61,171 nucleotides of DNA from a virus (IMGVR_UViG_3300008111_001779:1-61171), one strand, 5' to 3'. Shown: positions 1 to 61,171, numbered from the stretch's first letter. Made by a program: numbers and translations. Notes: generated by a model not told the origin, from the sequence alone.

Positions 1-74
1 CAAAAGTTACAAAACCGAAATCTAATAAAAACAAACAACGAACAAACGATTTCATTAACATTAAATTTGAATCT

Positions 75-1280
75 ATGAGAAAGCTATTAGCAATCATTTT
101 ATTATTAGGATTATTTAGTAGTTGTAATAAAGACTTGGGTGGTGATGATAGACCAATCAATGTTCCACTTACAACAACACTTAATGGAACTTACCAAGAA
201 ACTATCACTCTAACAGCAGATAAAGTGTGGACATTAAAAGGATATGTTTATATCACAAATGGGTCACGTCTTATCATTCAGCCTGGAACAACAATCGTAT
301 CTGATATTGCTGAGAAAGGCGCATTGATTATTGAAAGAGGTGCACAAATCATTGCGGAAGGAACTCCAACAAAACCAATCGTATTCACTTCAGGCAAACC
401 AGAAGGTCAAAGAGCACCTGGTGATTGGGGTGGTATTGTAATATTGGGTATGGCTAAAACCAATAGAGCAACTGAACCAACTATTGAAGGTGGTGTAGGT
501 AGAGCTTATGGTGGAACTTTGGACAACGATAATAGTGGTGTTCTAAAATATGTAAGAATTGAATATGCTGGTATTGCAGCAATGCCAAACTCTGAAATTA
601 ACGCACTAACTTTAGGTGGAGTTGGTAGTGGAACAATCATTGAGAATGTTCAAACTATCTACGCTAATGATGATGCATTTGAATTCTTTGGTGGAACTGT
701 ATCACCTAAAAATCTATACGCATATGCAACCGCAGATGATGATTACGATTTTGATTTTGGATATACTGGAACTGTAACAAATGGTGTGGCAAAGAGAGAC
801 CCACAATTTGTAGATAATGGTGATGCTGGAAATGGTGTAGAATGTGATAACGATGGAACGGGTTCAACTGCACAACCTTTTACACATCCTAAATTAAATG
901 GTATGATTCTTATTGGACCATTTGATGCAACCGCATTATCAAACCACAATTTAGGTTTAAGATGGAGACGTGCAACGCAATTCACAATAACAAACTCAAA
1001 GGTATTGGGTTATCAGAAGGGAGCATTCTCTATTGAAAGTAACGAAACCGCACAGGCATACAAAGATGGGGTTTCTAAATTTCTTAACAACGAAATTCAA
1101 GCGTTTGACCCGCTTCTAAATTTCAAATCTACATCAACTATTTTCACCGCAGCTCAAATGAAAGAAAAAGCATTGGGAGAAGGAAATGTAGAAAAAACTT
1201 ATACAAAATCAGAATTAGAAACACTTTCTAAACCTGTATGGAGTAATGGATGGACTAGATTCCCATCAAAAGGGTTTTAA
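75..1280 (+). CDS. Exported lipoprotein with predicted parallel beta-helix
   Basis: The protein has 401 residues. It starts with a lipoprotein signal peptide: basic MRK, a hydrophobic stretch, then lipobox LFSSC with Cys17. The residues after the Cys are N-K-D, resembling the surface-export signal of Bacteroidota lipoproteins. The rest is rich in short Gly/Val/Ile strands (for example GALIIERGAQIIAEGTPTKP at about residues 76-95 and DWGGIVILG further on), as in right-handed beta-helix proteins. Similar lipoproteins are common in Bacteroidota genomes, so it may have been taken from a host. It would sit in the outer membrane of the infected cell. Its function is unknown; altering the cell surface or blocking a receptor are inferences only. 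A hairpin terminator follows the gene. The bases before it (1-74) show only an A-rich leader. Confidence 0.75.
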   Translation: MRKLLAIILLLGLFSSCNKDLGGDDRPINVPLTTTLNGTYQETITLTADKVWTLKGYVYITNGSRLIIQPGTTIVSDIAEKGALIIERGAQIIAEGTPTKPIVFTSGKPEGQRAPGDWGGIVILGMAKTNRATEPTIEGGVGRAYGGTLDNDNSGVLKYVRIEYAGIAAMPNSEINALTLGGVGSGTIIENVQTIYANDDAFEFFGGTVSPKNLYAYATADDDYDFDFGYTGTVTNGVAKRDPQFVDNGDAGNGVECDNDGTGSTAQPFTHPKLNGMILIGPFDATALSNHNLGLRWRRATQFTITNSKVLGYQKGAFSIESNETAQAYKDGVSKFLNNEIQAFDPLLNFKSTSTIFTAAQMKEKALGEGNVEKTYTKSELETLSKPVWSNGWTRFPSKGF

Positions 1281-1300
1281 TAAGTTGTTAAAGAAAAATT

Positions 1301-1328
1301 AAAAGGGAGTATTAAACTCCCTTTTTTT
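1301..1328 (+). terminator. Intrinsic terminator after the lipoprotein gene
   Basis: A 10-bp perfect stem (AAAAGGGAGT paired with ACTCCCTTTT) with a 5-base loop runs into a T tract. It lies 20 bases after the stop codon of the lipoprotein gene and overlaps the start of the next promoter-like box. Confidence 0.85.
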
Positions 1329-1337
1329 ATATTTATA
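1328..1337 (+). promoter_or_regulatory. Late-promoter-like box TATATTTATA
   Basis: TATATTTATA lies 22 bases before the next start codon. It is the clearest copy of a box that precedes most structural gene groups in this window. The following gene also has a strong Shine-Dalgarno stretch (AAAAAAGGAGG), unusual here. Confidence 0.5.
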
Positions 1338-1359
1338 GGTAACTAAAAAAGGAGGACTT

Positions 1360-2190
1360 ATGAAAAAGATTTTATTCTTAATAATGTTACTACCAATGGT
1401 GGCATTTTCTCAAGTCTCTTCTTGGAGAAGTAATCCACCATCAGCATCACCATCAGGTCCATCAATAATGGGACAAAGAAGTGATGTAAGTATGTGGAGA
1501 AATTCTTCACCTAGAGAATTTAACAGGCCACAACCAACAAAACCAGGCTCTAACATAATCATTAACAATAACCCTTGGTTATGGAATGATTGGGGTTGGG
1601 GATGGGGTTGGAATAGATGGAATATGTGGGGAGCACCTGCATTTGGTTGGAATTTCTATACACCTTCATTTTATTGGAATGATTGGGGATATAGACAACC
1701 ACAAAGAGTATATGTTTACGAAGATGGTAGGAGAGATACCATTAAAGGAAAAAAACCAATTATCAGTTTCGGTTTACACAAAACAACTGATAGGCAAATT
1801 GGTGGATTTTTCACAATCGGTAATAGAGGATATTTTGTAATGGATTTCAGTTCCACTTATGAAATAGACCGTTCAACATTCTTTCCGTATGGAACAATCA
1901 CACGAGTTGATTTTCCGCTTATAAACGATTTAGTTAAAAAACGAAGCTTATATTTAGGAGCTGGTAAAAGATTTGGCAGAACTGGTGTTCATGCTATGTT
2001 AGGTTTTGGAAATGAAAGAGTAAGATATAGAGGTAAAGATGCTATTGGCGAAATTACCTTCCCTAAATCTTATTCAGAGTTTGCATCAATTAAAGTTGGA
2101 GCAATGAGGGATTTCAAAAACTTTACTTTGAAATTTGACCACGAACCAATTAGAGGTTATTCTCAATTCGGATTAGGATTAAATTTCTAG
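1360..2190 (+). CDS. Secreted Trp/Gly-rich protein, possible outer-membrane protein
   Basis: The protein has 276 residues with a typical signal peptide (MKKILFLIMLLPMVAFSQ). A Pro/Ser/Asn-rich segment follows, then a striking cluster of Trp and Gly at about residues 72-90 (NDWGWGWGWNRWNMWG). The second half alternates polar and hydrophobic residues and ends in Phe (GLGLNF), as outer-membrane beta-barrels do. I do not recognise the family. The gene has an unusually good ribosome-binding site and its own late-type box. It belongs to a run of four exported or membrane-bound products, so a role at the host envelope is likely, but this is inferred from context. Confidence 0.6.
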   Translation: MKKILFLIMLLPMVAFSQVSSWRSNPPSASPSGPSIMGQRSDVSMWRNSSPREFNRPQPTKPGSNIIINNNPWLWNDWGWGWGWNRWNMWGAPAFGWNFYTPSFYWNDWGYRQPQRVYVYEDGRRDTIKGKKPIISFGLHKTTDRQIGGFFTIGNRGYFVMDFSSTYEIDRSTFFPYGTITRVDFPLINDLVKKRSLYLGAGKRFGRTGVHAMLGFGNERVRYRGKDAIGEITFPKSYSEFASIKVGAMRDFKNFTLKFDHEPIRGYSQFGLGLNF

Positions 2191-2204
2191 TAAATTGTTA
2201 GTTT

Positions 2205-3671
2205 TTGAAAGCATTAAAAGGTCTATTAAGTATTTTATTTATTATATGTCTCAGCTGGAAAGCTAGTGGACAAATATACACACAAACCTATGTGGACAAG
2301 TGTAGTGGTGAAGTAAAAATCGCCACTACAACTATGTCTAATGGTTTTGCAACGGTATCTTTCTACAATCAGGTAAAAACATTTACTCCTGCGGAAGTTC
2401 AAAGTGGAGCAGTTCAGGTTTGGGTTAATGCAACTTATGCAGCTTATTCAACTATGGCCTGCCCAACTAATCAGGTTGTTCAGCAGACAGTAACACAAGC
2501 TGTATCACAAGCAACCGCACAGGCGGCAAACACAGCAGCGGCAGCAGCAAGTTCTGCAGCTAGTTCAGCAGCATCATCAGCCGCAAGTTCAGCGGCTTCA
2601 TCATCGGCAAGTTCTGCAGCAAGTAGTTCAGCTTCATCCGCAGCATCTTCATCAGCAAGCGCGGGAGCTGCAAGTAGTGGAGCATCTGCATCAACATCAT
2701 CTACACCGCCTGCAAGTTCATCTTCAAGCAGTAGTAGTTCATCTTCATCATCCAGTAGTTCATCATCTTCTGGTGGTTCATCTGGTGGTGGTTCTTCGGA
2801 ACAAAAATCTGAAACAAAGACAGAAACAAAGAGTGAACAAAAGCAAGAGCAGAAGCAAGAAGAACAAAAGCAAGAGCAAAAACAGGAAGAGAAAAAAGAG
2901 GAAACTAAATCGGAAGAAAAGAAAGAGGAGAAGAAGGAAGAGTCTAAAGAAGAAAAAAAGGAAGAAAAGAAAGAGGAGAAAAAAGAAGAAAAGAAAAAAG
3001 GTAGAGTTCAAGCTCTAAACCCAATGATACTTTCATCCGATTTGGCAGGTATGCAAGGACCTGACCAAAGGGTATCTATGATGATGAGTGTTGGTATCTC
3101 TAAATCATCTCTAATGGGTGATAAATCATATTCTGCTACCGCACTTATATGGAGTACTTTAGACCAATATGCGGTGAGTGGTGGTATGACTAAGATGGAC
3201 TTTGAAGAAGGTAAACTAAATGGTATCCACTCTTATTCAGCAACATTCGCATATCTAAAAGGAACGTGGATGGCAATGCAGGGATACACATATATTAAAC
3301 CACATCCTAAATATGGCACATATGGTATGAACGCTGGTCTTATTCATTTGGTTATGAGAAATTCTGAAAACACCGGCTACAACTATTCTCTTATGACTTC
3401 GTTTGTAGGATTTTGGACTAAACCTTATCAAGTCAATAAAAAAACCACATTATCTCCATCAGTATTCGTAATGAACCAGCCAATTAGTTATAATACAAAC
3501 ACTTTAGCAACTATGGTTAATCGTTCACCTGGCTTTATTGTGGGAACTGATTATGCATATAAATTGAGTAGAAGGTTTGCTTTCGGAGCATCCTATAAAG
3601 CGGTAATTGGATTAACACCAAACTTCAATTTGATGCATAATATTCAGATTGGTTCAAAACTGGCATTCTAA
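2205..3671 (+). CDS. Secreted protein with Ser/Ala and Lys/Glu low-complexity middle
   Basis: The protein has 488 residues. The start codon is TTG at 2205, chosen because it gives a good signal peptide (MKALKGLLSILFIICLSW then cleavage near SGQ). Residues about 24-100 form a small domain. Residues about 105-200 are almost only Ala and Ser, and about 200-265 are Lys/Glu/Gln repeats that should form a charged helix. A C-terminal domain of about 220 residues is strand-rich and ends in Phe (GSKLAF), suggesting a barrel in the outer membrane. Family not recognised. One reading is an outer-membrane anchor with a long spacer. It lies 14 bases after the previous gene and is probably cotranscribed. 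Confidence 0.6.
   Translation: MKALKGLLSILFIICLSWKASGQIYTQTYVDKCSGEVKIATTTMSNGFATVSFYNQVKTFTPAEVQSGAVQVWVNATYAAYSTMACPTNQVVQQTVTQAVSQATAQAANTAAAAASSAASSAASSAASSAASSSASSAASSSASSAASSSASAGAASSGASASTSSTPPASSSSSSSSSSSSSSSSSSSGGSSGGGSSEQKSETKTETKSEQKQEQKQEEQKQEQKQEEKKEETKSEEKKEEKKEESKEEKKEEKKEEKKEEKKKGRVQALNPMILSSDLAGMQGPDQRVSMMMSVGISKSSLMGDKSYSATALIWSTLDQYAVSGGMTKMDFEEGKLNGIHSYSATFAYLKGTWMAMQGYTYIKPHPKYGTYGMNAGLIHLVMRNSENTGYNYSLMTSFVGFWTKPYQVNKKTTLSPSVFVMNQPISYNTNTLATMVNRSPGFIVGTDYAYKLSRRFAFGASYKAVIGLTPNFNLMHNIQIGSKLAF
2527..3000 (+). repeat. Low-complexity tract: Ala/Ser codons then Lys/Glu codons
   Basis: This in-gene tract is made of degenerate triplets: first GCA/AGT/TCA (Ala/Ser), then Ser codons alone, then GAA/AAA/CAA (Glu/Lys/Gln). 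The codons vary, so it is a protein-level repeat more than a perfect DNA microsatellite. It could still change length by slippage or recombination. Confidence 0.8.
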
Positions 3672-3679
3672 TATTTATA
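3671..3679 (+). promoter_or_regulatory. Late-promoter-like box ATATTTATA
   Basis: ATATTTATA overlaps the end of the previous stop codon and ends 18 bases before the next ATG, a typical spacing for this box in the window. Confidence 0.5.
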
Positions 3680-3697
3680 CCTATAAAAATACGTCTT

Positions 3698-4354
3698 ATG
3701 AAAAAATACTTGAATTTTAAGAATATTGCTATCGTAGCGTTAGTAATATGGATTTTATTACAGTGGTTTAACCCAGGTGGAGTTATGCCAGGTGGAAGAA
3801 CTATCAGAATTGATGGTAAAAAATATGAAGTTATAAAGCACACAATTGATACTGTAGAAGTTGAAAAAATTAAAACGGTAACTAAAAAGGGTAAAGATAT
3901 TGTACATGAAGTAATTGATGTAGATACTTTAGTTCTTAAAGAATTAGTAAATGTAGATACTGCAGCATTATTAAAAGATTATTTAGCAAAGGTAGTTTAC
4001 AAAGACACTCTTAAATTAGATGGAGATTTGGGAACTATTGCATTAACCGATACTATTACAAAGAATAGAATTTTAGGTAGAACTTGGGATGCTAAAGTTA
4101 AAGAAAGAATTATCAAAGAAGAACTTATTGTTAAAGAACCTGCAAAAGCACAATTATATTATGGTATAAATGCTGGATTTAACAAAGCAGATTATGTATC
4201 AGCAGTTGGAGCAGGTGTAATTCTTAAAACTAAAAAAGATAAATTATATCAATTAGGTATTGGTGTGAATAATAGAACAACCGATGGAACTAATGGAGCA
4301 TTTTCACCTTATGTTGGGTTTGGTACTTATTGGAAAATCAAAGTTAAAAAATAA
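3698..4354 (+). CDS. Membrane-anchored protein with periplasmic domain
   Basis: The protein has 218 residues. Residues about 10-25 (IAIVALVIWILLQWF) form one N-terminal membrane segment without a clear cleavage site, so the rest should face the periplasm. The middle (about 40-150) is charged, Lys/Glu/Asp/Val-rich and probably extended or helical. The last 70 residues are strand-rich with many Gly and aromatic residues. The layout (inner-membrane anchor, long periplasmic part) is compatible with a spanin-like lysis protein or an envelope-spanning factor, but no motif proves it. The stop codon overlaps the next start, which links it to the head-protein cluster downstream. Confidence 0.55.
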   Translation: MKKYLNFKNIAIVALVIWILLQWFNPGGVMPGGRTIRIDGKKYEVIKHTIDTVEVEKIKTVTKKGKDIVHEVIDVDTLVLKELVNVDTAALLKDYLAKVVYKDTLKLDGDLGTIALTDTITKNRILGRTWDAKVKERIIKEELIVKEPAKAQLYYGINAGFNKADYVSAVGAGVILKTKKDKLYQLGIGVNNRTTDGTNGAFSPYVGFGTYWKIKVKK

Positions 4355-4611
4355 TGATAAGTTTACAATCTTTATTAATGGAAGGAAAAAACTGGTCTAA
4401 AATGATGGCCGGTGTAAGAAAAGGTGCGCAATCCGGTCCTTGGACAATCGTTGTATCACGTAATAAAAAAGTGGTTTACCAAAGACAAGTAAAAGTAAAA
4501 GATGCAATTCCCGCAAACTTTGAAGATATAAAAAACACTTCTTCACTTAAAGGTGATATATACGCTATTGAAGATAAAGAAGGTATGACAGTTTATTACG
4601 AAAAGATATAA
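4354..4611 (+). CDS. Small putative capsid-targeted internal protein
   Basis: The protein has 85 residues and begins MISLQSLLMEGKN. The first ten residues match the pattern of the T4 capsid-targeting sequence (short amphipathic helix ending in Glu10; L-M-E then G), which in T4 is cut by prohead protease gp21. The remainder (for example GPWTIVVSRNKKVVYQRQ) looks like a small beta domain and is basic. The start overlaps the previous stop (TAATG). It leads a tightly packed group of four similarly headed genes. An internal head protein that is injected with DNA is an inference from the N-terminus and the neighbours; function is otherwise unknown. Confidence 0.5.
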   Translation: MISLQSLLMEGKNWSKMMAGVRKGAQSGPWTIVVSRNKKVVYQRQVKVKDAIPANFEDIKNTSSLKGDIYAIEDKEGMTVYYEKI

Positions 4612-4925
4612 TGATACTATTAAGAGATATAATGGCGGAAGACCTTCGTAAGTGGTTTGGTAAAGGTAAGACTGGTTCTACTACCGGTGGTGGTTGGGAT
4701 AGATATAACTCTAAAGGTGAGAAGGTAGGTAAATGTGGTGATAGTAAATCGGGCGATGCATACGCAGCTTGTTTATCAAAAGAAAAAGCAGCTAAGTTAG
4801 GGCCTGATGGTAGAGCAGCATTTGTAAAAAGAAAAAGAGCAGCACAGTCTAAAGCAGGAGATGCTAAGAAAGGTGGTGAAAAATCAAAAGGTCAAAAACC
4901 AACATTTGTAAAAACTGGAGCATGA
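4611..4925 (+). CDS. Small basic putative internal head protein
   Basis: The protein has 104 residues and begins MILLRDIMAEDLRKW. Glu10 sits where the T4 head-protein pro-sequence is cut, although position 8 is Met and not the usual Leu/Ile. The body is very basic and Gly-rich: GGGWDRYNSKGEKVGKCGD, then AYAACLSKEKAAKLGPDGRA, then a Lys/Ala tail. Two Cys residues are conserved-looking. Small proteins of this type recur in T4-like phages of aquatic bacteria, as far as I recall, with unknown function. DNA binding inside the head is plausible from the charge. The start overlaps the previous stop and the end overlaps the next start (ATGATAA). Confidence 0.5.
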   Translation: MILLRDIMAEDLRKWFGKGKTGSTTGGGWDRYNSKGEKVGKCGDSKSGDAYAACLSKEKAAKLGPDGRAAFVKRKRAAQSKAGDAKKGGEKSKGQKPTFVKTGA

Positions 4926-5404
4926 TAAAGTTAAGTAATTTATTAAAAGAAGAACAACCACATCAAAAAGAAATGATTGATGGTATTGTTGAAATGCTAG
5001 TTCAGGTTAAAGATATAGATAACCGCAAACAAATGGCATTGGATAGATTAAGAGATTTCAAAAAAGAAGGAATTGAAGTAAATGCTGATGAGTTTATGGA
5101 AAGATGCGGACTTGGCGAAATGAATGAGAAGTGGAGTGCAAAATATAAGAAATCAATCAATTGTTCTAACCCAAAAGGATTCTCACAAAGAGCGCATTGT
5201 CAAGGTAGAAAGAAGCATGAAGTGATTGAAGAAGCAATGCAACTATTTTTAGAAAAGAATTGTCCAACCGATCCTGGTAAATGGGCAGCATCAAAAGCGG
5301 CAGCAAAAAGAAAGTTTGATGTATATCCATCGGCTTATGCAAATGGATGGGCTGCAAAAAATTACAAATCAAAAGGTGGTGGGTGGAGAACCTGCAAAGG
5401 GTAA
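4922..5404 (+). CDS. Putative capsid-targeted basic protein
   Basis: The protein has 160 residues and begins MIKLSNLLKEEQP, a good match to the T4 capsid-targeting pattern with L-K-E at 8-10. Residues 11-65 are helical and acidic. The second half is basic with two Cys motifs: KKSINCSNPKGFSQRAHC at about 84-101, and NCPTDPGKWAASKAAAKRKF at about 120-139, ending GGGWRTCKG. An internal L-F-L-E site near residue 117 could be a second protease cut. It is likely packaged in the head and may bind DNA; this is inferred from N-terminus, charge and neighbours. ATG overlaps the previous stop. Confidence 0.5.
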   Translation: MIKLSNLLKEEQPHQKEMIDGIVEMLVQVKDIDNRKQMALDRLRDFKKEGIEVNADEFMERCGLGEMNEKWSAKYKKSINCSNPKGFSQRAHCQGRKKHEVIEEAMQLFLEKNCPTDPGKWAASKAAAKRKFDVYPSAYANGWAAKNYKSKGGGWRTCKG

Positions 5405-6501
5405 TGATAAAGTTAGGTAGCTTAATAAAAGAAACTAATAGTAAAAGATTCAAATTAAATGCATCTCAATATGGTGCGTTGGATAATTTATTTTCCAAAT
5501 TTGGTGCTGATATTGATGATATTACTGAAAACATTTCAGAAGCACCTAAACCCGATTTCACAAAAATGTCACCTGATGAATTAGAGAAAGGTGGATATGT
5601 TATTGCAGTTGATAAAGGAGTATTGGATAATTTAGAAGGATTTTTAGAAGCAGGACTAGAAGCAAAGGGTTGGTACGAAGATATGAATAAAAAGATGTTA
5701 AGTGCATTGGGTGAATCTGATGGATGTTTATTTCTTATCTTAATGGCAATATTTTCACCACAAAATAAATTAGCACAAAACTTTTTATTAGCCGCAAGAT
5801 GTTTTGAAGGTATAAAAGCTGATATTAAAGACCCAAAAAGAATTGAAAGATTTAATGAAATGATTTCTATGCAACCAAATGATTTATACAAAAAAATCAA
5901 AGCTGGTGAATTTAGAGATATGGAAACAATTGAAAGAATGGTTAAGAATGTTAGAAACTTACCATCATATCTTTCTAATTTAGTGAGAGCATTAAGACTA
6001 TATTCATCAAAAGGATTTAACTTTTCTAAATCAGATGTAGTAAATGAGATAGCAAGACACTTTACACCTTCTGGAGCATTAGGAACTGAAACTGTAATAT
6101 CAGCAGAAAAAGTATTTTCTTTTACTCTGAATCTATTAGACCCAAACTACGAATTTGAAGGTGGTTGGTTGCCGGTTACAATGGATACTTGGATGGCATC
6201 ATTTTTTTACCCACATATGGATAAAAAAGAAAAATCAAAGTTTTTAGGTAAGACTGCAAATTATGTTTATATTGCAAAATTAACGCAAGAATTGGCAAGT
6301 AAATTTGGAATGAAACCATTGGAAATGCAAGCAGTAATTTGGGTAGCAATGATTAAGAAAAAGCAAGGTGCAAATTACGATGTGACATTTGATAACGCAA
6401 TTAAAAAGAATTTAGATAAACTTAAAGTGAAGATTGATGAAATGCAGGATATAGAATCTTTTTATCAAAAAGTTATTACAGTAGTTGGTGCAAAAGCTTA
6501 G
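5404..6501 (+). CDS. Putative capsid-targeted protein of 365 residues
   Basis: I place the start at ATG 5404, which overlaps the previous stop (TAATG) and gives MIKLGSLIKETNSKR, again with I-K-E at positions 8-10. An upstream in-frame ATG at 5347 would add 19 residues and hide this N-terminus. The protein is mostly helical with hydrophobic patches (about 105-125, SDGCLFLILMAIFS). Near residue 260 there is MDTWMASFFYP, and near 300 EMQAVIWVAMIKKKQG. I do not recognise a catalytic motif. The setting suggests an internal head protein delivered with DNA. Confidence 0.5.
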   Translation: MIKLGSLIKETNSKRFKLNASQYGALDNLFSKFGADIDDITENISEAPKPDFTKMSPDELEKGGYVIAVDKGVLDNLEGFLEAGLEAKGWYEDMNKKMLSALGESDGCLFLILMAIFSPQNKLAQNFLLAARCFEGIKADIKDPKRIERFNEMISMQPNDLYKKIKAGEFRDMETIERMVKNVRNLPSYLSNLVRALRLYSSKGFNFSKSDVVNEIARHFTPSGALGTETVISAEKVFSFTLNLLDPNYEFEGGWLPVTMDTWMASFFYPHMDKKEKSKFLGKTANYVYIAKLTQELASKFGMKPLEMQAVIWVAMIKKKQGANYDVTFDNAIKKNLDKLKVKIDEMQDIESFYQKVITVVGAKA

Positions 6502-6505
6502 CAAG

Positions 6506-7318
6506 ATGATAAACGAATGTATTATTGTATCTAAAGAAGTTGGAGATAAGTTTATCCTTGCTAAAAATAGGGATAGAACTTATAATCCTGAACTTGAAAT
6601 TGTTCACACTATAATAGATGGTGTTGAAGTTGCATACCTACATGATTTAATTACTGATTGGAGTGAAGGATTAAATGAGCATGGTATTGGTGTAGTAAAC
6701 TCTGCACTATTAGTGGGACATGACGAAGCAGAAGCAAAGATAGTAAAGAAAGGCGGTAAGCCGGGTCCTGATGGTGATAAGATGAGAAACATTATAAAAC
6801 AACCATCAATTAAAGAAGCACTAAAAGCTGCTGTAACATATAAGGGTAAGAGTGGATTATCACTTAAAGGGCACACATTTGTTTCATCCCCAAAACATAT
6901 GGTTAGTATTGAAACTACATCAAAACATAAGCCAGATATAAAAATACAAAACTCCGAATCACCTGTTGTTCGTACTAATCATGGACATCTTTTTACTGAT
7001 GCAGGATATACGCATGGTGAAAAATATTTGAGTTCTAAAATGAGAAAAATATCAGCAGAGAAATCAGTTGATAAAGTTGAGGATTGGAAAGAGATAGCTC
7101 AGGCAATGAGAAAAGAATTCTTTCCAAAAAGGCCTGCTTTAAATATGAAAAGAGATACATCTGAAATGTCTACTTCTTCACAAACTGTAATGAACCTTAC
7201 TGACCGTATTTTAGAAATCACTATTTTTAAAAATAAAGTTAAAGAGTTTAAAGGTATCAATAACCAACTTCCAAAAGATTACCAACCAAAGATAAAGATT
7301 GAGGTTATAGAATTATAA
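6506..7318 (+). CDS. Ntn-hydrolase, C45 acyltransferase/amidase-like
   Basis: The start is set at ATG 6506, five bases after the previous stop, giving 270 residues beginning MINECIIVSKE. Cys5 is the likely N-terminal nucleophile. AKNRDR at 19-24 matches the Arg/Asp pair of the C45 and related Ntn amidohydrolases. NEHGIGVVNSA near 60 and VVRTNHGHLF near 153 match later family motifs (C45 members have a T-N-H near this point). Such enzymes cut or form amide bonds in small molecules or peptides. The mature enzyme must lose the four residues before Cys5. These end I-N-E, which also fits the cut rule of the T4 prohead protease. The substrate is unknown. Confidence 0.6.
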   Translation: MINECIIVSKEVGDKFILAKNRDRTYNPELEIVHTIIDGVEVAYLHDLITDWSEGLNEHGIGVVNSALLVGHDEAEAKIVKKGGKPGPDGDKMRNIIKQPSIKEALKAAVTYKGKSGLSLKGHTFVSSPKHMVSIETTSKHKPDIKIQNSESPVVRTNHGHLFTDAGYTHGEKYLSSKMRKISAEKSVDKVEDWKEIAQAMRKEFFPKRPALNMKRDTSEMSTSSQTVMNLTDRILEITIFKNKVKEFKGINNQLPKDYQPKIKIEVIEL

Positions 7319-7338
7319 ACCCACTTTTTTCATTATAC

Positions 7339-7347
7339 ATATTTATA
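7339..7347 (+). promoter_or_regulatory. Late-promoter-like box ATATTTATA
   Basis: ATATTTATA ends 21 bases before the ATG of the first gene in the baseplate block, in a 50-base gap with no other feature. Confidence 0.5.
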
Positions 7348-7368
7348 GACATACAAAAATAGTAAAGT

Positions 7369-7761
7369 ATGTCAACGGATTTTGAAATATTTAAGGGAAA
7401 AAACTTAAGCTCCCTATTTGAAGATATCTATAACAATCAGGTATCTAAAAGACACAAAATAAGCTCACTTATTGAAGAACTTAAAAAAATGGTTAAACAT
7501 TCGGGTGATGTTGCAACCATAGGACCTGTATTGCATGGTCTAATTGATAGTTCAGTAAAGAATGATGACCAATTGGTAAAGTTGGCATCTATTGTTCAAA
7601 AAATTGTTGCTTCTGAAAAGAAATCGGAAGGACAAGATGGGTTTCTTACTGAATTTGAAAAGAATCAATTATTAAGAGAATTAGAAGAAACTAAACAAGA
7701 AGTTGAAAGAGTAGATGATTTGGAATTTGAATTAGAAGAACTTAAAAAATCAGTAAAGTAA
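7369..7761 (+). CDS. Small helical protein at head of baseplate operon
   Basis: The protein has 130 residues, almost all predicted helix, with a C-terminal charged coiled coil (LLRELEETKQEVERVDDLEF). No family recognised. It starts the transcription unit that leads into the hub-like gene, and its stop overlaps the next start, so it is likely a tail or baseplate assembly factor. That role is inferred only from position. Confidence 0.5.
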   Translation: MSTDFEIFKGKNLSSLFEDIYNNQVSKRHKISSLIEELKKMVKHSGDVATIGPVLHGLIDSSVKNDDQLVKLASIVQKIVASEKKSEGQDGFLTEFEKNQLLRELEETKQEVERVDDLEFELEELKKSVK

Positions 7762-8996
7762 TGGCTTTTAATAGATATGGTGTAGGTAATTTAAGTCAAA
7801 ATAATGATTTAAATCTTTCACAAAATTATGCAGTAGTTTATGATGTTATTTTAGATAATACACATCCGCGTTATACTGAACCTGGTGATGTAGGAGCAGT
7901 TGTGTTTAGAAAATTTGGAAATACATTTACCAGTAAAGAAAGTTTACCTTTAGCCTATCCGCATAATAAAAATTTTATTGATTTACCTATCAGAAATGAA
8001 ATGGTAGAAATAATCCAAATTGAATCCACATACACATATAGAAGATACGCAAAAGATGTAGCAGGAAATAAAAATTTAAGTAGTTCTGCAAATACAATTA
8101 ATGCAAGATTTTTAAATATTAATAGTGATAGAGAAGATTTAAGTGGTGCAAATAAAGCAGAACATTATCAAAATGTAGCAAGTACACAAACACCAAGAAG
8201 TAGTGCAGATGGTCTAGCGCCTGATGAAAGTGGTTATGGTAAAGTATTTTCTCCCACAAATATACATAGATTATCTTTATTTGAAGGAGATACTTTAATT
8301 GAATCAAGATTTGGTCAAAGTATTAGATTATCGGCATACAATAATCCTGGCAGTACATTTTCACCAACTGTAACAATAAGAAATAGAGAAGCATCATCAA
8401 CACAAATTTTTTCGGCTAAATCTGGTTCTATCACCGAAGATATTAATAGAGATGGTTCTACAATATTAATGAGTTCAGGTCAGTATGTTGTTCCTTTTAT
8501 ACCTGGAACAATTGATGAAAAAGGTTCTACGGATTTTTCACAAAAACCATTATCATTCAAACCATATCCATCAGAACTCAAAGGTGACCAAGTATTAATA
8601 AATTCTGGTAGAATAATATTATCTGCAAGAAATGCTGAAATGCTTTTTTATTCAAAAGGCAATTATGGATTTATTTCAGATGGTGGAATGTCCATTGATA
8701 ATAAGCGAGGCATAAATGTTAATGTAGGTGAAGATATTCATGTTGTAACAAATGATAGAAATATAAACTTTTTTACTGGTAATGGTTCAATATTTTTAGG
8801 AAGTAAAGATTTAGAACCTTTAGTTAAAGGACAGAAGCTTGTTGAAATATTATCGGAACTAATTGACCAAATAGGAACTATGGTATTTTTAACTCCATCC
8901 GGTCCAACCGCGGAAGGACCAAAAAATAGACCGGAGTTTGGAAAAATAAAATCAAAATTAAATGATATTTTAAGTAAAATAAATCAAACAGCGTAA
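7761..8996 (+). CDS. Putative baseplate hub/spike protein, gp5-like
   Basis: The protein has 411 residues. The N-terminal part (about 20-110) looks like a beta-barrel (AVVYDVILDNTHPRYTEPGD, then ...NEMVEIIQIES), as in the OB-fold of T4 gp5 and VgrG spikes. Residues about 170-350 hold many short strands with a repeated S-G-x-I/L pattern (LINSGRIILSARNAEMLFYS, INVNVGEDIHVVTNDRNINF), as in a spike beta-helix. The C-terminus (LVKGQKLVEILSELIDQIGT) is helical. It lacks an obvious lysozyme domain; the lytic domains are in two separate genes just downstream. The call as hub/spike rests on this architecture and position. Confidence 0.5.
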   Translation: MAFNRYGVGNLSQNNDLNLSQNYAVVYDVILDNTHPRYTEPGDVGAVVFRKFGNTFTSKESLPLAYPHNKNFIDLPIRNEMVEIIQIESTYTYRRYAKDVAGNKNLSSSANTINARFLNINSDREDLSGANKAEHYQNVASTQTPRSSADGLAPDESGYGKVFSPTNIHRLSLFEGDTLIESRFGQSIRLSAYNNPGSTFSPTVTIRNREASSTQIFSAKSGSITEDINRDGSTILMSSGQYVVPFIPGTIDEKGSTDFSQKPLSFKPYPSELKGDQVLINSGRIILSARNAEMLFYSKGNYGFISDGGMSIDNKRGINVNVGEDIHVVTNDRNINFFTGNGSIFLGSKDLEPLVKGQKLVEILSELIDQIGTMVFLTPSGPTAEGPKNRPEFGKIKSKLNDILSKINQTA

Positions 8997-8997
8997 T

Positions 8998-9744
8998 ATG
9001 TCAGAAAAATTAGATAAAGCAAAACAAGCAGGACAGGGCGCTATAAAAGGCGCTGTTGGTGAAAATGCTGCAAAAGCAGAAGGTTTGGTAAAAGGTGGTT
9101 TAGAGAACGCATTTAATGGGGGAGCGGCCGCTATTAAACAGTTGTTGAATGGATTAAAAGATTCATTGGGAATACCAGATTTACCTAAAATTCCTAAAAA
9201 ACCAGCATTTCCACAATTAAAAAAATTCAAACCAAAAACTCCTCCAAAACCACCAATTTATCAAAAGGAAGAAAAGAAGTTTGATTACGCACCAGCTCCC
9301 GCAGTTCAAAAACCAGTGCCACCACCTAAACCACCAGAAGACCCTAGAGCTAATTTTGTAGAAGAATACAAAGGTTATAAAATATATTTGAGAGCTAATC
9401 TACCAAACTTTTATATGGAATCAAGATTTAATGATGGAGAAGTTTCATTTAAAGGACCTGAAAGCCGAAGTGCAACTAAAGAAGAATTACTTGCGTATCA
9501 AAAGAAAGTAATAGATGAAGCTATAGCAGGAAAATCTAAAGGAAAAGTGGCTTACAAATATGAATGGGATGGAAAACGAATTGATGTAGGACTTTACGAA
9601 GGAGATAGATATGTTGGTCCAGTTGGAGCATTTACATTTAAAGGTAAAGTTACCGAAGGAAGAGCTGTGGAATTATTTATAGAAAATTATAAAAATGAAG
9701 AACCTAATTTAGTATCTTGGGGGATGCAAAAACTATCTAAATAA
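8998..9744 (+). CDS. Tail-region protein with Pro/Lys-rich linker
   Basis: The protein has 248 residues in three parts: an Ala/Gly-rich helical N-terminus (about 1-55), a Pro/Lys-rich linker (about 58-118, for example KKFKPKTPPKPPIYQ), and a compact alpha/beta C-terminal domain (about 119-248) starting VEEYKGYKIYLRA. Not recognised. It lies between the hub-like gene and the two cell-wall hydrolase genes, two bases after one and overlapping the other, so a baseplate or hub-associated role is likely. Confidence 0.5.
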   Translation: MSEKLDKAKQAGQGAIKGAVGENAAKAEGLVKGGLENAFNGGAAAIKQLLNGLKDSLGIPDLPKIPKKPAFPQLKKFKPKTPPKPPIYQKEEKKFDYAPAPAVQKPVPPPKPPEDPRANFVEEYKGYKIYLRANLPNFYMESRFNDGEVSFKGPESRSATKEELLAYQKKVIDEAIAGKSKGKVAYKYEWDGKRIDVGLYEGDRYVGPVGAFTFKGKVTEGRAVELFIENYKNEEPNLVSWGMQKLSK

Positions 9745-11144
9745 TGTCTTGGCAAATTTTTAAAGATAACATTTTAAGAGTTTCAAACAATCCAGATGCA
9801 ATTAATAATATAGAAATTGTAGCGGACGCGTATGCCAAAGAATATGATGCTGCGATTAAAAGAGGATTTGATGCGTTTCACAAAACAAAAGTAAGAAGTG
9901 GTGATGTTGAAGGTATGAAGCAATTATTTATAAGTGCTTTACAAAAAGGATTAACTTCAAATCAACCATATGATTTAGTAGGAGAAATGGGAGAGGGGGT
10001 TAAAATATATTGGTCAACGGCTATTTTGGGTAATGATGTTATACCAACTATTTTACCACCTGTACCAAACGCAATTCAAAACATTGCTGTAAATGATAAT
10101 AGAGCAACTAACGTTGGAGTTTGGCAAAAACCACTTTTAAGCGTTGAATCAAATTTTGATTTAACTCCACAAGAAAGAATTCAGTATCAAGAAAATTTAG
10201 AAAGTGCAATAACTAAAAGAGATACTGCATTAGAAAACAATAAACAAGATATTGCAGATACATATACTGATTTAATAAATCATCTTGAAGGAGCTTTAGA
10301 AGAAAATACAAAATATACTATACCTTTAAAAAACACACCATTAGAACCACAAACAGTTGAAAAATCTACAAATAATACGCAAACTAATACAACCCAAACA
10401 AGTACTCAAACAAACGTTAGTACTCAAACAACAACCGTAAATTCAAGTGATATTCCAGATGAAGATGCACCTGTAAAAAATATTGATGATGTAATTGAAG
10501 CGGGGACTTTTAATACCGGTAAACCTTTTGTTTCTGGTTTTAAAGCGGGTGCTGGGTTTGGTGGAGGATTTGGCGGTGGTGGTGGACCTTATGGGCCTCC
10601 AACTTTTCCACCAAATGCAACTTTAGGTCAAAGGGTTTTGGCAATTGCATTAAGAGATGCAACAGTAACACCACCAGCACCAGTTGCGGAAAATCCAAAG
10701 TTTTCTAATTGGGGACATCCTAGAATAGTTGAAATTTTAGCTAATTGTGGATTAACAAGTCCTGCGCATTGGTGTGCATGTACCGTTTCTACCTGGTGGG
10801 ATGAAGCTGGTGCTGGTATTAAAGCAACAAAAAATCCAAATAAATTCGGTGACGGTCCTAATGGAGATTATAGAAGAAGTTGGGTACCTGATTGGTTTGC
10901 ATGGGCAGGTGCTAATGGAAGACTTATAGATTTGAGAAACGGTGGACATGAAAGTGTGAATCCACAACCAGGTTGGGCAGTTATTTATCATTGGCCTGGT
11001 AAAACAGTACCTTTTAATCATATTGGTATTTTTTGGAAAAAAGAAGGTAATAAGTGGTTCGGAGTTGATGGTAATGGCGCGGATAATTATTTAAGAACAC
11101 ATGAAATAAAAACAAGTTGTGTAGCCGGATTAGTAATTTGTTAA
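9744..11144 (+). CDS. Tail-associated CHAP-type cysteine peptidase/amidase
   Basis: The protein has 466 residues. The N-terminal half is helical, followed by a Thr/Gln/Asn-rich spacer (about 205-235), a conserved linker (235-272) and a Gly-rich hinge. The C-terminal domain (about 295-466) looks like a CHAP/NlpC-P60 enzyme: WCACTVSTWWDEAG with Cys344 or Cys346 as nucleophile, PGWAVIYHW, and FNHIGIFW with His426 as base. It should cut peptidoglycan peptide bonds at the tail tip on infection. The linker is shared with the next gene, which carries a different hydrolase. The start overlaps the previous stop. Confidence 0.7.
   Translation: MSWQIFKDNILRVSNNPDAINNIEIVADAYAKEYDAAIKRGFDAFHKTKVRSGDVEGMKQLFISALQKGLTSNQPYDLVGEMGEGVKIYWSTAILGNDVIPTILPPVPNAIQNIAVNDNRATNVGVWQKPLLSVESNFDLTPQERIQYQENLESAITKRDTALENNKQDIADTYTDLINHLEGALEENTKYTIPLKNTPLEPQTVEKSTNNTQTNTTQTSTQTNVSTQTTTVNSSDIPDEDAPVKNIDDVIEAGTFNTGKPFVSGFKAGAGFGGGFGGGGGPYGPPTFPPNATLGQRVLAIALRDATVTPPAPVAENPKFSNWGHPRIVEILANCGLTSPAHWCACTVSTWWDEAGAGIKATKNPNKFGDGPNGDYRRSWVPDWFAWAGANGRLIDLRNGGHESVNPQPGWAVIYHWPGKTVPFNHIGIFWKKEGNKWFGVDGNGADNYLRTHEIKTSCVAGLVIC
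10446..10559 (+). repeat. Shared linker, copy 1 (in the CHAP gene)
   Basis: This segment encodes 38 residues beginning SDIPDEDAPVKNIDD and ending with a Gly-Phe. It matches copy 2 in the next gene at 32 of 38 residues, while the flanking protein domains differ. It probably reflects duplication of a common hub-binding linker. Confidence 0.85.
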
Positions 11145-11147
11145 TAT

Positions 11148-12116
11148 ATGTCAGCAGTAAATCCAACTCAAAATACGGCCTTAATTGTAGATGAATTTAT
11201 CAAATATGCCCAGGCACATTTAGGTACTGTAAGTGGTATTGTAAATATGACTACTTTATACCAAGCAGGTCCTGCAACTATTGCTGCTCCAGGTTTAGTA
11301 ACTTGGACGGGTTATAATGTAGAAAGTGCTAGACCCACACCAACACAGCTTAACGAAGATGATTTTCCAGCAAAAGAAAACGTAGATGAACAACAATCTC
11401 AATTACAATCTAGTGAGTTACAAAATGGAACAAGTGAAGAAGATGTAGATAAAAAAATAAAAAAAGAAAGTGATTTGAGCAATATTCCAGATGAAGATAC
11501 ACCTGTAAAAAATATAGATGATGTAGTAGAAGTTGGGACATTTAATACCGGAAAACCATTTGTTTCAGGATTTAGAGCGGGTGGGGGATTTACACCCGGA
11601 TTTTCAGGTGCGATTTCAGTTGATTTAGGTGCATTAAATTTTAGTGCAGATTGGGTTACATTATCGGCACAGTTTATTGGTAAAAATGAAGGATTTGCCG
11701 CAAAAGCCGCTTGGGATTATAATGCTTGGAGATTAGGATTCGGCTCGGATAAAATTATTGGTGCAGATGGAAAGATAAGAGATGTATTGCAAACCGATAC
11801 CACCACAGTGGATGCGGCATTGAAAATGTTACAATATGAAGTTTCAGGACCTTACAAAAATAGATTAGTTGGTAGTGGTGAAAGAAAAATAACTGAAGCC
11901 GTTTTTAATAGTCTATCTAATAAACAAAAGGCTTCTTTAATAAGTTATGTTTATAATTGTGGTAGTTTAAAAGTTGAACTTGCTAAAGCTTTAAATAGTA
12001 ATAATTTTGGAGCTGCATCTCAACTAATTGCAGCTGGACCAATAACCGCTGGGGGTAGTGTTTTACCTGGATTAGTTAGAAGAAGAAAGGAAGAAGCAAC
12101 TCTTTTTATTACATAA
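11148..12116 (+). CDS. Tail-associated lysozyme, GH24-like
   Basis: The protein has 322 residues. After a helical N-terminus and an acidic spacer comes the 38-residue linker shared with the CHAP gene (111-148). The C-terminal domain (about 160-322) resembles phage GH24 lysozymes: KNEGF with Glu181 as acid, WDYNAWRLGFGSDK where T4 lysozyme has its Asp/Thr and TIGIGH region, and KQKASLISYVYNCG as the later helix motif. It should cleave the glycan strands of peptidoglycan, complementing the peptide-cutting CHAP protein. Together they replace the lysozyme that T4 builds into gp5. Confidence 0.72.
   Translation: MSAVNPTQNTALIVDEFIKYAQAHLGTVSGIVNMTTLYQAGPATIAAPGLVTWTGYNVESARPTPTQLNEDDFPAKENVDEQQSQLQSSELQNGTSEEDVDKKIKKESDLSNIPDEDTPVKNIDDVVEVGTFNTGKPFVSGFRAGGGFTPGFSGAISVDLGALNFSADWVTLSAQFIGKNEGFAAKAAWDYNAWRLGFGSDKIIGADGKIRDVLQTDTTTVDAALKMLQYEVSGPYKNRLVGSGERKITEAVFNSLSNKQKASLISYVYNCGSLKVELAKALNSNNFGAASQLIAAGPITAGGSVLPGLVRRRKEEATLFIT
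11478..11591 (+). repeat. Shared linker, copy 2 (in the lysozyme gene)
   Basis: Second copy of the 38-residue linker, beginning SNIPDEDTPVKNIDD. Only six residues differ from copy 1, all conservative or small-residue changes. Confidence 0.85.
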
Positions 12117-12137
12117 ACCCAAAAATAAAGACTTTAA

Positions 12138-12146
12138 ATATTTATT
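12138..12146 (+). promoter_or_regulatory. Late-promoter-like box ATATTTATT
   Basis: ATATTTATT ends 17 bases before ATG 12164 in the gap after the lysozyme gene. One base differs from the common form. Confidence 0.4.
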
Positions 12147-12163
12147 TACATAACAAATGATAT

Positions 12164-12631
12164 ATGAATACTGATAAACTTTTAGAAGCTATACAAATCC
12201 TTGTAAAAGAAGAAGTAAAAAGACAACTTCCTACCATTATAAAAGAGGTAGTTAAATCGGAATTAAAGAAAACCATTTCCGAACAAAAACAACCTAAAAA
12301 TACTGGATTAAGTATGGCTAAAGCTATTTTGGGTGATGATGAACCTAAAGTAGTTGAACAAAAAACTTATACTAAAAACCCAATGATTAACCAAATTCTT
12401 AATGAAACTAGAGCCGCAGTATCAAACGATGGTGGCTATAGAACTATGAGTTTTGGACAAGGTGATATGGGGTCTATTATAGGTAAAACAGCGATAGCTG
12501 AAAAAATGGGTTATGGTGAATTTGCTGGTGGTGGACAAAGAACTGGATTAGGTGTTCAAACCGGTAACGAATCATTAGATAAAGCGTTGAATAGAGATTA
12601 TTCTGAGCTTGTAAAAAGATTTAAGAAGTAA
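12164..12631 (+). CDS. Small structural or assembly protein before gp25
   Basis: The protein has 155 residues. The first 45 form a charged helix (LLEAIQILVKEEVKRQLPTI). The rest is Gly-rich and probably flexible, ending in a basic helix. No family recognised. Its stop overlaps the gp25-like start (TAATG), so it is presumably translated with the wedge genes. Confidence 0.5.
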   Translation: MNTDKLLEAIQILVKEEVKRQLPTIIKEVVKSELKKTISEQKQPKNTGLSMAKAILGDDEPKVVEQKTYTKNPMINQILNETRAAVSNDGGYRTMSFGQGDMGSIIGKTAIAEKMGYGEFAGGGQRTGLGVQTGNESLDKALNRDYSELVKRFKK

Positions 12632-13071
12632 TGGCTATAATATTAGGAAGAAAACCATTAATTGAAACTAAACCTTTTGAAGATTATGCATTAGGTATTA
12701 GAATTCCTATACAAATAAGTAATGTAGCTTTTACACAAAATTTTACCGAATTAGACCAACTTAAATCTAATATTAAAAATTTGTTACTGACTAAAAAAGG
12801 TGAAAGAGTAATGAATCCTGATTTTGGTGCCGGTATAGAAACAGTGTTATTTGAACAAATCACAGAAGATGATTTTGAGGAAAAAATACAAGATTTAATT
12901 ACAGATTCGGTAGATAGATATTTACCTAATGTTATAGTAGATGAAATAAATGTGGATATAAGTAACGAAAATAGAGATAGAAATTATGTTGGTATTTCTT
13001 TAAAATTTAGAAGTAGAAACACAGGTCTATCCGATGAAGTTTCTTTTAATGTTCAGCAAATAGCACCATAA
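12631..13071 (+). CDS. Baseplate wedge subunit gp25-like
   Basis: The protein has 146 residues, close to T4 gp25 (132) and the GPW/gp25 family. The family hallmarks are visible: LKSNIKNLLLTKKGERVMNP followed by DFGAGIETVLFEQ, then an amphipathic helix (DLITDSVDRYLP) and C-terminal strands. gp25 joins the inner baseplate to the sheath and initiates sheath assembly. It sits directly before the gp6-like gene, as in many T4-type phages, which strengthens the call. Confidence 0.88.
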   Translation: MAIILGRKPLIETKPFEDYALGIRIPIQISNVAFTQNFTELDQLKSNIKNLLLTKKGERVMNPDFGAGIETVLFEQITEDDFEEKIQDLITDSVDRYLPNVIVDEINVDISNENRDRNYVGISLKFRSRNTGLSDEVSFNVQQIAP

Positions 13072-13072
13072 T

Positions 13073-15109
13073 ATGAGTTTAACACCATTAAATAAGACGT
13101 TTAAAAATAAGGGTAAAGATATTAAATACCTTAATAAAGATTTTAATGACTTTAAAGCAAATTTAATTGAATTTGCTAAAACGTATTTTCCAAAAACTCA
13201 TACCGATTTTTCTGAAGCATCGCCGGGTATGATGTTTATTGAAATGGCATCTTATGTTGGGGATGTATTATCTTTTTATGTTGATGATACTTTAAAAGAA
13301 TCGTTAATTACAACTGCCGAAGATTTGAATAATGTTATGGCATTATCGCAGTTTTTAGGATATAGACCAAAAGTAACATCTCCTTCAACTACAACATTAT
13401 CAGTATATCAAATAGTTCCAGCGATAGGAAACGGCGCGGCTAATATAGCAGATGAAAGGTTTATGTTAAAAATTAAAGATGGAATGATTGTTCAATCATC
13501 ATCCGAACAAATTAATTTTAGAACAATAGATAAAATAGATTTTTCTGAAAGCGCTAATAGAGAAGTGACGGTTTACCAAAGAGATAGTGTAACTGGAGAA
13601 CCTACATTATATCTTATTAAAAAGTATGTTCAGGCAATATCTGCATTAGTTAAAGAAGAATCTTATGATTTTGGAACGTATCAATCTTTTCAAACCATTG
13701 ATTTACCGGATACAAATATTATTTCAATTTATGATGTAAGGGACTCAAACGGTAATAAGTGGTATGAAGTTCCATATTTGGCACAAGAAATGGTATTTTT
13801 AGATTATCCAAATACTGAATTAAATGATCCAGATTTAGTACAATTTAAGGAAACTGTACCTTATGTATTAAAAACAATAAAAACTTCAAGAAGATTTACA
13901 ACAAGAGTAAATGTGGATGGTACAACAACTATAAGATTTGGAGCTGGTGACCCAACGGCATCCGATGAACAATTAATTCCAAATCTTAAAAACGTAGGGT
14001 TAGGATTACCAAATTCTATTAGTAGATTAGAAGAATCATTTGACCCAACAAACTTCTTAAAAACAAAAACATATGGTACATCGCCATCAAATACAACTAT
14101 TACGGTAAAGTATTTTGTAGGTGGTGGAGTTTCATCAAATATAGAAGCAGGACAGCTTACTAGAATTACCGGTATAGAATACGAAGATGACTTATCAAAC
14201 TTAACTTTAGCACAAATTGGTGCATATAATTCACTTAAAAATTCTGTAGCTGTAACAAACGAAATACCTGCAACAGGTGGTAGAGGTGGTGAAACCATAG
14301 AAGAAATCAGAGAAAACGCATTAGCGAATTTTGGTTCTCAAAATAGAGCTGTTACTGCAAGAGATTATCAAGTAAGAGCATTATCAATGCCAACAAAATA
14401 CGGTGCAATTGCTAAAGCTTTTGCAACTGCTGATGGAACGCTTGATAATAATTCTCCTGCATCTATTTTGGCATCACCAAATAGATTTCAAGAGTTTGTT
14501 GATATTGTAATGGACTTTATAAATCTTTCAGATGATAATGAGCCATCAAGAGGGATTGTTGAACAAAGAATTGAACAATTTTTAGTTGGTAAAACATCCA
14601 ATGAAAATGAAAAAAATAATCCATTTGCTATAAATTTATATTTGTTGGGTTATGATGGATTAGGAAAACTAACACCAATTAATAGAGCTGTAAAAGAAAA
14701 CTTAAAAACTTATTTAAATGAATATAAAATATTAACCGATGGTGTAAATATTTTAGATGGTTTTATTATTAATATTGGATTAAATTTTGAGGTAGTTTGT
14801 TATGAAAACTATAATAAATCCGAAGTATTGGCAAAATGTATTATAGATTTACAAAACTATTTCAATATTGATAATTGGACTTTTAATCAAACAATTAATT
14901 TAAGTGAAGTTGAATTGTTACTAGCAAATGTTGAAGGTGTAAAATCAGTTTCTAAATTAGAAATTACAAATAAGTGTGGTGGTCAGTATTCAACAAATGC
15001 TTATAACATTGTTGAAGCAACAAAAAATAAAACAGTTTACCCTTCATTGGACCCGTCTATATTTGAAATTAAATTTCCAGATGCAGACATAAAAGGTAGA
15101 GCAAGATAA
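13073..15109 (+). CDS. Baseplate wedge subunit gp6-like (Baseplate J family)
   Basis: The protein has 678 residues, near T4 gp6 (660). The N-terminus (KYLNKDFNDFKANLIEFAKT, then DFSEASPGMMFIEMASYVGD) is typical of gp6-like proteins of T4-like phages. The region about 390-450, GGRGGETIEEIRENALANFG followed by RAVTARDYQVRAL, is the Baseplate-J signature. gp6 forms the wedge ring and the iris that opens at sheath contraction. Its position next to gp25 fits. The stop overlaps the next start. Confidence 0.88.
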   Translation: MSLTPLNKTFKNKGKDIKYLNKDFNDFKANLIEFAKTYFPKTHTDFSEASPGMMFIEMASYVGDVLSFYVDDTLKESLITTAEDLNNVMALSQFLGYRPKVTSPSTTTLSVYQIVPAIGNGAANIADERFMLKIKDGMIVQSSSEQINFRTIDKIDFSESANREVTVYQRDSVTGEPTLYLIKKYVQAISALVKEESYDFGTYQSFQTIDLPDTNIISIYDVRDSNGNKWYEVPYLAQEMVFLDYPNTELNDPDLVQFKETVPYVLKTIKTSRRFTTRVNVDGTTTIRFGAGDPTASDEQLIPNLKNVGLGLPNSISRLEESFDPTNFLKTKTYGTSPSNTTITVKYFVGGGVSSNIEAGQLTRITGIEYEDDLSNLTLAQIGAYNSLKNSVAVTNEIPATGGRGGETIEEIRENALANFGSQNRAVTARDYQVRALSMPTKYGAIAKAFATADGTLDNNSPASILASPNRFQEFVDIVMDFINLSDDNEPSRGIVEQRIEQFLVGKTSNENEKNNPFAINLYLLGYDGLGKLTPINRAVKENLKTYLNEYKILTDGVNILDGFIINIGLNFEVVCYENYNKSEVLAKCIIDLQNYFNIDNWTFNQTINLSEVELLLANVEGVKSVSKLEITNKCGGQYSTNAYNIVEATKNKTVYPSLDPSIFEIKFPDADIKGRAR

Positions 15110-16182
15110 TGGCATATTATTTTTTAACAGCATCAAAAGATGCAACGGTTTATCTACAACAGCCAAATCAAAATACTGGTTTGGATGAGATATTAGAAAT
15201 TAGTAAGGTATATTTCGGAAACGTAAAAGATGTATCACACGCTCTAATTAAATTTGAAACTGGATTTTTATCTGCTTCATTATCAAATGGTTCAAAGAAA
15301 CTACAAGAGGCTACCCTTTTGATGAAAGAAGCACAAAGTGAAGAAATACCATTGGAATATACGATATTTGCAAATGCAGTATATCAAAGTTGGGAAATGG
15401 GTATTGGAACTAGATTTGATGCGGTAACAACCAAAGGTGTAACTTGGAATTATAGAGAAGGTGATACAAAACTTGTTTGGGATGACGATAATATAAGAGC
15501 ATCATATACCTCTGCAAGTGTTAATAACGGCGCTGGTGGAACATGGTGGAGTTATGAAAGTGCATCACAGGCTTTTAATTATGAAAAAGGTGACATTCAA
15601 ATGGATGTAAGACCTATATTAAAATCTTGGATGAGTGGTTCAATACCAAACGAAGGATTTTTATTAAGATATGATTTGGAAAAAGAAAAAGATGTTGAAG
15701 ATTATGGTATTGTAAGATTATTTAGTAAAGAAACATTTACTATTTACCAACCTAAAATTAGAATAGGTTGGGATGACCAAACTTTTCAAACTGGTTCATT
15801 ATTACCTTTGACGGCAGAGGATATAAAAGTAGGAATTAAAAATTTTAAGAAAGAATATAAAAAAGAGACAACTAATAAATTAAGAATAATTGGAAGAGAG
15901 TTGTTTCCTCTAAAAACTTTTGCAAATAAGTTTTCTTATAATGATGTTAAATATCTACCACAAACAACTTATTATCAAATAAAAGATTTTAGTTCGGATG
16001 ATATTATAATTCCTTTTAGTAATTATTCAAAAATTAGCTGTGATACGGATGGAAATTTTATTAATTTAGATTTTTCAAACTGGGAAGCTAATAGAACATA
16101 TAAAATTGAATTTAAAGTTGATTTGGATGGGAATGCTCAATATTTGGATGATGATTTAACTTTTTTCTTAGCAGCTAACTAA
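15109..16182 (+). CDS. Baseplate/tail protein with DNRLRE-like domain
   Basis: The protein has 357 residues. The first about 210 residues resemble a DNRLRE-type beta domain: TASKDATVYLQQPNQNTG, then SHALIKFE, then the late strands GFLLRYDLEKEK and VRLFSKET. The C-terminal 130 residues form a second strand-rich domain. It sits where the wedge genes gp7 and gp8 follow gp6 in T4, but I see no convincing similarity to either. Probably a structural component of the baseplate periphery. Confidence 0.5.
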   Translation: MAYYFLTASKDATVYLQQPNQNTGLDEILEISKVYFGNVKDVSHALIKFETGFLSASLSNGSKKLQEATLLMKEAQSEEIPLEYTIFANAVYQSWEMGIGTRFDAVTTKGVTWNYREGDTKLVWDDDNIRASYTSASVNNGAGGTWWSYESASQAFNYEKGDIQMDVRPILKSWMSGSIPNEGFLLRYDLEKEKDVEDYGIVRLFSKETFTIYQPKIRIGWDDQTFQTGSLLPLTAEDIKVGIKNFKKEYKKETTNKLRIIGRELFPLKTFANKFSYNDVKYLPQTTYYQIKDFSSDDIIIPFSNYSKISCDTDGNFINLDFSNWEANRTYKIEFKVDLDGNAQYLDDDLTFFLAAN

Positions 16183-17214
16183 ATGCCATATAATAAAAAC
16201 ATATCAGGTCTTGCAAATGAAGAATTTGTAAAAGATTTATCCGTAAGTGGTTCTGGTGTATTATTCAGACCATCGGATAATATTTTTTTATTTGATGAAA
16301 ATAATACAAGAGATGGTGTAGTTTCTGCTAGATTGGAAAAGCCAAAATATAATGAAGCGGAATTAATAAGGTCAGTAGATACAAGAATATTTGAACTTAT
16401 ACCTATTGCACCACCGCCACCTAATGATGATGTTCCAAGACCAGTATATAATGAAGTAACTCAATCGGTGATTGATTTAACTGCGGAAGTAGTTAGATTA
16501 AATACAATTGTTGAAGATTTAAGAGCTAAAGTAAATGAATTAGAAATTGTTTCTGAAAGTTTAAGAGTTGATGTAGATGCACAAAAAATTTTAGTGGCAT
16601 CTTTTGAAAACCAACTTAATCAAGCAAATTTAAAAATATCATCAACTATTAATGATTTAACAAACGCTATACAAAAAGGAACTGCCGAAGCAATTCAAAG
16701 AGTATCATTAACAGCAAGAAATCAATCTTTAAAAGAACAAGCTGACCAGTTAAGAGAGATACTTGAGGGTAAACAAGCTAAGCAGGCTGAAGGTGCAAGA
16801 GTAAGTACGGAATTTTCAGTAAAAGTAATCCAAAAAGGAGAAGCTGGACAAAACGATTTAACGTTTAGAGGTAGAGCAAAGGATGATGGTAGAGGAACGT
16901 GGATTAATGGACCAGATTTGGAATTTTATAACTTTACAAAAGAAGATATTAAATTAACATTTGAACAAATTGGTGAAATAGCTGGTTCATTTGAAAGCGT
17001 TGCTTCATTTACATTAAAACCGAAACAAACTAAATTTATCACAATAAAAACAATTCAGAATAAAATAGACGAGTTTAGACCAACCGCTGGAGTTAATTTT
17101 TCTTCAGATAAAAGTTACAAAGGTGCATTGTTATGTAAAACTGAAAAATCAAATGTATCCGTACCAGTATCAATACAAAAACAGTCCGGTGATAAATGGA
17201 CAGGAGGTAGTTAA
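16183..17214 (+). CDS. Baseplate-region protein with long coiled coil
   Basis: The protein has 343 residues: a short N-terminal segment, a long coiled coil (about 85-205, with heptads such as VVRLNTIVEDLRAKVNELEI), and a C-terminal beta domain (about 210-343). A trimeric or dimeric rod with a globular end is likely, as in fibre or wedge connectors. No family recognised. The ATG follows the previous stop directly. Confidence 0.5.
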   Translation: MPYNKNISGLANEEFVKDLSVSGSGVLFRPSDNIFLFDENNTRDGVVSARLEKPKYNEAELIRSVDTRIFELIPIAPPPPNDDVPRPVYNEVTQSVIDLTAEVVRLNTIVEDLRAKVNELEIVSESLRVDVDAQKILVASFENQLNQANLKISSTINDLTNAIQKGTAEAIQRVSLTARNQSLKEQADQLREILEGKQAKQAEGARVSTEFSVKVIQKGEAGQNDLTFRGRAKDDGRGTWINGPDLEFYNFTKEDIKLTFEQIGEIAGSFESVASFTLKPKQTKFITIKTIQNKIDEFRPTAGVNFSSDKSYKGALLCKTEKSNVSVPVSIQKQSGDKWTGGS

Positions 17215-17216
17215 TT

Positions 17217-18524
17217 ATGGCAGCTGAAGGATTAAAAAATTTTAAAGAAGTAGTTCAAAACAAAGCGTTTAGAATTAATCCAAAAGATAGAAAAATCTTT
17301 GAAGAAGGTGATATGCAATCTTTCTTTGGATTAAGTGAAGATGATTTGATTGAATTTATAATGTATGATTCTTCGGAAAACCAATTACCACAAAAAGGTT
17401 TTGGCAGAGTAAGATATATTCCACTAACAACATCTAATATTAATAATTATTTTTTATTAGCAGAAGGTACAACAATGACAAGAAATAATTTACCTTCTGA
17501 ATTTTTTATTGATGTTGAAAGATTAATAAAAGAAGCTGGTTTTACAAATGGTGTTTTTAAAACACAAATTTCATTAATAAACAAAAGATTAGGTTCATAT
17601 CAAGAAAAAGACAAAGTTTGGATTAGTGAGATATCTCCTTCAAGAACTGAAGTAAGATTATTTCCTTTAATGACAAGTCCAAATGCAGAAGATATTAAAA
17701 ACCGATTCAATATTTTTTATACAAATGGTGATTTTAAAAGTGATATTATATATAATGTTTTTAAAATGATTGAATCAACAACTCCATCATTAATAATTGA
17801 TACTTTGAAATTAACATTTGGAGAAGCATTTTATAATAAACTGAAAACGGAATATAAAATACAAAATTTTGATTTATTTGCAGCAAATGTTCACAAAAAA
17901 TTTATTGAATCTGCACAATATGAATTTACAAATAGAGTATCTTTTCCTAAAGACCCGAATTACGGCAAACCTAAAAAAACAAAACCTTCATTACAATTAT
18001 CGGAAGCTACAATTATGAAATTGCTAGATATTTTAATTGTAAACGCTATTACATTTTATCTTCCACCAAAAGATGAACAATTAAATCCATTGGCTAAAAA
18101 TACAACTGATGTTAGTATGGATGATGCGGCAAAAATTTTACAAACAAAAACTTTGGATGAAAAAATTGATGCAAGAACACCTGAAACTAGAAGAGTTTTT
18201 ATTGAGAAGCCAGAAATAAGTACTGTTGAAAGAGAGTTTAAGAAAAAACTTTTACCAATACTACCAATAGATGACTCACCACCACAAATAATAACTCCGG
18301 TGGAAAAGGAAACACCGTCTACTGGTGAAATAAAAGTTATAGATGCACCACCAAAAGAACCAATTATAGATGATACTCCAATTAGGATAGATTTACCTGT
18401 TAAATCTGATGTCATAAGTGGAGGTGGAGGAGGTGGAAGCTCTTATGATAACTTTTTTGGAGCGGGTAGTGGTAGAGAACAAATTTTTGAAAGAGACATG
18501 AATCAAAGAGAAAACATACAATAA
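17217..18524 (+). CDS. Putative baseplate structural protein
   Basis: The protein has 435 residues. The N-terminal 150 residues contain DKVWISEISPSRTEVRLFPL, a motif I associate with baseplate wedge proteins of T4-like phages from aquatic samples (from memory, not searched). The middle is helical; about 300-400 is Pro/Lys/Ile-rich and flexible, and the end is Gly-rich (GGGGGGSS). It precedes the large 1763-residue protein, whose residues near 640 hold a related WISKI motif, so both may contact the same partner. Confidence 0.5.
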   Translation: MAAEGLKNFKEVVQNKAFRINPKDRKIFEEGDMQSFFGLSEDDLIEFIMYDSSENQLPQKGFGRVRYIPLTTSNINNYFLLAEGTTMTRNNLPSEFFIDVERLIKEAGFTNGVFKTQISLINKRLGSYQEKDKVWISEISPSRTEVRLFPLMTSPNAEDIKNRFNIFYTNGDFKSDIIYNVFKMIESTTPSLIIDTLKLTFGEAFYNKLKTEYKIQNFDLFAANVHKKFIESAQYEFTNRVSFPKDPNYGKPKKTKPSLQLSEATIMKLLDILIVNAITFYLPPKDEQLNPLAKNTTDVSMDDAAKILQTKTLDEKIDARTPETRRVFIEKPEISTVEREFKKKLLPILPIDDSPPQIITPVEKETPSTGEIKVIDAPPKEPIIDDTPIRIDLPVKSDVISGGGGGGSSYDNFFGAGSGREQIFERDMNQRENIQ

Positions 18525-18525
18525 A

Positions 18526-18534
18526 ATATTTATA
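18526..18534 (+). promoter_or_regulatory. Late-promoter-like box ATATTTATA, close to ATG
   Basis: ATATTTATA ends only six bases before the ATG at 18541. If it acts as a -10 type box, the message would begin at or next to the start codon (leaderless). Confidence 0.45.
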
Positions 18535-18540
18535 AATTAG

Positions 18541-21500
18541 ATGAGAAGATACGATAGAGTTTATAGATTAGATGATGGTGAAAATCCATTCTTTGACTTA
18601 GGTTTTGGAACACAAAATTTTGGTGAGGGTGGATATGGTATTGGAACTACCACACAGATAACCGCAGGTTTTGATGCAGGCGGTAATATATCGTCAGGTG
18701 GTGGAGGCGGTATTTCTTCTGGTGGTGGAACAAACATTCCGATTTCAAATGACCCAAATGCCGCAGGAACAATTAATCAAAACAGAAATCTAATTGTAAA
18801 CATTTCTTCAAACGTTCCTTCTCAAATTATTATTAATGGAGAAAATAGTTTCAAAACTACTACCGATAAAATTAATGTATCTTTAGATGATTTAATTCAA
18901 AACGGTTCAAAAAAAATTACTGTATTAAAAGAAGGATACAAAACGGGTGATGAATTTACTATAAGTGTTGAGCGTAATATTCAATTTAATTTTAATGCTT
19001 TAGCTAATATTAATTTAGGTGACAGTTTATTTGGTTATCAGACTCGTTTGATACCGGATTTTTCTCAACCACTAACGGGAGATAATCAACCAGTATATTC
19101 TAATATATCACCATACAAATTTAAAATTCAATATTTTAAAGATGGAATACAACAACCATTTGTTTTTGATGAAAGTAATCAATTAGTTGATTTTGTTTTT
19201 CAATTAGAAAATACAAAACCAATTGATACACCGGTAAAATCAGATGAAGTAACAATTGAAGTTAATCTATTTGGATTACAAGATTCAGTTTCGTATATTG
19301 GATTAAATACGAGCACATTAACTACGAATAAAAAATATACGTTTACGGAATTAGCGGGAACTCCAATTTCAATAAATACTGCTGATAAAACTCAATATTT
19401 AATTTCTCGTATTTTAGTAACCGATTCAAATGGTAACATAGAAGAATTTTTACCAGGTGGACCTTTAGTAAGAATAACACCGGAAAATGCAACTGTTCAA
19501 TTAAATTTTGTAGCGGATGGTAATTTAAAGATTGAGATTGAAACAATACAAGCACCAGTTTTAATAACGAATAAACCAACAATTTCATTTGTAGATCCTG
19601 ATTCGGAAATACTGAAAAAATACAATATTAATAGTAAATCTCAATTACCTATTGCAATAAGAAAAAGCAGTAGTGTTAGTGATTTAGCAGTTTATATTGG
19701 CGGCGATGTTTTTAAATTTTCAAATTTAGATAATGGTGACCCTACAGCAATAATAACCTTACCAGCAGATGCGTTTACTAAAATAGGAAATTATAGAATA
19801 GTTTTAATACCATCGCGAGAAAAAAGAACTGGATTACAATTGGGTAATGTAGGAGTAGGTGATGGTGACCCGTTAGAATTTTCTCTAAATGTAGTTAGTG
19901 AAGTATATGTTGGAGTTCCTGATATAAGAAACATTTCATACCCATCTGAATTATTTGGACCAGACTTTGCGGGTACTGATGTTAATTTTGAAATTTCATT
20001 TGATTCAGTAGATACCGATTATGTAAGAATTTTTAACGGAGATAAGTATGTTCAGGCTGGAAGTAGTGGGGTTGTAAAATTGAATGTAAAAGAACTTTTA
20101 AATTTAGGCGGACAAAATATCGCCGAAGATACTTTAAATATAGTTCTTAATTTAAAATTAGTTCCTTATAATATAAGCGGATATGAAACTGTAATCGGTA
20201 AGGAAGAGTTTGTAACTATTAAGTTTGTAAAAAGTCAATACACAATTCCAAGAGAAGTAGCAATTAATAGAATAGCAAGTGCTATAACTTCTCAATTTGA
20301 TAAGAATATTTTAAGAGAAAGAACTTCAAAGTATCTTTCTCATTTATTACATTTTGGTGAAGGTGATAATAAATTAATAACAGTTTGGACAGGTTCTGAA
20401 AATTCCCTAATCTTAAAATTATACGAACCACTTCCAACTACTGTTCAAGAAAATCAACAAGTTTGGATTTCTAAAATTTTATCAAATCCAATTATTGATA
20501 ATATAAGATTGATAGGTGATAGTGCATTTGAATGTAAACCATTAAAAGGACCTAACTTTGGAGTAGAACCGGATAATGGTATTGGATTTCAGGTATTTGA
20601 TGATTTGTTAGCAACGGGCTCATACTCAACGAATTTATTATATAACAAATATGTTCAAGATACTGGTATTGATACTTCAAAATTGAATATCACCTATGTG
20701 AGCGGTTCTGAATATGTTTGGAATAATTTTGTACATTTTGGTTCTGCCGAAGAAAGAGTTAATAACTTCTTTTACAAATTAGAATTATTACTAGGATATA
20801 TTCAAAAATACAACTTAATTTCAGAGCAAACATTTGATGTAGGTAGAGTATTAACCGAAGATGTTTTAGGAGCAGGAACGCCAGAGATTGATGGTGATGA
20901 ATTTATAGCAACTGAAACAGGTGATTTTGAATTATCTTATGAAACTCCAATATTATATGGTTCAGATTCAATAAATGAAAGAGGCTCACTTCTTAAAAAA
21001 ATCAATACTATTATTCAAAACTTTGATGGGTTTGAAAAATGGTTATACACATCTACTAATTCATTAGCATATCCAAAATTTTTAGCAGAAGGTGGAGATG
21101 GTATTTTTAGATATTATTTATACCAATCAAATACAACACAAGCACTAACTTGGTATAACACAATTTTAGCTTCTTCGGAATTTTATGACAAATATAATGT
21201 AAACTATCTTTCAAATAATATACCACTTTATATACAAGAAGACTTTAATAATAATGACTTTTTAGTATTTTTGGATATGATTGGTCAACACTTTGATATT
21301 ATTTGGGTGTATATAAATGCATTAAAATCAAATAATTTAATTGAAGAAAAGCAATCAAAAGGTGTAATAAATTCTTTGGTTGAACCTTTATTGGCATCTA
21401 TGGGTTGGAATCCCAAAAAGGCTTTTAATACTAACTTTTTATGGGAATATGTTTATGGTACTAATAGAGAAGGTAACGCTTTATATTCAATGCCACTTGA

Positions 21501-23832
21501 ACAAGCAAATAATGAAGTTTGGAGAAGAATATTAAATAACTTACCATATCTATTAAAGCACAAAGGTACTGGAAGAGCATTAAAGGCTGCAATGGCTTGT
21601 TATGGTGTTCCTCAATCTATGTTGACAATAATGGAATTTGGTGGACCACAAGACCCAACCAAAGGAGGAAGTAGTAAATTTACATTTGAAGATAGAACCG
21701 CAGCAATATTTTTAACAGGAAGTTTAAATCAAAATGGTAGTTCAAATATTAAAGTTCCGTGGCATACAACTGCACAAACTGGCGATTATCCTAATTGTAT
21801 TGAATTTAGAATTTTACCATCAAAGATTCCTACAAATTATGTAACACTAATTTCAGGAAGTGAATGGGCATTAAATTTATATAAAACAACTGGCTCATTT
21901 GGTAGATTGGAATTAAATTTTGGCGGTGATGCGGGAGCGTCTGCGTATGTTGAAACGCCATTCATAAGTGCATCAGTTTCTACAACTTATTTTGCATCAA
22001 CCGTAGAGTATGTTTATGGACCTGATTTGGTTACCGGTAGTTTAGATTTTCCTATTTCTATGGAAAATTATTCAAATATTGTTATTAATCGTTATAACTA
22101 TCCTGGTGCAAGTTCACAATATGAAGTATGGTTAGCAACAACCGATGGTAAAAGAATAATTACTTCGGTAAGTATGTCATTGTTGACGGGAGATGGTCAA
22201 TGGGAAAGTGGTTCATCTTTACAAATTGGTGGTAATGGATTTGAAGGTAATGTAGATGAATTACGTTTATGGGAAGTTCCACTACAAAGAAGTAAATTTG
22301 AAAATCATACATTATTTCCTGATTCAATCAATGGTAACTCATATACCGCATCCACAGCAGATTTAGTTTTCAGATTAGATTTTGAATATCCAAAAGATAG
22401 AACAAAAGATTCACTTATTAAGAATGTTGCAATTAACACAAGCTATGGAGAACCTTTTGCGAGTGCAAGTAATATGTATTCTGCTTCTGCTTATCCATAT
22501 CAATATACACCATATGAAAGAACTGTAACTGCTACCGTTCCATCATTAGGATTTAATTATTCTAATAAGATTAGATTTGAAACACAAACATTAAAAACAA
22601 ATCTTTCATATAAAGTTAGAGCAACTGAAAAAGCGTTTGATAGAGCACCTGTTGATTCAAATCGTTTAGGATTGTTCTTCTCCCCAATCAAGGAGTTGAA
22701 TATGGATATCTTAAAAGCATTTGGAGATTTTAATATAGATAATTATATTGGAGACCCTTCCGATGAATACAGAGAAAATTATAGACAGTTAGATGTATTA
22801 AGAGAATATTATTTTGAAAGATTAGAAAATAGAAATATTTACGAATACATTCAATTAGTTAAATATATTGATAAATCATTATTTGAAGTACTGACAGATT
22901 TATCACCTGCAAGAGCTAAAATCTCTAAAGGATTATTAATTGAACCACACTTTTTAGAAAGAAGTAAAGTTAAGTGGAACAAACCTGAATCATTAAGAAA
23001 TGATTTTGAAGTTTATATTGATAATCAAGAAAATGATAAAATTGAATCTACTTACGATGTAAAAGAAAGTAATTTAGATGCAACAAATTTAACAATTTTA
23101 AATACCGATATAAACAATTATGATAGTACCATAGATGCTGATTCTATAACAATTGTTGAAGGTACAAATCCTACTTATGGTGGTACTATTGATTATAATG
23201 TTGGTGGGCTATTTGAAACGGAATACCCAACTTATCCAAATACGGGTTCAATCAATATTCAGTGTCCAACTGGAGCGAGTTTATATGGTGAAGTTGATGC
23301 GTTTTCGGTTGAACAAATTGGAATGGATAAAAATTCAAGAGCTAATTTAGGATTTGGTTTGTACGCGAAAAGAGGTAATTCAGTTTATAGAGCATATGAT
23401 GATGTATTTGGTAATTTGGAAACAACTGGTAGTAGAGTTAGTGCATTTTTAGTTAAAGAAACAAAAGCTAAGAAGAAAAAAGTTCAAACCGGAGGATATC
23501 CAACTACAACATCTGGTCCAATTGTATATAGTACAATAACAACATATGAAGATAAATATTATGTTTCATTGTTACCATTTAGTGGTAGTATAGCGATAGG
23601 AAACGATATAACAGCGGTAACTGCAATTAATGGATACCTTCCAACCCACTACAAATTTGTTAATGGATTAAGTGAGGGTTTACAACGTTCATATTTTAAA
23701 GGTTCTAAACAAACGGCGGCAACAACACCAGATGGTTTAGATCCTGTAGAAACATTTACAACTAATCCTAATATTCTACGAGTTGCTAAGACTGGTAGAG
23801 GTAGTGGAGAACCAATTTTGGAAGTAGATTAA
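18541..23832 (+). CDS. Giant baseplate/tail protein, gp7-like by position
   Basis: The protein has 1763 residues. After a Gly-rich N-terminus, residues about 80-155 resemble a PEGA-like beta domain (IIINGENSFK...ITVLKEGYKTGD). Strand-rich modules follow to about 590. A central helical part (about 730-1030) ends in LPYLLKHKGTGRALKAAMAC, then YGVP, which resembles a conserved segment of large baseplate wedge proteins. Residues about 1070-1260 look like a concanavalin/LamG-like domain (GNVDELRLWEVPLQRSKFEN). A helical and strand C-terminus follows. Position after gp6 and size suggest the wedge protein that fills the role of gp7 and gp10, with an added carbohydrate-binding type domain. The exact equivalent is uncertain. 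Confidence 0.6.
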   Translation: MRRYDRVYRLDDGENPFFDLGFGTQNFGEGGYGIGTTTQITAGFDAGGNISSGGGGGISSGGGTNIPISNDPNAAGTINQNRNLIVNISSNVPSQIIINGENSFKTTTDKINVSLDDLIQNGSKKITVLKEGYKTGDEFTISVERNIQFNFNALANINLGDSLFGYQTRLIPDFSQPLTGDNQPVYSNISPYKFKIQYFKDGIQQPFVFDESNQLVDFVFQLENTKPIDTPVKSDEVTIEVNLFGLQDSVSYIGLNTSTLTTNKKYTFTELAGTPISINTADKTQYLISRILVTDSNGNIEEFLPGGPLVRITPENATVQLNFVADGNLKIEIETIQAPVLITNKPTISFVDPDSEILKKYNINSKSQLPIAIRKSSSVSDLAVYIGGDVFKFSNLDNGDPTAIITLPADAFTKIGNYRIVLIPSREKRTGLQLGNVGVGDGDPLEFSLNVVSEVYVGVPDIRNISYPSELFGPDFAGTDVNFEISFDSVDTDYVRIFNGDKYVQAGSSGVVKLNVKELLNLGGQNIAEDTLNIVLNLKLVPYNISGYETVIGKEEFVTIKFVKSQYTIPREVAINRIASAITSQFDKNILRERTSKYLSHLLHFGEGDNKLITVWTGSENSLILKLYEPLPTTVQENQQVWISKILSNPIIDNIRLIGDSAFECKPLKGPNFGVEPDNGIGFQVFDDLLATGSYSTNLLYNKYVQDTGIDTSKLNITYVSGSEYVWNNFVHFGSAEERVNNFFYKLELLLGYIQKYNLISEQTFDVGRVLTEDVLGAGTPEIDGDEFIATETGDFELSYETPILYGSDSINERGSLLKKINTIIQNFDGFEKWLYTSTNSLAYPKFLAEGGDGIFRYYLYQSNTTQALTWYNTILASSEFYDKYNVNYLSNNIPLYIQEDFNNNDFLVFLDMIGQHFDIIWVYINALKSNNLIEEKQSKGVINSLVEPLLASMGWNPKKAFNTNFLWEYVYGTNREGNALYSMPLEQANNEVWRRILNNLPYLLKHKGTGRALKAAMACYGVPQSMLTIMEFGGPQDPTKGGSSKFTFEDRTAAIFLTGSLNQNGSSNIKVPWHTTAQTGDYPNCIEFRILPSKIPTNYVTLISGSEWALNLYKTTGSFGRLELNFGGDAGASAYVETPFISASVSTTYFASTVEYVYGPDLVTGSLDFPISMENYSNIVINRYNYPGASSQYEVWLATTDGKRIITSVSMSLLTGDGQWESGSSLQIGGNGFEGNVDELRLWEVPLQRSKFENHTLFPDSINGNSYTASTADLVFRLDFEYPKDRTKDSLIKNVAINTSYGEPFASASNMYSASAYPYQYTPYERTVTATVPSLGFNYSNKIRFETQTLKTNLSYKVRATEKAFDRAPVDSNRLGLFFSPIKELNMDILKAFGDFNIDNYIGDPSDEYRENYRQLDVLREYYFERLENRNIYEYIQLVKYIDKSLFEVLTDLSPARAKISKGLLIEPHFLERSKVKWNKPESLRNDFEVYIDNQENDKIESTYDVKESNLDATNLTILNTDINNYDSTIDADSITIVEGTNPTYGGTIDYNVGGLFETEYPTYPNTGSINIQCPTGASLYGEVDAFSVEQIGMDKNSRANLGFGLYAKRGNSVYRAYDDVFGNLETTGSRVSAFLVKETKAKKKKVQTGGYPTTTSGPIVYSTITTYEDKYYVSLLPFSGSIAIGNDITAVTAINGYLPTHYKFVNGLSEGLQRSYFKGSKQTAATTPDGLDPVETFTTNPNILRVAKTGRGSGEPILEVD

Positions 23833-23853
23833 AATTGAAAATACTAAATGGTT

Positions 23854-23862
23854 ATATTTATT
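23854..23862 (+). promoter_or_regulatory. Late-promoter-like box ATATTTATT
   Basis: It lies within TTATATTTATTTT, 29 bases before ATG 23892, in the 59-base gap after the giant baseplate gene. Confidence 0.45.
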
Positions 23863-23891
23863 TTAGAAAACAAAGATAAAAACAATATCAA

Positions 23892-24515
23892 ATGGCATAT
23901 TTAGATAATACCGAAATCACAGTTGATGCAATTCTTACCAAAAAAGGTAGACAAAAATTAGCATCCGGTCAGTCTTTAAACATCACAAAGTTCGCTTTAG
24001 GTGATGATGAGATTGATTACACATTATATGAGCCAGCACACCCAAAGGGTTCGGCTTATTATGATTCAGCAATCAGAGCAATTCCTATTACGGAAGCTTC
24101 ACCAGATGAAACTCAAGTATTGAGATATAAATTGGTAACACTTCCTAAAGGAACTACACAAATCCCAACTGTAAGATTGGGTGTTCCGTCAGTAGCAGTA
24201 AATCAAACCGAAGGTGGTGTTGCTTTATTACCAACTACATCTCCAGCAGGAAATGGTAGTGCTGGTTACACTGTTGTGTTGGCAGACCAAAGAGCAGGTA
24301 CACTTACTGTAGTAAGAGGAGCAACCGCAACTGGAACTGTACCAGTATTTTTAGGAGAAGAAATCACAACAACTGCACAAGTTGTAAGTGGATTAGAATT
24401 TAGATTTACACCTAATCCAAACTTAACAATTGATATTGCAACTACATTGACAGTTTATGGTAATGAAACCGGTGGTTCTCAAACTATTCCAGTAACTGTA
24501 ACTTACAAACCATAA
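23892..24515 (+). CDS. Phage structural protein
   Basis: The protein has 207 residues. It begins MAYLDNTEITVDAILTKKGR, then QKLASG and FALGDDEIDYTLYEP, an N-terminus I recognise from small structural proteins of T4-like phages. The C-terminal half is strand-rich and may be Ig-like. It starts a run of three structural genes separated by short gaps. Tail or fibre-attachment roles are possible; the sequence does not decide. Confidence 0.55.
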   Translation: MAYLDNTEITVDAILTKKGRQKLASGQSLNITKFALGDDEIDYTLYEPAHPKGSAYYDSAIRAIPITEASPDETQVLRYKLVTLPKGTTQIPTVRLGVPSVAVNQTEGGVALLPTTSPAGNGSAGYTVVLADQRAGTLTVVRGATATGTVPVFLGEEITTTAQVVSGLEFRFTPNPNLTIDIATTLTVYGNETGGSQTIPVTVTYKP

Positions 24516-24533
24516 TAAAAAAAGAAATAAAAA

Positions 24534-25775
24534 ATGGCACTAATTAATGACCCTAATATAACCGCCCAAATAGCAGCATTAGCTAATACTGGTACGGTTG
24601 ATACAAATCAGATAGTATCACTTATTAATAGTGTATTACCTGCAGGTCAACAAATTGCAACAAATACTTCTGGTGTTACAACCGGTATTTATAAAAGATT
24701 TGGTGATTTTGATAAGGTAAACGCAAAAGTAGAAGTGGTTACAACTGGTCTATGGACCGGTGATTCTGGTTCCTTAACTCAATTTTTTACAGCATCCGCA
24801 CAATCAATAGCACAAAGTGGATATTACTATACTAATGTTTATGATTATAATCCAGCATTATATTCCGATTCTGCAGAAGTACAATTTGCTATTGCTTATG
24901 GACATGTAAATGGTAGTGGTTCTATGAACTTAGCAGATAATGATTCTGCTTTATTAGCTACCAAAGCAACATACGCACAATATAGAGCAATGTTGTTAGA
25001 CCCAACCGATACTAAATTCTCATTTGAGAATTCTGCAGGTACAGCTACTGATGCAAATTCATTGTATTTTATAAACATTGCGAGAAGCCGTTATAGAGAA
25101 AAAATGGATGCTGGTAACTGGTCATTAAAATTAAGAGGTTCAAACGGTACATTTACTTTTATTGATAATAGTGGAAAGAAATTTGGTGATGATTTAGGAT
25201 TAAGTGGTAGAACATTTAAAGTTGTTTCTGGTTCTCTTAATTTAGGAACTGAAAATGAAGCAACTATAAAAACTCCAACTGGTTCAAATGGTGAAGGATT
25301 TGGATTATTCTATCCTGATAGAGGAATTATCGTTCTTAACGCTGATGCTGTTGCATCGGTTGTTGGAAACTTAATTGCAACTGAAACTATTTACACTAAA
25401 GATGGTAATTATCAAATTAGTGGAAGTTTAGCAGGTAATTTAGCACAAGATAGAGAACAATTCAATCAATACAAATTGTTATCAGCTATTAAGTTTGGTG
25501 GTGATTTTGAAGCACGTAGAACTGAAAACATTTCTACTCAACACTTCTTTGTAAGAGCAACTAATAGAGAATTTAACTACTCAAATAATCCAACATATGT
25601 AAATAGTGATGGTTCTTTTGTAGAAACTACATTTGAAACTGACCCACAAACTTACTTAACAACTATTGGTTTATACAATGATGCAAACGAATGTGTTGCT
25701 GTTGCCAAAACATCACAACCTATCGTTAAATCTTTTGATAAAGAAGTTTTAGTTAAAGTGAAATTATCATTCTAA
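24534..25775 (+). CDS. Phage structural protein, paralogue A
   Basis: The protein has 413 residues. The end (YLTTIGLYNDANECVAVAKT then SQPIVKS) matches the end of the gene at 25853 (ITTIGLYDEQLNMVAVAKLP then QPIKS), so the two share a C-terminal domain. The shared motif is, to my memory, common in structural proteins of T4-like phages. The middle (about 110-300) is mixed. Probably a fibre or baseplate-adaptor component. A strong terminator follows. Confidence 0.55.
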   Translation: MALINDPNITAQIAALANTGTVDTNQIVSLINSVLPAGQQIATNTSGVTTGIYKRFGDFDKVNAKVEVVTTGLWTGDSGSLTQFFTASAQSIAQSGYYYTNVYDYNPALYSDSAEVQFAIAYGHVNGSGSMNLADNDSALLATKATYAQYRAMLLDPTDTKFSFENSAGTATDANSLYFINIARSRYREKMDAGNWSLKLRGSNGTFTFIDNSGKKFGDDLGLSGRTFKVVSGSLNLGTENEATIKTPTGSNGEGFGLFYPDRGIIVLNADAVASVVGNLIATETIYTKDGNYQISGSLAGNLAQDREQFNQYKLLSAIKFGGDFEARRTENISTQHFFVRATNREFNYSNNPTYVNSDGSFVETTFETDPQTYLTTIGLYNDANECVAVAKTSQPIVKSFDKEVLVKVKLSF

Positions 25776-25796
25776 TTAAATCTTAACTATATTGAG

Positions 25797-25819
25797 AACC
25801 CCCTTTAAAGGGGGTTTTT
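25797..25819 (+). terminator. Strong intrinsic terminator
   Basis: A 20-base perfect palindrome (AACCCCCTTTAAAGGGGGTT) is followed by T residues. It ends the transcription unit of paralogue A, and a late-type box begins 11 bases later. Confidence 0.9.
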
Positions 25820-25829
25820 CATTTGTAGA

Positions 25830-25838
25830 ATATTTATA
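25830..25838 (+). promoter_or_regulatory. Late-promoter-like box ATATTTATA
   Basis: ATATTTATA sits directly after the terminator and 14 bases before ATG 25853. Confidence 0.55.
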
Positions 25839-25852
25839 TAAAATTCATTTTA

Positions 25853-26713
25853 ATGCTTAAAGAAATTCCAAAATCGGATATTGTGGTAAGACCTATTAAA
25901 GTTTACAAAGAGTGGACTTTAGATGAAAATGACATAAATCCGATATTTGCAAAGAGTGGTAGTTTTGGAAACTATGATGAAGAAATTGAAGAAAAATCAT
26001 ATGGTATTTCTAAACAGGCTCTTTTTCGTTCTATTAAAGCACAATTTTATAGAAATGCATCCACTGCTTCAGTCCTTACGGAAGTAGGAAGGAGAAAATC
26101 TTATGCATCTACGGATGAAAGAAATTTAAACAATCAATTGGTTGTATTACCGATTTCCCAAGTATATTATGGAGAAGGTATAAAACCGGGTACCGTTATT
26201 TTAGAAGATGAAACAACTTCAAAAACCTATACGGATGATGGATACTCAAATCTTCTAGATTCTGGTAGCAATGTAGCGGGAAATATATTTTATGATAGAG
26301 GTTTGGTGATTGTTACTAGAGATGTTGAAAGTGGTTCAATGTTAAATACATTTAATTTAAACTATCGTTCTACAAAAACAATATTTGAAAATGAAATTTT
26401 TATATCAGTATTAGAAAACGAATTTAATGTATCACAAAATCCATCGGCGGTTGATTATGATCCCGATGGAACGGTTGGTAGAATAAAACTTCATAGTTTT
26501 ACTTCATCAATAGATTCTAACAAAAAGGGTGGATTTGCCGATTACGAATATAGTTCATCATTAGATAGAACTGGTTCTTATTTAGCACCTTTTATTACAA
26601 CAATAGGATTGTATGATGAACAACTAAATATGGTTGCGGTAGCAAAACTTCCACAACCAATTAAATCAATACCTGATTATCCAGTAAATTTTATAATTCG
26701 TTTTGATACATAA
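25853..26713 (+). CDS. Phage structural protein, paralogue B
   Basis: The protein has 286 residues and shares its C-terminal motif (ITTIGLYDEQLNMVAVAKLP) with the preceding structural gene. The N-terminal half is different and contains strand-rich segments such as QLVVLPISQVYYGEGIKPGT. It is probably a virion protein near the baseplate or fibre base. It has its own late-type box. Confidence 0.55.
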   Translation: MLKEIPKSDIVVRPIKVYKEWTLDENDINPIFAKSGSFGNYDEEIEEKSYGISKQALFRSIKAQFYRNASTASVLTEVGRRKSYASTDERNLNNQLVVLPISQVYYGEGIKPGTVILEDETTSKTYTDDGYSNLLDSGSNVAGNIFYDRGLVIVTRDVESGSMLNTFNLNYRSTKTIFENEIFISVLENEFNVSQNPSAVDYDPDGTVGRIKLHSFTSSIDSNKKGGFADYEYSSSLDRTGSYLAPFITTIGLYDEQLNMVAVAKLPQPIKSIPDYPVNFIIRFDT

Positions 26714-26717
26714 GGTT

Positions 26718-26726
26718 ATATTTATA
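26718..26726 (+). promoter_or_regulatory. Late-promoter-like box ATATTTATA
   Basis: Within TTATATTTATAG, ending 20 bases before ATG 26747. Confidence 0.5.
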
Positions 26727-26746
26727 GATAAGTAAAACACATAGAC

Positions 26747-26977
26747 ATGTCAAAATTAGTAGAACTTTTATTAACTAAAAAACCAAGCGATTCAAAAGCC
26801 AATACAAAGGGTGTAGATAAAACTCCTATTGGTGTAGAGCAACCATTTCAAAATTCAAAAGATTTAATGAATTCTGATTTATCTAAATTTAGAGGTGGTG
26901 CAATTGGTGGTACAACAGGTGGATACAATAGTTCAAAAAAATACACTGATACCATTCAGACTTCTAAAACAAAATAA
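26747..26977 (+). CDS. Small hypothetical protein
   Basis: The protein has 76 residues: a short helix (MSKLVELLLTKKPSD) and a Gly/Ser/Lys-rich flexible tail. No family recognised. It has its own late-type box and its stop overlaps the next start, so it is probably a late gene. Function unknown. Confidence 0.45.
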   Translation: MSKLVELLLTKKPSDSKANTKGVDKTPIGVEQPFQNSKDLMNSDLSKFRGGAIGGTTGGYNSSKKYTDTIQTSKTK

Positions 26978-27384
26978 TGTCTTGGAAATTTAAGGGAAAT
27001 ATTGTTACAGAAGAAAACACACCTGAAGGTGCTGTTGGGTTTGTCTATAAAATAATACACACGCCAACTGGTAAATTCTATATTGGTAAAAAATCACTTA
27101 CTTCAACTCGCCGTTTAAAACCCCTAAAGGGAAAAGTTCGTAAAAGAGTAGTTCGTAAAGCTTCCGATTGGGAGAAATACTATTCATCAAACGAATGGAT
27201 TAAATCAGAAGTAAAAGAAGGTAGAGGTGGAGATTTTGAAAGAGAAATCATCCAATTCTGCTTTAGTAAAAAATCACTTACATATTGGGAAGTTTGGTGG
27301 CAGTTCAAATTAGATGTTTTGAGTGACCCACAATCTATTAATGAAAATTTAATGGGAAAATTCTTCCGAAAGGATATATATTAA
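26977..27384 (+). CDS. GIY-YIG-type endonuclease, Seg-like
   Basis: The protein has 135 residues. GFVYKIIHTPTGKFYIGKKS at about 21-40 is the GIY-YIG signature in its variant form (FVY and FYIG). A basic stretch with several Arg/Lys follows, then KASDWEKYYSS and a C-terminal TYWEVWWQFKLDVL with a plausible catalytic Glu. T4 has Seg homing endonucleases of this class. It lacks an added DNA-recognition region, so a compact homing enzyme or a DNA-processing nuclease are both possible. The start overlaps the previous stop. Confidence 0.72.
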   Translation: MSWKFKGNIVTEENTPEGAVGFVYKIIHTPTGKFYIGKKSLTSTRRLKPLKGKVRKRVVRKASDWEKYYSSNEWIKSEVKEGRGGDFEREIIQFCFSKKSLTYWEVWWQFKLDVLSDPQSINENLMGKFFRKDIY

Positions 27385-27396
27385 TAAACAAACGTT

Positions 27397-27600
27397 ATGA
27401 CACTTACTGAAATTTCAAAAAAGTATGGTATCTCTGATGCATACTTAAACTCAAAAGATGATGCACATTCAATCGCAGCAGCATCATTATTAGATTTAAA
27501 ACAAATAGTTCTAGCAAATCAACCTAGAGAACAAGTAGCTGCAAAACTTCAATTTTTAGCGGATTTTCTTATTGATGTAAAAAATTCTAAATTTGGATAA
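27397..27600 (+). CDS. Small helical protein
   Basis: The protein has 67 residues, all likely helical (EQVAAKLQFLADFLIDVKNS near the end). Not recognised. It is the last gene of this unit; a host-type promoter starts a few bases after its stop. Confidence 0.45.
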   Translation: MTLTEISKKYGISDAYLNSKDDAHSIAAASLLDLKQIVLANQPREQVAAKLQFLADFLIDVKNSKFG

Positions 27601-27607
27601 TAATAAT

Positions 27608-27638
27608 TTGGATAATACACAAAAAAGTTGTATATTTG
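27608..27638 (+). promoter_or_regulatory. Bacteroidota-type promoter before the primase
   Basis: TTTGG (the TTG at 27608) is followed after 20 bases by TATATTTG (27631-27638), the -33 and -7 elements of Bacteroidota sigma factor promoters. The primase ATG is 30 bases further on. Two other copies with exactly the same spacing lie before the sugar cassette and the methyltransferase. Confidence 0.8.
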
Positions 27639-27667
27639 TATAAGTTTTTGTGGATATAACCTAAATT

Positions 27668-28603
27668 ATGTTATCGGGTAAGAACAAATTAAAAATAATC
27701 AATATATTAGACTCTGCATTGGGAGTTGGTTCATCTCTAAAAGGAAATGAACAAGCCCACCATTGCCCTTTTTGTAACCACCACAAAAAGAAACTGCAGG
27801 TTAATTTAGATACTCAAAGATGGCATTGTTGGGTATGTGATTCCAAAGGTAGAAGTATATCTTCCCTTCTTCGTAAACTTAATGTAGACCTGAGGGATAT
27901 ATCCGTTGTAAAAGATGTATATGGTGATGAGCCTGAATACGATGCAAAAGAGGAATATGTAGCTAAATTACAACTACCAAAAGAATTTAAACAACTATAC
28001 TTCAAACCAAAAGGTATCAACCCATCTTATAATCAAGCACTACACTATTTAAATAAAAGAGGTATAACTCAAGCCGATATCGTAAAGTATAACATCGGAT
28101 ATTGTGAAGATGGTTTATATGGTGGAAGGGTTATTATACCTTCATACGATGATAATGGTGACCTTAATTACTTTGTAGCTCGTTCATTTTATGAAGATGA
28201 GAAAATGAAGTATAAGAACCCACCAATCAGCAGAGATGTAATTGTATTTGAGAATATGATTAATTGGAACGAACCTATTACTTTAGTAGAAGGTGTATTT
28301 GATTCATTTTCGGTTAAGAGAAATGTAATTCCATTGTTGGGTAAATTCTTACTCAGCAAACTCAAAAATAAAATTATGGAAAAGGGTGTTAAGGATGTAA
28401 CAATTATGTTAGATTCTGACGCCGTTGATGATTCCACTAAACATACTGAATTCTTTCAAAAGAATGGAATAAAAGTACGAAACATTATACCAACCGATAA
28501 GGATGCTGGTGAAATGGGGTTTCAAAAAGTAAATGAAATACTAAAATCGGCCAAAGAAACCACATGGGATGATTTGGTGATGGCAAAGTTAAATAATATA
28601 TGA
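27668..28603 (+). CDS. DNA primase, DnaG/gp61-like
   Basis: The protein has 311 residues. A zinc-binding CHC2-like domain is seen at about 30-60 (AHHCPFCNHHKKK then RWHCWVCDS). The TOPRIM part follows: ITLVEGVFDSFS at about 204-215 with its Glu, and VTIMLDSDAVDD near 243-254 with the Asp pair. It makes RNA primers for lagging-strand synthesis, normally with a gp41-like helicase, which is not in this window. A host-type promoter fits early expression. The stop overlaps the start of the next recombination gene. Confidence 0.85.
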   Translation: MLSGKNKLKIINILDSALGVGSSLKGNEQAHHCPFCNHHKKKLQVNLDTQRWHCWVCDSKGRSISSLLRKLNVDLRDISVVKDVYGDEPEYDAKEEYVAKLQLPKEFKQLYFKPKGINPSYNQALHYLNKRGITQADIVKYNIGYCEDGLYGGRVIIPSYDDNGDLNYFVARSFYEDEKMKYKNPPISRDVIVFENMINWNEPITLVEGVFDSFSVKRNVIPLLGKFLLSKLKNKIMEKGVKDVTIMLDSDAVDDSTKHTEFFQKNGIKVRNIIPTDKDAGEMGFQKVNEILKSAKETTWDDLVMAKLNNI

Positions 28604-31600
28604 GTTTAAAAAGAATATATCATATTGCGGATATTCATATTCGTAATGTAAAGAGGCATAAAGAATTTAGAGGTGTATTTGAAAAGATGTTTGAAGAAAT
28701 CCGCCAAAGAGGAACGGAAGATTCAATCATTTATTTAGCGGGTGATATAGCGCATGCTAAATTAGAAATGTCACCTGAATTGGTGAAAGAGATTAGTTGG
28801 TTATTTACTGAATGTGCAAAACATTGTAAAACCATTCTTATTGCGGGTAATCACGATTGTAATATGAACAATAGTGACCGTTTGGATGTACTAACTCCAA
28901 TAGTAGAGGCGTTAAATTTACCAAACTTTCATTATTTAAAAGATACTCAAATATTTTGGGAAGATAAAGTAGCGTTTGCAGTATTCTCAATATTTGATAA
29001 TAAAGATAATTGGCCAAAGGCAGATGATTGGATAATGATGCCGGCCAGAAAAAAGATTGCACTATTTCATGGACCTGTGGACCATTCACAAACCGATATA
29101 GGCTACGTTGTATCATCGCGACATTTCACAACTGATATGTTTGATGGTTACGATTTAGCCCTATTAGGTGATATCCACAAAAGACAAGAACTAATCTCCC
29201 CTAAAGGTTGTAAGTGTGTTTATGCAGGTTCATTGGTGCAACAAAACTTTGGTGAAACTTTAGATAAGCATGGTTTTCTGGTTTGGGATTTAGAAACATT
29301 AACATATGAAGAAGTTGATATACAAAATGATTATGGGTATTACACAATGGATATTATCGGAGGAGTTGTTCCTGACGTTACTGATTTACCTATGTACCCA
29401 CGTCTTCGTGTAAGGTTTTCGGAGACAGATGCAGCAGATACAAAAAGGGCAATCACCGAAATCAAAATAAAATATGGAGTTGATGATTTTACAACTATAA
29501 GGACGGATAGTTTACAAAAGAGAAAGACCGGTGATAGAGATAATAAATTAGAGTTGGAAGATATTAATGACATCAACTACCAAAACTCTCTTATTACCGA
29601 TTACATCCGAAGAATGATGCCGTTTGTGAGCGAAGATGATATACAAGGAATACAATCCCTTAATAGAGAAATCAATAGTAGAATAGTTTTGGACGAGCTG
29701 ACAAGAAACGTGAAATGGAAGCCGGTAAGATTTGAATTCTCTAATATGTTCAGTTATGGTGAAGATAATGTAATCCACTTTGATAAGGTAAATGGACTGA
29801 TGGGATTATTTGCACCAAATGCAGCAGGTAAATCATCTCTATTTGATGCAATCTCATTCTGTCTATTTGATAAGTGTAGTAGAGCGTATAAGGCAGCACA
29901 TATTATGAATAACCGAAAAGGTGACTTCCATTGCCAATTAGATTTTGAAGTGGAGGGTGTAGGATACCACATTCGTAGGGAAGCAAGAACTATTAATAAA
30001 GGTAGAAACGTAAAGGTGGATGTACAATTTTGGAGAGATGGTGATGGTGGTAAGGAGATACTAAATGGAACGGAGAGAAGGGATACCAATCAAGTCATTG
30101 AAGGGTATGTGGGAAGGTATGAGGATTTCGTACTCACTGCTCTTTCACTACAAGGTAATAACGCCCTATTCATTGATAAGAGCCAATCAGAAAGAAAAGA
30201 CCTTCTTGCTCAATTTATGGGACTGGATATATTTGATAAGCTGTATGATATGGCGAGTGAGGAGATTAAGGAGGTGGCAGTACTTATCAGAAATTTCAAA
30301 AGGACGGATTTCACTTCCGAATTGGCGACTAAAGACGGCGACTTAAAAAAGAAAAAAGATGAATTGAAAGAGTTGAATGGGATGTTAAAAACCGATACAA
30401 CCGCTAAGGATAAAATTCAAAACCAAATATCTGACCTTAAGGAATCCCTAACACCAATTGATTCAAAGTTAGAACTTCACTCATTAGAGGTTTTAAGGGG
30501 TGAAATTAAGGAAAAAATTGAACTTAATAAGAAACATAGGGAAGATAAACAAAACAAAATCGTGGAGTACCAGACCCTTCTGGTAGAGGTTTCAGGTTCC
30601 ATTGGTAGACATGATATTGTAAATGGATTACCTATTGATACCGCTAAAAAAGAATGGGATGCTGCAAAAGGAAAATTGGCAGATATCAATCAACAAATAG
30701 ACCGTTTAGAATCTCAATATGAAAGAAATTTAGAGAAACTATCACATTTGGAAAAGCATGAATATGACCCAAATTGTAAATTTTGTATGAACAATGTGTT
30801 TGTAAAAGATGCTATTGCCACAAAAGAGATTGTAAAGGTTCAGGAAACACAATTGGAAGAACTTAATACAAAACATCATTCACTCATCAAAGAAGCTGAA
30901 CCGTTTGCCGAAGTTGAGGATGTTTGGAACACTTTATCTGATTTAAGAAACAAATACCAAAAAGGTGTAGTAGTATCTGAAAAGGCTGAAGCTGAGTTAC
31001 AATCATTAAATACTCATTATGAATTATTACTAAATCAATTAGATACTGTTCAGGCTGATATTCAGAAGTATTACGATAATCAGGCAACAATTGAAAAGAA
31101 TAAAAAGATTAATGAGGAAATTAAACAATTAGAAACTGATAAAAAACAATTGGAAAATCTTATTAAGGATACCAATAGAAAAATATTGGGTGTTACTGGT
31201 GAGATAGGTTCATTGGAATCATATATCAATGGTACTAAAGCTAAGATTCAAGAAGTTAAAGAATTAGAAATTAAAAACGAATTGTACACATATTATTTAG
31301 ATGCTGTAAAGAAAGATGGTGTTCCTTATGAACTTATATCTAAAGCGATGCCAGTAATTGAATCAGAAGTTAATAACATACTTGCACAGGTTGTGGATTT
31401 TTCACTTTCAATGGATACTGACGGTAAAAATATTAATGCTAAAATTGTTTATGAGGACCAACAATGGACTTTAGAGATGTGTAGCGGTATGGAAAAATTT
31501 ATATCGGGCCTTGCCATTAGAGTGGCTCTAATTAATATTTGTGGATTACCAAGACCTAACTTTTTAGTAATTGATGAAGGGTTTGGGACTTTGGATGCAG

Positions 31601-31752
31601 ATAATCTCTCATCACTCTTTATGATGATGCAGTATTTAAAAACACAATTTGATTTTATTTGGATGATTTCCCATTTGGAACAAATGAGAGATATTGTGGA
31701 TGGGTTAATTGAAATCCGAAAGGAAAATGGGTTTTCAAAAATTAACTTTTAG
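28600..31752 (+). CDS. Single-chain gp47-gp46 (SbcD-SbcC/Mre11-Rad50-like) nuclease
   Basis: The protein has 1050 residues and covers both subunits of a recombination nuclease. Residues 1-340 are the metallophosphatase: HIADIHIRN (7-15), LAGDIAHAK, IAGNHDCN (about 81-88), LFHGPVDHS and GDIHKR. From about 375 follows the ABC-type ATPase: Walker A GLFAPNAAGKSS (402-413), long coiled coil, zinc hook CKFC (726-729), returning coiled coil, signature SGMEKFISGLA (about 962) and Walker B FLVIDEGFGTLD (about 988). In T4 the two are separate genes of 339 and 560 residues. It should resect DNA ends for recombination-dependent replication and host DNA breakdown. There is no sign of a frameshift. Confidence 0.88.
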   Translation: MSLKRIYHIADIHIRNVKRHKEFRGVFEKMFEEIRQRGTEDSIIYLAGDIAHAKLEMSPELVKEISWLFTECAKHCKTILIAGNHDCNMNNSDRLDVLTPIVEALNLPNFHYLKDTQIFWEDKVAFAVFSIFDNKDNWPKADDWIMMPARKKIALFHGPVDHSQTDIGYVVSSRHFTTDMFDGYDLALLGDIHKRQELISPKGCKCVYAGSLVQQNFGETLDKHGFLVWDLETLTYEEVDIQNDYGYYTMDIIGGVVPDVTDLPMYPRLRVRFSETDAADTKRAITEIKIKYGVDDFTTIRTDSLQKRKTGDRDNKLELEDINDINYQNSLITDYIRRMMPFVSEDDIQGIQSLNREINSRIVLDELTRNVKWKPVRFEFSNMFSYGEDNVIHFDKVNGLMGLFAPNAAGKSSLFDAISFCLFDKCSRAYKAAHIMNNRKGDFHCQLDFEVEGVGYHIRREARTINKGRNVKVDVQFWRDGDGGKEILNGTERRDTNQVIEGYVGRYEDFVLTALSLQGNNALFIDKSQSERKDLLAQFMGLDIFDKLYDMASEEIKEVAVLIRNFKRTDFTSELATKDGDLKKKKDELKELNGMLKTDTTAKDKIQNQISDLKESLTPIDSKLELHSLEVLRGEIKEKIELNKKHREDKQNKIVEYQTLLVEVSGSIGRHDIVNGLPIDTAKKEWDAAKGKLADINQQIDRLESQYERNLEKLSHLEKHEYDPNCKFCMNNVFVKDAIATKEIVKVQETQLEELNTKHHSLIKEAEPFAEVEDVWNTLSDLRNKYQKGVVVSEKAEAELQSLNTHYELLLNQLDTVQADIQKYYDNQATIEKNKKINEEIKQLETDKKQLENLIKDTNRKILGVTGEIGSLESYINGTKAKIQEVKELEIKNELYTYYLDAVKKDGVPYELISKAMPVIESEVNNILAQVVDFSLSMDTDGKNINAKIVYEDQQWTLEMCSGMEKFISGLAIRVALINICGLPRPNFLVIDEGFGTLDADNLSSLFMMMQYLKTQFDFIWMISHLEQMRDIVDGLIEIRKENGFSKINF

Positions 31753-31915
31753 TAACGGGTAATACATTTTTTGGTGGAGTCTTTTTAACAGATTCCACTT
31801 TTTCTTTTATAAGGGTTTCTACCAACCCATTAATTTTGTAACCTTTCTCCTTACAAAAATCCTTCAATAATTGATGTATTTGTGCATCAATTTGTATCAT
31901 TGCATATTTTTTCAT
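31742..31915 (-). CDS. Antisense 57-residue ribbon-helix-helix-like regulator
   Basis: This is the only minus-strand gene I can support. It starts at ATG 31915-31913 and stops at TAA 31744-31742, so its end overlaps the 3' end of the nuclease gene by 11 bases. The product MKKYAMIQIDAQIHQLLKDF (1-20) has the layout of ribbon-helix-helix DNA-binding proteins: a short strand (AMIQID), helix A (AQIHQLLKDFCKEKG), a turn (YKIN), helix B (GLVETLIKEKVESV), then a basic tail. A purine-rich stretch (AAAGAAGTGT) precedes the start. It fills most of the 252-base gap before the tail fibre gene. It could repress the fibre or nuclease promoters; this is a guess from position. Confidence 0.6.
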   Translation of the reverse strand: MKKYAMIQIDAQIHQLLKDFCKEKGYKINGLVETLIKEKVESVKKTPPKNVLPVTKS

Positions 31916-31975
31916 ACACTTCTTTAGTTTTCTTTAGATTTCTATATATAATTATAAAGATAAAAAATTATCTGA

Positions 31976-31984
31976 ATATTTATC
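31976..31984 (+). promoter_or_regulatory. Late-promoter-like box ATATTTATC
   Basis: It ends 20 bases before the ATG of the giant tail fibre gene, in the divergent gap shared with the minus-strand regulator. Confidence 0.45.
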
Positions 31985-32004
31985 TTATATAATCTCAAGC
32001 ATAG

Positions 32005-35000
32005 ATGGCAGTAATTAAAAAATTTGGCGAAACCCTAACTCAAAATTTATCTTCATTTCAAACATACATTGTAGATAATAATCCAAACTCTACCTATTTT
32101 AAAATAACAGAGTTTAAAGATTCTTTTACAGGTGGTAAAAATGGATTTTTAATTGAGGGTAGTGAGCATTTAAAAGAAACTACCGAAATTAAAATACAAA
32201 TATTAGATGTAGAAGGTAATCCAATATATTTTGAACCTGGTAATGGTGTACCTGAATATTACGAAGGTACATCTAAAGTAGTTGCAGTTTATATATACGA
32301 GGATACTCCAATTGGTACTGCAAAAATAACAATATTAGGTGAACTAAAAACATACATTGAAGAAGGCGGTGTTGTTAGGGATGTGCCTGATGAATGGAAA
32401 AATGTTTATAATGTAAAATGGGAGAAAAGTTTTCAGGTCAATAGATTATTATCAAACGAAGATAAAGTAAGATTTTATAGAAGACCAAAAGTTTCTATTT
32501 CAGAGATTGTAAAACCAATTTTTAATAATGTAACAACTACCGTTGTGCAGACTGGTTCTATGAGTGGTATTGCACAATTTCCAAAAATTGGTGAGTATCT
32601 GTTTAATTACACTTTACCAGCAACTTATGTTTTAAGAATTGAAGATTCTACAAATTGGACGGGTTCAGTTGTTGGAACTCAAATTTTTGCACCAACTTTG
32701 GGTTATAATTTTAATGTTGATAGTGTATTAAATAATAAAGAAGTATTGGTATCAAATCCTTATACTGAAAATAGTTTAGTTTCAAATTTTGAAAATGAAG
32801 GATATACCGCATCTTTTAATTATGTTGAAGGAGTTAATAATTTAAAAACAGCATTGACTGGTTCATTTGCTAAAATTGTTCTAACTGATTTAACAACATT
32901 TATTGGTGATGTGGCTAGAGTAAAAATATTTAGAAAATCGCAATCCGATTTAGCTGATTATCAATTTGTTCAAGAAATAAGATTAGAATCAAACGAAATA
33001 TTAAGAGATTTAGAATCTCAAATTAAGAATGAAGAATTCTATGGTCTATTTGATAATACAAATTATAAAAATTATTGGGCCACATCATCAAATAGTATAG
33101 TTGCTAGTTTTAATCAAAATTATTTATATAATTCTGTACAATTAGATAGTCCAAACTCAAACTATTTCTATACAACCGCTTCTTTAGGAGTTACTGAAAA
33201 TATTGAATATACACTAACTTTTAATACAAGAGTTGGTGATGGTTCAGTTTCTGCAAATAATTATTTGAGAGCTTTTTTAAGTGGTTCAAAAATTGCTACT
33301 GTAAATGGTTCACCAAAAACTGTACAGGTAGAAAAAAATATTGTTACTATAACTTCTGATAATTCTCTATTACAAAAGAATCAAATAACTGCAAATTTTA
33401 AAGCAGAAGAATCTAATAATACAAAACTTTATTTTGAAGTTAAAGGAAATGATTGGTATATTTCGGATGTTAGTTTAAGAGCATCGCAAGAAACTGCATA
33501 TTCTCCTGATGAGATTACATTTATACAAAGTGTACCAAGAAGTTTACCTGAAGAAACATTTGATTATCGTTTTGAATTTTACGATATTAATAATAATTAC
33601 ATTCCTGTTTTAGTTGAAGCAAGTAAAACTTTTAATGGTGGTAATTTACAAAAATTACAAAAAGGATTAGTATTTACTCCTCGTTCTTTACAATTTCAAT
33701 TTGATTCGGGTTCAAACCCAGTACCGCCAACCGTTGTTGGGTTTAGTGTTACTAAAAATTTATTAACAGGTTCGGTAACCTATACATCTCAATCTTTTGA
33801 TTTTGATGGTAATGAATTATTTGGACATGAATATACCGCCTCAATAACTTCTGGAGGTGGTTATCCTGGTTTATTAGATGGAATCACATCCGATGCACCA
33901 ACAATGACAGTTCAACATTTTACAGGATCAAGAAGTGATAAAACTGTTCAGATAGTAAAAATTACTGGAGAAGTTGAAGGGTTTACCGATACGGTTATAT
34001 TCAGCAGAGTATTAGATGGATTTGGTGGAGTTAATCACATCATCAGACCATACAGAGGAACTCAAATTAAAAATAGTAGTACACAATCATTAGAAATTCA
34101 GGCAATTAGAATTGATGGTGTTAATGATATTGAAATAAGTAGTTTAACTAAACCGGAAAAAGGATGGCCTGATAAGCAATTGCACGTATTATCTGCATCG
34201 CTTAACCCACTAACTGAACCTGAAAAGTTTATTAATCTTGCAAAGGCTTCCTCTAGTAAATTTATAAAAGGATTAACAAGTGGTTCTTTAGGTAGTGGAG
34301 AAATAAATTATAATGCTACATTTAATAGAGATTCAATTGACACGAGAAGAACCATTTATTTAATGTCTTCACAATCGGCAGCATCTGGACCAGCATATAT
34401 TACTTCTGCATCGGTTTTGGCATCTATTATACTTGAAGATTTACAAGATGGTTTAGATACACCTGTTGTAACATATAATACCGATACATTTAATATTGAC
34501 CCGAGAAACGAGAAATTTTTTAGACCAACATTTGCTTTTGCTACCGCATCTTTTTATAAAAGAGGTACAACTGACCAAATAACGGCATCTTTTCAAGTTT
34601 TTCCTTCAATGTCTTTAAATACAGATTGGGTACCAGAATATTGGTTGTATTATACAACACAAAGTGTAGATTCAACTATTAAAGTGGTAGCAGTTGATGA
34701 AGCAAAAAGAATTATACCTGCTGGTGCATTAAATTCGGTTGTTCGTTCTCCTTTATCACAGAGTAAAAATATAACATTTACATTTACTTATAACGAACCA
34801 TATACATCACCATCTAGTACTACTGCATCAATTTCGGTAGATAAAACATTTACAATCGTTCCTCAAGGTACACCTGGTGACGAAACAATTGTTTTTGAAG
34901 TAAATCCAATTGCAATAACTTTGGCCGCGAATTCAAGAGGTATCGTAAATGATTATAAACCAAGTATTACCGATATACGATTAAAGCAAGGTGCTAGATA

Positions 35001-38000
35001 TTTGGCGTTTAGCTCAAGTGCAGCATCACACCCTTTTTTCTCACATGGTCAATTTTATATTGCAAGTTCTTCTATTATAGAACAAAACGTTAAAGCAGGT
35101 AATATACATTTTACATCATCATTTGGTGTACCATTTACTGCATCACTTATTGTATCTCAATCTTCAAATTTAACAAATTTAAGTGGTAGTATTACATATC
35201 CATTAGTAATTCATCCGTATTTTACTTCGTCTATATACACTGCAAGTGTTGTGGTAAATTATACAAAAGTATTAGATGGTGCTCCACCAATACAAATTGT
35301 TATATCACCAACATCTGTGGCAATCCCAGCCGATGAAGTTGGATACGTTTCATCATACGCAAATGCAAATACATCTATAACTGTAAAAGAAGGAGATGAT
35401 TTCTTATTATACAATACATCATCTTTACCAGGAACTTGGAAAATAAATTCAATAGAAACTAGAACTGGTAATGTTTGGAATATAAGAACTGGTTCGTTGG
35501 TAACTGGTTCTGCAAGTAGTTCGTTTGGGACATTTAATAGATTTGATTATCCATATGTTTCGGCAAGTGCAACATATACAATTCAAGTATATCCAAATGC
35601 ATTAGGAAGTGGACACGAATATACATCATCTGTTTTTACTCGTACTCAAACATTTACAAAAAATGTATCAGTACCAAACGCTAGGACTTTACAATTAGTT
35701 GCTTCATCCGATACAATTACATACGATAGAGATGGTGGAAACTTTGTGCCGGCTGAACCAATAGTATTGAGAGCAACTGCATTCAATACAACTGGTTCTT
35801 TAGAATTAGGTGGATTAACTGGAACTGCGAATACATTTGACTGGTATATTATAGAAGATGATGGTGTTACCGAAACTCCACTTGGTGAAACAAGATATTA
35901 TCCAAATAAAAATGCGCAAAATAATTATTTTGATGAATTAATAATTGATTCCACTTATACGCCTGGTCCTGGTCAAAAGAAAACTTTTAAAGTTTATTTT
36001 TGGGATGGTACAAATTTAATTACAAGTTTTCCATTTAAAGCAGAAGCACAAATTACAATTAGTGGTCTAAAATCTGGTGCAGATGCATATAAAATTGCAG
36101 CTGATAATGTAAACACTTCAATTACGGCTGATTTATTTTCAACATCATCGTTAGGAACTGCAATTAAATTACCAACATTTAAAGGAACTTCAAGTTTACA
36201 AAATGTAATTACAGGAAATTATCCAGCACCACAATCATCCGATAATGGTATTGATGGTTTACCTTTAGGTATATTAGGATTTTCTTCGGCATCAATTTAT
36301 AGTAAATCGCCTTGGATACTTTTGGCAACTAATAGAATTCTTACAAACCCGGCTTCAATGCCAGATATTATTGGATGGGAAAAACCAGCAATAAATAAAA
36401 CTGGTGAAATTGTATATAAAGTTGAATTTGAGGGATATTCAAATCAAGTTGCAACAAATCCAATTAATAGACCACCAACAAGAGCTACAGAATTTGTAAC
36501 ACAGTCATTTTCAGTTAATTTTACTGAACCGGCCCCTTACAATATTCAAATGCAAAACGATAATACCAGTGTTGTATATAGAGTATCTGGTGAAATAGAA
36601 TTAGGAAATACATCTAATATAATAAGAGCATATAGGGGGTCTTATGAATTAGCACATAAACAATCGGGTTCATTTACAAATCTTAAAATTGATGCGTATG
36701 GTTCTTCGTCATATGAATTGCAATGTAGAGTTAGGGTATCATCTAAACCAAATTATATTCATTTAGCAAATGATAATATAAGTTTAGCATATGGTTGGTT
36801 ATATGGAAATCCTGCTACAATGCCTGGAATTACTGCTTGGGACAATCCTGAAACGAATATTGCCGGTGAAATAGTTTATGAAATTAATTGTGAAGATAGA
36901 CAAACATTCTATAAAACACAATCTTTATCAGTTCAGTTTGAGGGTAATACCGGACCTGGTATTGTAATGAGAGGTCAATGGAATGAAACCGAAGATTACA
37001 TAGGTTCAGTAGAAACAACAAATCAACGTAGAGATGCAGTAATATTTCCAGACCCAACAGGTAGTTCAGGTGATACGCACTATTGGGCTGCTATAAGTGG
37101 TTCAGGACCGGGTACATTTGATAATAATGCAGTATTAGTAGGTAAACGATTACCAACAAATCCATTATCACCAACATATACCGATACTGCATACTGGCAG
37201 TATTTAGGACAGCAAGATTTCTTTGTGGCGGCTAAAATAGCAATATTTGAAGAATCTTATGTTAAAAATACAATTAATGTTGGTACATATAATAATACTT
37301 CTAAATACGCTAATATAGTTTTGGCTGGTGGAAGACCGGACCCATACATATCAGTTGGTCAACATGGTACGGTTGGTACTGGTGGTACGAGTGGTACAAG
37401 TAATAATCCATCAACTGCTGGAGCGGCAGGAACATCCGGTACGGGTATCATTGGATATGATAGACCAGGTATTTGGATGGGATTGTATGAGCAAGGGGCT
37501 AGTGGAACTTATGGTAGATTGTCAATAAAAGATTATTCTGGCAACAATTTTATGAAGTGGGATGGTGAATCTCTTATTTTAAGTGGTTTATTGAACGCCG
37601 GCGGAATGAAACTTGGTAGAGGTGTTAATGGTGCTAACAATGGTTTATATTTAAACGCAAACAATTATTGGTATGATACCGGTAATGATTTTAAAGTTGG
37701 TGCTTCAACAAATTATTTAGCATGGGATGGTACATCATTAATATTAAGAGGAGCATTGAAACAAACGCCTGGTGGAGTTAATGAAGGACGTATTATGGGG
37801 CCGTGGGCAAGTGGTATTTTATATTATACAAACGATATAGTAACGTATAGCGGAAATACGTGGACATCAAATTCAGACCATACATCTACGAATAACACAA
37901 ATGTAACTACAGGATATCCTGGTGCAGGTCCTTGGACAATCGCACCGATTGCAGCAAAACTATTGAGATTAGAAGCATCTAGTCAAGTATTTATTGAAGC

Positions 38001-40479
38001 GCAAAATGGTACACTTTCTCCAAATTACATTGAGTTTACTTCAAATAAACAAAACATATCCGCTACAACAAGCTGGACAACTTCACCATCCGTAACACTA
38101 TATGATTCGGCAACTGGTGGTAGTGTAACAACAACGGGTAACACAGTTTATTTACGAAAGGCAGACTTTGGTTCAAACACTTTGGTTGAAGTGACAGCAA
38201 CTGCAGATTCAATAACAGACACTATAACCGTTGCGAGGGTGCAAGAAGGTACTGATGCATTAACAATAATTTTAACAAATGAAGCACATACTTTACCAGC
38301 GGCTAGTGATGGTACGGTTTCTTCATATGCAGGAAGTGGTACTGATATATACATTTATGAAGGTGCAACACAATTAGATTATGATGGTGTTGGTACTGCA
38401 GCAGGTAAGTTTACCGTTTCAACCGCCACTTCAAATATAACTGCCGGCGGTATAACCGATGGTGGAAACTACGCGGTAGTAGCAAATCATAGTAATATGA
38501 CTGCTGACCAGGCAACTGTAACATATACATTAGCTGGTAAAAAACTAAATGGAGATTCTTTTTCAATAACAAAAGTTCAATCTTTAACAAAATCGAGAGC
38601 AGGAGCAGCTGGTGCAAATGGAGCCGCAGGACCTGGTATAAGTTTTGTTGGTGAGTGCACCAGTTTAGATTCTAGTTTTGTATGGGTTAGTAACACCACA
38701 TCTAAAATGGTAACATTAGCATCCGGTACATACTATCTTTTAAAAAATGCAGCGGATGGACTAACAAAAGGAACAACTGGTTGCCCTCCTAACGCTACAT
38801 ATTTTGAAACAATGGCCAATTTTGCATCGGTAGCTACTGATATTCTTTTGGCTAAAGACGCAAACATTTATCGTTCATTGGTTATTGGACAAAGTGGTAC
38901 TAATGGTGGGATAATTAGAAGTGCGAACGCAACATCTTTAGTTGGACCTGCGGGTGGACCAGGGTTTTATTTACAAGATGATGGTAAGTTTAGATTTGGA
39001 AATATTACTGGTTCTGGATTACCTTACATTTATTGGGATAATGCAAACTTAACAATTAAAGGAAAAATTGTAACAGATAATACTGTTATTTCTGAAATTG
39101 GAAACTGGAGAGTTGAACAAGGAAAGTTACAAGATGTAAATGAATTCATTGTATTAAATCCAAATGATGTAACCATTACAGTCAATAATACATCTGATGA
39201 AAAAGTAATTGAAATTTCACAAGCTAATTTACCAGCAGTAGGTGGCGGTGGAGGTAGTTTCGTAATGAGTACTATTCCTGGTATTAGTATGAATGGTTCA
39301 TATAATAGTTCATCTCCTCTACTTAATGAAATAACCGCTTTAGATACAACAGGTGTTTCTATATCTTCGGCTGGACAATATAAAGTGAATAGTATTTCGT
39401 GGGGAGCTAATCCATTTTATATGAATTCAAATGGTTCGTTTAGTGGTTATTTGTATTTTGAAATATTTGTAGAAGTTTGGGATACAGCGAATTTTACAGG
39501 AAATCTTATTCACACATTTAATGTTGGATACTCTGATAATTTGGGTGGACCATTTGATGAAGGTGCATTTTATGCAAGTAGTGGATATCCAGTATATGTT
39601 ACTATACCTTCTGCTGGTACATATTATTTTCACGTTAGGGGTGTAGTTCAATGTTATATAGATAGTGGAGTAGGAAGTATTACTGGTGGTACGTGGTCAA
39701 TAAATACCGGTAATACGTTTAATAAACAACTTTCTCAAGTAAATGTTGCAGGTAATGGATTTTTAGCAGCAGCAGATATTGATAACTATGTTAAAATTGA
39801 AAGAAGTACTAGTGTTCCACTTTTAGATGTTGCATCCAACTCAAGTGTACCAGCGGTGAGAATTGAAAACGCACATGCTTCGGCAGCAGCACTAGAAATT
39901 GTTGATGGGCCGTTGGATATGAGTAACCAAAATATTGTAGACGTTAATACTTTTACTTGGAACTTAGCTAATAGTGGATACGAAGGCACAATAGGTGCAA
40001 TAACTACTGGCGGACAGACTAGACCATCACTTCAATTAAAAAACATTCCAGGTTCCAGTCAACTTGGTGGAGAAAGAAGAGACGTACAAATTAAAATTGA
40101 TGCGGGTGGATTTCAATGGTGGCTGTGTAGGTTTGATTCTTCTGCAAGATTTAAATATGATATTAAAGATTGGACTCATCCATCATTGATTGAATCAATT
40201 AATAAAACTCCTATTAGAACTTTCTATTGGAATGTTGATAAAGAACTTGAAAATCCAAAAAAACAAATTGGTATTATTGCAGAAGAATTGGAAGCAGCGG
40301 GATTGGAAGAATGGGTTGATTATGAGTTAGAAGATGATCCAGAAAATCCAACAGGTCCGCAAAAAAAGGTTGTACAAAGTATTAATAAAGGAGAATTAGT
40401 ATTTGTGTTGTGGAAAGCTGTACAGGAATTAAGTCAAAGAGTAGAATCTTTAGAGGCTGCAATAAGTGGTTCAAAATAA
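32005..40479 (+). CDS. Giant tail fibre with C-terminal peptidase S74 chaperone
   Basis: The protein has 2824 residues, the largest gene here. Most is strand-rich with many Ser/Thr and short domains. Three related modules are seen: about 959-1003, 1093-1137 and 2082-2126, each with I-x-L/V...N/S-x-x-x-T/A-x-P/A-A then S-Y and I-x-V-K/Y-E-G (for example HTLPAASDGTVSSYAGSGTD). A Gly/Thr/Ser-rich region lies at about 1786-1815. The C-terminus is an intramolecular chaperone of the S74 family: SSARFKYDIKDW with Ser2712 and Lys2717 in the five-residue spacing of the Ser-Lys dyad, then QIGIIAEELEAAG, then a coiled coil (LWKAVQELSQRVESLEAAIS). Such tails trimerise fibres and cut themselves off. It is the likely receptor-binding fibre. 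Confidence 0.85.
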   Translation: MAVIKKFGETLTQNLSSFQTYIVDNNPNSTYFKITEFKDSFTGGKNGFLIEGSEHLKETTEIKIQILDVEGNPIYFEPGNGVPEYYEGTSKVVAVYIYEDTPIGTAKITILGELKTYIEEGGVVRDVPDEWKNVYNVKWEKSFQVNRLLSNEDKVRFYRRPKVSISEIVKPIFNNVTTTVVQTGSMSGIAQFPKIGEYLFNYTLPATYVLRIEDSTNWTGSVVGTQIFAPTLGYNFNVDSVLNNKEVLVSNPYTENSLVSNFENEGYTASFNYVEGVNNLKTALTGSFAKIVLTDLTTFIGDVARVKIFRKSQSDLADYQFVQEIRLESNEILRDLESQIKNEEFYGLFDNTNYKNYWATSSNSIVASFNQNYLYNSVQLDSPNSNYFYTTASLGVTENIEYTLTFNTRVGDGSVSANNYLRAFLSGSKIATVNGSPKTVQVEKNIVTITSDNSLLQKNQITANFKAEESNNTKLYFEVKGNDWYISDVSLRASQETAYSPDEITFIQSVPRSLPEETFDYRFEFYDINNNYIPVLVEASKTFNGGNLQKLQKGLVFTPRSLQFQFDSGSNPVPPTVVGFSVTKNLLTGSVTYTSQSFDFDGNELFGHEYTASITSGGGYPGLLDGITSDAPTMTVQHFTGSRSDKTVQIVKITGEVEGFTDTVIFSRVLDGFGGVNHIIRPYRGTQIKNSSTQSLEIQAIRIDGVNDIEISSLTKPEKGWPDKQLHVLSASLNPLTEPEKFINLAKASSSKFIKGLTSGSLGSGEINYNATFNRDSIDTRRTIYLMSSQSAASGPAYITSASVLASIILEDLQDGLDTPVVTYNTDTFNIDPRNEKFFRPTFAFATASFYKRGTTDQITASFQVFPSMSLNTDWVPEYWLYYTTQSVDSTIKVVAVDEAKRIIPAGALNSVVRSPLSQSKNITFTFTYNEPYTSPSSTTASISVDKTFTIVPQGTPGDETIVFEVNPIAITLAANSRGIVNDYKPSITDIRLKQGARYLAFSSSAASHPFFSHGQFYIASSSIIEQNVKAGNIHFTSSFGVPFTASLIVSQSSNLTNLSGSITYPLVIHPYFTSSIYTASVVVNYTKVLDGAPPIQIVISPTSVAIPADEVGYVSSYANANTSITVKEGDDFLLYNTSSLPGTWKINSIETRTGNVWNIRTGSLVTGSASSSFGTFNRFDYPYVSASATYTIQVYPNALGSGHEYTSSVFTRTQTFTKNVSVPNARTLQLVASSDTITYDRDGGNFVPAEPIVLRATAFNTTGSLELGGLTGTANTFDWYIIEDDGVTETPLGETRYYPNKNAQNNYFDELIIDSTYTPGPGQKKTFKVYFWDGTNLITSFPFKAEAQITISGLKSGADAYKIAADNVNTSITADLFSTSSLGTAIKLPTFKGTSSLQNVITGNYPAPQSSDNGIDGLPLGILGFSSASIYSKSPWILLATNRILTNPASMPDIIGWEKPAINKTGEIVYKVEFEGYSNQVATNPINRPPTRATEFVTQSFSVNFTEPAPYNIQMQNDNTSVVYRVSGEIELGNTSNIIRAYRGSYELAHKQSGSFTNLKIDAYGSSSYELQCRVRVSSKPNYIHLANDNISLAYGWLYGNPATMPGITAWDNPETNIAGEIVYEINCEDRQTFYKTQSLSVQFEGNTGPGIVMRGQWNETEDYIGSVETTNQRRDAVIFPDPTGSSGDTHYWAAISGSGPGTFDNNAVLVGKRLPTNPLSPTYTDTAYWQYLGQQDFFVAAKIAIFEESYVKNTINVGTYNNTSKYANIVLAGGRPDPYISVGQHGTVGTGGTSGTSNNPSTAGAAGTSGTGIIGYDRPGIWMGLYEQGASGTYGRLSIKDYSGNNFMKWDGESLILSGLLNAGGMKLGRGVNGANNGLYLNANNYWYDTGNDFKVGASTNYLAWDGTSLILRGALKQTPGGVNEGRIMGPWASGILYYTNDIVTYSGNTWTSNSDHTSTNNTNVTTGYPGAGPWTIAPIAAKLLRLEASSQVFIEAQNGTLSPNYIEFTSNKQNISATTSWTTSPSVTLYDSATGGSVTTTGNTVYLRKADFGSNTLVEVTATADSITDTITVARVQEGTDALTIILTNEAHTLPAASDGTVSSYAGSGTDIYIYEGATQLDYDGVGTAAGKFTVSTATSNITAGGITDGGNYAVVANHSNMTADQATVTYTLAGKKLNGDSFSITKVQSLTKSRAGAAGANGAAGPGISFVGECTSLDSSFVWVSNTTSKMVTLASGTYYLLKNAADGLTKGTTGCPPNATYFETMANFASVATDILLAKDANIYRSLVIGQSGTNGGIIRSANATSLVGPAGGPGFYLQDDGKFRFGNITGSGLPYIYWDNANLTIKGKIVTDNTVISEIGNWRVEQGKLQDVNEFIVLNPNDVTITVNNTSDEKVIEISQANLPAVGGGGGSFVMSTIPGISMNGSYNSSSPLLNEITALDTTGVSISSAGQYKVNSISWGANPFYMNSNGSFSGYLYFEIFVEVWDTANFTGNLIHTFNVGYSDNLGGPFDEGAFYASSGYPVYVTIPSAGTYYFHVRGVVQCYIDSGVGSITGGTWSINTGNTFNKQLSQVNVAGNGFLAAADIDNYVKIERSTSVPLLDVASNSSVPAVRIENAHASAAALEIVDGPLDMSNQNIVDVNTFTWNLANSGYEGTIGAITTGGQTRPSLQLKNIPGSSQLGGERRDVQIKIDAGGFQWWLCRFDSSARFKYDIKDWTHPSLIESINKTPIRTFYWNVDKELENPKKQIGIIAEELEAAGLEEWVDYELEDDPENPTGPQKKVVQSINKGELVFVLWKAVQELSQRVESLEAAISGSK

Positions 40480-40487
40480 AAAATCAT

Positions 40488-40496
40488 ATATTTATA
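40488..40496 (+). promoter_or_regulatory. Late-promoter-like box ATATTTATA
   Basis: Within CATATATTTATATATAC, ending 18 bases before ATG 40515. Confidence 0.5.
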
Positions 40497-40514
40497 TATA
40501 CAAAATAAAACGTT

Positions 40515-40772
40515 ATGCCACAAAAAACTGAACAATTATCTGCTGAAATTGTAGATAAATTAAGAAAATTACAATCCGATTCTAACGATGTGATTTATGA
40601 ATTAGGACAAATTGAAGTAAGATTTTTAGATTTAAAAGCTTATAAAAAATCATTAGAAGAAACATTTTCAAAAAACAAAATTTTGTTAGATGAAGTTCTA
40701 AAAGATTTGGAAGTAAAATACCCAAATGGAGAAGTAAATCTTCAAGATGGTACTGTAACTTTTGAAGAATAA
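40515..40772 (+). CDS. Small coiled-coil protein, paralogue of the gene at 45314
   Basis: The protein has 85 residues, helical, ending VKYPNGEVNLQDGTVTFEE. The gene at 45314 ends similarly (EKYPQGRINIQDGTIQY) and both have GQIxxR in the middle, so they are paralogues. The two flank the sugar cassette. No function known; a late-type box and position after the fibre suggest a virion or assembly role, perhaps in fibre folding. Confidence 0.55.
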   Translation: MPQKTEQLSAEIVDKLRKLQSDSNDVIYELGQIEVRFLDLKAYKKSLEETFSKNKILLDEVLKDLEVKYPNGEVNLQDGTVTFEE

Positions 40773-40774
40773 AT

Positions 40775-40805
40775 TTGGTAAATTCCAAATAATTTTGTAT
40801 ATTTG
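40775..40805 (+). promoter_or_regulatory. Bacteroidota-type promoter with built-in hairpin, sugar cassette
   Basis: TTTGG (TTG at 40775-40777), 20 bases, then TATATTTG (40798-40805). The ATG of the glycosyltransferase is five bases further on, so the transcript is probably leaderless. The TTTGG pairs with CCAAA inside the spacer (ATTTGG/CCAAAT, 40773-40790), which may act as a weak terminator for the gene before. Confidence 0.8.
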
Positions 40806-40810
40806 TAGTT

Positions 40811-42982
40811 ATGAGTAAAAAAAGATTGTTATACGTTTGTCCACACCTTTCTACTGGTGGACAACCCCAATACACTTACAAGCAAATTAAACATTTCTTA
40901 AATGATTTTCAAATTGAGGTTATTGAAATCAATAATAGTGGTGGGGATGCATATGTAGTTCAAAAAAATAGGATTAAATCTTTAGTACCCGTACATACAT
41001 TGGGTGAAAACAAAAAACAAATCTTTGATTATATAAGAACTTTTAATCCTGATATAATTCATTTTCAGGAAATTCCAGAATATGATTTACCAATTGATGT
41101 AGTAGAAAAACTATTTTCAAGTGAAAGAAAATATTTTATAGTGTGTACAACACATGGTTCATTAACAAATCCATCTGAAATCATTTACCATCCTGATAAG
41201 TACGTTTTAGTATCGGAATGGAGTAGACAAAGATTTGAATCATTAGGCATTGAAACATCGGTTTGGGAATACCCTATTGAAAAATATAATTTTAATAAAG
41301 AAGAAGCTCAAAATAAATTAGGGTTAGACCCAACATATAAACATGTTCTAAATGTAGGATTGTTTTCGCAAGGAAAAAATCAAGGTGAAATATTTGCCAT
41401 CGCAAGACAGTTGGAAAAATATAAAATTAAATTTCATTTTGTTGGTAATCAAGCAATGAATTTTGAAAATTATTGGAGGCCATTGATGGATTTTAAGCCA
41501 GATAATTGTATTGTATGGGGTGAAAGAAATGATGTAGATACATTTTATGAAGCTTGCGATTTTTTCTATTTTTCTTCAAAATTAGAATTAAATCCTTTAT
41601 CGGTTAAAGAGGCATTATCATATGGTCTTCCTTGTATTTTTAGAAAACTTCACACTTATTTGAATACCTATGATGATAATCCATTGGTAACGTATATTGA
41701 TGATGATTTAAAACTTACAAAAAGAATTATACTTGAGCAATTAAAACCAGAATTTAATGAAATACCAGGTTGGTTTGCGTATAAAGAGTTGTATAATAAT
41801 TTTGTAGATGAAGCTAAAGATGGTTCATTGTTCGTTGAAGTAGGTGCTTGGTTTGGTAAATCTACTAACTATTTGGCTACTAAAATAAGAGAATCGGAAA
41901 AAAATATTAATTTTGTAAGTGTAGATACATGGAAAGGTACTGATGATGAGGCTTTGCATCAAAATATAGTTAATAGTTTTAATGGTGATATTTTTTATGA
42001 ATTTATAGATAATGTTGTATTATCAAATAACTATAATCAATTTAATGTTATAAAAGATACTTCTAAAAATGCATCAAATAATTTCGGAAATAGCAGTATA
42101 GATTTTATAATGATTGATGCCGGACATTCTTATGAATCCTTAATGGAAGATTTGAACGTTTGGTATAAAAAAGTTAAACCGGGCGGATATATTACAGGTG
42201 ATGATTATGGTGTATTTAATGGAGTAACAAAAGCTGCTAATGAATTCTTTTATGGGCAGTTTCAAGAAGGATTTCGTTCATTTATAAGAAGAAAACCAAG
42301 AATTCAGGTGAAACATATGTTGACTAGACCCGATGATATGAGAGAAAGAGTTTCAATACAATCACTTCAACAACTAAAAAACTATGGGATAGATTATCAA
42401 CCAATTATCAACGAAGTATATGAAGGAATCCCACCTGCTGAAAATTGCAGAAGACCAGAACATATTAGTAAAGATAATAAACCCGGTGAACTATGGCCAG
42501 GTGCCGGATTGGGTTGGATGACTGGAAGACATTATGGTTGTTACCTAGCACATAGATACGCATTAGAAACTATTGATGAAGAAAACTATGATTATACTTT
42601 AATATTTGAAGCGGATGCATTTATCTATACCGGTTTAGAAGAATTTGTAGATGTGGTAAATAAAGCATGTTTTATGTCAGAACTAAATGATGCTTATTTT
42701 ATTTCATTTGCAAATAACCCATCTAGAGAAAGAACTAAAATTGATGAATTATTTACTTTGACTGGACATGCACAAGACCTTGCACATTGTTATTTAATTC
42801 CAAACCGAACTAAAGGTTGGTGGATGGATAGAATAAAAGATTGTGGTTGGGATGTAGGTGATTTATGGTTTAATCATGTATTTTACCACCATCCTAAAAA
42901 AAGATATACAACAAATAAAATGTATTCTAAACAAGCAGAAGGATATTCATTATTAGATTTACAAATTAAAACTTGGAGTTAA
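40811..42982 (+). CDS. Three-domain glycosyltransferase-methyltransferase-glycosyltransferase
   Basis: The protein has 723 residues. Residues 1-310 are a GT-B type glycosyltransferase (GT4-like): RLLYVCPHLSTGGQPQYTYK at the N-terminus and SSKLELNPLSVKEALSYGLP near 256-275. Residues about 335-470 are a class I SAM methyltransferase: FVEVGAWFGKST (about 340-351), FVSVDTWKG, DFIMIDAGHSYESLMEDL and GGYITGDDYG. Residues about 495-723 resemble GT25-type transferases: MLTRPDDMRERVSIQSLQQL, GCYLAHRYAL and YTLIFEADA with the acidic pair. It should build or cap a glycan in the cytoplasm. It heads a four-gene operon with heptose genes, from its own host-type promoter, and its stop overlaps the next start. 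Confidence 0.75.
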   Translation: MSKKRLLYVCPHLSTGGQPQYTYKQIKHFLNDFQIEVIEINNSGGDAYVVQKNRIKSLVPVHTLGENKKQIFDYIRTFNPDIIHFQEIPEYDLPIDVVEKLFSSERKYFIVCTTHGSLTNPSEIIYHPDKYVLVSEWSRQRFESLGIETSVWEYPIEKYNFNKEEAQNKLGLDPTYKHVLNVGLFSQGKNQGEIFAIARQLEKYKIKFHFVGNQAMNFENYWRPLMDFKPDNCIVWGERNDVDTFYEACDFFYFSSKLELNPLSVKEALSYGLPCIFRKLHTYLNTYDDNPLVTYIDDDLKLTKRIILEQLKPEFNEIPGWFAYKELYNNFVDEAKDGSLFVEVGAWFGKSTNYLATKIRESEKNINFVSVDTWKGTDDEALHQNIVNSFNGDIFYEFIDNVVLSNNYNQFNVIKDTSKNASNNFGNSSIDFIMIDAGHSYESLMEDLNVWYKKVKPGGYITGDDYGVFNGVTKAANEFFYGQFQEGFRSFIRRKPRIQVKHMLTRPDDMRERVSIQSLQQLKNYGIDYQPIINEVYEGIPPAENCRRPEHISKDNKPGELWPGAGLGWMTGRHYGCYLAHRYALETIDEENYDYTLIFEADAFIYTGLEEFVDVVNKACFMSELNDAYFISFANNPSRERTKIDELFTLTGHAQDLAHCYLIPNRTKGWWMDRIKDCGWDVGDLWFNHVFYHHPKKRYTTNKMYSKQAEGYSLLDLQIKTWS

Positions 42983-44145
42983 TGGATTACAATAAAAATA
43001 TATATGAAAATATTATTAAAAATGTAAATAATAAAGCCAATATAGATAATAAAGTTTTTTTACATTTTGTAAGAGGTGCTACGGTTGAAATAAAAGGCCC
43101 GAAACCAGGAAAATATTTAGTAAAGTTTATAAATAATAAAACTGGTGCAGTACTGTATAGTTCGGAAATCAATAACAATATGTGGACAAAATGTAATGTT
43201 GAATATTTTATTGATTGGAAAATTGAAATATATCAAGATAATAAACTTTGGTACGAACATTTATACGATGCTAGAGATAAAAGAGTTTATGTGGCATTAG
43301 ACTCAAAAGCATTGGGAGATAGTTTAGCATGGATGCCGTATGTAGAAGAATTTGGAAAATTGCATAATGCCAAAATGATTGTTTCAACATTTATGAATAA
43401 TCTTTTTGAAGAAAAATATCCTGATATAGAATTTGTTACACCGGGTATGGTTGTAGAAAACTTATATGCTATGTATGCAATTGGTTTATTTTACAACGAA
43501 GATAGTTCAATAAACGTTTATAAAAATCCAATTGACCCGAAACAACAAACGATGCAAAAAATGTGTTCGGATATATTGGGTTTAAACTTTAGAGAAATAA
43601 AACCAAGATTAAAAGATAGAAATCCCCACAAAGAATCAGGTTTAAAGCAGGTTTGTATTGGAATACATGGAACTGCACAATCAAAATTTTGGAATAACCC
43701 AACAGGATGGCAGGATATTGTAGACTGGTTAAATAATAGAGGTTACATTGTAAAACTACTTTCAAAAGAAGGTGAGAACTATATGGGAAATCAATTACCT
43801 TCCGGTATAGTTAGGCATCCAAATGGTCCAATTGAATTAGTTATGGATGAAATGTTGAAATCAAAGGCATTTATTGGAATAGGTAGTGGATTAAGTTGGT
43901 TAAGCTGGGCATTGGATGTACCAACTGTATTAATAAGTGGATTTTCTTATAAGTGGGCAGAGATGGAAGATTGTATTCGTATAGGAGCACCGCAAGGAAA
44001 ATGTGAGGGGTGTTTTAATCGTTTAAGACTTGATCCAGGCGATTGGAATTGGTGTCCAGACCACAAAGGTACTGAAAGACAATTTGAATGTACTAAATCA
44101 ATAACATCCGAAATGGTTATTAAAGAATTGGAAAAGTTTTTATAA
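42982..44145 (+). CDS. Protein O-heptosyltransferase, TibC/BAHT-like
   Basis: I choose ATG 42982, which overlaps the previous stop, giving 387 residues. The N-terminal strand domain (about 25-100) and the GT-B part match the bacterial autotransporter heptosyltransferase family: VYVALDSKALGDSLAWMPYV (102-121, with the L-G-D Asp113), EKYPDIEFVTPG, CIGIHGTAQSKFWNNPTGWQ, and GSGLSWLSWALDVPTVLISG. Near the C-terminus four cysteines (341, 344, 358, 370) lie in KCEGC, WNWCPDHKGT and QFEC, as in the metal site known from TibC. These enzymes transfer heptose from ADP-heptose to Ser residues of surface proteins. The next two genes can supply ADP-heptose. The protein target is unknown. Confidence 0.8.
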   Translation: MDYNKNIYENIIKNVNNKANIDNKVFLHFVRGATVEIKGPKPGKYLVKFINNKTGAVLYSSEINNNMWTKCNVEYFIDWKIEIYQDNKLWYEHLYDARDKRVYVALDSKALGDSLAWMPYVEEFGKLHNAKMIVSTFMNNLFEEKYPDIEFVTPGMVVENLYAMYAIGLFYNEDSSINVYKNPIDPKQQTMQKMCSDILGLNFREIKPRLKDRNPHKESGLKQVCIGIHGTAQSKFWNNPTGWQDIVDWLNNRGYIVKLLSKEGENYMGNQLPSGIVRHPNGPIELVMDEMLKSKAFIGIGSGLSWLSWALDVPTVLISGFSYKWAEMEDCIRIGAPQGKCEGCFNRLRLDPGDWNWCPDHKGTERQFECTKSITSEMVIKELEKFL

Positions 44146-44537
44146 TGAAAAAAGTTTGGGTAAATGGTACATTTGATATTGTACATATTGGTCATATTCG
44201 TTTGCTTGAACACGCTTCAAAGTTTGGTTCAGTTAGGGTTGGATTGGACGAAGATAAAAGAGTTAGGGATAAAAAAGGTAGGGAAAGACCTTTTAATACC
44301 CTTTCTGATAGGATGGATTTTATCTCATCTATTCGTTTTGTTGATTCTGTTGTATCTTTTGGTACGGATGACGAACTTATTAATAGAATACGTGAATGGG
44401 AGCCAGATGTTATGGTAATAGGTGATGATTATCAATATCATCAAATAATTGGCGTGGAATATGTTCCCAAAATAGAATTTTTTCAAAAAATAAATAATAT
44501 AAGTACATCAAAAATATTAGGAGATGTCAAAATATAA
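44145..44537 (+). CDS. Heptose 1-phosphate adenylyltransferase (HldE C-domain/HldC-like)
   Basis: The protein has 130 residues, a single nucleotidyltransferase domain. GTFDIVHIGHIRLLEHASKF (8-27) holds the H-x-G-H motif, VMVIGDDYQYHQI the middle motif, and ISTSKIL (near 120-126) the last motif. HldE C-domains share this arrangement and join ADP to heptose 1-phosphate. The closest alternative is a TagD-like glycerol-3-phosphate cytidylyltransferase, which has similar motifs. The neighbouring HldE-type kinase and the heptosyltransferase favour ADP-heptose. It overlaps the next gene by 14 bases. Confidence 0.72.
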   Translation: MKKVWVNGTFDIVHIGHIRLLEHASKFGSVRVGLDEDKRVRDKKGRERPFNTLSDRMDFISSIRFVDSVVSFGTDDELINRIREWEPDVMVIGDDYQYHQIIGVEYVPKIEFFQKINNISTSKILGDVKI

Positions 44538-45270
44538 AGTTTTAGTAATTGGTGAGAAATGCAATGATGTTTTCATATATGGGACATCAACTAGAAAATC
44601 ACCCGAAGGAAACGGTCCTATTTTTAATCCGATTGAAACGGTTGTAAATTTGGGTATGGCTGCTAACACTGCTGCAAATCTGAAATCAATGGATATAAAA
44701 GTAAAAACTTTTTGTGGTGAAGGAAATATTATTAAAACCAGATATATAAATAAAGATACAAATGAGCTTTATTTAAGGGTAGATGAAAATGATTTAGTAA
44801 AAAGAATCAATATTAGCGAACTACCACCTTTATCAGAATTTGATGCGGTTGTTATTTCGGATTATTGTAAAGGGTTTCTAACCGAAAATGATATATTTGA
44901 AATTTCTAAATTACATCATTTAATCATACTTGATACCAAAAAAACATTGGGTGATTGGTGTAGAAATATATCATATATAAAATTAAATAGATTTGAGGCA
45001 CAAAATAATCACGATATAATTGTAGAAAATGAATGGTTAGACGAAAAAATAATTATAACGTTGGATGGTAAAGGAGCATCGTATAAGGGGAATCTAATTA
45101 AAACTAAAAAAATAGATAATGCCGATGTAAGTGGTGCGGGTGATACATTTGTAGCAGGATTTGTTGCAAAGTATTTAAGTTCTAATGATGTAGAAGAATC
45201 TATAAAATGGGGAAACTATTGTGCGGGAGAAGTTGTGAAAAAAAGGGGAGTTTCGGTGTTTGAAAAATAA
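44524..45270 (+). CDS. Heptose 7-phosphate kinase (HldE N-domain-like, PfkB family)
   Basis: The protein has 248 residues, shorter than HldE N-domains (about 310). The features are: KVLVIGEKCNDVFIYG at the start, STRKSPEGNGPIF (near 22-34) matching the TSRxSPExP motif of HldE, GMAANTAANLKSM, AVVISDYCKGFL (near 107) and the PfkB signature ADVSGAGDTFVAGF (about 200-213) with the catalytic Asp. VKKRGVSVFE at the end matches HldE. It should phosphorylate D-glycero-manno-heptose 7-phosphate to the 1,7-bisphosphate. In many bacteria this domain is fused to the nucleotidyltransferase; here they are separate overlapping genes. The GmhA and GmhB steps would come from the host. Confidence 0.75.
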   Translation: MSKYKVLVIGEKCNDVFIYGTSTRKSPEGNGPIFNPIETVVNLGMAANTAANLKSMDIKVKTFCGEGNIIKTRYINKDTNELYLRVDENDLVKRINISELPPLSEFDAVVISDYCKGFLTENDIFEISKLHHLIILDTKKTLGDWCRNISYIKLNRFEAQNNHDIIVENEWLDEKIIITLDGKGASYKGNLIKTKKIDNADVSGAGDTFVAGFVAKYLSSNDVEESIKWGNYCAGEVVKKRGVSVFEK

Positions 45271-45285
45271 AAAAACAATATAGTT

Positions 45286-45292
45286 ATATATA
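45286..45292 (+). promoter_or_regulatory. Weak late-type box ATATATA
   Basis: TTATATATACAAATAATAAA resembles the leader before the paralogous gene at 40515 (ATATATACAAAATAAAA). The box itself is degenerate. It lies 21 bases before ATG 45314. Confidence 0.3.
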
Positions 45293-45313
45293 CAAATAAT
45301 AAAACAATAATTT

Positions 45314-45733
45314 ATGGCAGGTTTAGATAATGTACCACAACAACAACAAATTACGATAGAAACTGCAAAAATAGATGCAGATATTCTAAATTCTATTAAC
45401 GATTATAATCAAAAAATTCAAAGTTTGATTGTAGAGTTTGGACAAATTCACATTCGTAAGAAAGAAATCAATGAAGAAATCATCAGAATGGATGACTTTT
45501 TAGAAAAGGGTGAAGATGAATTTAAAGCACTAAATTCTCAATTAAGAGAAATTATTGATGGATTGGATGAAAAATATCCACAAGGTAGAATCAATATTCA
45601 AGATGGAACTATTCAGTACCAACCTGGCGCACCAACTAGAAAACAATTGGCTGAGATGCAAAGACAACAATCTCAACAATCTCAACAAACTATGCCAGAT
45701 GGTTCTAGTGGATTGAAAGTTGTAAAAGAGTAA
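45314..45733 (+). CDS. Coiled-coil protein, paralogue of the gene at 40515
   Basis: The protein has 139 residues. The core (about 20-95) is a charged helix pair ending EKYPQGRINIQDGTIQY, homologous to the end of the 85-residue protein at 40515. It adds a Gln-rich N-terminus and a Gln/Ser tail (RQQSQQSQQTMPDG). Function unknown. The two copies bracket the sugar cassette, which suggests insertion into a duplicated gene pair. Confidence 0.55.
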   Translation: MAGLDNVPQQQQITIETAKIDADILNSINDYNQKIQSLIVEFGQIHIRKKEINEEIIRMDDFLEKGEDEFKALNSQLREIIDGLDEKYPQGRINIQDGTIQYQPGAPTRKQLAEMQRQQSQQSQQTMPDGSSGLKVVKE

Positions 45734-45739
45734 TCCCAA

Positions 45740-45748
45740 ATATTTATA
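45740..45748 (+). promoter_or_regulatory. Late-promoter-like box ATATTTATA
   Basis: ATATTTATA ends 15 bases before ATG 45764 in a 30-base gap. Confidence 0.5.
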
Positions 45749-45763
45749 TAGTATAGTAACTAT

Positions 45764-48580
45764 ATGAAGGGATTAGCAAAATTTTTAGTAGAAACAATAT
45801 TGGGAGAAGCGGCTGAGATAGACAAAGTGGTTGTTGTCTATTCAGGCCGCTTTCAACCATTTCACAAAGGGCACTTTGCCACATACGAACATTTAGTTAA
45901 GAAGTTCGGAAAAGATAGCGTGTACATTGGAACTTCTGATGTTACCGATTCAAAAAAATCTCCTTTTGGGTTTAGAGAGAAAAAGGCTATAATGCAAAAA
46001 ATGTTTGGTATTCCATCAAACAAAATAGTAAGTATAAAAAACCCATACGCTCCAGAAGAAATATTAAACAAATTTGATTCAGATACCACAGCCTTTGTGA
46101 CTGCGGTGGGTGAAAAGGATTCATCACGTTTAAGTGGTAAATATTTTAAACCATATAAGGGTAAAGTAGATACTGGTTATTTAGATAGAGGATATGTTTA
46201 TATTGCACCAGCTCAATCAAATCCAATTAGTGGTACTGATGTTCGTTATTGGTTAAGTGCAGGAAGCGTTGCAGATAGAAAGAAAGGGTTCTTAAAAGCA
46301 TACCCAAAGTTTGATGAGCAGATATTCAAAATGATTACTCTGAAACTAAAATCTCTGAAAGAATATATAAACGAAGAAATTAAACTTAACGTTAAAGTTG
46401 GTGATACGATTCTTATGGGTAGGTTTAAAAACAAAAAAGTAGTTGTTAAATCTATAAGTAAAGATGAATATGGAATGCCAACAATTAATGGTAAAAAAGC
46501 AGTAACATTTAGAATTCCTAAAAAAGAGCAACTAAAAGAAATTTCGGTTCAATTTGCAAACGGCGTAGAAAGAATAGAAACAGACGATGGTACAGGTCCT
46601 TTTGCATCATCTTGGAAACAATACCACAATCAGGCTAAAACAAGAGGTAAAAAAATTGGATATGATGTGGTTGATAGACCTGACGAATTAAAAAAAGAAA
46701 AAGAATTAGTAAACTATAAAGAGATGGACCCGAGAAATCAGGTTACTAATTTTCCAATTATGCAAGAACCTAAAAATACCGATTCTATTGGGAAATTTAC
46801 AGCAAAACGTGCGTACACAAACTGGTTAGGTGATGCCTTAAAAGCAGTAAAAGATTTGGGTTGGGAAGAAGCATTGACCACAAAAGAAAAAGAACAAAGA
46901 AAACAGGCCGAAATGGATGGTAAAGCAAATATAAAGGTTGTAAAAGAGGGATTAATATCAGAGGATGAAATCAATCAAATAGTTGATGAGATTATGGGTG
47001 AGATGGGATTACCAGGAGGAGCGGGAGTTGGTTTAAGTTTACCTGGTGGATATATCAATGGTGCACCGAATCCAAAAGATGTTAAGAAATTAAAATCTAA
47101 ATTGGATAAAGATGGTAGCGAAGAATATACTAAAGTAAAAGAAGATAAAATACCTGGTGGATTGGCAAAAGGTATGACATTATCAGATATAGCTAAACAT
47201 CATAAGATAAGTCCACAAACTTTAAAGAACGAATTTATAAAAGGATATGCTGTTGAAAGAGAACATACAACTGATATAGAAGTTGCTAAAGAAATTGCAT
47301 TAGACCATTTGTACGAAGACCCAAATTATTATAGTAAACTTTCCAAAATTGAAACCCCATTAAGTGAGGGTTTACTTTTAGAAGGTGGAGCATATGGTCA
47401 TATGAATCACCCGTTTGATATTCAGATGAATCTTACATTTGGTGACCTTAAACAAATTGTAGTAAGAGCATTAAATGGTGATTTGGATTTGGCAAGAGAA
47501 AAAACCGATGGACAGGCGTTGGCAATTAGTTGGGTAAATGGTAGATTAGTTGCGGCAAGAAACAAATCACATACAAAAAATCAGGGTGAAGGTGCTATGA
47601 CTATTGGTCAAGTTGCAAAACAATTTGCTGGTAGAGGTGCTTTAACCGATGCTTATACATTTGCAATGAATGACCTTTCAAAAGCAATAGCTGCATTATC
47701 CGAACCACAAAGAAAGAAGATTTTTAAGGATGGTAAATGTTTTATGAATTTAGAAGTAATATATCCTCAAAACTCTAATGTAATTCCATATGGTCAACCG
47801 CTGTTAGTGTTTCATGGTACTTTTGAATATGATAAAGAAGGTGAGGTAATTGGTGAGAATCAGGAAGCTGCAAAAATATTAGCTGGAATGATTAAGCAGG
47901 TTAATAAAGATGTTCAGGATACATATACAATTCAAGGACCTCCAATGCAATCTTTACCTAAATCACAAGAACTTTCTAAACTACAAGGTAAATACATATC
48001 AATGATTAATAGACTTCAAAAAGAGTTTGGATTAGCAGATTCCGATGGAGTTGCGGATTACCATCAAGCTTGGTGGACTAATTTTGTAGAAAAGAATGCA
48101 AAAAAGTTAGATATTGGTTCAAAAATAGGATTGGTTAAGAGATGGGCGTTTGGTGATAAATCAATGCGTATAAATCAAATACAGGATGATAAAATAAGAG
48201 CTTGGGCTGATAAAATAGAAAAACAAGACCAACAAAAGATTATGAAAGATAATCTTATGAAATTTGAAGAAATATTTTTAGGAGTGGGAGCGGATGTATT
48301 ATCATTTATGGAATCGGTATTAACAGCAAATCCATCAGATGCAACTAAACAATTGAGAAAAGAATTAGGAAACGCTATTAAACAAATAAAAGCAAGTGGT
48401 GACCCAAAGAAAATTGAAAAGCTAAAAATAGAACTAAGCCGTTTAAACGCTTTAGGTGGATTTGATAAAATTGTACCAAACGAAGGTATTGTATTCGTTT
48501 ATGGGGGAAATACATACAAACTTACAGGTGCATTTGCACCTCTCAATCAAATATTAGGTATTTTTAAATATTCTCGTTAA
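45764..48580 (+). CDS. NMNAT-like nucleotidyltransferase fused to ligase-like domain
   Basis: The protein has 938 residues. It begins MKGLAKFLVETILGEAAE, with L-V-E at 8-10 as in T4 capsid-targeting sequences. Residues about 20-185 are a nucleotidyltransferase like NMN or pantetheine adenylyltransferases (VYSGRFQPFHKGHFATYEHL with H-x-G-H, and NPISGTDVRYWLSAG). A small strand domain follows (about 205-265, KVGDTILMGRFKNKKVVVKS). The C-terminal half holds AREKTDGQALAISW (Lys580) and FMNLEVIYP, resembling motifs I and III of covalent nucleotidyltransferases (RNA/DNA ligases). An injected enzyme acting on nucleic acid or NAD is a reasonable inference; neither activity is proven. Confidence 0.6.
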   Translation: MKGLAKFLVETILGEAAEIDKVVVVYSGRFQPFHKGHFATYEHLVKKFGKDSVYIGTSDVTDSKKSPFGFREKKAIMQKMFGIPSNKIVSIKNPYAPEEILNKFDSDTTAFVTAVGEKDSSRLSGKYFKPYKGKVDTGYLDRGYVYIAPAQSNPISGTDVRYWLSAGSVADRKKGFLKAYPKFDEQIFKMITLKLKSLKEYINEEIKLNVKVGDTILMGRFKNKKVVVKSISKDEYGMPTINGKKAVTFRIPKKEQLKEISVQFANGVERIETDDGTGPFASSWKQYHNQAKTRGKKIGYDVVDRPDELKKEKELVNYKEMDPRNQVTNFPIMQEPKNTDSIGKFTAKRAYTNWLGDALKAVKDLGWEEALTTKEKEQRKQAEMDGKANIKVVKEGLISEDEINQIVDEIMGEMGLPGGAGVGLSLPGGYINGAPNPKDVKKLKSKLDKDGSEEYTKVKEDKIPGGLAKGMTLSDIAKHHKISPQTLKNEFIKGYAVEREHTTDIEVAKEIALDHLYEDPNYYSKLSKIETPLSEGLLLEGGAYGHMNHPFDIQMNLTFGDLKQIVVRALNGDLDLAREKTDGQALAISWVNGRLVAARNKSHTKNQGEGAMTIGQVAKQFAGRGALTDAYTFAMNDLSKAIAALSEPQRKKIFKDGKCFMNLEVIYPQNSNVIPYGQPLLVFHGTFEYDKEGEVIGENQEAAKILAGMIKQVNKDVQDTYTIQGPPMQSLPKSQELSKLQGKYISMINRLQKEFGLADSDGVADYHQAWWTNFVEKNAKKLDIGSKIGLVKRWAFGDKSMRINQIQDDKIRAWADKIEKQDQQKIMKDNLMKFEEIFLGVGADVLSFMESVLTANPSDATKQLRKELGNAIKQIKASGDPKKIEKLKIELSRLNALGGFDKIVPNEGIVFVYGGNTYKLTGAFAPLNQILGIFKYSR

Positions 48581-48601
48581 TTTTAATTTTTTTATTTTGA
48601 T

Positions 48602-48610
48602 ATACTTATT
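48602..48610 (+). promoter_or_regulatory. Degenerate late-type box ATACTTATT
   Basis: ATACTTATT in the 51-base gap before the packaging genes, 21 bases before ATG 48632. Two bases differ from the common form. Confidence 0.3.
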
Positions 48611-48631
48611 ATTAGAATAATCATAAATAAT

Positions 48632-49324
48632 ATGTCAAAGGAATTTCAAAAAAAATACATGCATCCAACGCGTAGAAAGTTGGCAAATATGGTTTTAACT
48701 GGAGGAGAGTATGAAAAAAATACACAAATATCCTTTACTGATGCGGAAAAATCAGCAGAAAAAAATCGTAAAAAAGAAATAGGAGAGAAATGGACCGATT
48801 CCGATGGTAAAATTTGGGAACAAAAAGAGTTTGGAAAAGTAAGAATTAATGAATTATCGGATACAATGTCCGAAGTTAGAGATTATTTATCTAAATTAAA
48901 TACGTGTTCGGCTAGTGATTGCAATACTATAAAAATTAGTAATGCAGATAAAAAATTAATTAGTAAAACCGGTTATTGTGCAAAATGTTTAGCTAAAAAA
49001 GAACTACAAATTAAGCAAGATTCATTGTGGAAGGAATATACTGATTTTAGAACCTTTCAAAATATGATTTCATATGGTAAAGAAGTAATAGCTCAATTTA
49101 AACAAGCTCTTAAAGATGTAAAACAAGAATATGAAATTGTAAATGAAGACGGTAAAATTGAAAAGTGGAAAATGGAAAGAGATGCTGATGAAATGAGAAA
49201 TGAGATTAAGGCGGATATTAATACTTTTGAAGAAGAATTAAAAATAGCTTATCAAAAAAGAAATGAAGCATGGGAAAAACTAAAAGATAAAAATTACGAT
49301 TTAGTAAAACCACCAACTGATTAA
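48632..49324 (+). CDS. Zinc-ribbon coiled-coil protein, possible small terminase
   Basis: The protein has 230 residues. It has an N-terminal basic segment, a likely zinc site (CSASDC near 92-97 and YCAKC near 114-118), and a long C-terminal helix region (about 125-225). It overlaps the terminase large subunit start (TAATG), the place where T4-type phages carry gp16. T4 gp16 is a helical ring protein of 164 residues without a zinc site. So the small-terminase call rests on position and is tentative; a packaging regulator is the alternative. Confidence 0.4.
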   Translation: MSKEFQKKYMHPTRRKLANMVLTGGEYEKNTQISFTDAEKSAEKNRKKEIGEKWTDSDGKIWEQKEFGKVRINELSDTMSEVRDYLSKLNTCSASDCNTIKISNADKKLISKTGYCAKCLAKKELQIKQDSLWKEYTDFRTFQNMISYGKEVIAQFKQALKDVKQEYEIVNEDGKIEKWKMERDADEMRNEIKADINTFEEELKIAYQKRNEAWEKLKDKNYDLVKPPTD

Positions 49325-50925
49325 TGACTCAGAATTTAGGAATAACACAAAAAAAATCTTTAAAAGAGATTATAGCAGAAGAATACAAAAAGTGTGCAAC
49401 TGACCCTATACACTTTATGAAAAAATATTGTATGATTCAGCACCCGGTGAGAGGTAAGATACCTTTTCACCTTTTTCCATTTCAGGAAAAAACATTAACA
49501 GGATTTAAAGATAATCGTTTTAATATTGTTCTTAAATCACGTCAAACAGGTATCTCAACTCTTTGTGCTGGATTTTCTTTGTGGAATATGTTGTTTAATT
49601 CCGATTTTAATATATTGGTAATTGCAACAAAACAAGAGGTTGCTAAAAACTTGGTAACTAAAGTAAGGGTAATGCATGACCTCCTTCCATCTTGGTTAAA
49701 GGGTGGTTCAATGGAAGATAACAAACTTTCATTAAGATTAAATAATGGTTCTCAAATCAAAGCAATTGCATCATCTCCTGATGCAGGACGTTCTGAAGCA
49801 CTTTCCTTACTTATATTTGATGAGGCTGCGTTCATTGAGGATATTGATGAAATATGGGTATCAGCACAATCTACCCTTTCAACAGGTGGTGCGTGTATTG
49901 CACTTTCTACTCCTAATGGTGTGGGTAACTGGTTTCACAAAACTTGGTTAGATGCAGAAGAAGGAACTAATCCTTTCAATACAATTCGTTTACATTGGAC
50001 AGTGCATCCTGAAAGAGACCAAAGTTGGAGAGATGAGCAAGAAAAATTGTTAGGACAAAAGAAAGCAGCACAAGAGTGCGATTGTGACTTCGTTTCTTCT
50101 GGTGATACTGTTATTGAGCCTGAACTATTAATGTTCTATAAAGAAACTTATTGTAAAGACCCAATTGAAAAGACTGGATTTGATGGAAACCTTTGGAGAT
50201 GGGAATATCCAGCCGCAAATGGTTCTTATATGGTTGTAGCGGACGTTGCGAGAGGTGATGGGGCAGATTATTCTGCGTGTCATGTTTTAGATATATTGAA
50301 TGCAACTCAGGTTGCTGAATATAAAGGTAAAATTGATACAAAAGATTTTGGAAACTTTTTAGTTAATTTGGCAACCGAATATAATGATGCTCTTTTAGTA
50401 GTGGAAAATTCAAATATTGGTTGGGCGTGTATCCAACAATGTATAGATAGAGATTATAAAAACTTATTCTATATGAGTAAGGATTTAAAGTATGTGGATG
50501 TTGAAAATCAAATGAGAAACAAATATCGTGCTGATGAAAGAGGTATGGTAGCAGGATTTTCAACCACTTCAAAGACAAGACCATTAATCGTATCAAAGTT
50601 AGATGAATATTTCAGAGAAAAATCGGTTACTATTCGTTCTAATCGTTTAATTGATGAATTATTCACTTTTATTTTTATGAATGGTAGAGCAGAAGCAATG
50701 AAGGGATATAACGATGACCTTACTATGGCATTCAGTATTGGGTTGTGGGTAAGGGATACCGCGCTGCGTTTAAGACAGGAAGGTATTGACCTTACAAAAA
50801 GAGCGTTGGGTGGTATAAGTTCTAATCAGCAATATAGTGGAATTTATAGTCCTACTGATAGAATGGATAATCCTTGGAAAATGAGAATAGGAGATGATTT
50901 TGAAGACTTATCGCAATGGTTATAA
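49324..50925 (+). CDS. Terminase large subunit gp17-like
   Basis: The protein has 533 residues. The ATPase has LKSRQTGIST (Walker A, about 71-80), LLIFDEAAFI (Walker B, about 162-171) and ALSTPNGVGNWFHK (coupling motif). The RNase-H-like nuclease starts at about 302 with VVADVARGDGADYSACHVLD, holding its first catalytic Asp, and continues with VVENSNIGWACIQ and GYNDDLTMAFSIG with the last acidic residues. It drives DNA into the prohead and makes headful cuts. It is a little shorter than T4 gp17 (610). Start overlaps the previous stop. Confidence 0.93.
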   Translation: MTQNLGITQKKSLKEIIAEEYKKCATDPIHFMKKYCMIQHPVRGKIPFHLFPFQEKTLTGFKDNRFNIVLKSRQTGISTLCAGFSLWNMLFNSDFNILVIATKQEVAKNLVTKVRVMHDLLPSWLKGGSMEDNKLSLRLNNGSQIKAIASSPDAGRSEALSLLIFDEAAFIEDIDEIWVSAQSTLSTGGACIALSTPNGVGNWFHKTWLDAEEGTNPFNTIRLHWTVHPERDQSWRDEQEKLLGQKKAAQECDCDFVSSGDTVIEPELLMFYKETYCKDPIEKTGFDGNLWRWEYPAANGSYMVVADVARGDGADYSACHVLDILNATQVAEYKGKIDTKDFGNFLVNLATEYNDALLVVENSNIGWACIQQCIDRDYKNLFYMSKDLKYVDVENQMRNKYRADERGMVAGFSTTSKTRPLIVSKLDEYFREKSVTIRSNRLIDELFTFIFMNGRAEAMKGYNDDLTMAFSIGLWVRDTALRLRQEGIDLTKRALGGISSNQQYSGIYSPTDRMDNPWKMRIGDDFEDLSQWL

Positions 50926-50950
50926 AAATGAGGTGTTTTGGTAATAATTG

Positions 50951-50959
50951 ATATTTATG
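50951..50959 (+). promoter_or_regulatory. Late-promoter-like box ATATTTATG
   Basis: Within TTGATATTTATGATATATG, 29 bases before ATG 50989. Confidence 0.4.
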
Positions 50960-50988
50960 ATATATGTCAAAATCAAAAAGAGAATAAA

Positions 50989-51426
50989 ATGATTAAATTA
51001 TCGCAAATACTTAAAGAAGATGAATACATAGATAAGGCGTATTCAAAAGGTGATACTCCGGCTGATAACCCAATTGATGATTACGATGAGCTTGATGTAG
51101 AGCAAGAAGATATGGATGATTTTATAAACTATCTTAAATCTTATCAAAGTTCTTTGGAAGAAGCTAATTGTGGATGTGTTTATGAAGCTGAATATCAAGG
51201 AAGAGAAGTAAAGTTGGGCAAACCAATGGCAGGTGATGTTAAGAAATTTAAGGTATATGTAAAAAACCCAAAGACTGGTAAGGTAATAAAAGTAAACTTC
51301 GGTCAGAAAGGTGTAAAGATTAAGAAAAATAATCCTGGTAGAAGGGCTAATTTTAGAGCAAGACACAATTGTGATAATCCTGGTCCAAGAACAAAAGCAA
51401 GATATTGGTCTTGTAGAAAATGGTAA
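50989..51426 (+). CDS. Putative capsid-targeted small basic protein
   Basis: I place the start at ATG 50989 (145 residues) because it gives MIKLSQILKEDEY, the same N-terminal pattern as the cluster at 4.3-5.4 kb, with L-K-E at 8-10. An in-frame GTG at 50938 would add 17 residues. The N-terminal third is acidic, the rest basic: KKFKVYVKNPKTGKVIKVNF, GRRANFRARHNCDNPGPRTK and a final WSCRKW with Cys. A DNA-contacting internal head protein is likely by analogy. It sits between terminase and portal genes. Confidence 0.5.
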   Translation: MIKLSQILKEDEYIDKAYSKGDTPADNPIDDYDELDVEQEDMDDFINYLKSYQSSLEEANCGCVYEAEYQGREVKLGKPMAGDVKKFKVYVKNPKTGKVIKVNFGQKGVKIKKNNPGRRANFRARHNCDNPGPRTKARYWSCRKW

Positions 51427-51434
51427 AATAGATT

Positions 51435-53210
51435 ATGGCAGAACAATTCCAAGACGATAGAAGTTTCTTTGGGAGACTTAAAAAACTATTTTCAACTAAT
51501 GCAATCGTAACCGTTGATAAAGATGGTAAACGTAGAGTAATTGATGTTGAAGATAGACAATCTAGTACAAATTTTGTAAATTTACGAGATAGATACACAA
51601 AATTACAAAGGTCTTTTTATGAAACACATCAGGGTGCACAATCAATGGCGTATCATCAAGTTCGTAGAGAACTTTTTAGAGATTATGATGCTATGGATAT
51701 GGACCCAATCATTGGTTCGGCATTAGACATATATGCAGATGAATCCACAACGAAGAACGAATATGGTGATGTTCTTCAAATTAAATCAACGAATGAGAAT
51801 GTAAGAGAAATGCTTCACAACTTATTCTACGATATAATGAATGTGGAGTTTAACTTATGGCCTTGGATTAGAAACTTGGTAAAATATGGTGATGCATTTG
51901 TGGCATTAGAAATTATGCCTGGTAAAGGTATCATTAACGTAGCACCACACTCAACTTATAACGTAGAAAGATTAGAGGGTACTGACCCTAACAATCCTGA
52001 TTACGTTAAGTATAAAATTGAATTAGACCGATTTGGTAAGAAGGAATATGAGCAGTACGAAATGGCTCACTTCCGAATGTTATCAGATACTAACTTCCTT
52101 CCTTATGGTAAGTCAATGATTGAGGGTGCAAGAAGAATTTGGAAACAATTATCTCTTATGGAAGATGCGATGTTAATCCATCGTATTATGAGAGCACCTG
52201 AAAAGAGAGTATTCAAAATAGATATTGGTAACATTCCACCGCAAGAAGTGGATAACTATATGCAGAAGATTATCAATAAAATGAAGAAAACTCCATTTGT
52301 TGATAAAAATACTGGTGATTACAACTTAAAATACAATATCCAAAATCTTACTGAAGATTTCTTCCTACCAGTTCGTGGTAGTGATAGTGGTACAACTATT
52401 GATAACTTAGCTGGTTTAGATTATGCAGCAATTGAAGATATTGATTACCTTAAAAACAAATTATTTGCAGCTTTAAGAGTTCCAAAAGCTTATCTATCTT
52501 ATGATGAAAACGTAAATGGTAAAGCTACGTTGGCAGCAGAAGATGTTCGTTTTGCAAGAACTATTGAAAGAATTCAACGTACAGTTGTTAGTGAATTGGC
52601 AAAAATTGCAGTAGTTCACTTAGCAGCAAATGGTATTGAGGATTCTGAAATGACAAACTTTGAATTGAGTTTGACAAATGCTTCTACAATCTATGAGCAA
52701 GAAAAGGTTAATTTGTGGTCCGAAAAAGTAAGATTGGCATCCGATGTTAAAGCACTTAATATGTTATCATCGGATTGGGCTTATCATAATGTATTTGGAT
52801 TATCCCAAGATGAGATAGATATTGAGAGAGCTAAAGTAATATTAGACCTAAAAGACCGCTTTAGACAGAATTCAATTGAACAACAAGGACAAGACCCAGC
52901 AAACCCACCACAACAACAAAATGTGGAAGAAGAAATCAGTAAATTAAAAACTGAAATTGAATTAAGTAGGGGGGTAGGAAGACCAAGAGAAGGAAACACT
53001 TATGGTAAAGATAAACATCCGTATGGTAGAGACCCATTAGGTGATGATGAAAACCATAAGGAGAGAAAAAGAGAGGATAGAACATTAAACATAAACGCAA
53101 AAAAACTTGCACGAGAATATATAAATGGAATTTCATCAAAAAAGAAGGTTTTAAATGAAAAATCGGATATGCTTGATGAAAAAAACTTATTAGATGAAAC
53201 TAAAATTTAA
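51435..53210 (+). CDS. Portal protein gp20-like
   Basis: The protein has 591 residues, near T4 gp20 (524). Typical portal features: AMDMDPIIGSALDIYADEST near 85-105, FNLWPWIRNLVKYGDAFVAL at about 139-158, HFRMLSDTNFLPYGKSMIEG, and VPKAYLSYDENVNGKATLAA near 352-371. The C-terminus is charged and variable. Portals form the 12-fold ring at the head vertex where DNA enters. It lies between terminase and prohead protease, as in T4. Confidence 0.9.
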   Translation: MAEQFQDDRSFFGRLKKLFSTNAIVTVDKDGKRRVIDVEDRQSSTNFVNLRDRYTKLQRSFYETHQGAQSMAYHQVRRELFRDYDAMDMDPIIGSALDIYADESTTKNEYGDVLQIKSTNENVREMLHNLFYDIMNVEFNLWPWIRNLVKYGDAFVALEIMPGKGIINVAPHSTYNVERLEGTDPNNPDYVKYKIELDRFGKKEYEQYEMAHFRMLSDTNFLPYGKSMIEGARRIWKQLSLMEDAMLIHRIMRAPEKRVFKIDIGNIPPQEVDNYMQKIINKMKKTPFVDKNTGDYNLKYNIQNLTEDFFLPVRGSDSGTTIDNLAGLDYAAIEDIDYLKNKLFAALRVPKAYLSYDENVNGKATLAAEDVRFARTIERIQRTVVSELAKIAVVHLAANGIEDSEMTNFELSLTNASTIYEQEKVNLWSEKVRLASDVKALNMLSSDWAYHNVFGLSQDEIDIERAKVILDLKDRFRQNSIEQQGQDPANPPQQQNVEEEISKLKTEIELSRGVGRPREGNTYGKDKHPYGRDPLGDDENHKERKREDRTLNINAKKLAREYINGISSKKKVLNEKSDMLDEKNLLDETKI

Positions 53211-53227
53211 TAAAGAAAAATTTGTTT

Positions 53228-53236
53228 ATATTTATA
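53228..53236 (+). promoter_or_regulatory. Late-promoter-like box ATATTTATA
   Basis: Within TTATATTTATATG, 40 bases before ATG 53277, the longest spacing of the set. Confidence 0.4.
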
Positions 53237-53276
53237 TGTGTTAGTTTATAGGGTAGAATAAATATAGGGTAAGTAA

Positions 53277-54146
53277 ATGAAAAAAATTAAACATTCCAAG
53301 TTTAAGAATACTGGAGTGTTATTTGAGCTTCTAGTAAGACAGATAACTCTTGAAATTCTTAATGGAGATAAATCTGAAAACGCAAAGAAAATCGTGGCAG
53401 AATTCTTTGCTCCAAATACGGAGTTAAACAAAGAATTACGTCTATATGATATACTATTAAAAGAAAAGTATAATTCAGAAACAAAAGCAGATAGATTAGT
53501 AGAGACTGTGTGTGATGCACATTCAAAATTAAATCAATCAATACTTTCTAAAGAAAAATTTAACCTTATAAAAGAAATTTCAGCAAAATTTGAAATAGAA
53601 CAATTTCTATCGTCGCCTATATCTAACTACAAAGTACTAGCATCAATTTATAAAGTATTTGAATCTAAAAGAGCGGAAGGATATGATATTAAAGATATCT
53701 TTAATTCTAAAATTACCCTAATTGAAAATATAACTTCTAAGCCAGCTCAACAAATTCAACCAGCTGAAGATAAAAAGTTGATTGAATCCTATAAACAACA
53801 AGACAAAGATTTACGTTTACTTACCTATAAGATTCTAGTAGAAACTTTCAACAAAAAATATACAAATCTTAATAATTCTCAAAAGAACTTGTTGAAAGAG
53901 TATATAAATAACATTACTAATACAACAAAATTTAAAGATTATGTTGGTATTGAATTACCAAAAATAATTTCTGAATTAAATGGTATTAAATCAAAATTAA
54001 CCGATAAAGTTACACAAATTAAATTATCAGAAACTATTTCCGTTTTAGAAAAAATGAAAATAGGAAAGACTGTATCTGATTCTCAAGTTTCATCTATTAT
54101 GCTTTCTTATGAGCTAATTAAGGAACTTAAATCTAAAGTAAAATAA
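53277..54146 (+). CDS. Helical head-morphogenesis protein, unknown
   Basis: The protein has 289 residues, nearly all helix with few aromatic residues (for example KFKNTGVLFELLVRQITLEI near 8-27). Not recognised. It lies between portal and prohead protease genes, where T4 has small core proteins (gp67, gp68), but it is much longer. A core or assembly role is inferred from position. Its stop overlaps the next start. Confidence 0.5.
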   Translation: MKKIKHSKFKNTGVLFELLVRQITLEILNGDKSENAKKIVAEFFAPNTELNKELRLYDILLKEKYNSETKADRLVETVCDAHSKLNQSILSKEKFNLIKEISAKFEIEQFLSSPISNYKVLASIYKVFESKRAEGYDIKDIFNSKITLIENITSKPAQQIQPAEDKKLIESYKQQDKDLRLLTYKILVETFNKKYTNLNNSQKNLLKEYINNITNTTKFKDYVGIELPKIISELNGIKSKLTDKVTQIKLSETISVLEKMKIGKTVSDSQVSSIMLSYELIKELKSKVK

Positions 54147-54700
54147 TGGAAGCAAGATTAAAAGAAGCTATTCGTAAGTACATTAGAGAGAGAAACATTC
54201 AAAAAACTTTGGATGAAATGACAGTAACCGGAGATGTAGCGGGTTATAATACTCCAGCTGCATTTACAAAACCTGGTTCAGAAAAGAAAAAGAACAAAAG
54301 ATTAGCTAGTGTAACGGGTGGTACTATTGTAAGTGAAGCCGAAAAAGATTACGCTTTAGGAGATGTGCCTGCGAGTAGAAAGGAAGGATTGCCTATAAAA
54401 CCAACTTCTACAAAAGATATTAATGATACAGAAATAGCAGATATTAGTGGGATGATTGTAGCAGAAAATAGATGGTTAGAATTAAAAAGAGAAATGTCTT
54501 CACCAAAAGCAAAAGTTGGTAGAGGTGTTTCAAATATACATAAACAACTTTCTGAAATAGAAAAGTTTGTAAATTGGTATTCTAAAATTAAGACTGAAAA
54601 TGGACTTAAAAAAGAAGATTACTGGAAAAGAACAAACGCATCTCTATATAAAATCAGAGAAAGGTTAATGGGAATAACTGAAAAATTAAGAAAATTATAA
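54146..54700 (+). CDS. Possible prohead core protein
   Basis: The protein has 184 residues. It has a basic helical N-terminus (MEARLKEAIRKYIRERNIQK), a flexible Gly/Pro/Thr part (VAGYNTPAAFTKPGSEKKK) and a helical C-terminus. Several Leu/Ile-x-Glu sites could be cut by the protease encoded two genes downstream. Function unknown. Confidence 0.45.
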   Translation: MEARLKEAIRKYIRERNIQKTLDEMTVTGDVAGYNTPAAFTKPGSEKKKNKRLASVTGGTIVSEAEKDYALGDVPASRKEGLPIKPTSTKDINDTEIADISGMIVAENRWLELKREMSSPKAKVGRGVSNIHKQLSEIEKFVNWYSKIKTENGLKKEDYWKRTNASLYKIRERLMGITEKLRKL

Positions 54701-54704
54701 TAAT

Positions 54705-55382
54705 ATGCCGGCAGTATCAAAAGCACAGCAAAGATTTATGGGTATGGTCCATGCAGTACAGAAAGGAGACATGGATGCACCATCTAAAGAAGTTGAAAAA
54801 GCCGCAGATTCAATGACAAAAAAAGATGCCAAAGATTTCGCATCTACAAAACACAAAGGATTACCTATGCATAAGGAAACTATATCAAAAGAAAGATTAA
54901 AAGAATTAGTAAAAGAAGTAATGGTTGAAGAAGCCGAATATCAACAATTCTTTAAAAAAGCATTAGAAAAAGCTGGAAAATCAATATCACAAATGAGTGA
55001 TGATGAGAAGAAAGACTTTTTTAATAAGATAGATTCTGCATGGAATCATAAAGGTGAAAAGAACGAAGACCTAACGGGTAACCAACACAAATTAGATGTG
55101 GATAAAGATGGTGATATTGAAGGTGATGATTTAGCCGATTTAAGAGCTAGTAAAAAAACCAATGAAGATGTAGCAACCGAATTACCAAAAGCAATAATCC
55201 CCGCATCAGTTAATCAAAGATTAAAATTGGCAATTGAAAAAATTAAAGATGCTAAATTAAATAGTGTACAAAAACTTCAATTAATTGCTCAAGTAGTTGA
55301 TAGTTTGGGAGTTGATAAATCTCAACTAGGAATGATTACTAATAAGATAAGAGCTAAAATGGAAAGTTTAAAAGTAAAATAA
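54705..55382 (+). CDS. DUF3008-like protein with EF-hand-like loop
   Basis: The protein has 225 residues. The N-terminus MPAVSKAQQRFMGMVHAVQK matches the short bacterial DUF3008 family (from memory). Near residues 125-145 lies KLDVDKDGDIEGDDLADLRA, a good calcium-loop match (DVDKDGDIEGDD). Between them is LKELVKEVMVEEAEYQQF, with L/V-x-E sites typical for prohead protease cleavage. It lies in the head gene group just before the protease. A core protein cut during maturation is likely; the calcium loop is unusual in this place. Confidence 0.55.
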   Translation: MPAVSKAQQRFMGMVHAVQKGDMDAPSKEVEKAADSMTKKDAKDFASTKHKGLPMHKETISKERLKELVKEVMVEEAEYQQFFKKALEKAGKSISQMSDDEKKDFFNKIDSAWNHKGEKNEDLTGNQHKLDVDKDGDIEGDDLADLRASKKTNEDVATELPKAIIPASVNQRLKLAIEKIKDAKLNSVQKLQLIAQVVDSLGVDKSQLGMITNKIRAKMESLKVK

Positions 55383-55383
55383 T

Positions 55384-55977
55384 ATGAAATCACTCTTAAT
55401 AGAAACACAATTATTTGAAGGTAAACTCAAAGAAGATGAGGGTGGGAGAGTATTGGTTAAAGGTGTTCTACAAAGAGCTGGAGCAGAAAACCAAAATGGT
55501 AGAGTATATCCAAAACCAATATTAGAAAGAGAAGCTAAAAAATATCTTCAATTTATTAAAGAACGTAGAGCATTGGGTGAATTAGACCATCCAGATTCTA
55601 CTGTAATTAACTTAAAAAATGTATCGCACAATATTAAAGAAATTTGGTGGGAAGGCGATGACCTTTGTGGAACAGTAGAAATTTTAGGAACACCATCTGG
55701 TAATATTTTAAAAGAATTATTAAAAGCGGGCATCCTATTGGGTATATCATCTAGAGGAATGGGTTCAACTAGACCTTTGGGTGCAAATAAAGTAGAAGTT
55801 GCAGAAGATTTTGAATTGATTGGTTGGGATTTTGTTTCTAACCCATCTACACATGGTGCATTTATGGTCCCAATGAATGAGTCCGTAAATCCACTAAAAC
55901 AAATTGGTACTGATGCGTGTGGTGATTACTGCAAAGCACAGGATTTAATGAGAGAAATAATAACTGAAATAGTATAA
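55384..55977 (+). CDS. Prohead protease gp21-like
   Basis: The protein has 197 residues, close to T4 gp21 (212). Typical S80/U9 prohead protease motifs are GELDHPDST with His69 and LGISSRGMGSTRP with Ser122 or Ser123 as nucleophile, then EVAEDFELIGWDFVSNPST with the acidic residue and family ending. It cuts scaffold and shell proteins after Glu (Leu/Ile-x-Glu rule in T4). Its own N-terminus has L-I-E and L-F-E sites. Several proteins in this window carry matching sites, including the capsid protein. Confidence 0.9.
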   Translation: MKSLLIETQLFEGKLKEDEGGRVLVKGVLQRAGAENQNGRVYPKPILEREAKKYLQFIKERRALGELDHPDSTVINLKNVSHNIKEIWWEGDDLCGTVEILGTPSGNILKELLKAGILLGISSRGMGSTRPLGANKVEVAEDFELIGWDFVSNPSTHGAFMVPMNESVNPLKQIGTDACGDYCKAQDLMREIITEIV

Positions 55978-55978
55978 G

Positions 55979-56539
55979 ATGAGCAAAAAAACATTTGATA
56001 TATACGATTATGTGCATAATAATAGATTTTCAATTAAAAAAGAAAATCAATCTTATGGTACAAAAGTTCCTAAAGCATATAACGATATTCGTAAAACGGC
56101 ATTAAGTGAAGTAAAAATTGTTGATGGTAAATTTTCTATAAAAGAGAATTTACAACAACCTGATAGAAAATTATCTCTAGAAGTTAAAAAACATTTTTTA
56201 GAAATCATTTCAACTTACAACACTTTCCAAGACCAAATGAAACGTAATTCAGATATGACTGAAATTGCCGAAACATTAGGTGCTATTACTGAAGCTGCAA
56301 AAGAATTATCATTAAGGGAAGCTAACGATTGGTTTGATGCTCAGACTGTAAAAAGAAATATGAGTGAGTTGGATAAGTTAGGTAAGCAATTTGATAAGTT
56401 CGCTGTAGAAGCAAAAGCAATGGATGAAAGATTACATGCTCTATATGAAGATATGGGTCACATCCTAAATCGTTACTATGAAATCTCTGACATCCCAACT
56501 GATGTAATGAGAGAAAGACTTGCAATGAAAAAGAAATAA
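55979..56539 (+). CDS. Helical protein after prohead protease
   Basis: The protein has 186 residues. After an N-terminal segment (FDIYDYVHNNRFSIKKENQS) it is all helical, with a coiled-coil part (about 110-165). Not recognised. Located two bases after the protease gene, it is probably part of the prohead core or its assembly. Confidence 0.45.
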   Translation: MSKKTFDIYDYVHNNRFSIKKENQSYGTKVPKAYNDIRKTALSEVKIVDGKFSIKENLQQPDRKLSLEVKKHFLEIISTYNTFQDQMKRNSDMTEIAETLGAITEAAKELSLREANDWFDAQTVKRNMSELDKLGKQFDKFAVEAKAMDERLHALYEDMGHILNRYYEISDIPTDVMRERLAMKKK

Positions 56540-56541
56540 GA

Positions 56542-57405
56542 ATGATTCGTTTGACTGATTTAGCTGGTAAGGGTTCTTTCACTATGGGTGGTAAGAAATT
56601 TGAATATGGTAAAGTTTATTCTAATCCATACGCAACTGCATTTAAACCTGTAAATGAAGCAGAAGGTTCTGAAGACCACGAAGTTTCTATGGCTCAAAAT
56701 CAGTTAGATTCTATTATTAAATCTGCAACCGAATTAAAACAAAAAATGGGTGAAGAAGAAAAGCAGATACCTGCTTGGATTCAAGACCATATTACTAATT
56801 CAGAAAACTATATTTCTCAAGCGGCTTCTAACTACCACGAATATGGTGATTCAAATGAGCAAGTAAATGAGGATAGGGAAGCGGACATAATTAGAGATAT
56901 GGAAAAAAGTGTTAAGAATTTGCAGTACCTATTAACAAAAGCTAAACATCCTAAAGAAAAAGAAAACCTTAAAGCTAATATCGCTGCTACTATATCAACT
57001 ATCAATTGGTCTAAAAATAAGAGTAAATACGAATCAGTAAATGAAGCAGGTCCTTGTTGGAAAGGGTACAAGCAAGTTGGTATGAAGAATAAAGGTGGAA
57101 AGCAAGTTCCAAATTGTGTTCCAGAAGGAGTAGTTAAAGAAGCGGGGTTATACGGTGGAGTTCCAAAAATGTATGTAAAATATGCAGCTGTACAAAAGAA
57201 AGTTAGAGAATTAGAAGAAAAACAAAAATCATTAGCGGCTAAATATTTTGCAGAAAAAGACCCAAAGAAAAAAGAAGCTATGATGCCGTTACTTAAAAAG
57301 GGTACGGAAGAATTGGCTATGAGAAGAAGAAATTTAGCGGATATTGAAGAAAAATATCTCAACAATTTATACAAAGATGTTGAGTTATCTAATAATATAG
57401 ATTAA
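56542..57405 (+). CDS. Putative virion/core protein with CWKGY motif
   Basis: The protein has 287 residues. It starts MIRLTDLAGKGSFTMGGKKF, then a helical region. At about 170-194 there is PCWKGYKQVGMKNKGGKQVP and NCVPEG, a Cys-pair motif that recurs in unknown proteins of T4-like phages, to my memory. The C-terminal third is a Lys/Glu/Arg coiled coil. It closes the head unit before the inserted methyltransferase, and a terminator follows. Possibly a core or internal protein. Confidence 0.5.
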   Translation: MIRLTDLAGKGSFTMGGKKFEYGKVYSNPYATAFKPVNEAEGSEDHEVSMAQNQLDSIIKSATELKQKMGEEEKQIPAWIQDHITNSENYISQAASNYHEYGDSNEQVNEDREADIIRDMEKSVKNLQYLLTKAKHPKEKENLKANIAATISTINWSKNKSKYESVNEAGPCWKGYKQVGMKNKGGKQVPNCVPEGVVKEAGLYGGVPKMYVKYAAVQKKVRELEEKQKSLAAKYFAEKDPKKKEAMMPLLKKGTEELAMRRRNLADIEEKYLNNLYKDVELSNNID

Positions 57406-57416
57406 AAAATATAAAG

Positions 57417-57444
57417 AAAAGTTTGGAATTACCAAACTTTTTTT
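57417..57444 (+). terminator. Intrinsic terminator overlapping the next promoter
   Basis: A 10-bp stem (AAAAGTTTGG paired with CCAAACTTTT, loop AATTA) followed by T residues ends the head unit. Its TTTGG arm is also the -33 element of the methyltransferase promoter. Confidence 0.85.
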
Positions 57445-57453
57445 GTATATTTG
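57423..57453 (+). promoter_or_regulatory. Bacteroidota-type promoter before the methyltransferase
   Basis: TTTGG (TTG at 57423-57425), 20 bases, then TATATTTG (57446-57453). The chosen ATG is at 57458, so the message is probably leaderless. Same design as the promoter at 40775. Confidence 0.8.
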
Positions 57454-57457
57454 TGTT

Positions 57458-58777
57458 ATGATTAAACCTTTCTCTATTTTAGACACTCGTTCTAAAGAGT
57501 GGCAAGAACGTAAAAGATGGTGGATTAACACCTATAATATTCAATCAGAATTAGGTAGAGAGAATACCGAATCCAGAGCCCGTTTTTGGGAAGATAATAC
57601 CGTTTCTATATTTGATGCAACACTTTGTGAAAAGATGTATGAGTGGTTCTGTCCAAAAGAAGGTAGAGTATTAGACCCATTTGCGGGTGGTAGTGTAAGA
57701 GGTATTGTTGCAACTGAAATGGGATTTATCTACAATGGTATTGACCTTTCCGATGAACAAATAGAAGCAAATAAAAAACAATCTCAAAAACCAAATTGGA
57801 TACAAGGTGATAGTGAGTGGGTAATTGATTCTATACAGGATAAAACTCAGGACTTTGTTTTTACTTGTCCACCTTACTATGATTTAGAGAAATATACCGA
57901 TGACCCGGCTGACCTTTCAAATATGGATGAAGATTCGTTTGATAAAAAGTATTATTCAATTCTTAACAAAGCTGCAAGAAAATTAAAAGATAATCGGTTC
58001 TTTGCAGTAGTTGTATCCGAAGTGAGAGAACAATCGGTAACTGGAAATTATAAGATTGGGAAGTATAAAGGATTAGTTTGGAAAACAATTAGAGCGTGTG
58101 AAGAAGCAGGATTGCACTTCTATAATGATATGGTTTTGTTCAATTCACAACATCAGGCATCCAGAGTGGTTGATACATATTTTGAAAGAAATCGTAAAAT
58201 AGCATCGGTTCATCAAAACATATTAGTATTCGTAAAGGGTAATCCGGATGTAGCAACCGAAGTTATTAATAATGGTGATAACTTTATGTGCATTGTTGAT
58301 GGTGTATCATATAGAAGTTTTAGAGAAGCTGCAATATCTATTGACCCAAATAATTTAGTTGCATCTGAAGTAGAGAGAAGATGCCGAAGTACAAAATCAA
58401 AATATAAAGATTGGCAAGTAATTGGTGAAGAAACTAATCCAACAATTAAATACGAAATTAGTGGAGTTCCTTTTGAGAATCCAAAACAGGTTGCAGAAAA
58501 ATTGGGAATTGAAGAATCTGAAGCTAGAAATTACTTTGAATCAAATAATCCAACATATCGTCATTGGGTAAAAGTAAATCGTAACGATATAAGTTATGAT
58601 GAAATGATTGAACTTCAACATCGTTCAAAAATAGATATTCAACTTCCAATTATTGAATGTGAAGGTTTACAATTTTATTCTCTTAAAGAGGCCGGAGAAC
58701 ACTTTGGATGTTCAGATGAAAGAATTCGTCAAAAATTAAAAGACGATAAATACCCATCATACATTTATCTTTTCTAA
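57458..58777 (+). CDS. DNA methyltransferase (TCPPY type) with NUMOD-like repeats
   Basis: I choose ATG 57458 (440 residues) because it follows the promoter directly; an in-frame ATG at 57443 lies inside the terminator and promoter. DPFAGGSVRG (near 73-82) is the SAM-binding motif and TCPPY (136-140) the catalytic motif of N6-adenine or N4-cytosine methyltransferases. Residues about 278-440 hold three similar units, each V-x-G-x-x-F/Y then a helix-turn-helix (GVSYRSFREAA, GVPFENPKQVAEKLG, GLQFYSLKEAGEHFG), resembling the NUMOD/IENR repeats of homing endonucleases. It probably protects phage DNA from host restriction. It interrupts the protease-scaffold gene order, so it looks like a later insertion. 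Confidence 0.8.
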   Translation: MIKPFSILDTRSKEWQERKRWWINTYNIQSELGRENTESRARFWEDNTVSIFDATLCEKMYEWFCPKEGRVLDPFAGGSVRGIVATEMGFIYNGIDLSDEQIEANKKQSQKPNWIQGDSEWVIDSIQDKTQDFVFTCPPYYDLEKYTDDPADLSNMDEDSFDKKYYSILNKAARKLKDNRFFAVVVSEVREQSVTGNYKIGKYKGLVWKTIRACEEAGLHFYNDMVLFNSQHQASRVVDTYFERNRKIASVHQNILVFVKGNPDVATEVINNGDNFMCIVDGVSYRSFREAAISIDPNNLVASEVERRCRSTKSKYKDWQVIGEETNPTIKYEISGVPFENPKQVAEKLGIEESEARNYFESNNPTYRHWVKVNRNDISYDEMIELQHRSKIDIQLPIIECEGLQFYSLKEAGEHFGCSDERIRQKLKDDKYPSYIYLF

Positions 58778-58815
58778 AAATTTCTTTAGAAAATTACGTT
58801 TTTGTTAATTATTGT

Positions 58816-58824
58816 ATATTTATT
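58816..58824 (+). promoter_or_regulatory. Late-promoter-like box before scaffold and capsid genes
   Basis: Within TGTATATTTATTGATACA. The scaffold ATG is 142 bases further on, so any message starting here has the longest leader in the window. Confidence 0.45.
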
Positions 58825-58832
58825 GATACAAT

Positions 58833-58856
58833 AACGCATTTCTATATGCGTTTTTT
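58833..58856 (+). terminator. Hairpin with T tract in the scaffold/capsid leader
   Basis: A 7-bp stem (AACGCAT paired with ATGCGTT, loop of 6) is followed by TTTT. It lies just downstream of the late-type box, so it may be the terminator of the methyltransferase gene, or a 5' stabilising stem or attenuator for the capsid message. The rest of the 58778-58966 gap shows one weaker inverted repeat (58770-58793) and an A-rich leader. Confidence 0.6.
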
Positions 58857-58966
58857 ATTGGTAAATGAATACTCTCGTTTTATGAGAAGTGACCAAAAAG
58901 CCAATCAAACAATTCTATTTAAGCTCACATTACAATAGCTTAAGAAATCCTAATAATAAGGAAAAA

Positions 58967-60082
58967 ATGGCAAGTTCAAAACTTTTGAAAGAAGCAATCG
59001 CTGATGCTAAAGCTGTGCGTGAAACTGCTATTGCTAACGCTAAAATCGCTCTTGAAGAAGCGTTTACTCCAAGATTACAATCTATACTTTCAAAAAAACT
59101 TCAGGCAGAAATGAATGAAGAAGAAGAAGAAGTTGAAGATAAAGTTGAAGAGAATAACGATGTATCAAGTGAAATTGGTGGTGGTGATAACAAACAACCA
59201 GCAGCAAAAGCTAACGATGCTGACACTGACTTAAGTGGTATTTCTAAACAATCTGGCGAAGTAGGTTCAGAGGTAGAAGACTACGATAAAGTTAAAGACC
59301 TAAACGAAGCTGACGATGAAGAAGAAAAAGTAGAAGAATCTTCAGAGTTTGCAGTAGAAGGTGAAGAAGATGCTGATGATTTCGGTGGTGAAGAAGAAGA
59401 GTCTGACGAAGATGAGTTAGATTTAGAAGCTATCATTAAAGAATTAGAAGCACAAATTGCAGGAGAAGGCGAGGAAGAAGTTCCAGCTGAAGAACCAGCA
59501 GTAGAAGGTGAAGAAGCACCGGTTGAAGAACCAGTAGCTGCTGAACCTGCAGTTGAAGCTGAAGAAGTTCCAACTGAAGAACCATCTCACGATGAAGAAG
59601 AAATTGATTTAGATGAAATCTTACGTGAAATGGGATATGGTGATGACGAAGAAAAAGTTGAAGAAGCTGAAGAACCAGCACATGATGAAGAAAAAGAAAA
59701 ACTTCAAGCTGAGTTAAAAGAAGCAATTTCTACAATCAAATCTTTGAAATCAACTATCAACGAAGTAAATTTGTTAAATGCAAAATTACTTTTCGCAAAC
59801 AAATTGTTCCGTTCTTACAACTTAACTAACGAACAAAAAGTAAAAGTAGTTGAGAATTTAGACAGAACAACTTCTGTAAGAGAAGTTAAATTGGTTTACG
59901 CAACTTTAGCAGAAAGCATGAAGTTCACTGGTACTGAAAGAAAAGTAGCAGCTAAGAAGACAATGACCGAAGGGTTTGCTTCTAAGCCACAAGCTACAAC
60001 AGCTCCAAAGAAAGAAATCATCGCTGAAAGCTCAAACGAATTAGCTAACCGCTTTAAGCAATTAGCTGGTATCGTAAAATAA
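58967..60082 (+). CDS. Prohead scaffold (core) protein gp22-like
   Basis: The start is set at ATG 58967 (371 residues), after a purine-rich AAGGAAAAA; a GTG at 58889 would add 26 unlikely residues. The product begins MASSKLLKEAIADAKAVRET, has a very acidic middle (about 45-230, Glu/Asp/Val/Pro repeats) and helices at the end (NLTNEQKVKVVENLDRTTSV, then NELANRFKQLAGIVK). This is the pattern of T4-type scaffold proteins. Position directly before the capsid gene agrees. Many L/I-x-E sites should be cut by the gp21-like protease to empty the prohead. It is longer than T4 gp22 (269), mainly because of the acidic part. Confidence 0.82.
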   Translation: MASSKLLKEAIADAKAVRETAIANAKIALEEAFTPRLQSILSKKLQAEMNEEEEEVEDKVEENNDVSSEIGGGDNKQPAAKANDADTDLSGISKQSGEVGSEVEDYDKVKDLNEADDEEEKVEESSEFAVEGEEDADDFGGEEEESDEDELDLEAIIKELEAQIAGEGEEEVPAEEPAVEGEEAPVEEPVAAEPAVEAEEVPTEEPSHDEEEIDLDEILREMGYGDDEEKVEEAEEPAHDEEKEKLQAELKEAISTIKSLKSTINEVNLLNAKLLFANKLFRSYNLTNEQKVKVVENLDRTTSVREVKLVYATLAESMKFTGTERKVAAKKTMTEGFASKPQATTAPKKEIIAESSNELANRFKQLAGIVK

Positions 60083-60106
60083 ACAATCCATAAAAAATAA
60101 TAAAAA

Positions 60107-61171
60107 ATGGCAAATTTTGATTTAAGTAAACTTATGGAAGGCAGAAACCCACAACAAGTAATGTTGGCTGAAACACGTCAATTGAAAAGCAAGTGGGAAA
60201 AAACTGGTCTTCTTGAAGGTTTAAAAGAAAGAGAGCAACACTCTATGGCAGTGTTGTTAGAAAACCAAGCAAAACAATTGCTTGATGAAGCTACTCAAAC
60301 TGGTACTGGAAACGCTTCTGGTGGAAGTGAAGAGTGGTCAGGAGTTGCATTACCATTGGTAAGAAGAATTTTTGGTGAAATCGCTGCGAAAGAGTTCGTA
60401 AGTGTACAACCAATGAACTTACCTTCTGGTCTTGTATTCTTCTTGGATTTTAAATACGGAACATCACAAGCTGGACAACCTGGTTTCAATGGTAAATCAT
60501 TGTTCGGTGGTAATGGTGGTTCTGCTGCAAACGATGCCGATTTCGGTAGAACTGATGCAGCTGTAAACGGTCTTTATGGTAATGGCCGTTATGGTTTCTC
60601 AATCAATGATACTGAAACTTCAGCAGTGACAATCGCTCACACAACTGGTATCGTTTCAGCTTCTTGGTCTGAAATCGGATTTGACGGTGCGCTTTCTGCA
60701 TCTTGTGCAGCAGGTCAAATCGTTAAATTGACTGTACCAGCAGCATCTTTCACTAGACCTGATGCAAATGGTATTTCTGCATTCGTAGTTTCTGGTTCAG
60801 AAGCTTCTAACCCTTATCACAAACCAGCAGCTGGTGAAATCACTAACTTTGGTCAGTTTGCATATGTAAGTGGTACTAATTATATTTTCTTCGTATCTGC
60901 TTCTGCTGGTGCAGCAACTACAGGTAACGATAATGTAATTGTAAAATACCATCAACAACCAACTGCAGCTGTAAGAGGTGATTTTGAAGATGAATCTGCA
61001 AACGGTACAACTATCACTGCTTTAGATATTCCAGAAATTGATCTTGAATTAAGAAGTGAGGCTATCGTTGCTAAGACTCGTAAGTTGAAAGCAGTATGGA
61101 CTCCTGAATTAGCGCAAGACTTAAACGCTTACCACTCAATTGATGCAGAAGCTGAATTAACTTCTATGTTA
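60107..61171 (+). CDS. Major capsid protein gp23-like, partial (runs off window)
   Basis: An open frame starts at ATG 60107 and continues for 355 codons to the window edge without a stop, so only the first part is seen. It begins MANFDLSKLMEGRNPQQVML. QLLDEATQTGTG at about 57-68 gives a maturation site L-D-E then A (Glu61/Ala62), close to Glu65/Ala66 in T4 gp23. WSGVALPLVRRIFGEIAAKE then FVSVQPMNLPSGLVFFLDF is typical gp23. DLELRSEAIVAKTRKLKAVW, then TPELAQDL, is also typical of the family. It builds the head shell and should be among the most expressed late proteins. Confidence 0.92.
   Translation, partial: MANFDLSKLMEGRNPQQVMLAETRQLKSKWEKTGLLEGLKEREQHSMAVLLENQAKQLLDEATQTGTGNASGGSEEWSGVALPLVRRIFGEIAAKEFVSVQPMNLPSGLVFFLDFKYGTSQAGQPGFNGKSLFGGNGGSAANDADFGRTDAAVNGLYGNGRYGFSINDTETSAVTIAHTTGIVSASWSEIGFDGALSASCAAGQIVKLTVPAASFTRPDANGISAFVVSGSEASNPYHKPAAGEITNFGQFAYVSGTNYIFFVSASAGAATTGNDNVIVKYHQQPTAAVRGDFEDESANGTTITALDIPEIDLELRSEAIVAKTRKLKAVWTPELAQDLNAYHSIDAEAELTSML

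Follow-up and report, generated by a model that had tools for sequence, protein, structure and literature searches.

The Fused Reading Frame

The DNA considered here, a viral stretch of 61,171 nucleotides (IMGVR_UViG_3300008111_001779:1-61171, hereafter the window), raises the question of whether a single open reading frame can specify both the nuclease and the ATPase of an Mre11-Rad50 recombination enzyme and, if so, whether the joining of the two is genuine and what such an enzyme would do. The first-pass annotation had placed a gp47-like and a gp46-like protein in one chain at 28600–31752. These coordinates proved exact, since translation of the window gives an ATG start and a single stop-free frame of 1,050 codons on the plus strand. 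The gene and its parts are as follows.

28600–31752, plus strand: fused Mre11-Rad50 (SbcD-SbcC, gp47-gp46 type) gene, 1,050 aa
28600–29319, plus strand: Mre11-like metallophosphoesterase domain, about aa 1–240 (Pfam Metallophos, motif conservation, predicted fold)
29332–29502, plus strand: capping domain, aa 245–301, then a low-confidence loop, aa 303–317 (AlphaFold2 secondary structure, pLDDT)
29572–29676, plus strand: helix-loop-helix, aa 325–359, probably the domain by which the Mre11 half binds Rad50 (two model helices, family conservation, description in PMC3175470)
29677–29712, plus strand: linker joining the halves, aa 360–371, 12 residues (AlphaFold2 model, junction alignment)
29713–30279, plus strand: Rad50 N-lobe, aa 372–560, with the Walker A-like APNAAGKS at aa 405–412 (AAA_23, conservation)
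30280–31284, plus strand: antiparallel coiled coils, aa 561–895, with the zinc hook C726xxC729 (long model helices, conserved Cys)
31285–31749, plus strand: Rad50 C-lobe, aa 896–1050 (conserved motifs, dN/dS)

Pfam Metallophos covers residues 5–194 (37.8 bits against a cut-off of 21.5) and AAA_23, the Rad50/SbcC-type ATPase, residues 381–618 (58.8 bits against 27); SMC_N spans residues 379–1045 at a score below its cut-off. PHROG_77 (SbcC-like) matches residues 318–1049 [1e-61], and the experimentally solved sequence relatives of the protein are Rad50, SbcC and Mre11. The NCBIfam models score far below their cut-offs, TIGR00618 at 104 versus 478.5 and TIGR00619 at 28.9 versus 77.65.

An AlphaFold2 model run on a 47-row alignment (mean pLDDT 81) orders the chain as a nuclease fold to about residue 240, capping region, weak loop, helices, linker, N-lobe, coils, hook and C-lobe; its pTM of 0.45 means that the relative placement of the two halves is not readable from it. 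The helix-loop-helix, conserved in the family, is predicted as two helices, residues 325–339 and 345–359. In the model the last Mre11 helix runs to residue 359 (nt 29676), and Rad50 begins with a strand at residue 372 (nt 29713); these two points bracket the position near 29700 to which the junction had been assigned. In the Thermotoga maritima complex a helix-loop-helix at the Mre11 C-terminus binds the root of the Rad50 coil, and 9–12 residues can span the gap to Rad50 (PMC3175470); the predicted capping and helix-loop-helix region and the 12-residue linker of the model agree with that 2011 expectation. Fold matches in the PDB include Mre11-Rad50 and SbcCD complexes, for example 7yzp and 5dny. 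Among the BFVD matches listed, giant-virus proteins, Yasminevirus included, rank above every named phage protein, led by the full-length fused proteins from Tupanvirus, Harvfovirus and Catovirus.

Authenticity of the Junction

A search of IMG/VR returned at least 599 stretches, all encoding relatives, of which the best 80 were kept. Seventy-four of these 80 carry copies complete at both ends, 65–100% identical to the window protein, and every one reads through the junction without a stop (74/74); the remaining six are cut by contig ends. One contig (L001) is identical to the window. The fused frame of Microcystis phage Mel-JY01 is likewise uninterrupted. No missed stop or frameshift near the junction appeared in the orthologues or in the further fused relatives described below.

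Across 73 aligned sequences there are no indels between residues 300 and 380. Nei-Gojobori-type counts over 460 pairs gave a dN/dS of 0.136 for the junction (residues 353–372) versus 0.127 for the whole protein, with values of 0.043 for the Rad50 C-lobe, 0.069 for the hook and about 0.23 for the coils. Given this ratio and the lack of indels, the linker is evidently translated and constrained, and the junction is, judged by these counts, under purifying selection.

A fused frame of this sort might also come from an assembly or sequencing error joining two adjacent genes. Such artefacts exist, the fused ORF of Listeria phage LMTA-57 arising only from one A missing in an A5 run, but for the window the explanation is refuted by the 74 complete, uninterrupted orthologues among the best 80 of at least 599 stretches, by the indel-free linker and by the purifying selection, and we regard its probability as negligible.

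LMTA-57 (L119 2417–5446) was itself considered as an independent natural fusion and rejected. Over 701 bases spanning the junction its sole difference from a 99.9% identical relative is that single A; the relative and Listeria phage WIL-1 both keep the A5 run and have split nuclease and ATPase genes. The deposited fused protein, AID17555.1, is therefore probably the product of a missing base. BFVD also contains a 1,009-aa protein of this phage.

Another possibility is that the gene is fused but that internal initiation, or cleavage of the linker, yields a separate Rad50 half alongside the full chain or as the main product. In-frame starts (ATG, GTG and TTG pooled) do occur in the turn of the helix-loop-helix, at residue 339 in 73/73 sequences and at residue 340 in 70/73, both being Met in the window. 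Against this, only 15 of the 73 sequences have a Shine-Dalgarno-like motif ahead of position 339, and initiation there would split the Rad50-binding domain in two; we consider a separately made Rad50 half very unlikely.

Relatives and Phylogeny

Two further searches brought in proteins related to those of Mel-JY01 and a 735-kb phage; these are full-length single frames except where cut by contig ends and in one distant relative, L104. They add 26 complete fused relatives, 23–43% identical to the window protein where compared. The survey of phages for the same fusion that the first-pass annotation had proposed thus yielded about 100 complete fused relatives in addition to the isolate Mel-JY01, and the sequence, these relatives, the selection on the junction and the structural model all support the placing of gp47-like and gp46-like parts in one chain. 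All relatives were gathered by similarity to a fused query, a procedure biased against finding split close relatives.

Two of the relatives are broken. In LR756508.1 (484 kb; L082 5950–10175) the fused gene is interrupted just past GDIHKRQ, giving ORFs at 5950–6681, 6671–7588 and 7590–10175, the middle one with a weak TnsA-like nuclease match; this looks like a mobile endonuclease splitting the fused gene at its metal motif. Neither an intein nor an Rfam group I intron was identified in this copy. L104 (3322–6544) is broken inside the nuclease half close to the equivalent point, following GDIHKMQYM, by a frame shift and a short extra stretch, which may reflect a sequencing error or else a second insertion at this site. 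A stand-alone Mre11-like protein of 275 aa, 37% identical to the nuclease half of the window protein and with a canonical GHIH, was also seen (L124 2670–3497), on a contig binned to Paludibacteraceae; a primase lies near it, and a tail-fibre-like gene occupies, on the opposite strand, the place where Rad50 would be expected.

Four full-length fused copies were found in the genome collection, all in environmental MAG contigs of 11–109 kb. A bacterial or archaeal origin was considered and rejected, as these contigs may be phage contigs. In plasmids there was no fused match at the search sensitivity used; relatives there cover only 15–18%, all in the ATPase half.

FastTree trees were made for the Mre11 and Rad50 halves separately and for the two joined, with midpoint rooting and few split references; they contain no giant-virus or cellular fusion. 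In all three the fused proteins separate from the split proteins of T4/S-PM2, T5-like phages and Herelleviridae, with weaker support in the Mre11 tree, and T4 and S-PM2 form a clade of their own with the window protein outside. Both halves give broadly the same grouping, as would be expected if they evolved together. By these trees the window protein is evidently not simply T4 gp47 and gp46 joined.

Motifs of the Two Halves

The two motif sets had been described as full. All the other motifs are indeed present, with two reservations: the first His of GHxH is Asp191 and the first Gly of Walker A is Ala405. In a core alignment of 76 sequences D11xH13, G48D49, G83N84H85D86, H157 and H193 of the Mre11 half are invariant, and the metal motif reads G190D191I192H193 with D191 in 76/76. 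Walker A, signature, Walker B, H-loop (H1025, in the C-lobe) and a CxxC hook on coiled coils are all present and conserved in the ATPase half. The Walker B and the CKFC zinc hook noted earlier lie at residues 990–999 (Walker B/D-loop, VIDEGFGTLD) and 726–729, and both hook residues, C726 and C729, are Cys in 76/76. Ala405 also occurs in 76/76, and the ABC signature is C961-S-G-M-E-K966, that is, SGMEK instead of the usual SGGE (SGMER in one sequence of the core alignment). A405 and SGMEK are two family-wide departures from the canonical motifs that the earlier annotation lacked. With D191, A405 and SGMEK all non-canonical, enzymatic activity is not guaranteed.

One might accordingly suppose that the protein serves mainly as an ATP-driven DNA tether, its nuclease half being altered or without activity, as Asp replaces the first His of GHxH throughout the core family and also in several fused relatives from jumbo phages. 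Asp can, however, bind metal, and the other metal-ligand positions are invariant. GDxH is found, moreover, in pT24 and, as GDLH, in two T5-like split enzymes (T4 and S-PM2 have GHFH), which makes the Asp a recurrent viral variant and not a defect of the window copy. The same substitution is present in Mimivirus R555 (PMC3175470). We therefore think a mere tether quite unlikely.

Gene Neighborhood and Phage Setting

The genes and signals flanking the fusion are as follows.

27668–28603, plus strand: DnaG-type primase, 311 aa (PHROG_47, 1.9e-50)
31773–31799, plus strand: predicted hairpin resembling an intrinsic terminator, with a T-rich tail, downstream of the fusion gene (consensus scan)

The primase lies directly upstream of the fusion gene with a 4-nt overlap, and in 86 of 100 loci a primase is found no more than 400 nt upstream, the overlap there too being 4 nt as a rule. 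The window also encodes a terminase, a portal protein and a baseplate wedge, so it is a fragment of a contractile-tailed phage. Eight window-type and Mel-JY01-type records (89–274 kb) contain exactly one AAA_23 gene each, the fused one. RecA/UvsX is present in five of the eight, including all three longer than 170 kb, which also carry a B-family polymerase; the other three, of 89–133 kb, may be fragments. No RecA/UvsX was identified in the window fragment itself.

The PADLOC model LmuB (Lamassu) matches across the ATPase half [4.4e-29], as would suit a defence or counter-defence ATPase-nuclease in place of a recombination enzyme. LmuB is, however, itself SMC/Rad50-like and its match is limited to the ATPase; SbcC and PHROG_77 models score equal to it or better, the primase neighbour is conserved, and the eight related phage records searched lack any other gp46-like gene. 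We hold a defence role to be extremely improbable.

Three genes upstream of the fusion lies a SegE-type GIY-YIG endonuclease (26977–27384). Such a gene was matched by tblastn in 40 fused-gene loci and so is possibly a resident homing gene of this neighbourhood. Elsewhere in the window a 938-aa protein near the terminase (45764–48580) has a cytidyltransferase-like N-terminus followed by about 700 residues without assignment, and a 444-aa protein (57443–58777) matches DNA methyltransferase PHROG_498 and PHROG_12517, of unknown function.

Proposed Function

We conclude, with a probability of about 0.85, that this gene of a T4-like (contractile-tailed) aquatic phage specifies an Mre11-Rad50 nuclease in a single chain, which would resect DNA ends for UvsX/RecA recombination and replication. 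Two fused chains would probably pair to form the customary M2R2 head, the helix-loop-helix of each (residues 325–359) docking on the base of the Rad50 coil and the 12-residue linker connecting it to the ATPase. With ATP the heads would then close around a DNA end, while its hydrolysis would open the nuclease site; the zinc hook would tie the coil tips together. In this way the complex would trim DNA ends, leaving 3' single strands on which the phage UvsX/RecA recombinase could act, and these strands would presumably feed recombination-dependent replication and repair, as is thought for T4 gp46/gp47, which are believed to resect DNA ends (PMC3016280). By this analogy, ATP-controlled end resection for UvsX-dependent replication and repair is the most likely role of the fused enzyme. 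That a single chain fixes the stoichiometry of nuclease to ATPase is a fair inference, and a single-chain Mre11-Rad50 that holds the two at 1:1 would be a convenient subject for structural studies.

The protein is one of a group of fused viral enzymes whose relatives are found both in other tailed phages and among giant viruses (Mimivirus R555 type). Tentatively, these might represent one ancient viral lineage that arose once, evolved with nuclease and ATPase as a single chain, and has passed between tailed phages and giant viruses of eukaryotes, an idea which we consider rather unlikely. Were it correct, the GDxH nuclease site and the SGMEK signature would have co-adapted within a covalently coupled machine whose ATP-nuclease coupling would differ from that of the two-protein enzymes.

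Comparison with Known Systems

The fusion is real and common to a large family of aquatic phages, and fusions of this type were first described in 2011. The remark that T4 and bacteria use two proteins had implied novelty. Yoshida, Claverie and Ogata reported Mimivirus R555 together with twelve further Mre11/Rad50 fusions, including five in bacteria, others in eukaryotes and one in Bacillus phage 0305phi8-36 (PMC3175470). Since the window matches that paper on each testable point, the claim of novelty fails. By its published description R555 shares with the window protein the order Mre11-then-Rad50, the capping and helix-loop-helix regions, a short linker, and an Asp (Asp242 in R555, D191 here) at the position of His206 of Pyrococcus furiosus Mre11; R555 is a giant-virus protein of 1,351 aa, while ours is a tailed-phage protein of 1,050 aa. 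The environmental homologues of R555 were on scaffolds with phage primases, as is the window gene, and the abundant aquatic ones were proposed to be partly phage-derived (PMC3175470). The fusion was then visible in only a few environmental fragments, many of them suggested to come from phages (PMC3175470). What remains is a phage family with many members, represented by long contigs, such as the window with its genes for terminase, portal, baseplate and primase, and by a cultured phage, Mel-JY01; this fits the 2011 suggestion.

Proteins of Tenacibaculum phage pT24 (1,310 aa) and of the 735-kb phage LR756501 (1,202 aa) resemble that of the window in being fused in the same order and in having GDIH; they are longer, about 24–28% identical to it where full-length identity was measured, and form a separate sub-lineage. 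In passages of accounts of jumbo phages (PMC7824862) and of SPN3US (PMC5105663), SbcC and SbcD are treated as separate proteins. Our literature search found nothing on Mel-JY01 or on the biochemistry of T5 D12/D13, and no assay of any phage member of the window clade.

The gp47/gp46 pairs of T4 and cyanophage S-PM2 are the same two enzymes in the same order, in a T4-like setting with UvsX. Unlike the window fusion they are two genes with small ORFs between them, and they have GHFH, an NG-type Walker A and a clade of their own. Bacterial SbcD/SbcC and archaeal Mre11/Rad50 have the domains and fold of the window protein, usually as separate chains.

Of the phages compared, it is Microcystis phage Mel-JY01 that makes in vivo tests possible. 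Its protein [WWT39521.1, PP395634] is annotated only as "AAA domain containing protein," so that the database annotation misses the fusion. Like that of the window it is fused, being 40% identical to it over the full length, and a primase and a GIY-YIG gene lie upstream; it is 1,066 aa long and, unlike in the window, a 174-nt ORF separates the primase from the fusion.
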